Of a stretch of DNA of 40,386 nt, positions 1 to 40,386 are shown piece after piece (position 1 is the stretch's first letter; every line of letters starts with the position of its first letter). The DNA is taken from IMG/VR virus record IMGVR_UViG_3300032291_000745, positions 1 through 40,386 of that record; one strand, given 5' to 3'. Position numbers and translations under genes: made by a program. This stretch comes from a virus. The notes beneath the pieces are model-generated. The model made no database searches. It was not told the DNA's origin and was given only the letters and a program-made list of their open reading frames with translations.

Positions 1-848
<848 letters not shown>

Positions 849-849
<1 letters not shown>

Positions 850-1481
850 TGGCAATACGATTTGGAGTTTCTTCAACAGTTAAGAACCGCCTACCAAGGT
901 ACTCTAACTTTTGGGATGGCACTGCGGTATTTAGTCCGTTCACTGCTACAGGTTCTTATGATGCTTTGGCTACCTATACCGTTCCTAGCGGTGGAGTATC
1001 TACTATTACATTTGCTGGACTTCCAACTGGTGGACAATATACTCATTTACAAATTAGAGGAATTTTAAGAAGTACTAGAAATGACCCATATACTTATGGT
1101 TCAATAAAATTTAATGGTGAGGGTACTACAACTAATTATGCTTATCATCATTTAGTCGGAGCAGGAAGTGGAACACCAACTTCGGGTGGTGATTTTAATG
1201 TTGCCGCTATTGATATTAATCAGATTGTTGCTGCAAGTTCAATGTCTGATAATTTTACTTCGATAGTAATTGATGTTTTAGATTACACCTCAACCGCAAA
1301 ATATAAAACTGTAAGACATTTATATGGTGATGATAGAAATAGCGAGTCAGCATATCACGGACATATAAATTTTTCATCAGGATTATGGAAAAATACTGCT
1401 GCAATAAATCAGATTACTGTTTCTGATAATGTGGCAAACTGGGCTGAATATTCAACATTATCAATTTACGGAGTTAAATAA
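849..1481 (+). CDS. Fibre/adhesin protein, single beta module
   Basis: A 210-residue protein with a GTG start in a TAGTG overlap with the upstream stop. It consists of one beta-rich module of about 160 residues after a 45-residue N-terminal part. The module ends in an Ile-Asn-x-Ile ... Tyr-Ser-x-Leu-Ser-Ile-Tyr-Gly pattern. The same module forms the N-terminal third of both following genes, so the three are paralogues. A receptor-binding or carbohydrate-binding role is inferred. No catalytic motif is visible. Confidence 0.7.
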
Positions 1482-2881
1482 TGGCAACCCCTACTTATAC
1501 ACCTATTGAAAGTAAAACACTTGGCTCTAATACTGCTATTGTAGAATTTACTTCTATCCCGCAAACATATACAGATTTAGTATTAGTAATAAATGGAAAA
1601 TCTGATACATCAACTGTAAATGTTTATGCTCAAGTTGGTAATGGTTCTTACGATACTGGAACAAATTATTCTTGGACTTGGCTAGGTGGAAGTGGTAGTA
1701 CTGCTGCTTCAGGGCGAGGTTCTACAACTGATGCTCTTTTATTTGGCGCTTCTGGAACATCTAGTTTCTCACCAACCATTATTCATTTTCAAAATTATTC
1801 AAACACTACAACATATAAAACTATGATTTCAAGAAGTTCAACTGCTGATACAACAAGCGGTCAAACTGTTTCTGCTTGGGTTGGTCTATGGCGTAGAACT
1901 TTTGCAATTAATAGAATTAAATTATATCTAAATGTGCAAAACTGGGTAGCAGGAACTACTGCAACTCTTTACGGCATAGCCAATGCTGCTATCGGTGCAC
2001 CTAAAGCACAAGGTGGAATTATTACCTACGACTCAACTTACTACTACCACACCTTCGGTGCTTCAGGTACTTTCACTCCGCAACAATCTTTAACTGCTGA
2101 TGTATTAGTTATAGGCGGTGGTGGTTCAGGAACTGGAACCGCAGCAGCAGGTGGCGGTGCAGGTGGAGTTGTATTTAACTCTAATGTTTCTCTTGCTAGT
2201 TCAACTGCATACACTTGCACCGTAGGTGCAGGTGGTGCTTATAGTTCTGGAACTAAAGCAAATGGTGTTAACTCAAATGTAACTGGTGGTTCATTATCAT
2301 TAACTGCTGCTGTTGGTGGCGGCTCTGGTGGTATTAGAGTTTCAGGTCAAGCATCTGGTAATTCAGGAGGCTCTGGCGGTGGTGGAGCAGGTTCATCAAG
2401 TTATGGAACAAATACAGGTGGCGCAGAAACTGCAGGCCAAGGCTACGCAGGTGGTGCTGGCTCCACATCAGCACTTGTTGCAGGTGGCGGTGGTGGTGCT
2501 GGCGGTGTTGGAGGCGCAGGCGGTGCTGTTTCAACATATTATGGTGGAACTGGTGGTGTAGGTACATCTACTTATTCATCTTGGGGTCTTGTTGCTGGCG
2601 TAGGTCAAAATGTTTCAGGAACTGTTTACTTCGCAGGTGGTGGAGGTGGAGGTTCAGGAGGACAAAGTGGATTAACTCCTTCTAGCGCTGGTGGTTATGG
2701 CGGTGGAGGTGCTGGTGGATTTGGTACTAATACTGGTGGTGCTGCTGGTAGTGGTGTCGCTGGATTAGCCAACACTGGTGGTGGCGGTGGTGGTGGCGGG
2801 CAAATGTCTGGTGCTGGTAGCGATGGTGCTGGTGCTAACGGTGGTTCAGGTGTGGTAATTATTCGTTACCTAAAGGCTTAA
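1481..2881 (+). CDS. Adhesin: beta module plus glycine-rich tip
   Basis: A 466-residue protein whose ATG overlaps the preceding TAA by one base. Residues 1-165 are the beta module shared with the genes on both sides. After a YHTFGASGTFTP segment, residues 200-460 are a Gly-rich domain with many GGGG runs, ending in VVIIRYLKA. This is the layout of the phage glycine-rich domain family (poly-glycine sandwich adhesin tips, as in gp38-like adhesins). It probably contacts the host surface. Its glycine codons are mostly GGT and GGA, which makes the DNA low in complexity. Confidence 0.75.
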   Translation: MATPTYTPIESKTLGSNTAIVEFTSIPQTYTDLVLVINGKSDTSTVNVYAQVGNGSYDTGTNYSWTWLGGSGSTAASGRGSTTDALLFGASGTSSFSPTIIHFQNYSNTTTYKTMISRSSTADTTSGQTVSAWVGLWRRTFAINRIKLYLNVQNWVAGTTATLYGIANAAIGAPKAQGGIITYDSTYYYHTFGASGTFTPQQSLTADVLVIGGGGSGTGTAAAGGGAGGVVFNSNVSLASSTAYTCTVGAGGAYSSGTKANGVNSNVTGGSLSLTAAVGGGSGGIRVSGQASGNSGGSGGGGAGSSSYGTNTGGAETAGQGYAGGAGSTSALVAGGGGGAGGVGGAGGAVSTYYGGTGGVGTSTYSSWGLVAGVGQNVSGTVYFAGGGGGGSGGQSGLTPSSAGGYGGGGAGGFGTNTGGAAGSGVAGLANTGGGGGGGGQMSGAGSDGAGANGGSGVVIIRYLKA

Positions 2882-2892
2882 GGAGAATATAA

Positions 2893-4203
2893 ATGCCAAC
2901 AACAATGAGTTTAATTGCTAAGCAAACTGTAGGTGCAGGTGGCGCAGCAAGCGTTACTTTCTCTTACATTCCTCCAACCTTTACTGATTTAAAATTAGTT
3001 GCTAGTTTTAGAGGAACAACTGCACAGGTATACGAAATTACTGCATTACGCTTTAACGGTGTAAACGCTAACCTATCTTCTCGTACTATTGAAGGTAGCG
3101 GTTCAGCAGCATCTTCTCTTAATAATGGATATATTTATTTAGGTTCAGGTAATGGTGCTACTTCAACAGCAAATACATTTGGAAGTATTGAAGCCTATAT
3201 TCCTAACTACAGGTCAGGTAATCAAAAATCTGTATCTATTGATGCTGTTGGTGAAACAAATGGAACAACAATTTATATGCAATTAACTGCTGGTCTTTGG
3301 AATGATGTAGCACAAATTAATACTATTGAAATAGTACCTACTGGTTCATTCGTAGAATACTCAGAGTTCACCCTATACGGCATCTCTAATAGCACTACAA
3401 CTCAAAACCCTACAACTCCTTCCGCTATCGGTGGAGATATTATTAACACAGATGGCACTTATTGGTACCACCAATTCCTATACTCAGGAACCTTTACACC
3501 ATTAAAGACTTTAACTTGTGAATTGTTAGTTGTTGCAGGTGGTGGAGGCGGCGGTAATATATTTGGTGGTGGTGGTGGAGGTGGAGGACTCTGTTATCAA
3601 GCAAGTCGCTCATTAACTGCTAGTACTTATTATTCAGCATCTATTGGAGCGGGTGGTAGCGCAAATACAAATGGAACTAACTCAATTTTTGACACAGTCA
3701 CTGCAAATGGTGGCGGCGGTGGTGCTCGTCAAGATGTCGCTGCTAATGACGGTGGTTCAGGTGGCGGTGCTAACTATGCTGGTGCTGGCGCTAATATATT
3801 TGGACTTGCAACACAAGGCAACTCAGGTGGCGCAACAGGATTTGGTTCAAATGGTGGCGCAACAATAAATCCTAGCGGTGTAAATTACGGAGCAGCAGGC
3901 GGTGGTGGTGGCGCTGGTGGTGTTGGTGGCGCTGGTAACACTTCAACAAATGCAGGCGGTACTGGTGGAATTGGTAAGAGTTATTCAATTTCAGGAACTT
4001 CAATAACTTACGCTGGCGGTGGTGGAGGTTCTTGTCAAGGTGGTGGTACTGCAGGAACTGCATCTGGTGGTGGAGGTGCTGGTGGAGCAGGTACTACTGG
4101 AACTGTTGGAACTGCTAACCGAGGTGGTGGCGGTGGAGGCAGTGGTAGTGGTGCAGGCGCAGCAGGCGGTTCAGGAATTATAATAGTCAGATACCCAGTT
4201 TAA
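2893..4203 (+). CDS. Adhesin: beta module plus glycine-rich tip (paralogue)
   Basis: A 436-residue protein with a clear AGGAG site seven bases before its ATG. Its layout matches the preceding gene: a beta module to about residue 165, a short YWYHQFLYSGTFTP segment, then a Gly-rich tip ending IIIVRYPV. The N-terminal modules are diverged but the join is conserved, which points to an old tandem duplication that kept both adhesin types. A receptor-recognition role is inferred from the glycine-rich family. Confidence 0.75.
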   Translation: MPTTMSLIAKQTVGAGGAASVTFSYIPPTFTDLKLVASFRGTTAQVYEITALRFNGVNANLSSRTIEGSGSAASSLNNGYIYLGSGNGATSTANTFGSIEAYIPNYRSGNQKSVSIDAVGETNGTTIYMQLTAGLWNDVAQINTIEIVPTGSFVEYSEFTLYGISNSTTTQNPTTPSAIGGDIINTDGTYWYHQFLYSGTFTPLKTLTCELLVVAGGGGGGNIFGGGGGGGGLCYQASRSLTASTYYSASIGAGGSANTNGTNSIFDTVTANGGGGGARQDVAANDGGSGGGANYAGAGANIFGLATQGNSGGATGFGSNGGATINPSGVNYGAAGGGGGAGGVGGAGNTSTNAGGTGGIGKSYSISGTSITYAGGGGGSCQGGGTAGTASGGGGAGGAGTTGTVGTANRGGGGGGSGSGAGAAGGSGIIIVRYPV

Positions 4204-4223
4204 GATACAAGGAGGAAAATAAA

Positions 4224-4529
4224 ATGGCACATTACGCAAAGATAGAAAACGGTGTGGTAGCACAAGTAATTGTTGCACACTCCAAATTATGGTGTGAAGA
4301 AACCCTTGGTGGAACTTGGGTACAGACTTCATACAACACACAAGGTAATCAACACCTATTAGGTGGAGAACCTTTACACAAGAACTATGCAGGTATTGGA
4401 TACCTATGGGATGGAACTGGCTTCCACGCTCCAGCCTGCCACGATGAAGCAACACTAAACCCTGATACTTATTTGTGGGATTGCACTAACGCAGACCACG
4501 ATGTTAAACCATTGGAGATAACCGAATGA
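4224..4529 (+). CDS. Small fibre-associated protein, cyanophage-like
   Basis: A 101-residue protein starting MAHYAKIENG, with a strong AGGAGG-type ribosome site. It has an aromatic-rich middle (GGTWVQTSYN, KNYAGIGYLWDG) and ends in a tryptophan-containing LWDC segment. This pattern resembles a small uncharacterised protein common beside tail-fibre genes in cyanophages and other aquatic phages. Its stop overlaps the next start (ATGA). The role is unknown. Position suggests a fibre accessory or structural part. Confidence 0.7.
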   Translation: MAHYAKIENGVVAQVIVAHSKLWCEETLGGTWVQTSYNTQGNQHLLGGEPLHKNYAGIGYLWDGTGFHAPACHDEATLNPDTYLWDCTNADHDVKPLEITE

Positions 4530-4753
4530 CAATCCCTATGAAGGTTGAGATCAACTGCGAAACTGGAGCCATCTCTGAGGTGCCTTTAAATGACCAAGAG
4601 TTAGCACAGTTAGAGATTGATCGCCAAGCAGCAGAGGTTGCTAAGACTGAGAAGGATGCAGTAGATGCTGCTGTAGCAGAAGCCAGGGCTTCTGCACAAT
4701 CTAAGTTGGCAACACTAGGACTTACAGCAGAGGAAATTGCTGCTCTCAAGTAG
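4526..4753 (+). CDS. Putative fibre-assembly accessory protein
   Basis: A 75-residue, acidic, mostly helical protein. Its last 20 residues read KLATLGLTAEEIAALK and are almost identical to the end of the gene at 8225-8470. The middle is an Ala/Glu-rich probable coiled coil. Both copies follow fibre-type genes by an ATGA overlap, which fits a fibre-assembly chaperone, although no tested member is recognised here. It ends the fibre block, and a promoter for the next genes starts inside its 3' end. Confidence 0.65.
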   Translation: MTIPMKVEINCETGAISEVPLNDQELAQLEIDRQAAEVAKTEKDAVDAAVAEARASAQSKLATLGLTAEEIAALK

Positions 4754-4767
4754 TAAGATGATATAAT
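4737..4767 (+). promoter_or_regulatory. Extended -10 promoter for a leaderless transcript
   Basis: A perfect extended -10, TG-A-TATAAT, lies at 4759-4767. A weak -35 (TTGCTG, 4737-4742) sits 19 bases upstream. The ATG at 4776 begins only nine bases after the -10, so transcription should begin within a base or two of that codon. No ribosome binding site precedes it. Leaderless mRNAs are common in Actinobacteria. Confidence 0.65.
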
Positions 4768-4775
4768 CTCACTAT

Positions 4776-5351
4776 ATGAGAATCAATGAGTACTTTGATA
4801 AAGTAGTAGTGATTAACCTTGATAAGAGGACTGATCGCCTAGAGAAGATAACTAAGCAATTAGATGAACTAGGTATTACCTTTGAAAGATTCTCAGCTAT
4901 TGATGGCACTGGTAAGAATCCAATGTTGGCTGGTAAGGATAGCCACGTTGAGGTATGGAAGCAAAACCTAGGTAAGAAAGTATTAATCCTAGAAGATGAT
5001 GCCTACTTCGTAGAAGGATTCCAGGAACGCTTTGATGAGGTTATCCAAACCTTGCCTGAAGAGTGGGATGTATTCTACCTTGGAGTTTTCTTAGATAAAA
5101 AAACTGGCAAAGTAATTAAAATAAACAATGATTGGTATAGGCAGGTAGTAAGTACTGGAACTCAGGCTTATTGTTTATATCCCGATATGATGCAGTTCTT
5201 TATAGACAGAATAGAAGCCTACGATGGTTATGTAGATGTCGGTCTTAGAATATTAGCAGAAGATACTAACGCTTATATAACACAGCCTAACCTAGTAACA
5301 CAGTATGCAGGTTACTCTGATCTTAGACTTAAAGAGGTTAGTGACTTTTAA
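4776..5351 (+). CDS. GT25-family glycosyltransferase
   Basis: A 191-residue protein beginning with the family signature VVVINLDKRTDR (residues 10-21) and carrying LEDDA at 72-76, the usual acidic metal/nucleotide-sugar site of family 25. This family includes lipooligosaccharide galactosyltransferases and procollagen galactosyltransferases. It is shorter than most cellular members, but the motifs are intact. Its start appears leaderless. It is coupled by a one-base overlap to a second glycosyltransferase. Possible acceptors are the Thr-rich collagen-like fibres or a host surface glycan. Which one is inference. Confidence 0.85.
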   Translation: MRINEYFDKVVVINLDKRTDRLEKITKQLDELGITFERFSAIDGTGKNPMLAGKDSHVEVWKQNLGKKVLILEDDAYFVEGFQERFDEVIQTLPEEWDVFYLGVFLDKKTGKVIKINNDWYRQVVSTGTQAYCLYPDMMQFFIDRIEAYDGYVDVGLRILAEDTNAYITQPNLVTQYAGYSDLRLKEVSDF

Positions 5352-6409
5352 TGAAAACAGCAGTATATACAATAGCTCTTAATGAAGAGAAGCACGTTCA
5401 ACGCTGGTATGACTCCGCTAAAGATGCAGATTATCTATTAATAGCAGATACCGGTTCAACAGATAAGACAGTAGAGATTGCTAAATCTCTTGGTATTAAT
5501 GTAATTAATATCAGAGTAGATCCTTGGCGCTTTGATGATGCTCGTAACGCTGCACTGGCTGCACTGCCAGCAGATATAGATTACTGCGTAATCCTAGATA
5601 TGGATGAGATCCTACAGCCAGGTTGGAAAGACGAACTAGCTGATGCACTAGAACTGGGAATCACTAGACCAGTACATAATATTATTACTGACTGGGAAGA
5701 GGATGGCTCTCCTAAGGTTCAGTTTGATGGCAATAGAATCCACGCTAGGCGTGGCTATCGTTGGAAGAATCCAATACACGAGGTAATAGTTGCCTATAAC
5801 ATTCCTGAAACTAAGGCAAGAATAAAAGCTGAGATACACCACAGACCTGATAACTCTAAGTCTAGAGGACAGTATCTTGGAATGTTAGAGATGGCAGTTC
5901 AAGAACTACCTGATGATTCTCGCAACTACTACTATTTAGGTAGAGAATATTTTTATAAAGAACGCTTTACAGATGCTACTAAGACTTTAAAGAAGTATCT
6001 AGAACTATCTGTATTCAAAGCAGAGAAGTCTTATGCACTTCGGATCTTGGCTAAGACAGATCCTGAGAACGCTGAGAAGTATTTAGAACAAGCAATAGAT
6101 GAATGTCCTAGTAGAGAAGCAGTATTGGGATTAGCAAATCATTATTACCATAAGCAAGACTGGCAGAAATGTTTTCGTATTGCTACAAGGGCTGTTGGTA
6201 TAACAGAGAAGAGAACAGACTTCCTATCGGAAGGATGGGCTTGGACCCATATGGCAGATGACCTTTGTGCTATATCCGCTTGGCAATTAGGCGAGTGGAA
6301 GTTAGCACTAGAGCACGGCACTAAAGCAGTAGAGATAACACCAACAGATGAAAGACTAGTAAATAATCTCAAGTTCTACAGGGAGAAGGTAAATGAGTAC
6401 ACTAAATGA
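5351..6409 (+). CDS. GT2-family glycosyltransferase with TPR-like C-terminus
   Basis: A 352-residue protein. The N-terminal GT-A domain has ALNEE (9-13), DTGSTD (33-38) and the metal-binding DMDE (83-86), all standard for family 2. From about residue 190 the chain becomes helical with TPR-like pairs (NYYYLGREYF, ALRILAK, LGLANHYY). The same order is seen in SunS-type enzymes that glycosylate peptides. The start overlaps the GT25 stop (TAATG), and the 3' end overlaps the next gene by 17 bases. A protein acceptor is plausible but not shown. Confidence 0.85.
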   Translation: MKTAVYTIALNEEKHVQRWYDSAKDADYLLIADTGSTDKTVEIAKSLGINVINIRVDPWRFDDARNAALAALPADIDYCVILDMDEILQPGWKDELADALELGITRPVHNIITDWEEDGSPKVQFDGNRIHARRGYRWKNPIHEVIVAYNIPETKARIKAEIHHRPDNSKSRGQYLGMLEMAVQELPDDSRNYYYLGREYFYKERFTDATKTLKKYLELSVFKAEKSYALRILAKTDPENAEKYLEQAIDECPSREAVLGLANHYYHKQDWQKCFRIATRAVGITEKRTDFLSEGWAWTHMADDLCAISAWQLGEWKLALEHGTKAVEITPTDERLVNNLKFYREKVNEYTK

Positions 6410-7295
6410 AATGGTTGATGAGGTACGCTCCAACCTGCAGGGATACACCCTGCGCCAAGACCGTATTACCTATGTAGCAAACTCTGCAGGTTTGACCACT
6501 ACTAGTTCTCAGATAACAGTTGGATCTGCATCAAACCTTGCTAAAGGTACTATTGAAATTGATGATGAACTTATTTGGATTGACTCCTTTGATAAGGCAA
6601 ACAACGTACTAAACGTTATTCCAGGCTTTGGTCGTGGCTATCAAGGAACTGTTCCATCACCTCACGCCCAGTATGCACAAATAACTTTGGCTCCATCATT
6701 TCCACGAGTAGCTATTAAGAAAGCTATCAACGATACTATCAACGGATTGTTCCCTAATCTTTGGTCAGTGTCTTATTACACCTTTACCTTTAACCCATCA
6801 CAAACTACATACGCATTACCAGATGATGTTGAATCAGTACTGTACCTATCTTGGCAGACTACTGGCTCAAGCCAAGAGTGGTTACCTATTAACCGTTGGC
6901 GAGCAGATGGTATGGCTAACGCTGCTACCTTTAATAGCAATAACACTGTAAGCCTTTATGACAATATCCAACCTGGTAGAACAGTTCAGGTTTGGTACAC
7001 ATCTATTCCTAATACACTAGATGCAAACACCGATGACTTCGCAGATGTAACTGGACTACCTCAATCTTGCCAAGATGTTATTACTCTTGGCGCAGCATAC
7101 AAATTACTATCATTCCTAGATCCAGGCAGAATTGGTCTTACCTCTGCTGAGTCTGATAATGCTGATAGCAAGATTCCTTCAACAGCAGGCGCTGCATCTT
7201 CTCGTTATATCTACGCTCTGTACCAACAGAGATTGAACGAAGAGGCGCTGAAGTTGAAAGACAAGTATCCAATCCGTATCCACTACACAAAATAA
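6393..7295 (+). CDS. Probable neck/tail adaptor protein
   Basis: A 300-residue protein. A GGAGAAGG ribosome site inside the end of the glycosyltransferase gene supports the start at 6393. The middle has aromatic-rich strands (SVSYYTFTFNP, VWYTSIPN) and the C-terminus is helical, which resembles phage tail-tubular or connector proteins. The usual partner, a large tail protein, follows at 8536. Assignment rests on length, order and general pattern. No diagnostic motif is visible. Confidence 0.5.
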   Translation: MSTLNEMVDEVRSNLQGYTLRQDRITYVANSAGLTTTSSQITVGSASNLAKGTIEIDDELIWIDSFDKANNVLNVIPGFGRGYQGTVPSPHAQYAQITLAPSFPRVAIKKAINDTINGLFPNLWSVSYYTFTFNPSQTTYALPDDVESVLYLSWQTTGSSQEWLPINRWRADGMANAATFNSNNTVSLYDNIQPGRTVQVWYTSIPNTLDANTDDFADVTGLPQSCQDVITLGAAYKLLSFLDPGRIGLTSAESDNADSKIPSTAGAASSRYIYALYQQRLNEEALKLKDKYPIRIHYTK

Positions 7296-7304
7296 GGAAG
7301 AACA

Positions 7305-8228
7305 ATGACCCGTAAATACTCTAGCATCAGCGTTGAAACTACGCTGGCAACTGGTATCTCAAGCACAGCTACCACTATGACTGTAGCAGCCGGTACTGGT
7401 TCTACCTTAATGGGTGGAGTAAGTCTTGCACCAGGCAACGTTGATCAATTCACAGTTGCTATTGATCCTGATACACAGAACGAAGAGATTGTATTTATTA
7501 CCCAAGTATCTACTGATACCTTTACAATCGTAAGAGGTTGTGCCTCAACAAGCAATATCTCACACACTGGCGGTGCAACAGTACGCCACGTTCTAACCTC
7601 AGACGATCTAACGTTCTACACAACCGGTGTAGCAACAGCCGATGGATCAGTACAGAAATCAACAGCAACTGCTAAAGGTGATTTACTAGTAGCAACTGCC
7701 TCTGGTGTTATTGCCCGTCAAGGCGTAGGAACTAATGGTCAGGTACTAACTGCAGACTCTACTTTAACTAATGGGTTGAAGTGGGCTACTGCAACTACTA
7801 CACCTCGTATTGCTCAGGTAGTAACTGCTACTACTACAAGTAGTACGGCTTCAACTGCTGGTGCAGGATGGATAGATGTTAGCGGTTTGTCTGTAACAAT
7901 TACTCCAACACTATCAACTAGTAAGATTTATATTTCTACAACATTTACAGTAATTGGATCTGGAACTTCTTATCAAAATGGTTATGTTCAATTACTAAGA
8001 GGTTCCACCTCCTTACAAGCACGATTCGCTGGATCATATTATCCAAGCGGAGGCGGAGTAAACACAGCAGTATACTCTCCATACTCTGTAGACTATGTTG
8101 ATTCACCAGCAACTACGAGTGCAACAACATACAAAATGCAAATCAATAATATTCTTAGTGCAAACAACTGGACTGCAAATCCAGAAGCAGTTTCAATTCA
8201 AATATCAGCAATGGAGATACTAGTATGA
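7305..8228 (+). CDS. Tail fibre/appendage protein
   Basis: A 307-residue protein. The first 110 residues are a Thr-rich beta domain (TLATGISSTATTMTVAAG ... GCASTSNISH) often found at the N-terminus of phage fibres. A linker KGDLLVATASGVIARQGVG follows, a sequence type repeated in many phage appendage proteins. A jelly-roll-like C-terminal half of about 140 residues completes the chain. An accessory gene follows by an ATGA overlap, as in the fibre block. The first half probably anchors to the tail. Confidence 0.65.
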   Translation: MTRKYSSISVETTLATGISSTATTMTVAAGTGSTLMGGVSLAPGNVDQFTVAIDPDTQNEEIVFITQVSTDTFTIVRGCASTSNISHTGGATVRHVLTSDDLTFYTTGVATADGSVQKSTATAKGDLLVATASGVIARQGVGTNGQVLTADSTLTNGLKWATATTTPRIAQVVTATTTSSTASTAGAGWIDVSGLSVTITPTLSTSKIYISTTFTVIGSGTSYQNGYVQLLRGSTSLQARFAGSYYPSGGGVNTAVYSPYSVDYVDSPATTSATTYKMQINNILSANNWTANPEAVSIQISAMEILV

Positions 8229-8470
8229 AAAACTTTGATGCAGTTCGTTATATTTATCCTGATGCTATATTCAGTATGGTTGATGATGACCCACAGAAAA
8301 TTACTTGGGTTGGTCAAAAGTATGAGATCCCTACAGCAGAACAGATTGCAAGTGCTATCAACGCACTAGAAGCAGAAGATGCTGCAAAAATTACTGCAAG
8401 AGAATCAGGCAAAGCAAAGCTGGCAGCACTAGGTTTGACTGCTGAAGAGATATCTGCCTTAACTAAATAA
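8225..8470 (+). CDS. Putative fibre-assembly accessory protein (paralogue)
   Basis: An 81-residue protein. Its C-terminus KLAALGLTAEEISALTK is a near copy of the end of the 4526-4753 protein. The N-terminal half differs (NFDAVRYIYPDAIF, with several Asp and Trp), so only the C-terminal helix is shared. The ATGA overlap couples it to the fibre gene upstream. Each copy may act on the fibre encoded just before it. This is inference. Confidence 0.65.
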   Translation: MKNFDAVRYIYPDAIFSMVDDDPQKITWVGQKYEIPTAEQIASAINALEAEDAAKITARESGKAKLAALGLTAEEISALTK

Positions 8471-8482
8471 GTAGTTCCTCCT

Positions 8483-8517
8483 GAGCACCGAGGTTAAAAG
8501 GCTCTTATTTTTATGCC
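8483..8517 (+). terminator. Degenerate terminator-like sequence
   Basis: A four-base GAGC/GCTC pairing with a 14-base loop is followed by TTATTTTTATGCC. The same flanking words (CGAGG, AAAGGCTC and TTATTTTTTATGCC) occur at the strong terminator near 11801-11840, but the long hairpin is missing here. It may be a decayed or deleted copy and is probably weak. Confidence 0.35.
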
Positions 8518-8535
8518 CAAAGTTTAAGGAGAATG

Positions 8536-10446
8536 ATGGCCTACGGTTCGGATATTACCCAAGCAATACCAGTACCTTTATCTAACCCTGCTGGCTCTAC
8601 TAACTATGCCGCAACTGGCGTTGCATACGATGTAGCTATTGGTGGGCAACCATTCTTTATTAACGCATCAGATGATACGCCTTACCGTAGAGTAACAGCG
8701 CAGTATCGTAAGCAACAGATTGACCAGACTAGAGAACCTGGTGAGCAAACACTTACTGGTTGGTGGCTACGTTCACAAAGCTCATTCCACCTTGGCGCTG
8801 GTATTAAATTCTTTGAACCTATTAATGAAGAGTCACTTCGTTTCCAGTATACAGAGTCCAAAGGACTAGATGTATGGACAAGAGGACAAGCAACATTACT
8901 TAATGACACTGCTTCATTCTATTCAGGTTCAGCACTTGGACAATTAATTGGCCTTAATGATGGCACTAATGATTGTATATTAGTTACAGATGGAAGCGCT
9001 CTAAAGAAGATTACTACTGGTGGTAGTAGCACAACTATTACTCAAGCAGGAACAGCATCTACTATCTATAGCCTAACAACTGACGGCACTAACTATTACT
9101 TTATTAATGGAACCAAGATTCATCGTGGCTCAGTTGGAGCAACACCTGCTGACTCAGAGATTTACAATACTCCTTCAGTTACTAGAGCAATTATACGTTA
9201 TGTAAAGCAACGCCTTATTGTTGCTATTGGTAATGCTATCTACGAATTAAATGCTAACGCTACTAGTTCTGCTGCATTACCTACTGCTCTTTATACCCAC
9301 CCTAACGCTAACTGGGTATGGTCTAGTATTTCTGAAGGACCTACTGCTATTTATGTATCAGGCTATGCACCTAATGGAACATCATCTTCAGTATTTAAAA
9401 TTGGAATCAATACAGCAACTGCTAACTCATTAGGATTCCCAACTCTTGAAGTACCTACAGTTATTATTGATTTACCAGAGGGTGAATCTATCTATGACTT
9501 TGATATATATCTTGGAACATATGCAATCCTTGCAACAAGTGAAGGTTTCAGAGCTGGCGTATCAGACCTATCAGGAAACGTTCAATACGGACCACTACTA
9601 TTTGATGGTGCCGCTTGTAAGGCTATCGCCTTTAGAGATCGCTTTGCTTATATTGCAACCACAATTGATGGTGAGGCTGGCTTAGTAAGAGCAGACCTAT
9701 CCACAACTGTATTGACTAACAGTTTGTTTTTCCCTTGGGCTTGGGATCTAGTAGCTACTGGTATCTCTGCAAGCGCTGATCAAGTAGCCTTCTTTGGTAA
9801 CTCAGATAGATTAGCATTTACTACTGGCAATAATACTTGGGCTGAATCTACAACTGACTTAGTACCAGAAGGATACTTGCGTACTGGTTACATCCGATAC
9901 AACACATTAGAAACTAAGATCTACAAACTTCTTCAGGCTCGTGTTGATACTACCAATGGTGGATTAGGTATTGATTCTATTGATAGTCAAGATACCTACT
10001 ATCGTATTGGTAACTTTGGTCAAGGCTCTGACTCACCAGAGATAAACATAAGTTATCCAACGACAGCAGAAGAGTATTTAGGATTCCAGTTTAGTTTAAG
10101 CAGATCATCAACTGACCCATCAAAGGGTCCTTTGTTTACTGGATACCAAATCAAATCATTACCTGCTATTCCTCGTCAGCGATTAATCCAGTATCCATTA
10201 TTCTGCTATGACCACGAGAGCGATAAGCTTGGTGTTGAGTCTGGCTACGAAGGAGCAGCTTATGATCGTATGTCACAACTAGAAGCAATAGAAAATGTTG
10301 GAGATACCATTAGAGTAGAAGATTTCAGAACTGGTGAATCATTCATTGGTTTGATTGAAGAGATGGACTTTATTAACAAGACACCATCAGGGCCACGCTT
10401 CTCCGGCTACGGAGGAAACCTGATCGTTACCATTAGAACCGTATAG
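8536..10446 (+). CDS. Large tail/tip protein
   Basis: A 636-residue protein. Two ATG codons stand in a row at 8533 and 8536. The AAGGAG site ends at 8531, so the second has the more workable spacing. The sequence is beta-rich and low in Cys, with repeated strand patterns (GTNYYFINGTKIH, GNAIYELNANA, DRFAYIATTIDGEAG) like a beta propeller or the tail tubular B proteins of short-tailed phages. It closes the tail block just before lysis. No enzymatic motif was seen, so the tail assignment rests on size and order. Confidence 0.55.
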   Translation: MAYGSDITQAIPVPLSNPAGSTNYAATGVAYDVAIGGQPFFINASDDTPYRRVTAQYRKQQIDQTREPGEQTLTGWWLRSQSSFHLGAGIKFFEPINEESLRFQYTESKGLDVWTRGQATLLNDTASFYSGSALGQLIGLNDGTNDCILVTDGSALKKITTGGSSTTITQAGTASTIYSLTTDGTNYYFINGTKIHRGSVGATPADSEIYNTPSVTRAIIRYVKQRLIVAIGNAIYELNANATSSAALPTALYTHPNANWVWSSISEGPTAIYVSGYAPNGTSSSVFKIGINTATANSLGFPTLEVPTVIIDLPEGESIYDFDIYLGTYAILATSEGFRAGVSDLSGNVQYGPLLFDGAACKAIAFRDRFAYIATTIDGEAGLVRADLSTTVLTNSLFFPWAWDLVATGISASADQVAFFGNSDRLAFTTGNNTWAESTTDLVPEGYLRTGYIRYNTLETKIYKLLQARVDTTNGGLGIDSIDSQDTYYRIGNFGQGSDSPEINISYPTTAEEYLGFQFSLSRSSTDPSKGPLFTGYQIKSLPAIPRQRLIQYPLFCYDHESDKLGVESGYEGAAYDRMSQLEAIENVGDTIRVEDFRTGESFIGLIEEMDFINKTPSGPRFSGYGGNLIVTIRTV

Positions 10447-10453
10447 GAAAGAT

Positions 10454-10651
10454 ATGTCCCCGAATGAATGGGCTGGATTAACTGTATCTGTAATAAGCAT
10501 AGTTGGTGCATTAGCAGTTGGAGTAAGACACCTTGTTAAGCACTTCTTATCAGAACTTAAACCGAATGGAGGCTCAAGCCTCCGAGACTCCGTTGATAGA
10601 TTGGAGCGCCAGGTTGAAGAAATTTATCGCATCCTTCTTAATCGCAACTAG
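10454..10651 (+). CDS. Small membrane protein, holin candidate
   Basis: A 65-residue protein with one membrane segment (about residues 7-25) and a charged amphipathic C-terminal helix (SLRDSVDRLERQVEEIYR). It opens the lysis cassette. A lipoprotein gene starts inside it in another reading frame. Short single-span proteins of this type sit before endolysins in many actinophages. Holin or lysis-regulator function is possible but unproved, since two other membrane proteins lie in the same cassette. Confidence 0.6.
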   Translation: MSPNEWAGLTVSVISIVGALAVGVRHLVKHFLSELKPNGGSSLRDSVDRLERQVEEIYRILLNRN

Positions 10652-10823
10652 CCTTGCCCTATTAACAGGATGTGGCTACCAAGGTTGGATGAGATACCCC
10701 TGTCAAGAGTTTGAGAATTGGGAAAAGCCTGAGTGTAATCCTCCTGAATGTATAGCTTACGGACAATGTACAAAAGATTTATTACCGGAAGGATATAATG
10801 GCCCGTCAGAAACTAAGCCCTGA
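10614..10823 (+). CDS. Small lipoprotein in the lysis cassette
   Basis: I place the start at TTG 10614, seven bases after GGAG (10603-10606). This gives the lipoprotein signal MKKFIASFLIATSLALLTGC: two lysines, a hydrophobic core and an LLTGC lipobox with Cys20 as the lipid anchor. Upstream ATGs at 10533 and 10566 lack ribosome sites and would bury the signal. The mature part of about 50 residues has several Cys and Pro (PCQEFENW, CNPPECIAYG). Similar small lipoproteins occur beside lysis genes in marine podoviruses. It overlaps both neighbours. Confidence 0.65.
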   Translation: MKKFIASFLIATSLALLTGCGYQGWMRYPCQEFENWEKPECNPPECIAYGQCTKDLLPEGYNGPSETKP

Positions 10824-11067
10824 AGAGTTACACGCTAGGTTAATAGTAACTATCGGAGTTATTCTAGCAATTGTATTTGCTGGATCAGTATTCTCTTTAC
10901 TGTATGCGTTCTTGTTTATTACTCAACCTTTAGGTGAGCAAGCACCAAATGATAAAGCTGCTATTGATCTAGTATCAACCCTGTGTGTGTTCCTTACTGG
11001 AACCCTTGCAGGAATCGTATCTGCCAATGGACTAAAGAGTAAGAAGAAGGATGAGGATGTCAAATGA
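10798..11067 (+). CDS. Two-span membrane protein, probable holin
   Basis: An 89-residue protein with two hydrophobic segments (about residues 16-41 and 60-77), a short loop and a lysine-rich tail (KSKKKDEDVK), the usual class II holin layout. Its ATG lies in the end of the lipoprotein gene, and its stop overlaps the endolysin ATG (ATGA). Of the three small membrane proteins here it is the best holin candidate by topology and by tight coupling to the endolysin. Confidence 0.65.
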   Translation: MARQKLSPEELHARLIVTIGVILAIVFAGSVFSLLYAFLFITQPLGEQAPNDKAAIDLVSTLCVFLTGTLAGIVSANGLKSKKKDEDVK

Positions 11068-11576
11068 AACCTCTTGCAAAGACAGCAACACCTGCTGCGG
11101 TGGCTGTACTACGTCAAGCAACAGCACTGAAACCGTTACGCAACAAGATGTCGGATGGACTATTGCCATCGGCAGCCCATTTAAAACAAAGTGCTAACTC
11201 AGATCACAATACTGGGTTCGCTGTTGATTTAACTCACGACCCTAAGAATGGTATTGACTGCACTATAATCTTTGAGAAATTAAAAGAAGATGCACGAGTT
11301 AAGTACTTGATTTTCCAGGGACAGATTTGGTCTAAGGAAAAATCAAAAGAAGGCAACCGTAAATATACTGGTAGTAACCAGCATAACAAGCACCTTCATA
11401 TATCTATCAACGATGGTTCTGGAAATGACACTTCTCCTTGGTTCTGGTGGATGAATCAACCTAATCCAGTAATGGCATTAGTTGCATCTATTGCACCAAC
11501 ACCAGCTAAGAAGGCTTATCCAGTAGCACCAACTGCAGTTTGCACCTGTTGCAAGTTGCATAGCAAGACAAAGTAA
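11064..11576 (+). CDS. Endolysin, M15-type peptidase
   Basis: A 170-residue protein. The zinc-site pattern SDHNTGFAVD gives His48 and Asp55, and HNKHLHISI gives His110/His112, matching the SxHxxGxAxD ... HxH pattern of the VanY/endolysin M15 peptidases, which cut peptidoglycan stem peptides. There is no signal peptide, so it needs a holin. The C-terminal 40 residues are Pro/Ala-rich and end in a Cys cluster (CTCCKLH), which may bind the wall or a metal. It lies inside the lysis cassette. Confidence 0.85.
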   Translation: MKPLAKTATPAAVAVLRQATALKPLRNKMSDGLLPSAAHLKQSANSDHNTGFAVDLTHDPKNGIDCTIIFEKLKEDARVKYLIFQGQIWSKEKSKEGNRKYTGSNQHNKHLHISINDGSGNDTSPWFWWMNQPNPVMALVASIAPTPAKKAYPVAPTAVCTCCKLHSKTK

Positions 11577-11587
11577 AGGAGCAATAA

Positions 11588-11776
11588 ATGAACCCACAGT
11601 TCAAGCAAGTAGTTTTATCTTGGTTCCGAGCATCAGCAGCAGCAGCAGTTGCACTGTATGTGAGTGGTATTCAAGACCCTAAGCAATTAGGAGCAGCAGC
11701 ATTAGCAGGCCTAGCAGGACCAGTATTGAAGTGGTTAGATCCATCAGCCGGAGAATTTGGCAGAGGATCAGAGTAA
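11588..11776 (+). CDS. Small hydrophobic protein, second holin candidate
   Basis: A 62-residue protein with a hydrophobic Ala-rich stretch (about residues 8-25), a second weaker one (33-48), and an acidic tail after KWLDPS. The arrangement recalls short actinophage holins of the r1t type. It is the last gene before a strong terminator, with a good AAGGAG site. Holin, antiholin or other membrane roles cannot be told apart from sequence. Confidence 0.6.
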   Translation: MNPQFKQVVLSWFRASAAAAVALYVSGIQDPKQLGAAALAGLAGPVLKWLDPSAGEFGRGSE

Positions 11777-11800
11777 TCTAGTTTACTGCGAGGCTACACA

Positions 11801-11836
11801 AAGGCTCATCCCGAAAGGGATGGGCCTTATTTTTTA
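11801..11836 (+). terminator. Strong intrinsic terminator of the late/lysis genes
   Basis: A 12-base-pair stem (arms 11801-11812 and 11817-11828, one G-U pair) with a GAAA tetraloop is followed by TTATTTTTT. It ends the rightward structural-lysis transcription unit. The minus-strand gene that ends at 11840 converges on it, so the hairpin may work from both sides. Confidence 0.9.
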
Positions 11837-11839
11837 TGC

Positions 11840-12133
11840 CTAAAAATCCCTACTAGGATCATCTATTGGACAAGGAACTGTGATTAGATTTCCACAGTTA
11901 GCACAGGTTCCATCTAACATATACCAGCTAATCTCATATTGTGAGAAGGTAGCCATAATATTAAAGACCGTACAACCACAAGGGCAGGTATGTAATGGAC
12001 CAAGGTTTCTAAGATCAGAGCCGAACTTTAATGGAATGTCAGCTTTAATTTTTGGCAGGATTGGTAGACGGAGAATCCGTCTGATACCATCACGCACCTT
12101 AGAGGTGCGTTGGTTCTGCTTTACCTCGCTCAC
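11840..12133 (-). CDS. Zinc-binding-type small protein, start uncertain
   Basis: A reverse-strand reading of 97 residues. The last 60 look like a folded protein: LGPLHTCPCGCTVFN and GTCANCGN supply Cys pairs for one zinc ribbon, with YEISWYMLD between them. The GTG start at 12133 has no clear ribosome site, and the first 35 residues are Arg-rich and coincide with two perfect hairpins, so the true start may lie downstream. It is the only leftward gene between two rightward blocks. Function unknown. Confidence 0.5.
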   Translation of the reverse strand: MSEVKQNQRTSKVRDGIRRILRLPILPKIKADIPLKFGSDLRNLGPLHTCPCGCTVFNIMATFSQYEISWYMLDGTCANCGNLITVPCPIDDPSRDF

Positions 12134-12195
12134 GCTCGGTATTGTAACGACACTCTGGGCCTAGTACAAAGGATCAAGGACTTCACGGCGTGTCG

Positions 12196-12204
12196 TGATA
12201 TACT
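12196..12204 (+). promoter_or_regulatory. Possible extended -10 promoter
   Basis: TG-A-TATACT lies 25 bases upstream of the ATG at 12230, which has its own AAGGAGGGG site. No good -35 is visible at 17 bases. It would drive the early/middle block that begins with the Ntn hydrolase gene, just after the lysis terminator. Confidence 0.5.
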
Positions 12205-12229
12205 TCTGCTAAGAGATTAAGGAGGGGTA

Positions 12230-12802
12230 ATGACAACGCTTGTCGGAATACAAACCGATGACACGGTAGTGATGGCTGCGGACTCGCAGATCACTGAAGA
12301 TAACTTACGCACTATCTCAACAGCTACACCAAAGATAGTTGAAGTAGGTAGATATCTAATAGGAATTACTGGTGATACTAGACCAGGAGATATTCTTTCT
12401 TATAACTGGAAACCACCAACATTTAAATCAACAGATGATCCAGTACAACATATGGGTAAGAAAGTTATTCCATCTATCATTAAAGTATTTACTGATGGTG
12501 GTTACGACTGGGCTAATGTTGATAAGAAGGATGGTGGCTTTGACTACCTAATATCTTTTAATGGAAACTTATTCCACATAGCCTGTGATATGTCATTCAT
12601 TCAGAATGATTCAGATCTATACGCTATAGGTTCTGGTGGTCAGTTTGCTACTGGTTATCTATACGCTTGTAAGCAGAAAGTATCTGGTCCTTGGGGACTA
12701 GAACTAGCAGAGGATTTTGCTGAGGAAGCAATCCTTTGTGCGACACGCTTTGATGTAAACACTGGCCTCCCAGTACAAATTGTAACTCAGGATAGAATTT
12801 AA
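12230..12802 (+). CDS. Proteasome-like (HslV/20S beta) Ntn hydrolase
   Basis: A 190-residue protein. After removal of Met1 it begins TTLVGIQTDDTVVMAAD, the beta-subunit start with a catalytic N-terminal Thr. Asp18 matches the conserved Asp17, Lys35 lies close to the conserved Lys33, and AIGSGGQFATGYLYA matches the GSGG segment near the active site. Length fits a single peptidase subunit without propeptide. No ATPase or alpha subunit is nearby, so it may form its own ring or use host partners. A peptidase role is inferred from the motifs. Confidence 0.8.
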   Translation: MTTLVGIQTDDTVVMAADSQITEDNLRTISTATPKIVEVGRYLIGITGDTRPGDILSYNWKPPTFKSTDDPVQHMGKKVIPSIIKVFTDGGYDWANVDKKDGGFDYLISFNGNLFHIACDMSFIQNDSDLYAIGSGGQFATGYLYACKQKVSGPWGLELAEDFAEEAILCATRFDVNTGLPVQIVTQDRI

Positions 12803-12804
12803 TT

Positions 12805-13098
12805 ATGGAGAAGACATTACAGTTCGCACTTAATGAAGCGTATGAGAAGGGATTAATGGACTTGAGTATTGATAAGAAGCCAGATTATGAAGAGGCAAAG
12901 TTAATTGCATTAATAGAATCTTTAAAATTAAGGGGTGATGATTGGCCTCAGGTTTTTATTGATTCTGTTTTAAAGTCTATAGATAATTTAACTTATGCTA
13001 TAACAGCCCATATGATGGACAATTTTGCCGATGATATAGAAACAACTGTAGAAGAAAACCTTGAGTCAATAGAGGAGATGTTAACAGATAATGACTGA
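12805..13098 (+). CDS. Acidic helical protein, unknown
   Basis: A 97-residue protein starting two bases after the Ntn hydrolase stop, with only a weak ribosome site. It is predicted mostly helical, and the last 30 residues are very acidic (DDIETTVEENLESIEEML). No motif is recognised. Close packing with the hydrolase and an 8-base overlap with the nuclease gene suggest joint expression. A partner or substrate-like role for the Ntn hydrolase would be speculation. Confidence 0.6.
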   Translation: MEKTLQFALNEAYEKGLMDLSIDKKPDYEEAKLIALIESLKLRGDDWPQVFIDSVLKSIDNLTYAITAHMMDNFADDIETTVEENLESIEEMLTDND

Positions 13099-14047
13099 TC
13101 CAAAAGAATTATTGCTAGAGGTACTGCGAGCTAAGGATGCTAGTAGATCTCGCTCAACACAGAAGCAGATTGGTCCATCAGAGTTAGGTGGATGTCGGCG
13201 TAAGGTTTGGTATCGTCTTAACGATCAACCTGAAACCAATGACAACGAGATGAAACTCGCTGCCATTATGGGTACTGCTATCCACGCTGCTATTGAGGAT
13301 GCTATCGGTGTTGCTGATCCTAAGGGTGAGAAGTACTGGGTTGAAACATCTGTTGAATACAATGGAATGAAAGCACACATAGATTTATATATACCAGAAA
13401 CCGGAGATGTGATAGATTGGAAAACCGTCAAGGTCAAAAATCTATCCTACTTCCCATCGCAACAACAGCGCTGGCAAGTACAGGTGTATGGCTACTTGCT
13501 TGATAAGTCGGGGAAGGGGAAGCCTCGTACTGTTAATCTTGTAGCCATCGCCCGTGATGGTGATGAGCGTGATGTTAAGGTTTACTCTGAACCATATGAT
13601 CCAGCTATTGCTGAGGAAGCATTGAACTGGTTGGCTGCTATCAAGGAGTCAACAGATGCACCAGAGCCAGAGCGTGATCAAAGTTTCTGTAAGAGTTACT
13701 GCAAATACTATGATGAGTCTGGTGAGATGGGATGCGTTGGTCTAAAAAAAGAACGTATCGCAATTGACGAACAGGTCATTGCGGATGCAGATGTTGATAA
13801 GAACGCACTGCTTTATTTACAATTAGATAATAAGATAAAAGAGCTAGAGAAAGAGAAAGACTCTTTACGTACTAGCTTTGAAGGTTTACTTGGAACTACT
13901 GCTAGTGGTATCCAGGTAAGTTGGACAACAGTTTCCGGTAGGAGTACTGTTGACACAAACGAGGTAGAGAAGTTGCTTGGCTTTGTACCAAAGAAGGAAG
14001 CACCCGATTCACTTCGTTTATTAATCAAACAAACTGGAGGAAAATAA
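13091..14047 (+). CDS. RecB/Cas4-like nuclease with Fe-S cysteines
   Basis: A 318-residue protein. PD-(D/E)XK elements are in order: His65 (GTAIHAAIE), Asp98 (HIDLYI), Asp109-x-Lys111 (VIDWKT) and the QVYGY helix near 131-135. Cys35 plus Cys200, Cys204 and Cys215 give the one-plus-three cysteine layout of AddB/Cas4 iron-sulphur nucleases. The last 100 residues are a coiled-coil extension. It probably processes DNA ends during replication or recombination. It is the first DNA-metabolism gene of the block. Confidence 0.85.
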   Translation: MTDPKELLLEVLRAKDASRSRSTQKQIGPSELGGCRRKVWYRLNDQPETNDNEMKLAAIMGTAIHAAIEDAIGVADPKGEKYWVETSVEYNGMKAHIDLYIPETGDVIDWKTVKVKNLSYFPSQQQRWQVQVYGYLLDKSGKGKPRTVNLVAIARDGDERDVKVYSEPYDPAIAEEALNWLAAIKESTDAPEPERDQSFCKSYCKYYDESGEMGCVGLKKERIAIDEQVIADADVDKNALLYLQLDNKIKELEKEKDSLRTSFEGLLGTTASGIQVSWTTVSGRSTVDTNEVEKLLGFVPKKEAPDSLRLLIKQTGGK

Positions 14048-14413
14048 ATGGCTGCATCCGAGTCAACTAAGTTCCAGATTAACTATAAGTTATCTGATGG
14101 AACTCTTGTAAATATCTATGCAAAAGATCAAGGCGATCTTGAAGCATCACTAACTACCATCGGTGATCTAGCAACACTAGTATCATCAACTGGTTCATCA
14201 TTGGGAGCATCAGCTTCATCAGGATCTGTTGCCTATGCTAAGGCTGCACTAGGTGCAACACCAGCAGCAGCACCAACTGGAGATACACCTGATTGTAAAC
14301 ACGGCTCTATGTCATTCCGTTCTGGCGTAGGTCAAAAGGGTCCTTGGAAGGGTTGGATGTGTGCTGCACCTAAAGGTGCGGTAGACAAGTGCGACACCGT
14401 CTGGGTTAAGTAA
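14048..14413 (+). CDS. Actinophage-type protein with C-terminal Cys motif, possible ssDNA-binding
   Basis: A 121-residue protein with a GGAGG site in the end of the nuclease gene. It has an N-terminal beta segment, an Ala/Ser-rich linker (about 50-80) and a C-terminal part DCKHGSMSFRSG ... WKGWMCAAPKG ... KCDTVWVK with Cys, His and Trp spacing like a zinc-binding fold. Proteins of this shape sit in the replication region of many actinophages and have been suspected to bind single-stranded DNA. No homologue is confirmed here. Confidence 0.6.
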   Translation: MAASESTKFQINYKLSDGTLVNIYAKDQGDLEASLTTIGDLATLVSSTGSSLGASASSGSVAYAKAALGATPAAAPTGDTPDCKHGSMSFRSGVGQKGPWKGWMCAAPKGAVDKCDTVWVK

Positions 14414-14417
14414 CCCT

Positions 14418-14675
14418 ATGCGGGTTCCCTATAAATATGAGAACCCATTATGTAGAGAAACTGCACCTGAGTTATTCTATCCGGACAAAGGTGAAGATAA
14501 AACTCACATAAGATTAGTTAGATCTATTTGTGGTAAGTGTCCCCATCAAGCAGAGTGTGCTGAGTGGGGAGTTACCAATGAGGCACACGGCATATGGGGT
14601 GGACTTGCCCCTAATGAACGTAGAAGAATCCGTATGAGAAGAAGAATTAAATTGAAGGAAGAGAAAGTTGCTTAA
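14418..14675 (+). CDS. whiB: WhiB-family transcription regulator
   Basis: An 85-residue protein with the family's four iron-sulphur cysteines: Cys12, Cys38, Cys41 and Cys47 (C ... CxxCxxxxxC). The GIWGG turn follows at 58-62, then the basic tail RRRIRMRRRIK that binds DNA. WhiB proteins bind the primary sigma factor and are known only from Actinobacteria and their phages, so this is the main host clue. Phage copies may hold down host WhiB-controlled genes. It overlaps the next gene by 8 bases. Confidence 0.95.
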   Translation: MRVPYKYENPLCRETAPELFYPDKGEDKTHIRLVRSICGKCPHQAECAEWGVTNEAHGIWGGLAPNERRRIRMRRRIKLKEEKVA

Positions 14676-15507
14676 TTTATCTAGAGCGTGGAGTGGTACT
14701 ACCACTAAAGCAACGCCATTACCTGATGTCTGGAAGCCACTTGCTGATAAGCATATTAGGTTTCGTAGAGGTCAAGTATGTATGGTAGCTGCTGCGCCTA
14801 ATGCTGGTAAGAGTATGTTCGCTCTTATCTATGCGATCAAAGCAAACGTTCCAACTTTATTCTTCTCTGCTGATACTGACACCGCAACTGTTATGATGAG
14901 AGCAGCCGCTCACCTATCTAACACCAATCAAACTTTGGTGGAAACTAATCTAAATAATAACCGTAATTATTATGATCGCTTCCTAGGAGAAATGAGCAAT
15001 ATCCAATGGGTCTTTGATTCATCACCATCACTAGATGATATTGAGTTAGAGATTAAAGCCTATGTGGAATTGTTTGGTATACCACCAGAGTTGATTGTCA
15101 TTGATAACCTAATGAACGTTGCTGCTGAAACTGATAATGAATGGGCTGGACTTAGAGCTATTATGGTGGAGTTCCACGATATGGCTCGTAAGACTGAGGC
15201 TTGTGTATTAGTACTGCACCACGTCAGTGAACAGAGTGAGTATGGCAAGACTGATTTACCACCTGCTCGTAGATCCATTCACGGCAAGGTAAGTCAACTA
15301 CCTTCTTTAATACTTACACTTGGTTATGATCACGTTAATAGTCAACTGCGTATTGCACCTGTTAAGAATCGTTTTGGTCCACACACAGCCGATGCCTCTG
15401 ATTGGGCTACGCTATTTGTGAACTACGGAGTCTGCCAAATGGTAGATCCAAGTGATCCTTTAGGTCGTATGTATAGGAGAGATGCGGTACTAGGTAATGT
15501 CGGCTAA
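14668..15507 (+). CDS. DnaB-like/RecA-fold replicative helicase ATPase
   Basis: A 279-residue protein from a TTG start inside the end of whiB. Walker A is APNAGKS (43-49) and Walker B is LIVIDN (142-147), followed by a conserved-looking VLHHVSEQS and an SIHGKVSQ segment, as in DnaB-type RecA domains. It lacks the N-terminal domain of cellular DnaB and is short. It probably unwinds or translocates on DNA with the split primase downstream. Confidence 0.8.
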   Translation: MLNLSRAWSGTTTKATPLPDVWKPLADKHIRFRRGQVCMVAAAPNAGKSMFALIYAIKANVPTLFFSADTDTATVMMRAAAHLSNTNQTLVETNLNNNRNYYDRFLGEMSNIQWVFDSSPSLDDIELEIKAYVELFGIPPELIVIDNLMNVAAETDNEWAGLRAIMVEFHDMARKTEACVLVLHHVSEQSEYGKTDLPPARRSIHGKVSQLPSLILTLGYDHVNSQLRIAPVKNRFGPHTADASDWATLFVNYGVCQMVDPSDPLGRMYRRDAVLGNVG

Positions 15508-15859
15508 GTACAATAAACAAAAGGGTGCTGCCTTTGAGATAGATGCTATGAAATGGTTTCGTAAGATGGGCGCAGTAGCTGAACGCTTACGATTGTCCGG
15601 CAAAGAAGATGAGGGTGATCTAGTAGTAATGATAGGTGGAGATACCTACATCTTTGAACTAAAGAATACTAAAACATTAGACCTAAAGAAGTTCTGGAGT
15701 GAAGCACAAATTGAAGCAGATAATTATGCTAAGCATCGTGGTATTAACAAGCCTCTATCTTTTGTTTTATTTAAGCGCAGGAACGCACCAATAGAACAGG
15801 CTTGGGTAATCCAAGACTTACAACAATGGTTAGGAGAGAAGAATGACACCAACACCTGA
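15497..15859 (+). CDS. Holliday-junction-resolvase-like PD-(D/E)XK nuclease
   Basis: A 120-residue protein. Catalytic residues appear as Glu14 (GAAFEID), Asp41 (EGDLVV) and Glu54-x-Lys56 (IFELKN), the compact arrangement of archaeal Hjc-type and phage resolvases, with a basic helix before the core. It overlaps the helicase by 11 bases and the next micro-gene by 17. It probably resolves branched DNA before packaging or during recombination. Confidence 0.75.
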   Translation: MSAKYNKQKGAAFEIDAMKWFRKMGAVAERLRLSGKEDEGDLVVMIGGDTYIFELKNTKTLDLKKFWSEAQIEADNYAKHRGINKPLSFVLFKRRNAPIEQAWVIQDLQQWLGEKNDTNT

Positions 15860-15959
15860 AGGAATATTAACCACATCAGAGGTATGGGTAGTAAAGCCAG
15901 ATGAGGATACAGTAATTCCAGCGATAGAAGAGCAAGAAGATGATCTGCCTAAGTTGTAA
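15843..15959 (+). CDS. 38-residue acidic protein, unknown
   Basis: The ATG lies in the end of the resolvase gene, close after an AGGAGA site. The product begins MTPTPEGILTTSEVWVV and ends in an acidic stretch (EEQEDDLPKL). It overlaps the next small gene by 20 bases, as is common in this compact block. No function is recognised. It is called on start signal and gene packing. Confidence 0.5.
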   Translation: MTPTPEGILTTSEVWVVKPDEDTVIPAIEEQEDDLPKL

Positions 15960-16116
15960 ATCAGCAGGGGAAGAGAATCTTAAAGAGAGTTATACCAAAG
16001 CTAAGGCTCTACATAAGAAGTGTAAAGGAGATTGCTCTTGTCAGCACAAGACTGGGATCGGATGGACAAAAAGAGAAGGTTCAAAGGTTCCGTTGATGCA
16101 AATACAATCCCCATAG
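15940..16116 (+). CDS. 58-residue Cys-rich protein, unknown
   Basis: It starts MICLSC and continues to KKCKGDCSCQHKTG, giving CxxC plus CxxxCxC and a His, a likely zinc site. Short proteins with this pattern are frequent beside replication genes in actinophages. The gene lies between the 38-residue gene and the primase zinc-finger gene and overlaps the latter by 79 bases, so its last third is encoded in a shared stretch. Function unknown. Confidence 0.55.
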   Translation: MICLSCKSAGEENLKESYTKAKALHKKCKGDCSCQHKTGIGWTKREGSKVPLMQIQSP

Positions 16117-16415
16117 GAGAGATCATTTCCCACTATGGAGGGGAAGTAAGAGAAGGCAAGGCAGTATCAGTTAAGTGTTGTTTGCATAATGATAGTCGTA
16201 GGTCAGCAGTATTAAATACCTACGACAATCTTATGTATTGTCATACCTGCGGTAAAGGTGGCAACGCAGTAAACATTATTAGTATCAAAGAGAATTTGGA
16301 GTTTAAAGATGCTCTCGCCCGTGCAATTGAAATCATCGCTGGAAGCGGCGGTTCAGTACAACAAGGATCTAAGCGAAGAAGCGGTAGAATTTCTCGCAGG
16401 TCGTGGGATCTCTAA
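16038..16415 (+). CDS. Primase CHC2 zinc-finger protein (split primase, part 1)
   Basis: The start chosen is TTG 16038, seven bases after AAGGAG (16025-16030). A TTG at 16032 is too close to the site. The 125-residue product holds VKCCLHNDSRRS ... YCHTCGKGG, the CxxH ... CxxC zinc finger of DnaG/T7-type primases that reads the template, then a helical segment (FKDALARAIEIIAG). The basic end (SKRRSGRISRRSW) lies where the second gene already reads another frame. It pairs with the TOPRIM gene. Confidence 0.75.
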   Translation: MSAQDWDRMDKKRRFKGSVDANTIPIGEIISHYGGEVREGKAVSVKCCLHNDSRRSAVLNTYDNLMYCHTCGKGGNAVNIISIKENLEFKDALARAIEIIAGSGGSVQQGSKRRSGRISRRSWDL

Positions 16416-16956
16416 AGAGGTAGCCGATAAACATATGCTCGGCACCATTGGTGATTACCTACCAGAGCATAGTAATCATAAGGGTTGGATATCAATACCT
16501 TATATCACTGTCCTTGGGCATTGTGTTGGCTTTAAGTTTCGCAGGTTAGATGATGGCAAGCCTAAGTATGGCGCACCCACTGGACAGAAGAGTCATCTCT
16601 ACAATGTTAGTGATCTAATACTTTCATCAGAGTATATAGCTATCTGTGAAGGTGAGTTAGATACAATCATTGCATCATCAGTGCTAGGTCTACCTGCTGT
16701 TGGTGTTCCTGGAGTAGCAGCTTGGAAGCCACACTTTACTAAGATGTTTGCTGGCTATGGTCAGGTATATATCATCGGTGATAATGATGTTAAGGATGAT
16801 GGATCTAATCCAGGGGCAGAGTTTTCTAGGAGAGTAGCATCTGAAATCATTAACTCTACTATCGTGTCGCTACCACCAGGTATGGATCTAAATGATCTAT
16901 ACTTAGCGAAGGGAATTGAAGAAACTAGACGAGCAATTGGAGTGCCAAATGTATGA
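16309..16956 (+). CDS. Primase TOPRIM-domain protein (split primase, part 2)
   Basis: A 215-residue protein with its own GGAG site (16298-16301) seven bases before ATG 16309, inside the zinc-finger gene and in another frame (107-base overlap). TOPRIM motifs are clear: AICEGELDT (Glu114) and GDNDVKDDG (157-165). It supplies the catalytic half of the primase. Expression as a separate protein or by frameshift fusion cannot be decided, but the ribosome site favours a separate start. Confidence 0.8.
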   Translation: MLSPVQLKSSLEAAVQYNKDLSEEAVEFLAGRGISKEVADKHMLGTIGDYLPEHSNHKGWISIPYITVLGHCVGFKFRRLDDGKPKYGAPTGQKSHLYNVSDLILSSEYIAICEGELDTIIASSVLGLPAVGVPGVAAWKPHFTKMFAGYGQVYIIGDNDVKDDGSNPGAEFSRRVASEIINSTIVSLPPGMDLNDLYLAKGIEETRRAIGVPNV

Positions 16957-17371
16957 AGAACTCGGAGCTGATGGAACTCGCCGTTTGGTTGAGGGAATTG
17001 GGACTGGAAGTGGTTTTGATAGATTACGAAACTGGGATACTTCAAGTAAGACCCAAGCCAATAAGGAAGTAGACAATAAGTTTGCTGCTGATATGTGGGA
17101 TGTATTAGATAGCGCAGGTAATTTACTTCTATCTAAGCACCACGACTACGGCCCAAAGAATATAGCTGGCTCACCTGGCGGTCCAATCAACGGACTAAGA
17201 GTGCGTATGTGGGACAAGATCGCCCGTATAAATAACTTAGTTGATAACAATAAGAATCCAAACAACGAATCGCTGAGAGATTCTTTCCTAGATCTATTGA
17301 ACTACAGCGCTATTGCGCTGATGGTATTGGATAACAACTGGCCTGAAACGCCAACTCTGGATTGTGAATGA
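16949..17371 (+). CDS. DUF1599 / nucleotide-modification-associated protein
   Basis: The start is placed at ATG 16949, six bases after GGAG. An upstream start at 16916 would run inside the TOPRIM gene. The 140-residue product carries KHHDYGPKNI ... GLRVRMWDKIARINNL ... RDSFLDLLNYSAIALMVL, the layout of the DUF1599 (Nmad1) family linked in phages to nucleotide or base modification. The biochemical role of the family is not settled. It overlaps both neighbours by a few bases. Confidence 0.7.
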   Translation: MYEELGADGTRRLVEGIGTGSGFDRLRNWDTSSKTQANKEVDNKFAADMWDVLDSAGNLLLSKHHDYGPKNIAGSPGGPINGLRVRMWDKIARINNLVDNNKNPNNESLRDSFLDLLNYSAIALMVLDNNWPETPTLDCE

Positions 17372-18003
17372 CACCTGAATTACATCCGACCTTTTATGAA
17401 CTAGTACCTAGTGTATCTATTACTATTGTCCGTAAGTTCAAGGGCTGGATAGATTATCAAGATGTTAAACAGGAGTGCTATCTCTGGGCCATTGGTCGTG
17501 GACAACAGTTCACTGATCTATTAAATGAAGAGAACCCTAGCAAGCGTGAGCAGAATGAGAAGCGTATTGCTTGGCAGATGCGCCGTGTGGCAGAGCGCTA
17601 TGCTCGTAAAGAGAAAGCATCAAAGGCTGGCTATCACACTAGCGATGAAGCCTTCTACGATACAACAACTATTGCTCAACTAATTCCTTTTGTTATTGCA
17701 TCCGTTGTTGATGGCACAGTATTAGAGCAAGCACAGGAGATGATCAACGATGGACAGCCCCGTAAGCAATCAACACCTGCTGAGGGTGGCAACCTGCTGG
17801 CTATCTTAATAGATATTAAAAAGTCTTTCCTTAAACTAGAGCAAGAGGATAAGACTATCCTTCAGATGAGATACCACGAGAACCTTACCCTTCAACAAGT
17901 GGCACAGTACTTAGAGTGTGCTACATCTACTGCTGATCGCAGATGCACATCAGCTCTGCGTAGATTACAGAATAATCTGGGCGGGGAAACGCCTTGGAAT
18001 TAA
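17368..18003 (+). CDS. Sigma-70-like transcription factor
   Basis: A 211-residue protein. Residues 10-85 resemble sigma region 2 (YQDVKQECYLWAIGRG and a helical KREQNEKRIAWQMRRVAERY). Residues 150-205 form a region-4 helix-turn-helix (LTLQQVAQYLECATSTADRR) after a KLEQEDKTILQMRYHEN approach. A Gln/Pro-rich linker joins them. It may direct host RNA polymerase to phage promoters and would work alongside WhiB. The match is to the ECF-like group, and region 2 is weaker than region 4. Confidence 0.75.
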   Translation: MTPELHPTFYELVPSVSITIVRKFKGWIDYQDVKQECYLWAIGRGQQFTDLLNEENPSKREQNEKRIAWQMRRVAERYARKEKASKAGYHTSDEAFYDTTTIAQLIPFVIASVVDGTVLEQAQEMINDGQPRKQSTPAEGGNLLAILIDIKKSFLKLEQEDKTILQMRYHENLTLQQVAQYLECATSTADRRCTSALRRLQNNLGGETPWN

Positions 18004-18380
18004 AAGAGCCAGAGTTATTTGATTACCTTAAAGAGTTTCATTACGAGGACCTAGAGAAGTCCGAAGAGTTTGATAACTGGGATTGTATATCTATTATCCA
18101 TAAGGTTTTTATTGAACTCAAGTCCCGCAAGACTCACTACCCTGACCTACTTATTGAAGAGAGTAAGTATCAGGGTTTAATTATGGCAGCAGGTATTAGA
18201 TCCCTTGTGCCTTGGTATATTAACTCAACACCTAAAGGTATCTGGGGTTTTAATTTGGTTGAATTACCTCAGCCTAAGTGGGAAGAGAAGTGGCTACCTA
18301 TCACTACTGAGTTTGCTAACAAGACTAACAGGACTAAGTTGGTTGGCTTCTTAAAGATAGAAGATGGTGTTGTATTTTGA
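17994..18380 (+). CDS. Unknown protein, 128 residues
   Basis: A TTG start lies inside the sigma gene's end (ten-base overlap), after a GGGGA-type site. The product is acidic at the N-terminus (KEPELFDYLKEFHYEDLEK) and rich in Trp and Pro in the second half (VPWYINSTPKGIWGFN, PKWEEKWLP). No known motif. It is translationally packed between the sigma-like gene and the FmdB-like gene, so a link to transcription control is possible but unsupported. Confidence 0.6.
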   Translation: MELKEPELFDYLKEFHYEDLEKSEEFDNWDCISIIHKVFIELKSRKTHYPDLLIEESKYQGLIMAAGIRSLVPWYINSTPKGIWGFNLVELPQPKWEEKWLPITTEFANKTNRTKLVGFLKIEDGVVF

Positions 18381-18550
18381 TCTACGAATACGAATGTCCT
18401 GGTGATGGCGAGATCGTTGAGATTGAGCGAACTATTAATGAACCTGAAATTGACTATGCTTGTGGTTTATGTGGTGCTAAGATGAAAAGAGTTTGGTCAG
18501 CTCCAGTTATTACCTTCAAGGGTCCTGGCTTTTACAAGACCGACAATTAA
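18377..18550 (+). CDS. FmdB-type zinc-ribbon protein
   Basis: A 57-residue product starting at TTG in a TTGA overlap with the upstream stop. It reads MIYEYECPGDGE ... CGLCGAKMKRVWSAPVI ... GPGFYKTDN: the MxxYxYxC start, CxxC, RVxSAP and GFYxTD elements of the FmdB putative regulatory family. The zinc site has Cys7 plus the CxxC pair. It is the last rightward gene before a terminator hairpin. Regulatory function is assumed from the family name only. Confidence 0.8.
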   Translation: MIYEYECPGDGEIVEIERTINEPEIDYACGLCGAKMKRVWSAPVITFKGPGFYKTDN

Positions 18551-18553
18551 AAT

Positions 18554-18579
18554 AACCCCACCGGAAGGGTAGTGGGGCT
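18554..18579. terminator. Bidirectional terminator hairpin
   Basis: Arms CCCCAC (18556-18561) and GTGGGG (18572-18577) close a ten-base loop. On the minus strand the hairpin is followed by TTATTTTAATT, so it should end the leftward operon. Rightward transcription also meets it. A second pairing, GACCGG/CCGGTC, lies at 18591-18616. Confidence 0.75.
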
Positions 18580-18627
18580 ATTCATATGCTGACCGGAAGA
18601 AAGAGTAAGACCGGTCTAACTCTCTTA

Positions 18628-18708
18628 CTATATCATATTCTGTAAACATTCCAAACATTTAGCTTGGTCTTCTGCAACGAGGTCGTTGCCACACTCATCG
18701 CATATCAT
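18628..18708 (-). CDS. 26-residue zinc-ribbon microprotein
   Basis: It starts two bases after the stop of the lysozyme-like gene on the same strand. The product MICDECGNDL ... AKCLECLQNMI consists of two CxxC knuckles with 12 residues between the pairs and little else, the minimum for one zinc ion. It is the last gene of the leftward operon, about 50 bases before the terminator. It was called because the cysteine spacing and coupling are unlikely by chance at this position. Confidence 0.45.
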   Translation of the reverse strand: MICDECGNDLVAEDQAKCLECLQNMI

Positions 18709-18710
18709 AC

Positions 18711-19130
18711 TCAATAGTAGTTTCGCTTGAGAAAGAACTTATAGGCTCGGCAAGGTGTTTGGTATCGCTTAGAAATGTATTTAAGACCTCGCAAGATCTG
18801 GTATTCAGGTCTTCTATCTTTCTCTCCAAGGAGCTGAGCAATACCGTAAGCGCTAGATCTTGGGTTCTTTGCGTAGTGATCAAACCTGCTCTCACGGGTC
18901 CAAAGGGAGAGTAAACATTCCCACTCTCTTCCTTGCCACCCAAAACCAGCCGAAGCGTAGTCTTGTGCGAGCTTCTTGTTGTGCTTCTTCTCATCTGTTG
19001 TTGCCTTCCTATTCTCTATTACCCCGTCAGGGATTCTCCCTACCGGTGGTGTAAATAAACCGTTATGACCTACGGCGAGTAGACTTAGTGTTGCCGTCAA
19101 GATCAAGCCATTTCTTACCCATACGTTCAT
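18711..19130 (-). CDS. Secreted/anchored lysozyme-like transglycosylase
   Basis: A 139-residue protein with an N-terminal signal or anchor (NGLILTATLSLLAVG). The C-terminal domain shows WECLLSLWTRESRFD with Glu80 as the probable catalytic acid, then SSAYGIAQLLG and ILRGLKYISKRYQTPCRAY, the lytic-transglycosylase pattern seen in actinobacterial wall enzymes. The first 68 bases overlap the end of the upstream gene in another frame. It stands apart from the main lysis cassette, so a role in entry, wall remodelling or superinfection is possible. Confidence 0.75.
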   Translation of the reverse strand: MNVWVRNGLILTATLSLLAVGHNGLFTPPVGRIPDGVIENRKATTDEKKHNKKLAQDYASAGFGWQGREWECLLSLWTRESRFDHYAKNPRSSAYGIAQLLGEKDRRPEYQILRGLKYISKRYQTPCRAYKFFLKRNYY

Positions 19131-19278
19131 CAGCTATTTTCTCCTCATCTAAGAGATCACGATAAACATTTGGATATAAGTTAGCTAACCTAGCCAATGC
19201 CCGATCTCTTGCTCTGCGATAGTTTCGCTGGCGAACAGCCTGATCTGCCGCCGATTTTAGTCTTTGTCTATTCTTCAT
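19063..19278 (-). CDS. Basic helical protein, unknown
   Basis: A 71-residue, strongly basic product (AVRQRNYRRARDRALARLANLYP, ending KSTRRRS). It recalls a short protein common in actinophage genomes, with a RYRRARxRALAKLA core and MGKKW near the end. Its start overlaps the stop of a 21-residue membrane peptide (ATGA), and its end shares 68 bases with the lysozyme-like gene. Nucleic-acid binding is possible from charge alone. Confidence 0.65.
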   Translation of the reverse strand: MKNRQRLKSAADQAVRQRNYRRARDRALARLANLYPNVYRDLLDEEKIADERMGKKWLDLDGNTKSTRRRS

Positions 19279-19340
19279 TCGCTATCCAAACTGATGATCA
19301 CATAGAAGATAATAAGCACTGCTACTATCCCAATGAACAT
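19275..19340 (-). CDS. 21-residue membrane micropeptide
   Basis: The product MFIGIVAVLIIFYVIISLDSE is one membrane helix with a short acidic end. Its ATG overlaps the upstream stop (TGATG) and its TGA overlaps the next start (ATGA), so it fits exactly between two genes with no spare base. That packing is the main support. Function unknown. Candidates are a membrane-directed inhibitor or a regulator of a host membrane protein. Confidence 0.55.
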   Translation of the reverse strand: MFIGIVAVLIIFYVIISLDSE

Positions 19341-19633
19341 CACTTTACCCACCTCTCCATACAATCTGCGATAGTGGCAAGCACTATCGGTGTTATCTCT
19401 ACTGGTTCAGAGATTAGCGTGGCATCTTCCTCATCAGCCAGCCAACCCGACACATATATCTTACTATCAGGTGGGCTAGATCTATACCAACCAAGCGCCG
19501 ACACGGGATCTTCTCCTCCCCATATAGCTATGTTTTGACTATCACTTATCTCATATAATGAGATGTGCTTCTTATTATTTAACTGTATTACTTCACTCGT
19601 ATTATCTTCTAAGTATCGCTTGATTTTACTCAT
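19340..19633 (-). CDS. Unknown protein, 97 residues
   Basis: The product starts MSKIKRYLEDNTSEVIQL and has a middle beta-like part (KHISLYEISDSQNIAIWGGEDP) and a C-terminal helix (VLATIADCMERWVK). It is coupled by short overlaps to the genes on both sides. No family is recognised. It belongs to the leftward small-gene operon. Confidence 0.6.
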   Translation of the reverse strand: MSKIKRYLEDNTSEVIQLNNKKHISLYEISDSQNIAIWGGEDPVSALGWYRSSPPDSKIYVSGWLADEEDATLISEPVEITPIVLATIADCMERWVK

Positions 19634-19800
19634 ACTCTCTCCCTCTGTCGTTTGATTATCTTATCTTCACAATCTGAGCAGGTGTAAGAGTGATATTGGG
19701 CGTAGTCATACTCGCTCTTACACTCTTTACACTTAACAATATCTAACTCAACCCCGTTAAGGGCGTAGTCATCTCCCTCTAAATAGCGTGGCTCACTCAC
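19630..19800 (-). CDS. Zinc-ribbon small protein
   Basis: I place the start at GTG 19800, seven bases after a GGAG site. An ATG at 19818 would lie on the ribosome site. The 56-residue product has VKCKECKSEYDYAQYHSYTCSDCEDK, two CxxC knuckles 15 residues apart, followed by a basic tail (KRQRERV). It overlaps its upstream neighbour by 8 bases and its downstream neighbour by 4. It is one of several zinc ribbons in this operon. Target unknown. Confidence 0.6.
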   Translation of the reverse strand: MSEPRYLEGDDYALNGVELDIVKCKECKSEYDYAQYHSYTCSDCEDKIIKRQRERV

Positions 19801-20032
19801 TCTTGCTCTCCTCCTCATTCTTGATTAGATCGTTAATTGTAGGCAGGGTTAGGAGCTGATCAAAGGCCTTGCGTACTGCCCTTTGTAGCCCGTTGCCCTG
19901 GTAATTAGGTGCGCTCTCTTCCGCCAGTAGTCTGCTGCTCTCTTCCGCATCAAAGACCTTAACGCTCACCAATTTTGTTGGCTCGCTGATCTCCGTTGCT
20001 ACCACTATGAAGGCGTAATTCTTTTCAGACAT
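19793..20032 (-). CDS. Unknown protein, 79 residues
   Basis: The product begins MSEKNYAFIVVATEISEPTK, an alternating beta strand, followed by an acidic helix (DAEESSRLLAEES) and a second helix (LQRAVRKAFDQLLTL). It ends in an acidic tail. Its start overlaps the upstream zinc-ribbon gene by 8 bases, preceded by a GGAGGAGA site. No family recognised. Confidence 0.6.
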   Translation of the reverse strand: MSEKNYAFIVVATEISEPTKLVSVKVFDAEESSRLLAEESAPNYQGNGLQRAVRKAFDQLLTLPTINDLIKNEEESKSE

Positions 20033-20180
20033 CTGTTCTCTCCTCCAATTTATAGCCAGTTATATCCCAAACACTATTAAGAATAGCGTTCTGCCACTCT
20101 CCACAATACTCACAAGAATAGTCTGCGTTTATTGTGGACAGGATTAGCCCCTCTTGCTTACAATTCCGACACTTATTCAT
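20025..20180 (-). CDS. 51-residue zinc-ribbon protein
   Basis: The product MNKCRNCKQEGLIL ... YSCEYCGEW has two CxxC pairs about 17 residues apart, then a helix with Trp residues (GEWQNAILNSVWDITGY). Start signal: GGAG eight bases before the ATG. The start overlaps the upstream stop (ATGA). It belongs to the leftward operon. DNA, RNA or protein binding cannot be told apart. Confidence 0.6.
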   Translation of the reverse strand: MNKCRNCKQEGLILSTINADYSCEYCGEWQNAILNSVWDITGYKLEERTDV

Positions 20181-20320
20181 TTAGTTAGCTCCTCTCTCTC
20201 TTTCGTTAGCTGGATCAGCCGTTCGGCTGAGGTTTTTAACTCTTGTAAATAGTTTGCGCCGTGAGCACAATCGCTTAATAAAATTAAACAATCGCCACAG
20301 ATTACCGGTGTAGCCTTCAT
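20177..20320 (-). CDS. 47-residue Cys-containing protein
   Basis: The product MKATPVICGDCLILLSDCAHG carries CxxC plus a further Cys and a His within 14 residues, then a charged helix (SAERLIQLTKEREELTK). Start and stop both overlap neighbouring genes (TAATG and ATGA). This ribbon-plus-helix form is like many phage host-takeover microproteins, but no function is assigned. Confidence 0.55.
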   Translation of the reverse strand: MKATPVICGDCLILLSDCAHGANYLQELKTSAERLIQLTKEREELTK

Positions 20321-20457
20321 TACTTCACCTCTTCCACTATTACATCATCATAACCTTTAACCTCACGCCAAAACTCTGCCACTCTTTCAGCGTCTATCTT
20401 ATGAGAATAATGTTTCCAATTAATCTCGCTGCCACCTACCCATACTGTCCAGTTCAT
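20320..20457 (-). CDS. 45-residue protein behind an AG repeat
   Basis: The product MNWTVWVGGSEINW ... EFWREVKGYDDVIVEEVK resembles a short actinophage protein with a WTVWVGG start and a YDDVIIEE end. The only ribosome-site-like sequence is the nine-unit AG repeat ending one base before the ATG. Its stop overlaps the next start. Translation may vary with repeat length. Confidence 0.55.
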   Translation of the reverse strand: MNWTVWVGGSEINWKHYSHKIDAERVAEFWREVKGYDDVIVEEVK

Positions 20458-20458
20458 A

Positions 20459-20476
20459 CTCTCTCTCTCTCTCTCT
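20459..20476 (-). repeat. (CT)9 / (AG)9 microsatellite at a start codon
   Basis: Nine CT units on the plus strand read as nine AG units just upstream of the ATG at 20457 on the minus strand. GA-rich sites precede several genes of this operon, but only this one is a perfect dinucleotide repeat. Slippage could alter translation. Confidence 0.85.
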
Positions 20477-20481
20477 TATCC

Positions 20482-20562
20482 GGAGATAGCGTTCGCTATC
20501 TCCCTCTCCCACTATTGTTAGTAGGATACTACACAAGCCTACCGTATCCGATAGGCTAGTAT
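20482..20562 (-). promoter_or_regulatory. Structured intercistronic RNA element
   Basis: In a 118-base gap of the leftward operon, 20482-20503 is a perfect inverted repeat with 10-base arms (GGAGATAGCG) and a two-base centre. The stretch 20526-20562 pairs ATACTA with TAGTAT and GCCTA with TAGGC, with a five-base bulge and ten-base loop. Neither is followed by a U run on the minus strand, so a processing, stability or attenuation element is more likely than a terminator. Confidence 0.55.
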
Positions 20563-20575
20563 AGTACGCCACTAC

Positions 20576-20686
20576 TTAGAGATAAGCTGCCAGATCGCCG
20601 TCTCCTACGATATCTTGAAGATCGTCTAGCGTAAAGTCATCACCGCTAAATATAAGATTATTTAGCTGATCGGTAGTATCGCTCAT
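20576..20686 (-). CDS. 36-residue acidic protein
   Basis: The product MSDTTDQLNNLIFSGDD ... DLQDIVGDGDLAAYL is very acidic with no basic residue, and could mimic DNA or bind a basic surface. Its ATG overlaps the upstream stop (ATGA). The element of paired sequences lies just downstream. It is short, so the call rests mostly on coupling and strand. Confidence 0.45.
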   Translation of the reverse strand: MSDTTDQLNNLIFSGDDFTLDDLQDIVGDGDLAAYL

Positions 20687-20844
20687 ACTCTCGCCCCCTC
20701 TCTCTTAATATCTTGCTTAAATTGTGCGATAGCTTGCGCCTTAGTGTAAAAGTAGTAGGTACGGCATACCCAATACTCTCCCGCTCCCTCTCCCACGAAC
20801 GCAGATAAACGCCACGCTCCCTCGCTATTCTTGTCTATGCTCAC
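20683..20844 (-). CDS. 53-residue actinophage-type protein
   Basis: A GTG start overlaps the upstream stop (GTGA). The product MSIDKNSEGAWRLSAFVG ... VCRTYYFYTKAQAIAQFKQDI has the beta-strand pair and YTKxxAxxxF helix of a short protein common in actinophages. Such folds resemble AP2/Arc-type DNA-binding integrase domains, but the match is loose. It is coupled on both sides. Confidence 0.6.
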   Translation of the reverse strand: MSIDKNSEGAWRLSAFVGEGAGEYWVCRTYYFYTKAQAIAQFKQDIKREGARV

Positions 20845-21005
20845 GCCTTGCCCTCTCTCTCTTTATCATTACACCCATTACACCAGATCCCTTTCCCTAT
20901 CTTCATCACGTAGCTAGGTAAACGCTCACCATTAAGCAACGTAATAAATAGCGCATCATTAGATCCGCAATTTATACACACGGGCTTACTCTTTAACTTA
21001 GGCAT
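20841..21005 (-). CDS. 54-residue zinc-ribbon protein
   Basis: A strong AGGAGGG site precedes the ATG. The product MPKLKSKPVCINCGSNDALF ... GKGIWCNGCNDKE has two CxxC knuckles about 30 residues apart, a classic zinc ribbon, with basic ends. It opens a set of three coupled genes. No target is known. Confidence 0.65.
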   Translation of the reverse strand: MPKLKSKPVCINCGSNDALFITLLNGERLPSYVMKIGKGIWCNGCNDKEREGKA

Positions 21006-21054
21006 TACTTTCCCTCCTTATTCTGCCCTACCAATTAGGAGCAGATTACCGCCC

Positions 21055-21069
21055 CCGGCGCTAAGCCGG
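21055..21069 (-). promoter_or_regulatory. Hairpin in an 80-base gap of the leftward operon
   Basis: CCGGC and GCCGG arms close a five-base loop between two genes of the operon. With no U run on the minus strand it is unlikely to terminate. It may protect or process the polycistronic RNA. Confidence 0.4.
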
Positions 21070-21085
21070 CGGCGATAATACGCCA

Positions 21086-21235
21086 CTATTTAAAGCAACT
21101 CTCTACCGATCCGACACAATACCCGCCCGGCGTGTACCATAGGCCGGAGCTAATTAAGTAAAGGCCGGCAAGGATAGCTAACCAGAATAAGGCCCGCACG
21201 ATAGAGCGGGTTAGGTAATACCGGCGGGATCTCAT
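21086..21235 (-). CDS. 49-residue membrane protein
   Basis: The product MRSRRYYLTRSIVRALFWLA continues into one membrane helix (LAILAGLYLISSGLWY) and ends in GGYCVGSVESCFK with two Cys that could pair outside the membrane. The Arg-rich N-terminus should stay inside. It resembles a small protein common in actinophages. The start is coupled to the upstream stop (ATGA). Function unknown. Confidence 0.6.
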   Translation of the reverse strand: MRSRRYYLTRSIVRALFWLAILAGLYLISSGLWYTPGGYCVGSVESCFK

Positions 21236-21585
21236 CTGCTCGCTATCTCTATCTCTAGGATCTCTTCTGCGTATCTATAGGCGGCAGATCCCTCTTCTAC
21301 GTCTAACCTTGCGCCATCGTACCAATCTTGATAAAGGTACTCTACCTTTAGGATCTCCCCGTCATTATGGGTTATCTCTAAGTAATCTGCCGGGCCACCG
21401 CCGCTCCATACTATCCGCATAATCTCCCGGCGATCTATACCGTAGGCTAGCTCATAGATCTGCTCCCTGGCATTATCATCGCCACTATCTGCGAGGGTGT
21501 AAAGCTCCTCTAGTTGTTGCTCTCTATCCTTTAGCTCTCCGGCGATTAGATCGGAGCAGGTCTTACGCTCTAGTGTGTTATCCAT
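21232..21585 (-). CDS. Acidic protein, 117 residues, unknown
   Basis: The product starts MDNTLERKTCSDLIAGELKDR and is helical and acidic to about residue 55. A beta part follows (IMRIVWSGGGPADYLEITHN, VEYLYQDWYDGA), then an acidic helix. The GGGPADYLE ... YQDWYDGA pattern recalls an uncharacterised family in actinophages and mobile elements. It is one of the two largest unknown proteins in this operon. Acidic character fits DNA mimicry, but that is only a suggestion. Confidence 0.65.
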   Translation of the reverse strand: MDNTLERKTCSDLIAGELKDREQQLEELYTLADSGDDNAREQIYELAYGIDRREIMRIVWSGGGPADYLEITHNDGEILKVEYLYQDWYDGARLDVEEGSAAYRYAEEILEIEIASR

Positions 21586-21604
21586 AATTTATCCTCCCGT
21601 AAGT

Positions 21605-21645
21605 GATCTCTAGTGAGATCCCACCGCCTACCGGTGAGCCGGTAG
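21605..21645 (-). promoter_or_regulatory. Two hairpins in an operon gap
   Basis: GATCTC/GAGATC (21605-21620) and CTACCGG/CCGGTAG (21628-21645), each with a four-base loop, fill the 74-base gap between two genes of the leftward operon. They may be processing sites or a paused attenuator. No U run follows. Confidence 0.45.
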
Positions 21646-21659
21646 GTAGTAGGCTGCCA

Positions 21660-22010
21660 CTAGCAAGCTGCTAATTCTGCGGCGGTTATGTCTGCGTTAA
21701 TTGCTAGATATTGATCCCTAAGCTCTACGCCTAGCCCTAAGGCGTGAGCGTGTGCGACGTGTAGATCCTTAGAGTTATAGCGTAGGCCGGGAGCAGTAGC
21801 GAGCAACTTATTAAGATCGGCGTACATACGGTGGCGCTCAAAATATACGCCGGCGCCGCTCTCTCTAACTACACACTCGGAGATCACGCTCCAATAGATC
21901 TTTTTAGCTCTATCGTGATAAGTGGAGATCTTTATCCGGTAATTATTCTCAAGCGTGTAAGTGTCGGTTATTCTCCGGCGCTCATTACTTATTATCTGGT
22001 TATGGATCAT
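21660..22010 (-). CDS. Unknown protein, 116 residues
   Basis: The product begins MIHNQIISNERRRITDTY, then has beta strands (NYRIKISTYHDRAKKIYWSVIS) and helices with several His (KDLHVAHAHALGLGVELRD). It ends ADITAAELAAC. No family is recognised. Its ATG overlaps the upstream stop (TAATG). Its codons favour CTA, GCG and GCC more than the structural genes do, as elsewhere in this operon. Confidence 0.6.
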   Translation of the reverse strand: MIHNQIISNERRRITDTYTLENNYRIKISTYHDRAKKIYWSVISECVVRESGAGVYFERHRMYADLNKLLATAPGLRYNSKDLHVAHAHALGLGVELRDQYLAINADITAAELAAC

Positions 22011-22153
22011 TACGCTACCGCCAAAATATAACCAAAACGGGCGTACTCTTTAACTAAGCGCTTAACCGCCGCCGGCGTAAGATCGGCGCTAACTATAAGC
22101 TCGCCCGTAGTGCTATCCACTAGGCGGGTGAATTGCTTAGAGCGGGCGCTCAT
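22010..22153 (-). CDS. 47-residue basic protein, unknown
   Basis: The product MSARSKQFTRLVDSTTGE ... LTPAAVKRLVKEYARFGYILAVA has a strand, a helix rich in Lys/Arg and a hydrophobic end, with a fold size like a ribbon-helix DNA-binding protein. Both ends overlap neighbours (TAATG each side). Recognition rests on packing and start signal. Confidence 0.55.
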   Translation of the reverse strand: MSARSKQFTRLVDSTTGELIVSADLTPAAVKRLVKEYARFGYILAVA

Positions 22154-22326
22154 TACTTAGCCGCCTTAGATAGTAAAGCAATGGCGATTACTACGCTAAC
22201 ACTTAGAGCGCTAATCAATACTACGCCGATAATATTTAGCAGCGTTAAAGTTATAGCTCCGGTACCTATTAAGGCGTAAAGATACGCCGGCAGCAATAGG
22301 CCGGCGATTAGGGTTAATCCGATCAT
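22153..22326 (-). CDS. 57-residue two-span membrane protein
   Basis: First gene of the leftward operon, with a GGAGG site seven bases before ATG. Two hydrophobic helices (about 2-20 and 24-52) with almost no charge until the KAAK end. It is preceded by a promoter and a leader hairpin. It could target the host membrane or act as an antiholin-like protein. No family is recognised. Confidence 0.6.
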   Translation of the reverse strand: MIGLTLIAGLLLPAYLYALIGTGAITLTLLNIIGVVLISALSVSVVIAIALLSKAAK

Positions 22327-22348
22327 AATTTATCCTCCCATAATTGCG

Positions 22349-22401
22349 AGCTACTTATTAGCTCACGGGATATTTATACTCTTATGATCTACCTATGTCT
22401 A
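22349..22401 (-). promoter_or_regulatory. Promoter of the leftward operon with leader hairpin
   Basis: On the minus strand, TAGACA (22401-22396) and TATAAA (22378-22373) are 17 bases apart, a good housekeeping-sigma spacing. Just downstream in the leader, GAGCTA/TAGCTC (22349-22365) form a six-pair hairpin before the ribosome site. It should drive all genes from 22326 to 18628. I see no gene between 22327 and 22522. Confidence 0.7.
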
Positions 22402-22522
22402 CCCTATTTTATAGAATTAGAGTGTGATTAGCGCCACTAGATCGGAGGGGATCCGATAGGCCGGCGGATACGTCTAAGTTTCACCGGAGCAGATAGCGCC
22501 GGGATTAGATAGGGGTTAGGTA

Positions 22523-22666
22523 ATGGATAGATACGGGTGGATTAACGAGCTGCTTAACGGGTTAAGGGATCAAGCTCCGGCACGCAGCGATGATGAGCGG
22601 GTAAGAATGGAGCGGTGGATCGGTGAGCAGATAGAGCAGCTAAGGCGGGAGCAGGATATTAAATAA
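22523..22666 (+). CDS. 47-residue charged helical protein
   Basis: A rightward gene opposite the leftward operon, starting MDRYGWINELLNG. It ends in an Arg/Glu-rich helix (MERWIGEQIEQLRREQDIK). There is an AGGGG stretch 11 bases before ATG. Length and charge would suit a small DNA-binding or regulatory protein at a divergent control region. No family recognised. Confidence 0.5.
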   Translation: MDRYGWINELLNGLRDQAPARSDDERVRMERWIGEQIEQLRREQDIK

Positions 22667-22853
22667 AGTGTGCCGGTAATTGAGTTAGCCCTCAGATCCT
22701 TACCAGATACCGCTCAGCGCTCGCCGATTAGCAACGGGTAGGGGGTAGGTCTGCCCGTATCGGAGGAGATCAAGACCCCCGTGTGTTAAGTTTCAGGCGT
22801 GTGAGCGGCGTACTCCCCAAGTAAAAATATTTGCTAAAGTTAAAGCTACCGAA

Positions 22854-22964
22854 ATGTCCGATTTAATACCATTTGTTAGTGAGTTGCACCACAAAAAGAA
22901 AGATTTATTTGCGAAAAACGGGAAATGGCTTAAATTTCCTGCCTTATATATAGTAGGGGAGTAA
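22854..22964 (+). CDS. Possible 36-residue protein
   Basis: An ATG frame in the AT-rich tract reads MSDLIPFVSELHHKKKDLF ... KFPALYIVGE. The mix of hydrophobic and basic residues is protein-like, but no proper ribosome site is present and the tract may be kept for DNA melting. Low confidence. Confidence 0.25.
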   Translation: MSDLIPFVSELHHKKKDLFAKNGKWLKFPALYIVGE

Positions 22965-23070
22965 AACGGGGAGTGATGAGTTTTATAACTGTTGGCCTCT
23001 CACGAGGCCCCTAAGGGCGAGTGCTTCTCTACCCCTCACTCGCAAGGCCGCCAGGCCGCAGCGATACAGG

Positions 23071-23117
23071 TTACACACTTCGCGGCAGGTGTAATAGATT
23101 ATCTGATCCAGTATAAT
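23071..23117 (+). promoter_or_regulatory. Candidate operator and late promoter
   Basis: TTACAC (23071-23076) and GTGTAA (23089-23094) form an inverted repeat with 12 bases between. A TATAAT box follows at 23112-23117 with the -35 position falling on the right arm of the repeat. The terminase ATG is 72 bases downstream. A regulator bound to the repeat would block the promoter. Alternatively a second TATAAA at 23132 is used. Confidence 0.45.
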
Positions 23118-23158
23118 CATTCTAGGCCTAGTATAAAAATTAAAATTAACTTCGGCCC

Positions 23159-23179
23159 TTATCCACAGGTTTATCCACA
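23159..23179 (+). other. Two tandem perfect DnaA boxes
   Basis: TTATCCACA occurs at 23159-23167 and again at 23171-23179, same orientation, 12 bases apart. This is the consensus box bound by bacterial DnaA. The second copy touches the ribosome site of the terminase gene. Confidence 0.75.
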
Positions 23180-23188
23180 AGGAGTAAG

Positions 23189-25048
23189 ATGGCTGAGAAC
23201 TCAGCAGATATCGCAAAAAGAATTATCCTCACCTCAGTAGCTGAGGGGATGACGGTAGAGCAGGCTTGTGGCTCAGCCGGTAAATCTATAAAGACTTACG
23301 AGTACTACCGCAGGACCGACAAGGTCTTCGCAGATAAAATGGATCGCACTAGGCTAGGACTTAGAGATAAGAACTTCGCATCTAGTGATGCTCACGATCT
23401 AACCTTCGCAGAATTTAGGCAGCGCTACCTACATAGCCGAACCTTCCCTCACCAACAGAATCTAGTTGATGTGATCAATGGGCAAGCACCAGGTTGGAAT
23501 CACCCCTCTATGAAGTTTGAGAAGGGTCTAAACAACAACCGCATCTTAATCAACATTCCGCCTAACCACGCTAAGTCAATTACTATCACAGTAGACTACG
23601 TAACTTGGCTCCTTTGCCAGAACCCGAATTTCCGTGTTCTGATAGTTTCACAGACCCAGCGTTTGGCTGGTGACTTTCTCTACGCCATAAAGCAACGACT
23701 GACTCACCCAATGTATGAGGATCTTCAAGCAGCTTACGCTGCTGGCGTAGGGTTCAAATCTAAGAGCGCCTCTTGGCAGGCAACTCGTGTCACCTTCGGT
23801 GATGAACTACGGGAATCCTCTGAGAAGGATCCTAATATAGAAGCCGTAGGTATCGGCGGTCAGATCTACGGTAAACGTGCAGATATGATCATAGTAGATG
23901 ATGCTGTTACTTTATCTAATGCCAATGACTTTGAACGACAGATCAAGTGGCTAACGCAGGATGTCCGGTCCCGTCTTAACCCTACTGGCAAATTAATTAT
24001 TATTGGTACCCGTGTAGCCTCAGTAGATTTATATAGAGAACTTCGCAACCCCGATAGATATCCTGGTGGTCTAGTACCCTGGACCTATCTTGCGATGCCA
24101 GCTCTTCTAACTACAGATGAAGATCCCGATAAGTGGGAAACCCTTTGGCCTGCATCAGATCAACCATTTGATGGACAGGATGAAGCTGACAAGAATGAAG
24201 ATGACCTCTATCCAAGATGGTCAGGTCGCAACCTCTTTAACGAGCGACAGTCAATGGATGTTTCAACTTGGGCCTTGGTCTATCAGCAGCAAGATGTTTC
24301 AGATGATGCTGTTTTTGATCCTGTGTGTGTTCGTGGTTCTATTGATGGTATGCGAAAGAGCGGTGGACTCAATCCAGGTTATCCAGGTCATCCAAAAGAT
24401 ACTCAAGGCTTTACTTATATATGTGGTCTTGATCCTGCAATGGTTGGTGACACTGCTGCTATTTGTTATGCTGTTGATCGTACTACCCATAAACGTTACA
24501 TTGTTGATGCTATCAAGATTTCAAGGCCGACTCCGGCACAGATCCGTCAATTAATATTTGACTGGACAGAGTTATATCATCCTAGTGAATGGATCGTAGA
24601 GCGTAACGCTTTCCAATCATTCCTTACACAGGATGAAGGTATACGTCAGCACTTAGCTACTCGTGGAGTTATACTCCGTGAGCATCATACTGGTAACAAT
24701 AAGTGGGACTCAGGATTCGGTGTGGCTTCTATGTCCACACTGTTTGGTACCAAGCAGCACGATGGCAAGCACCATAGAGATAATTTGATCCATCTACCTA
24801 GTGATCAGACTGAGAATGTTAAGGCTCTAATAGAGCAGTTAATAACTTGGTCACCTACCACTAAGGGCAAAACCGATATGGTAATGGCCTTGTGGTTCTG
24901 CGAGATCAGGGCTAGAGAGATGATCAATTACGGACAATATCAAACCCATCATTTGAAAAATCCGTTCCTATCTAATAGGGAAAAGGCTAAACGGATAGTT
25001 ATTAATATAGATGAAATGCTACTACAAAAAGATAAAACATTTATCTAA
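23189..25048 (+). CDS. terL: Terminase large subunit with N-terminal helix-turn-helix
   Basis: A 619-residue packaging motor. The ATPase has PPNHAKS (124-130, Walker A type) and MIIVDD (233-238, Walker B). The RNase H-type nuclease has GLDPAM (Asp near 415), EWIVERNAFQ and TKGKTDMVMA (acidic residue near 562). Residues 5-60 (RIILTSVAEGMTVEQACGSAGKSIKTYEYYRR) look like a helix-turn-helix of the kind found in small terminases. No separate small-terminase gene is seen nearby, so recognition and cutting may be joined in one chain. Confidence 0.9.
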   Translation: MAENSADIAKRIILTSVAEGMTVEQACGSAGKSIKTYEYYRRTDKVFADKMDRTRLGLRDKNFASSDAHDLTFAEFRQRYLHSRTFPHQQNLVDVINGQAPGWNHPSMKFEKGLNNNRILINIPPNHAKSITITVDYVTWLLCQNPNFRVLIVSQTQRLAGDFLYAIKQRLTHPMYEDLQAAYAAGVGFKSKSASWQATRVTFGDELRESSEKDPNIEAVGIGGQIYGKRADMIIVDDAVTLSNANDFERQIKWLTQDVRSRLNPTGKLIIIGTRVASVDLYRELRNPDRYPGGLVPWTYLAMPALLTTDEDPDKWETLWPASDQPFDGQDEADKNEDDLYPRWSGRNLFNERQSMDVSTWALVYQQQDVSDDAVFDPVCVRGSIDGMRKSGGLNPGYPGHPKDTQGFTYICGLDPAMVGDTAAICYAVDRTTHKRYIVDAIKISRPTPAQIRQLIFDWTELYHPSEWIVERNAFQSFLTQDEGIRQHLATRGVILREHHTGNNKWDSGFGVASMSTLFGTKQHDGKHHRDNLIHLPSDQTENVKALIEQLITWSPTTKGKTDMVMALWFCEIRAREMINYGQYQTHHLKNPFLSNREKAKRIVINIDEMLLQKDKTFI

Positions 25049-25064
25049 CTAAGGAGAAAAACAA

Positions 25065-25370
25065 ATGGCAAGATATTTTGAAGTTAAGGCAAAACAAGCT
25101 GCAAAAAAAGCTGAAAAAAATCCAGTTGCACAATCCGCCAGCCGAAGTGCAATGGCTTATGCAAGAGCAGGTGGCGTAAGTTTGTCTAAAAAAGATAAAG
25201 AAAAAGCAGTAAAAGTAATTCAGCCTAGAGTACAAAGTGATCGTTCTCGTACAGCAAGTCGTGCTGCAGGAATTGCAAGCAGAATGGCAAAAAAGCAAGT
25301 GGCTAAACGTACATCTGTATCCACAGGTAATGTGGCAATGAAAAAGAAACCTTCAATTAAAAAGAAGTAA
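25065..25370 (+). CDS. Very basic small protein
   Basis: A 101-residue product rich in Lys, Ala and Arg, ending MKKKPSIKKK, with helix-forming repeats such as KAKQAAKKAEK and KEKAVKVIQPRVQ. No Cys or Trp. First of three consecutive basic proteins between terminase and portal. DNA condensation inside the head or binding of RNA are possible. No family is recognised. Confidence 0.65.
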   Translation: MARYFEVKAKQAAKKAEKNPVAQSASRSAMAYARAGGVSLSKKDKEKAVKVIQPRVQSDRSRTASRAAGIASRMAKKQVAKRTSVSTGNVAMKKKPSIKKK

Positions 25371-25382
25371 AGGAACAAACAA

Positions 25383-25844
25383 ATGGCAGTTAAAAAAACT
25401 AAACCCGCTTTAATCATTCCTAAGAAGGATAAACCTCCTTTGCCAAAGGCTAAGAAAAATACGCCTGCTTTAATCATACCTAGAGAGGCTTTAGCGCAAG
25501 TAAAAGAGAGAGCAAAGAGTAAAGTAGTAAGAAGGCCAGAAGTAGGCAAGCCAAGTCTAAAAAGAAACTTAAACGCAACTAACAAGCAAGTTGTATTACC
25601 AACAAAAAAAATCAAGGTAGTTAAGGTTGTATCACCAACAAAAAAAATCAAGGTAGTTAAGTCCGTTACTGTCGCACCTAAAAAATCAACCCCTAAAAAG
25701 AATGGCAAAAAGAATACTCTCTTGAATAGAATAAAAGAGGATTGGAGTCAACCAACTGGCGGTTACAATAAAGACACGGGGCGTACTTTTGAACCAGGTT
25801 ATGACAAATATCCATACGGTTCTCTAACTGGTAGAAAAAAATAA
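25383..25844 (+). CDS. Lysine-rich histone-H1-like protein
   Basis: A 153-residue product with Lys/Pro/Ala repeats: PALIIPKKDKPP and PALIIPREAL early, then two tandem copies of PTKKIKVVK in the middle, encoded by a 36-base repeat. The last 40 residues are different (RIKEDWSQPTGGYNKDTGRTFEPGYDKYPYG) and may be a globular or anchoring part. Such chains resemble H1-like bacterial nucleoid proteins. Packed-DNA binding is inferred from composition and position. Confidence 0.65.
   Translation: MAVKKTKPALIIPKKDKPPLPKAKKNTPALIIPREALAQVKERAKSKVVRRPEVGKPSLKRNLNATNKQVVLPTKKIKVVKVVSPTKKIKVVKSVTVAPKKSTPKKNGKKNTLLNRIKEDWSQPTGGYNKDTGRTFEPGYDKYPYGSLTGRKK
25599..25661 (+). repeat. Tandem 36-base repeat inside the H1-like gene
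   Basis: A perfect 27-base core starts at 25599 and at 25635, exactly 12 codons apart, so the reading frame is kept. Each copy encodes PTKKIKVVK. A recent duplication is likely since even silent positions match. Confidence 0.9.
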
Positions 25845-25866
25845 ATAATTAATTCTAGTAAGGACA
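25844..25866 (+). repeat. 23-base direct repeat, copy 1
   Basis: The 23 bases spanning AATAATTAATTC and TAGTAAGGACA are repeated exactly at 26352-26374. This copy contains the ribosome site (AAGGA) of the 25871 gene and lies just after the stop of the H1-like gene. Confidence 0.9.
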
Positions 25867-25870
25867 ACTT

Positions 25871-26356
25871 ATGGCACAAAGAAAACCAACTAAGGCAGAA
25901 TTAGAATACGGTAGGTTAAGATCTACTGCTGCTGGCTTACCTAGTACTACTACTAAAAAACAACTTAGAGGAACAGCTAAAAAAGCTGCTATTATTGCAG
26001 CAACCGTAGCTGGTCCTGGTAAAGTAGTTAAAGTAGCATCAAAGGCTGTCAAAACAGCAAAAGCAACTAAAGCTGCAGGCAAAGCAAGAAGTGTTAGAGA
26101 AGCATCCTTAGAAGCAGGTAGAGCAAGAACTATTGCAAATAAAGCAAAAATGGACAAGTTAGCATCTACCATTAAAGATTATGAAACCAGAATTGCTAAC
26201 AATAAAGAAGCAATTAAAAAATTAGATCTAAGCCGTACTGGACCTAGAAGTGCTGTTTCTAATTATGAAAAAATGACACAAGGAATTAAAGATATAGAAA
26301 AATCTCTTAAAGAAGCAAAGATTCAATATATAGGTCTTAAGAATCCTTGGAAATAA
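25871..26356 (+). CDS. Basic protein with coiled coil
   Basis: A 161-residue product: basic N-terminus, a central hydrophobic/basic stretch (AAIIAATVAGPGKVVKVASKAVKTAKATK) and a C-terminal coiled coil (KLASTIKDYETRIANNKEAIKKL). It is the third basic protein in a row. An exact 23-base direct repeat flanks the gene on both sides, which suggests the gene was gained or can be lost by recombination. No family recognised. Confidence 0.65.
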   Translation: MAQRKPTKAELEYGRLRSTAAGLPSTTTKKQLRGTAKKAAIIAATVAGPGKVVKVASKAVKTAKATKAAGKARSVREASLEAGRARTIANKAKMDKLASTIKDYETRIANNKEAIKKLDLSRTGPRSAVSNYEKMTQGIKDIEKSLKEAKIQYIGLKNPWK

Positions 26357-26374
26357 TTAATTCTAGTAAGGACA
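26352..26374 (+). repeat. 23-base direct repeat, copy 2
   Basis: Exact second copy of 25844-25866. It covers the last bases of the 25871 gene including its stop and supplies the AAGGA site for the portal gene's TTG start. Confidence 0.9.
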
Positions 26375-26378
26375 CAAG

Positions 26379-28115
26379 TTGTTAACTCCTAAAGAAGTTG
26401 TAGCGAAGACCGCTAGGATACAAACACGCTATGCCGCTCGTGATCAGCGTATGCGTGATGTCCTATCGGTCCGCCAAGGTGATATATCAAAGGTATATCC
26501 ATCTATGTTCTCAGAGGATTATCCAAAGCCTCTAGTCGCTAACTTCGTAGATGTAGCAGCCCGTGACTTAGCTGAGGTGATGGCTCCCCTTCCATCATTT
26601 AATTGTTCCGCTACCAATATGGTATCCGATACACAGCGCCGTGCTGCTGACACTAGAACTCGTATTGCTAACTACTATGTAACATCTTCTGATCTACAGA
26701 TCCAGATGTATCAAGGTGCTGACTGGTTTAATACCTACGGTATGTTGCCAGCAATTATTGAAATGGATTACGAAACAAACAATCCTCGTATTCGTTTGTT
26801 AAATCCTTGGGGTGTATACCCAGAGATGGACCGCTTTGGTCGTACCATTTCTTTGACTCAGGTTGTATCAACAGATGCTGAATCTTTAGCAGCGCAGTAC
26901 CCAGAGTATGCAGATCAGATCTTGCCACAAAACAGTTGGCAACAAGGTTCACCTTTACTTTCATTAGTTCGCTACCACGACAAAGATCAGGATCTAATAT
27001 TCCTACCAGAGCGTAAGAACTTAATCCTTGCTAATCTTCCTAATCCAGTAGGTAAGTGTTTGGCCAATGTAGCTATGCGCTCATCCCTAGATGGGGAAGC
27101 TCGTGGTCAGTTTGATGATATCTTGTCAGTTCAATTAGCCCGTGCTCGGTTCGCAGTATTACAGATTCAGGCTGCTGAGAAGTCTATTCAAGCACCTATT
27201 GCTATTCCACAGGATGTACAAGAACTTGCTTTAGGACCTGATGCGATTATGCGTTCTGCTAATCCACAAGGTATCCGCAGAGTTCCACTAGAACTACCAG
27301 CAGGAGTATTCCAAGAGTCAGGTGTACTAGAGCGTGAACTACGCACAGGTGCTCGTTACCCTGAAACTCGTTCAGGTAATATTGATGCCTCTATCGTTAC
27401 TGGTCGTGGTGTACAAGCACTACAAGCAGGATTTGATACACAAATCAAAGCAGCACAAGCACAGTTCGCTCGTCTGTTTACTGATCTAGCCTCACTATGT
27501 TTTGAAGTAGATGAGAAGATCTTTGGTTCTATGACCAAGCAAATTAAGGGAACCGATGACGGTACACCTTATACAATGAAATATGTTCCATCTCGTGATA
27601 TCAAAGGCGAGTACGCTGTAGATGTACGTTACGGAATTATGTCAGGTATGGATCCTAACCGTGCAATCATTGCACTGCTACAAATGCGTAGCGATAAGTT
27701 AGTATCCCGTGATTATGTCCGCCGAGAAATCCCAATGGAGTTAAATGTTACACAAGAAGAACAAAGAGTGGACATTGAAGAAATGCGTGATTCTCTTCGT
27801 GTTGCTGTCGCTCAGTATGCTCAAGCTATACCAGCACTTGCCTCGCAAGGTCAAGACCCAACTCAAGTTATCACTCGCATCGCTGAAGTCATCGCTGGTA
27901 GACAAAAAGGATTACAACTAGAAACTATTATTGAGAAGGCGTTTGCTCCGGCTCCACAGCCAGCAGTGCCTGAACAACAAGTTCCAGTAGCAGGTGCGGC
28001 CCCCGCCCCTGCCTCGCAGCCAACTCCAGAAGAACAAAGCGGAGCGGCCCCTGCTGCTGGTCAACCTAGACCGGACATCGCACAACTACTCGCCTCTATC
28101 GGCGGAGCAGCATAA
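26379..28115 (+). CDS. Portal protein
   Basis: A 578-residue protein from TTG 26379, seven bases after AAGGA. It is a helix-rich chain with LLNPWGVYPEMD (a typical portal wing segment), YHDKDQDLIF, and the long helical stem region near 260-380. The last 60 residues are Ala/Pro/Gln-rich and disordered. Position after the terminase and before scaffold and capsid fits a dodecameric portal, the DNA gate of the head. Size fits short-tailed phages. Confidence 0.75.
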   Translation: MLTPKEVVAKTARIQTRYAARDQRMRDVLSVRQGDISKVYPSMFSEDYPKPLVANFVDVAARDLAEVMAPLPSFNCSATNMVSDTQRRAADTRTRIANYYVTSSDLQIQMYQGADWFNTYGMLPAIIEMDYETNNPRIRLLNPWGVYPEMDRFGRTISLTQVVSTDAESLAAQYPEYADQILPQNSWQQGSPLLSLVRYHDKDQDLIFLPERKNLILANLPNPVGKCLANVAMRSSLDGEARGQFDDILSVQLARARFAVLQIQAAEKSIQAPIAIPQDVQELALGPDAIMRSANPQGIRRVPLELPAGVFQESGVLERELRTGARYPETRSGNIDASIVTGRGVQALQAGFDTQIKAAQAQFARLFTDLASLCFEVDEKIFGSMTKQIKGTDDGTPYTMKYVPSRDIKGEYAVDVRYGIMSGMDPNRAIIALLQMRSDKLVSRDYVRREIPMELNVTQEEQRVDIEEMRDSLRVAVAQYAQAIPALASQGQDPTQVITRIAEVIAGRQKGLQLETIIEKAFAPAPQPAVPEQQVPVAGAAPAPASQPTPEEQSGAAPAAGQPRPDIAQLLASIGGAA

Positions 28116-28130
28116 CAGGGAGGTGAACAT

Positions 28131-28271
28131 ATGAATAAAGGATCAAGAGCTAAGGCTACTGAAGCAAAGCCTGTTGAGGGAAAGAACAGACCTAAGGGTA
28201 CTAACGGAGGAAAGACATTCTTCGGATTTACTCCAAAGGGCCGTAAAGGTACATCAGTAAAAAAGGGCTAA
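28131..28271 (+). CDS. 46-residue basic protein
   Basis: A strong GGGAGGTGA site precedes this ATG. The product MNKGSRAKATEAK ... GGKTFFGFTPKGRKGTSVKKG is basic, Gly-rich and probably unstructured. It follows the portal gene closely. Virion or DNA-binding roles are possible. No family recognised. Confidence 0.6.
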   Translation: MNKGSRAKATEAKPVEGKNRPKGTNGGKTFFGFTPKGRKGTSVKKG

Positions 28272-28295
28272 TCATATTAACGACAGGAGCACTGG

Positions 28296-28505
28296 GTGGA
28301 ACAAGATAACAATCTTCATCGCCCAGTGCGTTCCTCAGATTTCTTTGTAATCATTTCAGGATTCTTTTTAAATTTAATAGCAACATTAGAAACACTCGCA
28401 GAAGATCTGCATCAATTATCAATTTATCATTCAACGCAAAAAAGCCAAGAGGCTAAAGTGTGGCAAGAGTTCGCACAAGATCTAGAAACTTTAAAGGAGG
28501 ACTAA
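28296..28505 (+). CDS. 69-residue protein, one hydrophobic segment
   Basis: A GTG start after AGGAG. The hydrophobic stretch DFFVIISGFFLNLIATLETLA could be a membrane helix or an amphipathic core. The rest is a charged helix ending LETLKED, with a GGAGG site for the next gene at its 3' end. Function unknown, perhaps an internal virion component. Confidence 0.55.
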   Translation: MEQDNNLHRPVRSSDFFVIISGFFLNLIATLETLAEDLHQLSIYHSTQKSQEAKVWQEFAQDLETLKED

Positions 28506-28874
28506 ATGGCAGAGAAAGTTCCACTAGCTGGAGTATCTGGTCCAGGCAAGTTCTCAGTACGAGAAGACTTACCACCATCACAAAATTATGGTGACAGAAA
28601 ACAAATGCAAGAAGATATCGCTGGCGCTCCTACGAGATCAGAGTCTGTTGCAAAACCAACACCACTTACTCCATTATTTGCACCAACAGAACGCCCAGAT
28701 GTCCCAATTACTACTGGCTTACCAATGGGCGAAGGCGCTGGTCCTGAAGCCCTAATGATGAACCAAGGTACTGCGGCTGAAAAGTTATCAGATATTCTAG
28801 CCAAAATGATTCCTTATGATGAAACTGGCGAAGTAGTAGTTCTTTATCAGCAGGCTTTAGCAAGAGGTCAATAG
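28506..28874 (+). CDS. Pro-rich protein, 122 residues
   Basis: A GGAGG site precedes the ATG. The chain is Pro-rich and disordered for about 80 residues, then helical (TAAEKLSDILAKMIPYDETG, VVLYQQALARGQ). Its stop overlaps the next gene's GTG (TAGTG). A partner of the large protein downstream or a head-assembly factor is plausible, but no homologue is recognised. Confidence 0.6.
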   Translation: MAEKVPLAGVSGPGKFSVREDLPPSQNYGDRKQMQEDIAGAPTRSESVAKPTPLTPLFAPTERPDVPITTGLPMGEGAGPEALMMNQGTAAEKLSDILAKMIPYDETGEVVVLYQQALARGQ

Positions 28875-31800
28875 TGTCAGACCCTTTATCCACTTCCTCT
28901 TTTGCAGCCGGTATATCTCCAGCAGAAAAGAAGAAGATTGATGAACTGCGTAAGACGTTAAACGTACATCGTGAGTTATCAAATCTTCCATCTGATGTAG
29001 CTAAAAGAGTTGTAACTAATTATACACCTGAGCAACAAAAAGCATTAGTAAATGTTGCTGGTGAAGAAGACCCAACGGTTAAACCTAAGCAAGGTTGGTT
29101 TGGCAGTGCTTGGGATTACACTGGTGGCAATGTTATAAAAGCTGGTGGCCAACTACTTAAAGGCCTTAACTACGTATCAGACCTATCAACTCAAGCAGCT
29201 CGTGCTGGAATCATTGCTGTTGAAGAAGGTAAATCACTAGGTACCGCTTGGACTGAAGCAGGCATTAGTGGTGAAAATAAGTTTAACGAAAATAGGCTTG
29301 AATCTGCTCGTAAAAAATATGGTGTAGATGCAGTAGATGTGGCAATTCGTCTTTCATCTGGTGAATCACCTGAGGCTATCGCAGCCTCTGCTACTCCTAC
29401 TCAATTAAAATACTTATCTTTAGCGGATAAAACACAAGGCTCTAAAGAAGAGCGAGATAACTTTCAGGATACACTTGATTCAGTAAGTGCTGCAAAGTAT
29501 TCTCCTGGTAGAGCAATAGCAAATATTGTAGATGCTATTACGCCTGGTGATTTAGTAAAAAATGGATTTATTTACAAAGGTATATCTGGCTTTTATGATG
29601 CTACTTATCGTATCTTTGCAGATCCATTATTAGTTGTTGGTAAAATAAAGCGTGGAATTGATGTAAGTAGATACGCATTAGATGTAGTAATTGGTAACAA
29701 AAAAGTAGCAGAAGTATTCTCAGAACCAAGGGTTGCAGATTTTTGGAATCGTTATGGAACAGAATTATCAAACTTCCGTAAGGCTAAAAAAGAAGGAAAC
29801 ACTAACGCTAAGATTGCAGCAGAAAAACAACTACAGACTCTTGCTCCTGAATTTGGCCCATTAGTCGTTAAAAGTTTTAATGATGCTGATCTTCCGATAT
29901 CTGATGCTTTAACTGCTAAGGCTTTCTTTGAGAACGCTAAGCAAGTAGATGAAATGATGAAAGGCTCTATTGGTCGTAAGCGAGTGTTAATTCCTCGTAT
30001 GGATGCTGCTCGTAAAACGAGAGTAACATTTTTAACTACTGCTAATAAACTTTTTAATATAGATAAAATTGGCCCATCTTTAGTAAGTAATACTTTCTTT
30101 GGTGCAAGCGCCACAGACGATGGTATTGCTCAAGCGCTTATAAACGGTAAAGAAGAAATCATTACAAACGTTAAAGCTACTATGAAACCTAAAGCGACTG
30201 CTCGTTTGTCTATGGCTCAAATTAACTACCGAATTGATAGATTTAAAGCAAAGTTTGCAATTGCTCCTTTATTTAGAGATGACACTTTTGACGTATTAGA
30301 TCCTAATGCTTCAACTCAAATTTACCGCTTGGCTCGTGTGGTACTTCCTCAAAAAGAATCTAAGTTGATTGCTTCAGCCTTTGATTCTATTGAAGATACT
30401 GCTCGCCGTAAAGATGTATTTTACGGATTATGGTCAACCATTGCAGATGTTCGTGGTCTTAACGCCACAGAACCAGGACAACTTATTGTCCGTAGATTAA
30501 CTGGTAAGGGTGAAACTAGATTTGCCGCTACTCGTCTTGGAGAGAATCCAGCGTTAATTGATGGAGAGCAATTAGGTCTTATTGTATCTGACCTATCCTC
30601 AATGGTGACTGCTCCTAATATCGTAGATATTGATAGAGCAGCAGCTCGTAGTACAATAGTACAAAAGATACTTGGTCAGGCTAACAAAGACTGGGTAGAC
30701 AAGATGACAGGCACTTGGTCATTCTTAACTCTTGCTGGACCTCGTTACGCACTTCGTAATGCAACAGAAGATCTAATGGTTAATATTGCTATTGGTCAAT
30801 CTACTTGGGGAATCGCTAAAGGAAGATTGTTATCTACTAGATTAAACACTGCTAGAGGTGTAGGTAAAGGTTTAACTAAAGGTGAGAAGCGAGCATCCAA
30901 TCCACTTGGTAGCGCTTTGCGTATTCTTAACAAAAAAGAAGCAGATAGATTTGCTGCGGAAATAGCAGGCCTAGACGATAGCATTACATCTACTCGTAAA
31001 GAAATTGCTAATCTTAAAAAGAGTGCAAAATTAGAAACTAATCCTAAGAAAAAGCAAGCACTAGAAGATAAGATAAAAGAGTTATCTGCTAAAACTAAAG
31101 GTGGGTCTGTATATCAGACTCGTGTTATCTTTGCTCGTGCCTTAAATGAGGGTAAGTTAAATAGAGCATTTGCTAAGTTAGGTAGAGGTCCTCTTAATAA
31201 AGAAGAGTCAGATCTCCTAGCTGATCAAATCCTTAACGGTGATCTAGATAACGCACTTGCTGATGTTATTGAGGCAAGTACTAACTTTGCTGTAGGTAAT
31301 GATTACTCAACAGCCGCTAGACAGTTTACAAAAAAACACGGCGTTCGTAGTGTTGCTCTTAAAATAGATACTCCTAATAACTATGCCCGTGCTAAAGGAT
31401 CTCCTGGATATAAAGAGATACGAGTTGCAGCGCAAAGTGAATCATCACTTATTGCTTGGCTAATGCGTATTTCATATTATTCAAATGATGAATTAGGTGC
31501 TATTGCTGTAGCAAATCTTGATGATAAAGGTTTGGCTATTGCAAAAATTAAACAATGGTTTAAGAGTAATCCTGATACTGCTAAGCAGTTCCGATTTCAA
31601 ACTGTTAGAACTCAAGATGAACACGCTGAGGCTATCTATAACTCAGCACGTCAATTATTTGAGAAGCAAGATCCAACTCAACTTAACCTAGATTTGCTAA
31701 GCAAGGTTCGCTCTATTGACGAAGAAACTGGAGAGTATGTAATCTCTGGTAAGTTATCTTTAGATGACCTACCTAAGGTAGATGCTGATTTACCTAATTA

Positions 31801-33706
31801 CGTAATTGGTCCAGAGTTGGTTCCAATATCTGATACTGGAAACTACACAACTTCTCTAATGGAAAAGGGATGGACCTGGCTTGGTCTATCTAACGCTCGT
31901 ATGTCTAGAGAGCCTATTGTTCTTGCTGAGATGATTCGTATGCGTACGCAAATGCGTAAGACTGGATTTGAAGATGCTTTTATTCAAGCACATCTAAAGG
32001 ATGTAGATCCAACAGATCTGAAGAAGATTGAATCAGCTACCCTAATCGCTAAAAGAAAAATAGCAGAGATCGCTGAAGAGCGAGCAACGCTACAAACTTT
32101 GGCTTATGTGGATAATCCACTGATTAGAAGCCAACTTGCTTTCTCTATTCGTAACTTCGCTCGTTTCTATCGGGCTACTGAAGACTTCTATCGCCGTGTT
32201 TATAGAGCAGTACGCTATAACCCTGAGTCAATTCAGAAGGCAGCATTAACCTATGAGGGAATTACTCATTCTGGTTGGGTACAAAGAGATGACCAAGGTG
32301 AACCTTACTTCATCTACCCAGGAGTAGAGCCTGTATATCGTGCAGTTCAAACTGCATTACAAGGTTTAGGTGTACCTGCTGAGTTTAAGACTCCATTACC
32401 TATTCAATTTGGCGCACAATTTAAGATGCTTACACCATCCCTAAACGCTGAGTCTTGGGTACCAACATTCGCTGGTCCTTTATCTGGTGTGTCAGTTAAG
32501 GTTCTATCTAATATTGTAGATATTTGGAACCCTGGTGCTGCAGATAGCATTACCCGTTTCACGATGGGTAAGTATGCAGTAGATCAACCTATGGTTTCTG
32601 CTTTTCTACCAGCACATATTAATCGTTTATACGCAGCAATGGATCGTGATGAGAGAGATTCTCAATACGCATCAGCTTGGCGTAAAGCTGTTACATACCT
32701 TGAGGCATCAGGTAATGGTATTCCAAAGAAGTATGAAATGGTCGGTGGAGTTGAAACTCTTATTGCACCAAGTCCTGCTGAGTTAGAAGAGTATCGCTTA
32801 AAAGTTAAGAATACAACCATCGCTATTTTAGGAACTCGTTTTATATTAGGCTTTGCAGTGCCTGCATCACCTCAAGTACAACTTAAATCTGATATGACTG
32901 ACTGGTTAAGAGATTCAGGCAGAGCAAGTTTTAAGCAATCTTGGAATAATCTATTAGATCAGTATCCTGGTGATTATGATGCAGCAATGGCTAAGTGGAC
33001 AGAGTTATATCCTAACCAGATTCCATTTACTATTCCAGAATCAGAGCGAAAGACAGTTGCTCCATTCCGTTATGCTGAGGAATCAGGAGATTTTGTAGAT
33101 CAAAACAAAGAACTATTTGATAAATACAAAGAAGGCGCTGCTTTCCTAATACCTCATAAGTCAGGTTTCTCTTGGGATGCCTATAAGACTATGACCGATA
33201 TGGGTCTACGTCAGAATAAAAGAGTAGAGGATTACCTGCGAGAAGTACAAACCGCAGCAGATCTACAAACTTATTATGAGCGTAAAGAACAGTTTGAAAC
33301 AAGTCTTGAAACTGCAGGTATTGACTACACTCGTTCTAAACTACGTAAAGAGTTTAATAGCTGGAAAGAACTATTCTTTGCTGGTAGACCACTAGTTCAA
33401 GAAGAGTTATCTCAAGGTAGCCAAAAGGCTATTAATCGCTTAACCGCATTAGATGATCTAAGCAATATGCTTGATGATCCTACTATTACTGCACGACCTG
33501 CAACACAGGGTGCATTAAAGAAAATGGTTGATTTATACAATAAGTATAAAAACGATCAAGATAGATACGACAATCTTAGTGGTTCATCATTCTTGGCATC
33601 TTTGTCTAAAGATAGAACTATCAAGGAAATGAGAGAACTAGCTTTGTTCAATGAAAATACACAAGCAGCATACGATGTTTTATTCGGTAGATTGTTAGGG
33701 GAGTAA
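28874..33706 (+). CDS. Very large virion protein, probably internal/ejected
   Basis: A 1610-residue protein with a GTG start. It is mostly helical, with Lys/Ala-rich segments and an internal Lys-rich coiled part (about 700-745). Neither a transglycosylase Glu motif nor a tape-measure-like repeat was seen. Lying between portal and capsid, and comparable in size to or larger than the inner-core ejection proteins of short-tailed phages (T7 gp16 class), it may be carried in the head and injected. Its C-terminal 300 residues hold many Tyr/Arg pairs. Confidence 0.6.
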   Translation: MSDPLSTSSFAAGISPAEKKKIDELRKTLNVHRELSNLPSDVAKRVVTNYTPEQQKALVNVAGEEDPTVKPKQGWFGSAWDYTGGNVIKAGGQLLKGLNYVSDLSTQAARAGIIAVEEGKSLGTAWTEAGISGENKFNENRLESARKKYGVDAVDVAIRLSSGESPEAIAASATPTQLKYLSLADKTQGSKEERDNFQDTLDSVSAAKYSPGRAIANIVDAITPGDLVKNGFIYKGISGFYDATYRIFADPLLVVGKIKRGIDVSRYALDVVIGNKKVAEVFSEPRVADFWNRYGTELSNFRKAKKEGNTNAKIAAEKQLQTLAPEFGPLVVKSFNDADLPISDALTAKAFFENAKQVDEMMKGSIGRKRVLIPRMDAARKTRVTFLTTANKLFNIDKIGPSLVSNTFFGASATDDGIAQALINGKEEIITNVKATMKPKATARLSMAQINYRIDRFKAKFAIAPLFRDDTFDVLDPNASTQIYRLARVVLPQKESKLIASAFDSIEDTARRKDVFYGLWSTIADVRGLNATEPGQLIVRRLTGKGETRFAATRLGENPALIDGEQLGLIVSDLSSMVTAPNIVDIDRAAARSTIVQKILGQANKDWVDKMTGTWSFLTLAGPRYALRNATEDLMVNIAIGQSTWGIAKGRLLSTRLNTARGVGKGLTKGEKRASNPLGSALRILNKKEADRFAAEIAGLDDSITSTRKEIANLKKSAKLETNPKKKQALEDKIKELSAKTKGGSVYQTRVIFARALNEGKLNRAFAKLGRGPLNKEESDLLADQILNGDLDNALADVIEASTNFAVGNDYSTAARQFTKKHGVRSVALKIDTPNNYARAKGSPGYKEIRVAAQSESSLIAWLMRISYYSNDELGAIAVANLDDKGLAIAKIKQWFKSNPDTAKQFRFQTVRTQDEHAEAIYNSARQLFEKQDPTQLNLDLLSKVRSIDEETGEYVISGKLSLDDLPKVDADLPNYVIGPELVPISDTGNYTTSLMEKGWTWLGLSNARMSREPIVLAEMIRMRTQMRKTGFEDAFIQAHLKDVDPTDLKKIESATLIAKRKIAEIAEERATLQTLAYVDNPLIRSQLAFSIRNFARFYRATEDFYRRVYRAVRYNPESIQKAALTYEGITHSGWVQRDDQGEPYFIYPGVEPVYRAVQTALQGLGVPAEFKTPLPIQFGAQFKMLTPSLNAESWVPTFAGPLSGVSVKVLSNIVDIWNPGAADSITRFTMGKYAVDQPMVSAFLPAHINRLYAAMDRDERDSQYASAWRKAVTYLEASGNGIPKKYEMVGGVETLIAPSPAELEEYRLKVKNTTIAILGTRFILGFAVPASPQVQLKSDMTDWLRDSGRASFKQSWNNLLDQYPGDYDAAMAKWTELYPNQIPFTIPESERKTVAPFRYAEESGDFVDQNKELFDKYKEGAAFLIPHKSGFSWDAYKTMTDMGLRQNKRVEDYLREVQTAADLQTYYERKEQFETSLETAGIDYTRSKLRKEFNSWKELFFAGRPLVQEELSQGSQKAINRLTALDDLSNMLDDPTITARPATQGALKKMVDLYNKYKNDQDRYDNLSGSSFLASLSKDRTIKEMRELALFNENTQAAYDVLFGRLLGE

Positions 33707-33707
33707 A

Positions 33708-35123
33708 TTGGCACAAAGTTTAAAAACATACCTAAGCAATAGAACTGACGTTCAGGGTGCTCGTAGAAATTTCTTTGATGTAGGAGCTGACTTAGCTACT
33801 ATTAAAAGACAATGGGAAAGCACCCCACAAACTGCTGCTAATTATCAAGATATCTTAAATGCTTACAAAGATGCTCAAGCAAAATACAAAGATGCTGAGC
33901 GTGCTAAAAACTTAGCAGAATCTAATGCTCGTGTTGATTACGATGCAATGACTAGTAAAAAAGAAGTAAAGAATCAACAGACAAAAGATGCTCAAACTAA
34001 AAAAGAAATTGATGCAGTTCAATCACAGATTGATAAATATACTGAGGCTGGAGAAACCCCTCCTGCTAGTTTAATTGAAGAAAAAAAGGCCTTAGAAGGT
34101 CAGTATACTGGTGCTCCTAAAGGCACAGCTACAACTACTACAACTACTACAACTGCCACAACTGGCGCTACTGGGGTAGCAGGAACCAACAATGTTGATT
34201 TAGATACTTTCTTAAGAAATCTTAATGAAGCAGGCGTTGCCAAAATTAATGAAGTTAGAGGTTATCTTGGATTACCTCTTAACGGTGAAGTTGATTTTGA
34301 TCTTATTGCAAAAACTGAGGATGTTGAGAAACGTCTACAGCAAGAAGAATCAATCAAAGGTCCAATAGACCGTCTTGAATATTATCTTAAATACAAGAAG
34401 ACTGGTGGTGCCGGCGGTGGAGCAGGTACATCTACTGTATTTATATCATCCCCAACAGAGGCTGCAGCCTATATTAACTCAGCCTTTAGATCTTTACTAG
34501 GTCGTTACGCTACAACGGAAGAAATCAAAGAATTAACTCCTAAGTTAAATACTGCTGAAAAGAAAAATCCAAGCAGAACAGTAAATGGTGTATCTACTGG
34601 TGGTTTAAATAGAGATCAGTTCCTATTAGACATAGTAACCAAAAAACCTGAGTACATTGAGAAGAAGAAATCAGCACAAAGTTTAACTAAGCAAGAACTT
34701 GCTACAGTTGCTAGATCAAATGGTTTAGATATAGATAAGAACTTTACCAATCAGGTTGACTCTTGGATCAAAAGAGTTGAGAACGGTGAAGATATAGATA
34801 TCTTTAAAAACCTTATTCGTCAAACAGCTAAGGTTGGATTACCCGATAAAGTAGGTAAACTACTAGATGAGGGTGTGGATCTAGAAACAGTATATTCTCC
34901 ATACAGAAGCGCTATGGCTTCAACGCTGGAGATTAATCCAGAAACAATTAGTCTAAACGATAGCACATTACGTAGTGCTATTGGCCCAGACAAAGAAATG
35001 CCTATATATGAATTTGAAAAAAACTTACGCAAAGATTCTCGCTGGCAATATACCAATAATGCTAGAGAAGAAGCATATGCTGCAGTTAATAAGATCCTAC
35101 AAGACTTTGGATTTAGGAGTTAA
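33708..35123 (+). CDS. Putative internal virion protein with Thr-rich linker
   Basis: A 471-residue protein from TTG 33708 after GGGGAG. It has an N-terminal coiled coil (about 45-130), a Thr-rich linker TATTTTTTTTATTGATG near 143-157, and a helical C-terminal half with repeated D-L-D/E patterns. It is located right after the giant protein and before another structural gene, as internal-core proteins are grouped in podoviruses. The role is inferred from order only. Confidence 0.55.
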   Translation: MAQSLKTYLSNRTDVQGARRNFFDVGADLATIKRQWESTPQTAANYQDILNAYKDAQAKYKDAERAKNLAESNARVDYDAMTSKKEVKNQQTKDAQTKKEIDAVQSQIDKYTEAGETPPASLIEEKKALEGQYTGAPKGTATTTTTTTTATTGATGVAGTNNVDLDTFLRNLNEAGVAKINEVRGYLGLPLNGEVDFDLIAKTEDVEKRLQQEESIKGPIDRLEYYLKYKKTGGAGGGAGTSTVFISSPTEAAAYINSAFRSLLGRYATTEEIKELTPKLNTAEKKNPSRTVNGVSTGGLNRDQFLLDIVTKKPEYIEKKKSAQSLTKQELATVARSNGLDIDKNFTNQVDSWIKRVENGEDIDIFKNLIRQTAKVGLPDKVGKLLDEGVDLETVYSPYRSAMASTLEINPETISLNDSTLRSAIGPDKEMPIYEFEKNLRKDSRWQYTNNAREEAYAAVNKILQDFGFRS

Positions 35124-35125
35124 TA

Positions 35126-36139
35126 ATGGCTGTTAGTTCAGCAAAAGAACGCCAACTAGAAAAACTTGATGCAGAGTCTGTGGCAAAAGCCGCAGCTATG
35201 GGACTTGACGTTGCAGGACCTACTGGACCTACTGGCCCTACTACTAATGTTACAGGCCCAACTGTTGGAACAACTAATGCAACTGGTCCAACTCAACCAT
35301 CTAAATCTGCTTTTGCTCTTGCTCTAGATATATTATCTGAATATGGTATAAGTTCATTAGCACCAGATGTGCAATCTTTATTGCAAGAAAACATAGGTAT
35401 CAATGAGTTCTCTGTTAGATTAAAAGATACAGATCCTTATAAGAAACGCTTTGCTGCTAATGCCTCTCGTATTGCTAAAGGCTTAAGATCACTTAGCGAA
35501 GCCGAGTATATTGCTCTTGAAGATAGTTATACAAAGACTTTCCGTAATTATGGATTACCCGCTTCTTATTATACAAAGGGTACAGATGGTATATCAAAGA
35601 ATTTTGAGTCTTTAATTGCAGGAGATGTTGATTCAACTGAAATAGAAGATCGTATTATCCTTGCACAAAAGAAGGTTCTAGATGCAGATCCTAATGTTAA
35701 GAAAGCATTAAAAGAGTTTTATCCTGATATCAAGGATGCAGATATTCTTGCTTATACACTTGATCCTACTAAGGGTATGGAAGAGATAAAGCGTAAGGTA
35801 ACTGCTGCTGAAATTGGTGGCGCTGCTATGGGTCAAGGCTTAGGTACTAATGCTAAGAGAGCAGAAGAACTTGCTCGTCTAGGTATAACTGGTGAGGGCG
35901 CTCGTGAAGGTTATGAAACTGTTGCAGAAAGAGCACCTCGTGGTTCACAACTAGCAGCGATCTACGGACAAGATGCTTACGGTCAAACAGAGGCAGAGCA
36001 AGAAGTATTTGGTTTATCTGGTAGTGCAGCAGCAGGAGCAAAGCGCAAGAAACTATCAGAACTTGAAAGGTCTGCATTTAGCGGACAAGCAGGAACCACA
36101 GCAGGAGCACTTAGCCGAGATAGAGCTGGTTCCTTTTAA
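35126..36139 (+). CDS. Structural protein with short collagen-like stretch
   Basis: A 337-residue protein. Residues 30-55 contain GPTGPTGPT and scattered GPT units, shorter than in the fibres but with the same triplet. The middle is helical (SLSEAEYIALEDSYTKTFRNYG, IILAQKKVLDADPNV). The end is Gly/Ala-rich (GSAAAGAKRKKLS ... GSF). It lies after the two putative internal proteins. About 120 bases downstream hold no gene, only an ACCGG/CCGGT pairing. Confidence 0.6.
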   Translation: MAVSSAKERQLEKLDAESVAKAAAMGLDVAGPTGPTGPTTNVTGPTVGTTNATGPTQPSKSAFALALDILSEYGISSLAPDVQSLLQENIGINEFSVRLKDTDPYKKRFAANASRIAKGLRSLSEAEYIALEDSYTKTFRNYGLPASYYTKGTDGISKNFESLIAGDVDSTEIEDRIILAQKKVLDADPNVKKALKEFYPDIKDADILAYTLDPTKGMEEIKRKVTAAEIGGAAMGQGLGTNAKRAEELARLGITGEGAREGYETVAERAPRGSQLAAIYGQDAYGQTEAEQEVFGLSGSAAAGAKRKKLSELERSAFSGQAGTTAGALSRDRAGSF

Positions 36140-36259
36140 CTAAGCCTGCCATTAGAACCACCGGCCTAATGGAGTGATAACAATACCGGTAGTAGGAGCC
36201 ATACAGAGATCCCCGAACTGTATGAGGCCTGCGTAACTACAACGAATGGGAGATGGACT

Positions 36260-36724
36260 ATGTCCAACTACGACTACGAGGATGACGATCTAGAATCAAC
36301 AGATTCTGGGAATGACCTTGTAAAGCAATTACGCAAAGCGGCAAAGCAAAAGGATAAAGAACTGTCCGAACTAAAGGAACAGTTTAATAACCTAACTAAG
36401 TCGCAACGTGAGAGAGCAATCAAGGATGCCCTCGCAGCCAAGGGAGTTAATACGAAGATCGCTTCGTTTATTCCTTCGGATATAGACCCAACTGAAGAGT
36501 CTGTATCAAAATGGCTTGAATCAAATGCAGATGTATTTGGTATTCAGACCGAACAAACCGAACAACCTAATATAGATCCTGCTCAAGCGGCAGCCTATAA
36601 GAAGATGAGCGCTGCAACTGAATCTGGTATGACACCAGATCGTGGTGCAGATGTTTATCAAAAACTTATGAGCGCTAATACCCGTGAAGAGTTGGATGAA
36701 ATTATTAGGCAGTCCGGCTTATAA
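36260..36724 (+). CDS. Capsid scaffolding protein
   Basis: A 154-residue, acidic, helical product: an acidic start (YDYEDDDLESTDSG), a coiled coil (LVKQLRKAAKQKDKELSELK), a Gln/Pro-rich middle and a C-terminal helix (TREELDEIIRQSGL). It lies directly before the capsid gene, the usual place for the scaffold, which guides shell assembly and is then lost. Length is in the normal range. Confidence 0.75.
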   Translation: MSNYDYEDDDLESTDSGNDLVKQLRKAAKQKDKELSELKEQFNNLTKSQRERAIKDALAAKGVNTKIASFIPSDIDPTEESVSKWLESNADVFGIQTEQTEQPNIDPAQAAAYKKMSAATESGMTPDRGADVYQKLMSANTREELDEIIRQSGL

Positions 36725-36751
36725 TCCTACTAACGAAAGGCTACACCTACA

Positions 36752-37693
36752 ATGGCTCTACCTACAGGTAGTTTCACTGGTACCGGTGACATTAGCAACT
36801 TAGTCAAAGCCGCATATGATCAATATGTAAGAATGGCACTACGTTCCATTCCGGTAATGCGCTCACTTGCTGATGTGAAACCAGTACAACAGGCAATGCC
36901 AGGATCATCAGTTGTATTCTCAATCTATTCAGATCTAGCAGCAGCTACTTCTACACTGACAGAAACAACAGATGTTTCCTCTATTGCCCTTGGTAACCCA
37001 TCACAGGTTACTGTAACACTAAACGAGTACGGCTCAGCCGTTACTACAACTAAGAAGTTAAACCTAACTTCTTTCAACGATGTAGATGCAGCACTTGCTG
37101 ACATCATTGCATACAACGCTGCTGATTCACTTGACTCAGTTGTTGCTTCAGTTCTTACTGGCGGATCTAACGTTCTATACGCAGGAAACGCAACAAGCAC
37201 CAACACAATTGATGCAGCAGATCTATTAACTGTAGCGGATATCCGCCAAGCAGTTACAGAGCTACGCACAAACAAGGCATTGCCTCGTATTGGCGAGCTG
37301 TACGCAGCATACCTACACCCACGTCAAGCAGCAGACCTACGTTCAGAGTCTGGTACTGGCGGATTCCAAGATATTGTTAAGTACACAGACAATGTGTCAC
37401 GAACAATCATTCCTGGTGCAGTCGGTGTAATTGAAGGTGCGTTCGTTGTTGAAACACCTCGTGTACCATTCGCAGCTAATACAAACTCACCAGCAGTAAA
37501 CGTCTACAAGGCGGTTGTTGCAGGTCGTGAAGCATTAGCAGAAGCAATGGGACAAGACATCAACACAATCATCGGACCAGAGATTGATGCTCTGCGCCGT
37601 TTCCGTACCATTGGTTGGTACTACTTCGGTGGCTTCGCCCGCCTAAGAGAGGCAGCTCTTTATCGTATTGAGTCTGCAGCAACAAACGGCTAA
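36752..37693 (+). CDS. Major capsid protein, N4-gp56/HK97-fold type
   Basis: A 313-residue protein. The start LVKAAYDQYVRMALRSIPVMRSLAD, the PGSSVVFSIYSDLAAATSTLTE segment and the C-terminal GWYYFGGFARLREAALYRIES match the N4-gp56 capsid family. No cleaved N-terminal domain is obvious, since the scaffold is a separate gene. Codon use is more even and C-richer than its neighbours, as expected for the most abundant virion protein. Hairpins follow the gene. Confidence 0.85.
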   Translation: MALPTGSFTGTGDISNLVKAAYDQYVRMALRSIPVMRSLADVKPVQQAMPGSSVVFSIYSDLAAATSTLTETTDVSSIALGNPSQVTVTLNEYGSAVTTTKKLNLTSFNDVDAALADIIAYNAADSLDSVVASVLTGGSNVLYAGNATSTNTIDAADLLTVADIRQAVTELRTNKALPRIGELYAAYLHPRQAADLRSESGTGGFQDIVKYTDNVSRTIIPGAVGVIEGAFVVETPRVPFAANTNSPAVNVYKAVVAGREALAEAMGQDINTIIGPEIDALRRFRTIGWYYFGGFARLREAALYRIESAATNG

Positions 37694-37733
37694 TAAACCG
37701 TTTCGGCAGGAGGTGGGTCAAACCACCTCTTGC
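37684..37733 (+). terminator. Two hairpins after the capsid gene
   Basis: AAACGG/CCGTTT (37684-37703) includes the stop codon. A stem of 11 pairs with one G-U (37706-37733, arms around GAGGTGG and CCACCTC) follows. No U run follows, so they may weaken rather than stop readthrough, or protect the capsid mRNA 3' end. Confidence 0.5.
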
Positions 37734-37752
37734 TACTTAGAGAGGATCCTTA

Positions 37753-38067
37753 GTGCCATACCACCTAGTAACACCTTGGGAAAACCAGACTTGGATAACA
37801 GACCCAACATCTAACTATGCCCGCTTAGCGGGTAGACCATTAGCAGGTGGAAGTTCTACTGGATCACAGCAATTCATTACAGATGTACCACGTTGTTTAA
37901 CATTCTTAATTAATGGCACAACAGTAACAACTAATATGACACCTAGCCAAGATGATCTAGCAGATGCTGATTACTATTATCTAGGTGGACACGAGTATAC
38001 AGTTAGCAATGATGTAGCACAGATTCTAATAAACGCTGGCTACTCAGATTATGTGACGGTGATATGA
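37753..38067 (+). CDS. Probable head-tail connector or decoration protein
   Basis: A 104-residue protein from a GTG start. It begins MPYHLVTPWENQTW and has a beta-rich middle (CLTFLINGTTVTT) and an aromatic turn (DADYYYLGGHEYTV). It is the first gene after the capsid hairpins. Its stop overlaps the next start (ATGA). Connector function is inferred from position only. Confidence 0.5.
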   Translation: MPYHLVTPWENQTWITDPTSNYARLAGRPLAGGSSTGSQQFITDVPRCLTFLINGTTVTTNMTPSQDDLADADYYYLGGHEYTVSNDVAQILINAGYSDYVTVI

Positions 38068-38345
38068 GCAACTGCGCTTCAAGTTGTAAGAGTCAAGATC
38101 ACGATTCATACGGAGAATGTATGCAATCCAATATGCCAATGTTTATGGGAGTCAATCCCACTAAGACTGGTTGGGATCAAGACAAGGTTAAGAAAGATGA
38201 GAAGGAATTAAAGTCTTACTACTCAGCGTTAAAGCAGGGAGTAGAGCCTAGATCTACTAGAACTAAAGATATAGATGCAGCACTCAAACTTTCCGACAAA
38301 GCTGGTAAAGCATTTGACGGAATCAACCTAAAGTATAAGGGGTAA
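38064..38345 (+). CDS. Actinophage-type Cys-containing protein
   Basis: A 93-residue product starting MSNCASSCKSQDHDSYGECMQSN, with a CxxxC pair and a later Cys. It then has a helical part with YYSALKQGVEPRSTRTKDIDAAL, very like a small protein that follows the capsid region in many actinobacteriophages. Cysteines may bind a metal in the virion. Coupled to the upstream gene. Confidence 0.65.
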   Translation: MSNCASSCKSQDHDSYGECMQSNMPMFMGVNPTKTGWDQDKVKKDEKELKSYYSALKQGVEPRSTRTKDIDAALKLSDKAGKAFDGINLKYKG

Positions 38346-38349
38346 TAAA

Positions 38350-38499
38350 ATGATGGACAACAAAGGTATGAAGATTGAGATTGAGAATGAAGACGAAGGT
38401 GCGATCTATCCACCTGCAGATCGTCAGGCTCCATCTAACCGCAAGTATATGACTTACGAGTCAATCCAAACTGGCGCACCAGGAAAGGCAGCAAAATAA
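38350..38499 (+). CDS. 49-residue acidic/Pro protein
   Basis: It begins with MM, then an acidic strand (KIEIENEDEGAIY) and a Pro-rich middle (PPADRQAPSNRKY). Its stop overlaps the next ATG (TAATG). Similar small proteins occur in head-gene regions of aquatic phages. No function is assigned. Confidence 0.55.
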   Translation: MMDNKGMKIEIENEDEGAIYPPADRQAPSNRKYMTYESIQTGAPGKAAK

Positions 38500-38567
38500 T
38501 GAAGAAGAAGCCAATGGCAGGAATGTGCAAGAAGTGCGGTAAGTCAAAGAAATCTTGTAAGTGCTAA
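38499..38567 (+). CDS. 22-residue Cys/Lys microprotein
   Basis: The product MKKKPMAGMCKKCGKSKKSC ends in Lys-Cys, so it has CxxC followed by CxC and nine lysines. It sits exactly between two genes with one-base TAATG overlaps on both sides. It could bind one metal ion and nucleic acid. It was called because the packing is exact. Confidence 0.5.
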   Translation: MKKKPMAGMCKKCGKSKKSCKC

Positions 38568-38731
38568 TGAAAAAAGCAAAAGGCGTTAAGAAGGTTGCCA
38601 AGGTTATGAAAGAATTTAAAGGTGGCAAACTTCATTCAGGTAGTAAAAAAGGACCTGTAGTAAAGTCAAAGAAGCAAGCAATTGCTATCGCTTTATCAGA
38701 AGCAGGTATGTCTAAAAAGAAAAAGAAGTGA
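38567..38731 (+). CDS. DUF6496-type basic protein
   Basis: A 54-residue product with VMKEFKGGKLHSGSKKGP and KSKKQAIAIALSEAGMSKKKKK. This KFKxGxLHSGSKxGPxVxxxxQAIAIALSEA pattern is a small uncharacterised family common in phages and bacteria. It is very basic. Coupled to the Cys/Lys microprotein. Virion DNA binding is possible. Confidence 0.7.
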   Translation: MKKAKGVKKVAKVMKEFKGGKLHSGSKKGPVVKSKKQAIAIALSEAGMSKKKKK

Positions 38732-38739
38732 GGTAGAAG

Positions 38740-39020
38740 GTGGCACTTGGTACATACGGTTCAACTCTTAATGACGAATTAAATCGTCTTGCTAATGGTG
38801 GCACCTACCCTGCACTATCTGCATATGTAGATCAAGCGGCAGCAGCCCGTGCTTGGGCTGCTCAACGCTCAGTGACTTTATCTGTCACAGATACTGTTGG
38901 AGTTCTAAACGAGATAGCAGGTCTTACTCGTTCTAGTTGGCTTGACTTCTCTGGTGTTTGTAACTACTTAGCTAGTACAACTGGACTACCTGCAGCAGCA
39001 GCGCTGAGAGCGATCTCATC

Positions 39021-39024
<4 letters not shown>
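38740..39024 (+). CDS. Unknown protein, 94 residues, tail-side
   Basis: A GTG start. The product has Ala-rich helices (SAYVDQAAAARAWAAQR) and ends YLASTTGLPAAAALRAISS. Its stop overlaps the next TTG start in a TTGA unit. It lies between head-side small genes and a fibre-type gene. No family recognised. Confidence 0.6.

Positions 39025-40386
<1,362 letters not shown>

Follow-up and report, generated by a model that had tools for sequence, protein, structure and literature searches.

The window analyzed here, a virus record of 40,386 bases with 42% G+C, carries a gene for a proteasome-beta/HslV-like N-terminal-threonine hydrolase, and on balance this hydrolase is likely to be an active, probably ring-forming, ATP-independent protease with an accessory role in infection. 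The genes of its family are referred to below as beta. Relatives were gathered from IMG/VR, whose records may be fragments, in several scans; clade 1 is the clade of the window, and locus counts cover retrieved top-80 sets, not whole populations.

The hydrolase gene and its active site

The product of the open reading frame (ORF) at 12230-12802 starts MTTLVGIQTDDTVVMAADSQ. The features of the gene and of the ORF that follows it are:

12220-12225, plus strand: AGGAGG, Shine-Dalgarno-like, 4 nt 5' of the hydrolase ATG (read from the sequence)
12230-12802, plus strand: proteasome-beta/HslV-like N-terminal-threonine hydrolase, 190 aa, ATG start (family matches, invariant catalytic residues, predicted fold)
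12233-12235, plus strand: codon of Thr2, within the hydrolase ORF
12281-12283, plus strand: codon of Asp18, within the hydrolase ORF
12332-12334, plus strand: codon of Lys35, within the hydrolase ORF
12629-12640, plus strand: codons of GSGG (residues 134-137), within the hydrolase ORF
12752-12754, plus strand: codon of Asp175, within the hydrolase ORF
12761-12763, plus strand: codon of Thr178, within the hydrolase ORF
12805-13098, plus strand: acidic small ORF, 97 aa, a variable neighbour that is absent or replaced in relatives

The initial annotation was headed with the range 12230-13098. The first ORF in that range is the hydrolase, and the range also takes in the second ORF at 12805-13098, which is unrelated. 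The Pfam family PF00227 (Proteasome) matched the hydrolase with 35.4 bits against a cut-off of 22.4, and in PHROGs v4 phrog_1040 ('peptidase HslV family') matched residues 1-189 with E=2.4e-29. Thr2, Asp18, Ser19, Lys35, Gly48, Gly134 and Gly136 were identical in the alignment of distinct full-length sequences (207/207). Four of these residues, Thr2, Asp18, Lys35 and Gly48, are equivalent to the catalytic Thr1, Asp17 and Lys33 and the oxyanion Gly47 of the superfamily, and a profile built from 59 relatives aligned residue 2 to the catalytic Thr of the PDB chains of HslV and BPH, which is residue 1 of the mature protein. Asp175 and Thr178 correspond to Asp166/Ser169 of the 20S subunit and are kept across the clade of the window, though not throughout every phage clade; position 178 was Thr or Ser in 203 of the 207 distinct relatives. 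The residues first cited as marks of a hydrolase (Thr2, Asp18, Lys35 and GSGG) are present as stated; the profile alignment places Thr2 at the active site, and Thr2, Asp18 and Lys35 are all invariant.

The family match and the conservation of the active site are far beyond chance. Values of dN/dS were about 0.06-0.25 for most pairs within the clade of the window and, as judged from the sequences, the gene is selected as an enzyme. The start codon was immediately 5' of the Thr codon in all relatives checked (first set). Because the ATG directly precedes this Thr, removal of the initiator Met should expose the nucleophile in a propeptide-free protein.

Predicted fold and relationships

An AlphaFold model of the hydrolase with 59 diverse sequences as input had a pLDDT of 91 and a pTM of 0.87; an earlier model from 33 close sequences (pLDDT 52) was discarded. 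The model has the beta sandwich and flanking helix pairs of the superfamily fold, with helices at residues 51-59, 71-89 and 94-101 between S4 and S5. The nearest solved folds were BPH of Thiobacillus (E 1.5e-12, TM about 0.7), then HslV and then 20S beta subunits, each with a Foldseek probability of 1.00. TM-scores to solved homologues were 0.6-0.7, and such moderate values suggest that the quaternary structure of the hydrolase may differ from theirs. The 59-sequence profile matched HslV (1.7e-13) and full-length BPH (2.4e-12). With HslV and BPH as its top matches in both sequence and structure, the hydrolase is a group I homologue (HslV/BPH/AAH/CPH/PPH).

The curated models of narrower families did not claim the protein. 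It scored 30 bits where 137 are needed and 29 where 158 are needed against the curated HslV models, it was far under the curated archaeal beta cut-off, and TIGR03690 (bacterial 20S beta, PrcB) gave no match at E<=0.1, which leaves it outside both HslV and PrcB as curated. In the tree, the phage proteins together with homologues from rhizobial plasmids and Gram-negative phages split from BPH plus HslV with support of 100/97, and BPH formed a clade of its own (98/97) with the phage group outside it. Of the checks first suggested for this protein, structure prediction and family comparison place it within the superfamily, on the HslV/BPH side, and phylogeny places it outside the BPH clade.

Several known families invite comparison. 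The phrog_1040 family, which the window protein matches, has members in phages of many hosts; it is a broad model (277 positions), and the function of the family is predicted only. Fuchs, Alva and Lupas (2021; PMC8665760) described phage PPH (proteasome homologue of phages and their hosts) and AAH among 22 new proteasome-like families, to which they assigned neither a function nor AAA+ partners. PPH is like the actinophage family in being phage-encoded, in belonging to group I and in having no AAA+ partner, and its probable representatives (the rhizobial and Gram-negative phage proteins) are those that group with the actinophage proteins at 100/97, apart from BPH and HslV. However, PPH proteins have about 140 aa and lack helix H2, whereas the actinophage family mostly has 178-210 aa and the model has at least two helices between S4 and S5. 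The window hydrolase was rejected as a PPH, with its 190 aa and the helices present between S4 and S5. AAH, compared by description, is likewise a group I family found in many phages, but it is reported to be commonest in actinobacterial genomes, whereas the window family is phage-borne and near-absent, by motif scan, from 84,980 species genomes. BPH (5ovs, 5ovu) and HslV are the best structural neighbours, with aligned active sites and about 16-22% identity to the hydrolase, and BPH apparently works without an unfoldase, as is proposed here for the hydrolase. Even so, BPH and HslV form clades separate from the phage proteins, and the hydrolase lies far under the HslV cut-offs.

Homologues in named phages belong to the same fold family and occupy other positions. 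These are the 'protease' genes of Arthrobacter phage Hum25 and Microbacterium phage Pumpernickel, the 'HslV' of phage DSL-LC01, which adjoins WhiB, and unannotated genes of the Planktophila phages LanE43AprE7/F5 (OX376640/41). The DSL-LC01 and Planktophila homologues are about 32-35% identical to the window hydrolase. GenBank labels on actinophage homologues read 'protease' or 'ATP-dependent protease subunit'.

Distribution and host

The beta family is found in freshwater actinophages at hundreds of IMG/VR loci, and phages that infect E. coli, Vibrio and Geobacillus have similar genes. For cellular relatives, two motif scans over 84,980 species genomes gave 0 and 1 match, with the caveat that these scans of genome contigs relied on short conserved motifs, which divergent cellular members may escape. 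The single match (L256), a clade-3 beta, scores like a phage member; it is carried by a phage-like contig that was binned, probably wrongly, with a MAG labelled Gammaproteobacteria. When 398 genomes from the phylum of that MAG were searched with a profile, the hits apart from L256 were BPH and HslV with at most 59 bits, whereas phage members scored 159-243 bits. The family appears to be almost virus-only and near-absent from bacterial genomes.

The window has WhiB and mycobacteriophage gp49-like genes. Its exonuclease is closest to those of Mycobacterium, Arthrobacter and Gordonia phages, and its terminase is 42-44% identical to those of Streptomyces phages and of OX376640 and OX376641, both of which carry a beta homologue and are the genomes of the cultivated 'Ca. 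Planktophila' phages (PMC10202952). Taken together, the WhiB and gp49-like genes, the kinship of the exonuclease and terminase and the link to the Planktophila phages suggest that the host is very probably a freshwater actinobacterium. A literature search for proteasomes of Nanopelagicales found no papers.

Other parts of the window were also noted. Two glycosyltransferase-type genes (Glyco_transf_25; Glycos_transf_2 with TPR repeats) are located in the tail region at 4776-6409, and glycosyltransferases have likewise been reported for the Planktophila phages. A 1610-aa protein without a PHROG match is encoded at 28874-33706, and a protein of similar length, about 1600 aa, occupies the corresponding place behind the portal module in the sister clade. 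Collagen-repeat and tail-fibre-like proteins are found at both ends of the record (88-516 and 39359-40384), which suggests that the record was cut inside a tail-fibre region.

Genomic context of beta

Around the hydrolase gene the window contains:

11801-11828, plus strand: strong intrinsic-terminator-like hairpin, 12-bp stem then T run, 3' of the lysis genes, at the boundary between the late block and the block led by beta
11840-12133, minus strand: divergent small ORF upstream of beta, 97 aa, CxC...CxxC zinc-ribbon-like, in 59/59 clade-1 loci with upstream sequence among the matches listed
12186-12195, plus strand: conserved 10-mer CGGCGTGTCG between beta and the divergent ORF (core conservation; one site in the window)
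13091-15507, plus strand: block of exonuclease (PD-(D/E)XK), gp49-like protein, WhiB and DnaB-like helicase 3' of beta (Pfam/PHROG matches, locus comparison)

The order in clade 1 is lysis genes, hairpin, minus-strand zinc-ribbon-like ORF, beta, exonuclease, gp49-like gene and DnaB. Among the matches listed, beta was 5' of the exonuclease, gp49-like and DnaB genes in all 63 clade-1 loci, and a search based on the exonuclease found beta upstream in 50/50 loci. In these 50 listed loci, all from phages of the type of the window, beta opens the rightward early block, which supports the initial description of a hydrolase in a phage early block. The minus-strand ORF had no match in Pfam, PHROG or PADLOC. 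Of the 48 distinct clade-1 upstream regions among the matches listed, 46 had the core GGCGTGTC, in either orientation, no more than 130 nt ahead of beta, and the orientation of the CGGCGTGTCG element differs among subclades. This element is probably an operator or a promoter element, and it is operator-like. No sigma-70-like promoter was found upstream of the hydrolase gene, and Rfam and tRNA scans of the window gave no match.

The absence of an ATPase or alpha subunit gene, first noted for the surroundings of the hydrolase, extends to the phage records compared. All 22 contained one superfamily homologue per genome and no alpha subunit, and none contained a ClpX/HslU-type AAA_2 protein (0/22). 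PF00004 matched only the KaiC/DnaB-like replication helicase that adjoins the gp49-like gene in the sister clade, and a dedicated phage unfoldase was therefore rejected. The acidic ORF does start 2 bases past the hydrolase stop, as described, but its proposed role as a partner is not supported by conservation. Beta and the exonuclease are separated by 0 to 3 variable small ORFs; in one relative (L003) the exonuclease starts 6 bases past beta with nothing in between, and other relatives have unrelated or differently built small ORFs at this place. This variation argues that the acidic ORF is no partner.

Beta also has a second genomic home. In a sister group that includes the cultivated 'Ca. 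Planktophila' phages, beta was directly 3' of the portal gene in 64/64 loci of the first set among the matches listed, and a portal-based search found it 17-114 nt past the portal in 59 of 67 listed loci. Eight of the 67 listed portal loci had no beta and retained the same downstream genes. Two near-complete genomes of this group (G022 and G026), with portals 86-87% identical, have no beta anywhere, which suggests that beta is dispensable there. The beta proteins at the portal site do not make up one clade: most belong to clade 2, L343 groups with the clade of the window (95/90), and L346/L347 form an isolated pair. The presence of several beta clades at one site suggests that the gene was repeatedly replaced or moved. 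Part of clade 3 has beta flanked on one side by a metallophosphoesterase gene and on the other by portal, scaffold-like and capsid genes, with the portal downstream in 17 loci among the matches listed; other clade-3 members have beta near WhiB. In 27 of 74 clade-3 loci among the matches listed, the gene immediately preceding beta encoded the metallophosphoesterase (phrog_20266; L193:3802-5001 and relatives), and a functional link between the two is possible.

Proposed role and alternatives

The model proposed here is that the hydrolase acts as an N-terminal-threonine peptidase of group I, on the HslV/BPH side. Once the initiator Met is removed, Thr2 would become Thr1 with no propeptide step, and the subunit would probably self-assemble, like HslV and BPH, into a single or double ring that encloses a shielded chamber. 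The enzyme would operate without a dedicated ATPase, for which the work of BPH without an unfoldase and the new homologues for which no AAA+ interactors were found (PMC8665760) provide a precedent. During infection it may act on proteins that are small or unfolded, or else on a few specific targets, and its role would be that of an accessory infection protease rather than an essential head-assembly factor. Because beta is the first early-block gene in the clade of the window, early synthesis would be expected; however, the head-module position in the sister clade does not fit a purely early role.

A more specific role, as a protease that serves host takeover or counter-defence by acting early on one or a few specific targets such as a defence protein, a sigma or anti-sigma factor or a repressor, is plausible but rather unlikely. 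Anti-host genes are often accessory and found at varying genome sites, as beta is; in addition, beta is first in the clade-1 early block beside replication and WhiB genes, and its active site is under strong selection. On the other hand, there was no PADLOC match, and the placement in the head module of the sister clade does not favour such a role. That placement would suit a head protease that processes portal, scaffold or capsid proteins in place of a prohead protease, as would the single beta copy per genome and the clade-3 loci with beta just 5' of the portal, scaffold-like and capsid genes. We regard this as less likely still, since the eight portal loci without beta, two near-complete genomes among them, keep the same portal and following genes, and these absences weaken the case for an essential prohead protease. 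Additionally, a tblastn search with beta had no Streptomyces phage among the groups listed even though portal and terminase are shared, and in the clade of the window beta leads the early block, with a terminator separating it from the lysis genes.

A non-proteolytic Ntn enzyme, for example a connectase-like protein ligase or an amidase, appears improbable. Connectase is an example of a proteasome-like fold acting as a non-protease (PMC8665760), and the TM-scores of the hydrolase to proteases are moderate, but its closest relatives are proteases and its model lacks a connectase-like S3/S4 helical insertion. A monomeric, connectase-like enzyme is possible. The suggestion that the hydrolase might enter or compete with the host 20S proteasome has fared worst and is now very improbable. 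An actinobacterial host is likely from WhiB and the exonuclease and terminase relatives, and many actinobacteria have 20S proteasomes. However, the hydrolase is nearest to BPH/HslV rather than to bacterial 20S beta, with no TIGR03690 match and scores below all of these curated cut-offs, and it has no propeptide, whereas bacterial 20S beta assembly uses one. Homologues are also present in phages of Gram-negative and Firmicute hosts, and none of E. coli, Vibrio or Geobacillus is known to have a 20S proteasome.

Phage proteasome homologues as a kind are already known, so far from bioinformatics only, and no experiments on phage members were found in the literature. What this study adds is their scale, the near virus-only range, the invariant catalytic residues, the two genomic homes, the dispensability and a cultivated test system. 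The superfamily is common in freshwater actinophages, whereas Fuchs et al. (2021) found no Actinobacteria-specific phage with AAH (PMC8665760). As two cultivated 'Ca. Planktophila' phages encode a homologue, the role of a viral proteasome-like enzyme can be tested with phages and host in culture. A bolder and for now doubtful proposal concerns a branch of the superfamily that would be restricted to viruses and that abundant freshwater actinophages carry as one copy per genome, at the head of the early block or behind the portal. Its proteins may form small chambers that work without ATP and destroy one particular host or phage protein. If this is true, the virus-restricted chamber protease would be a so far undescribed system of proteolytic takeover or counter-defence.
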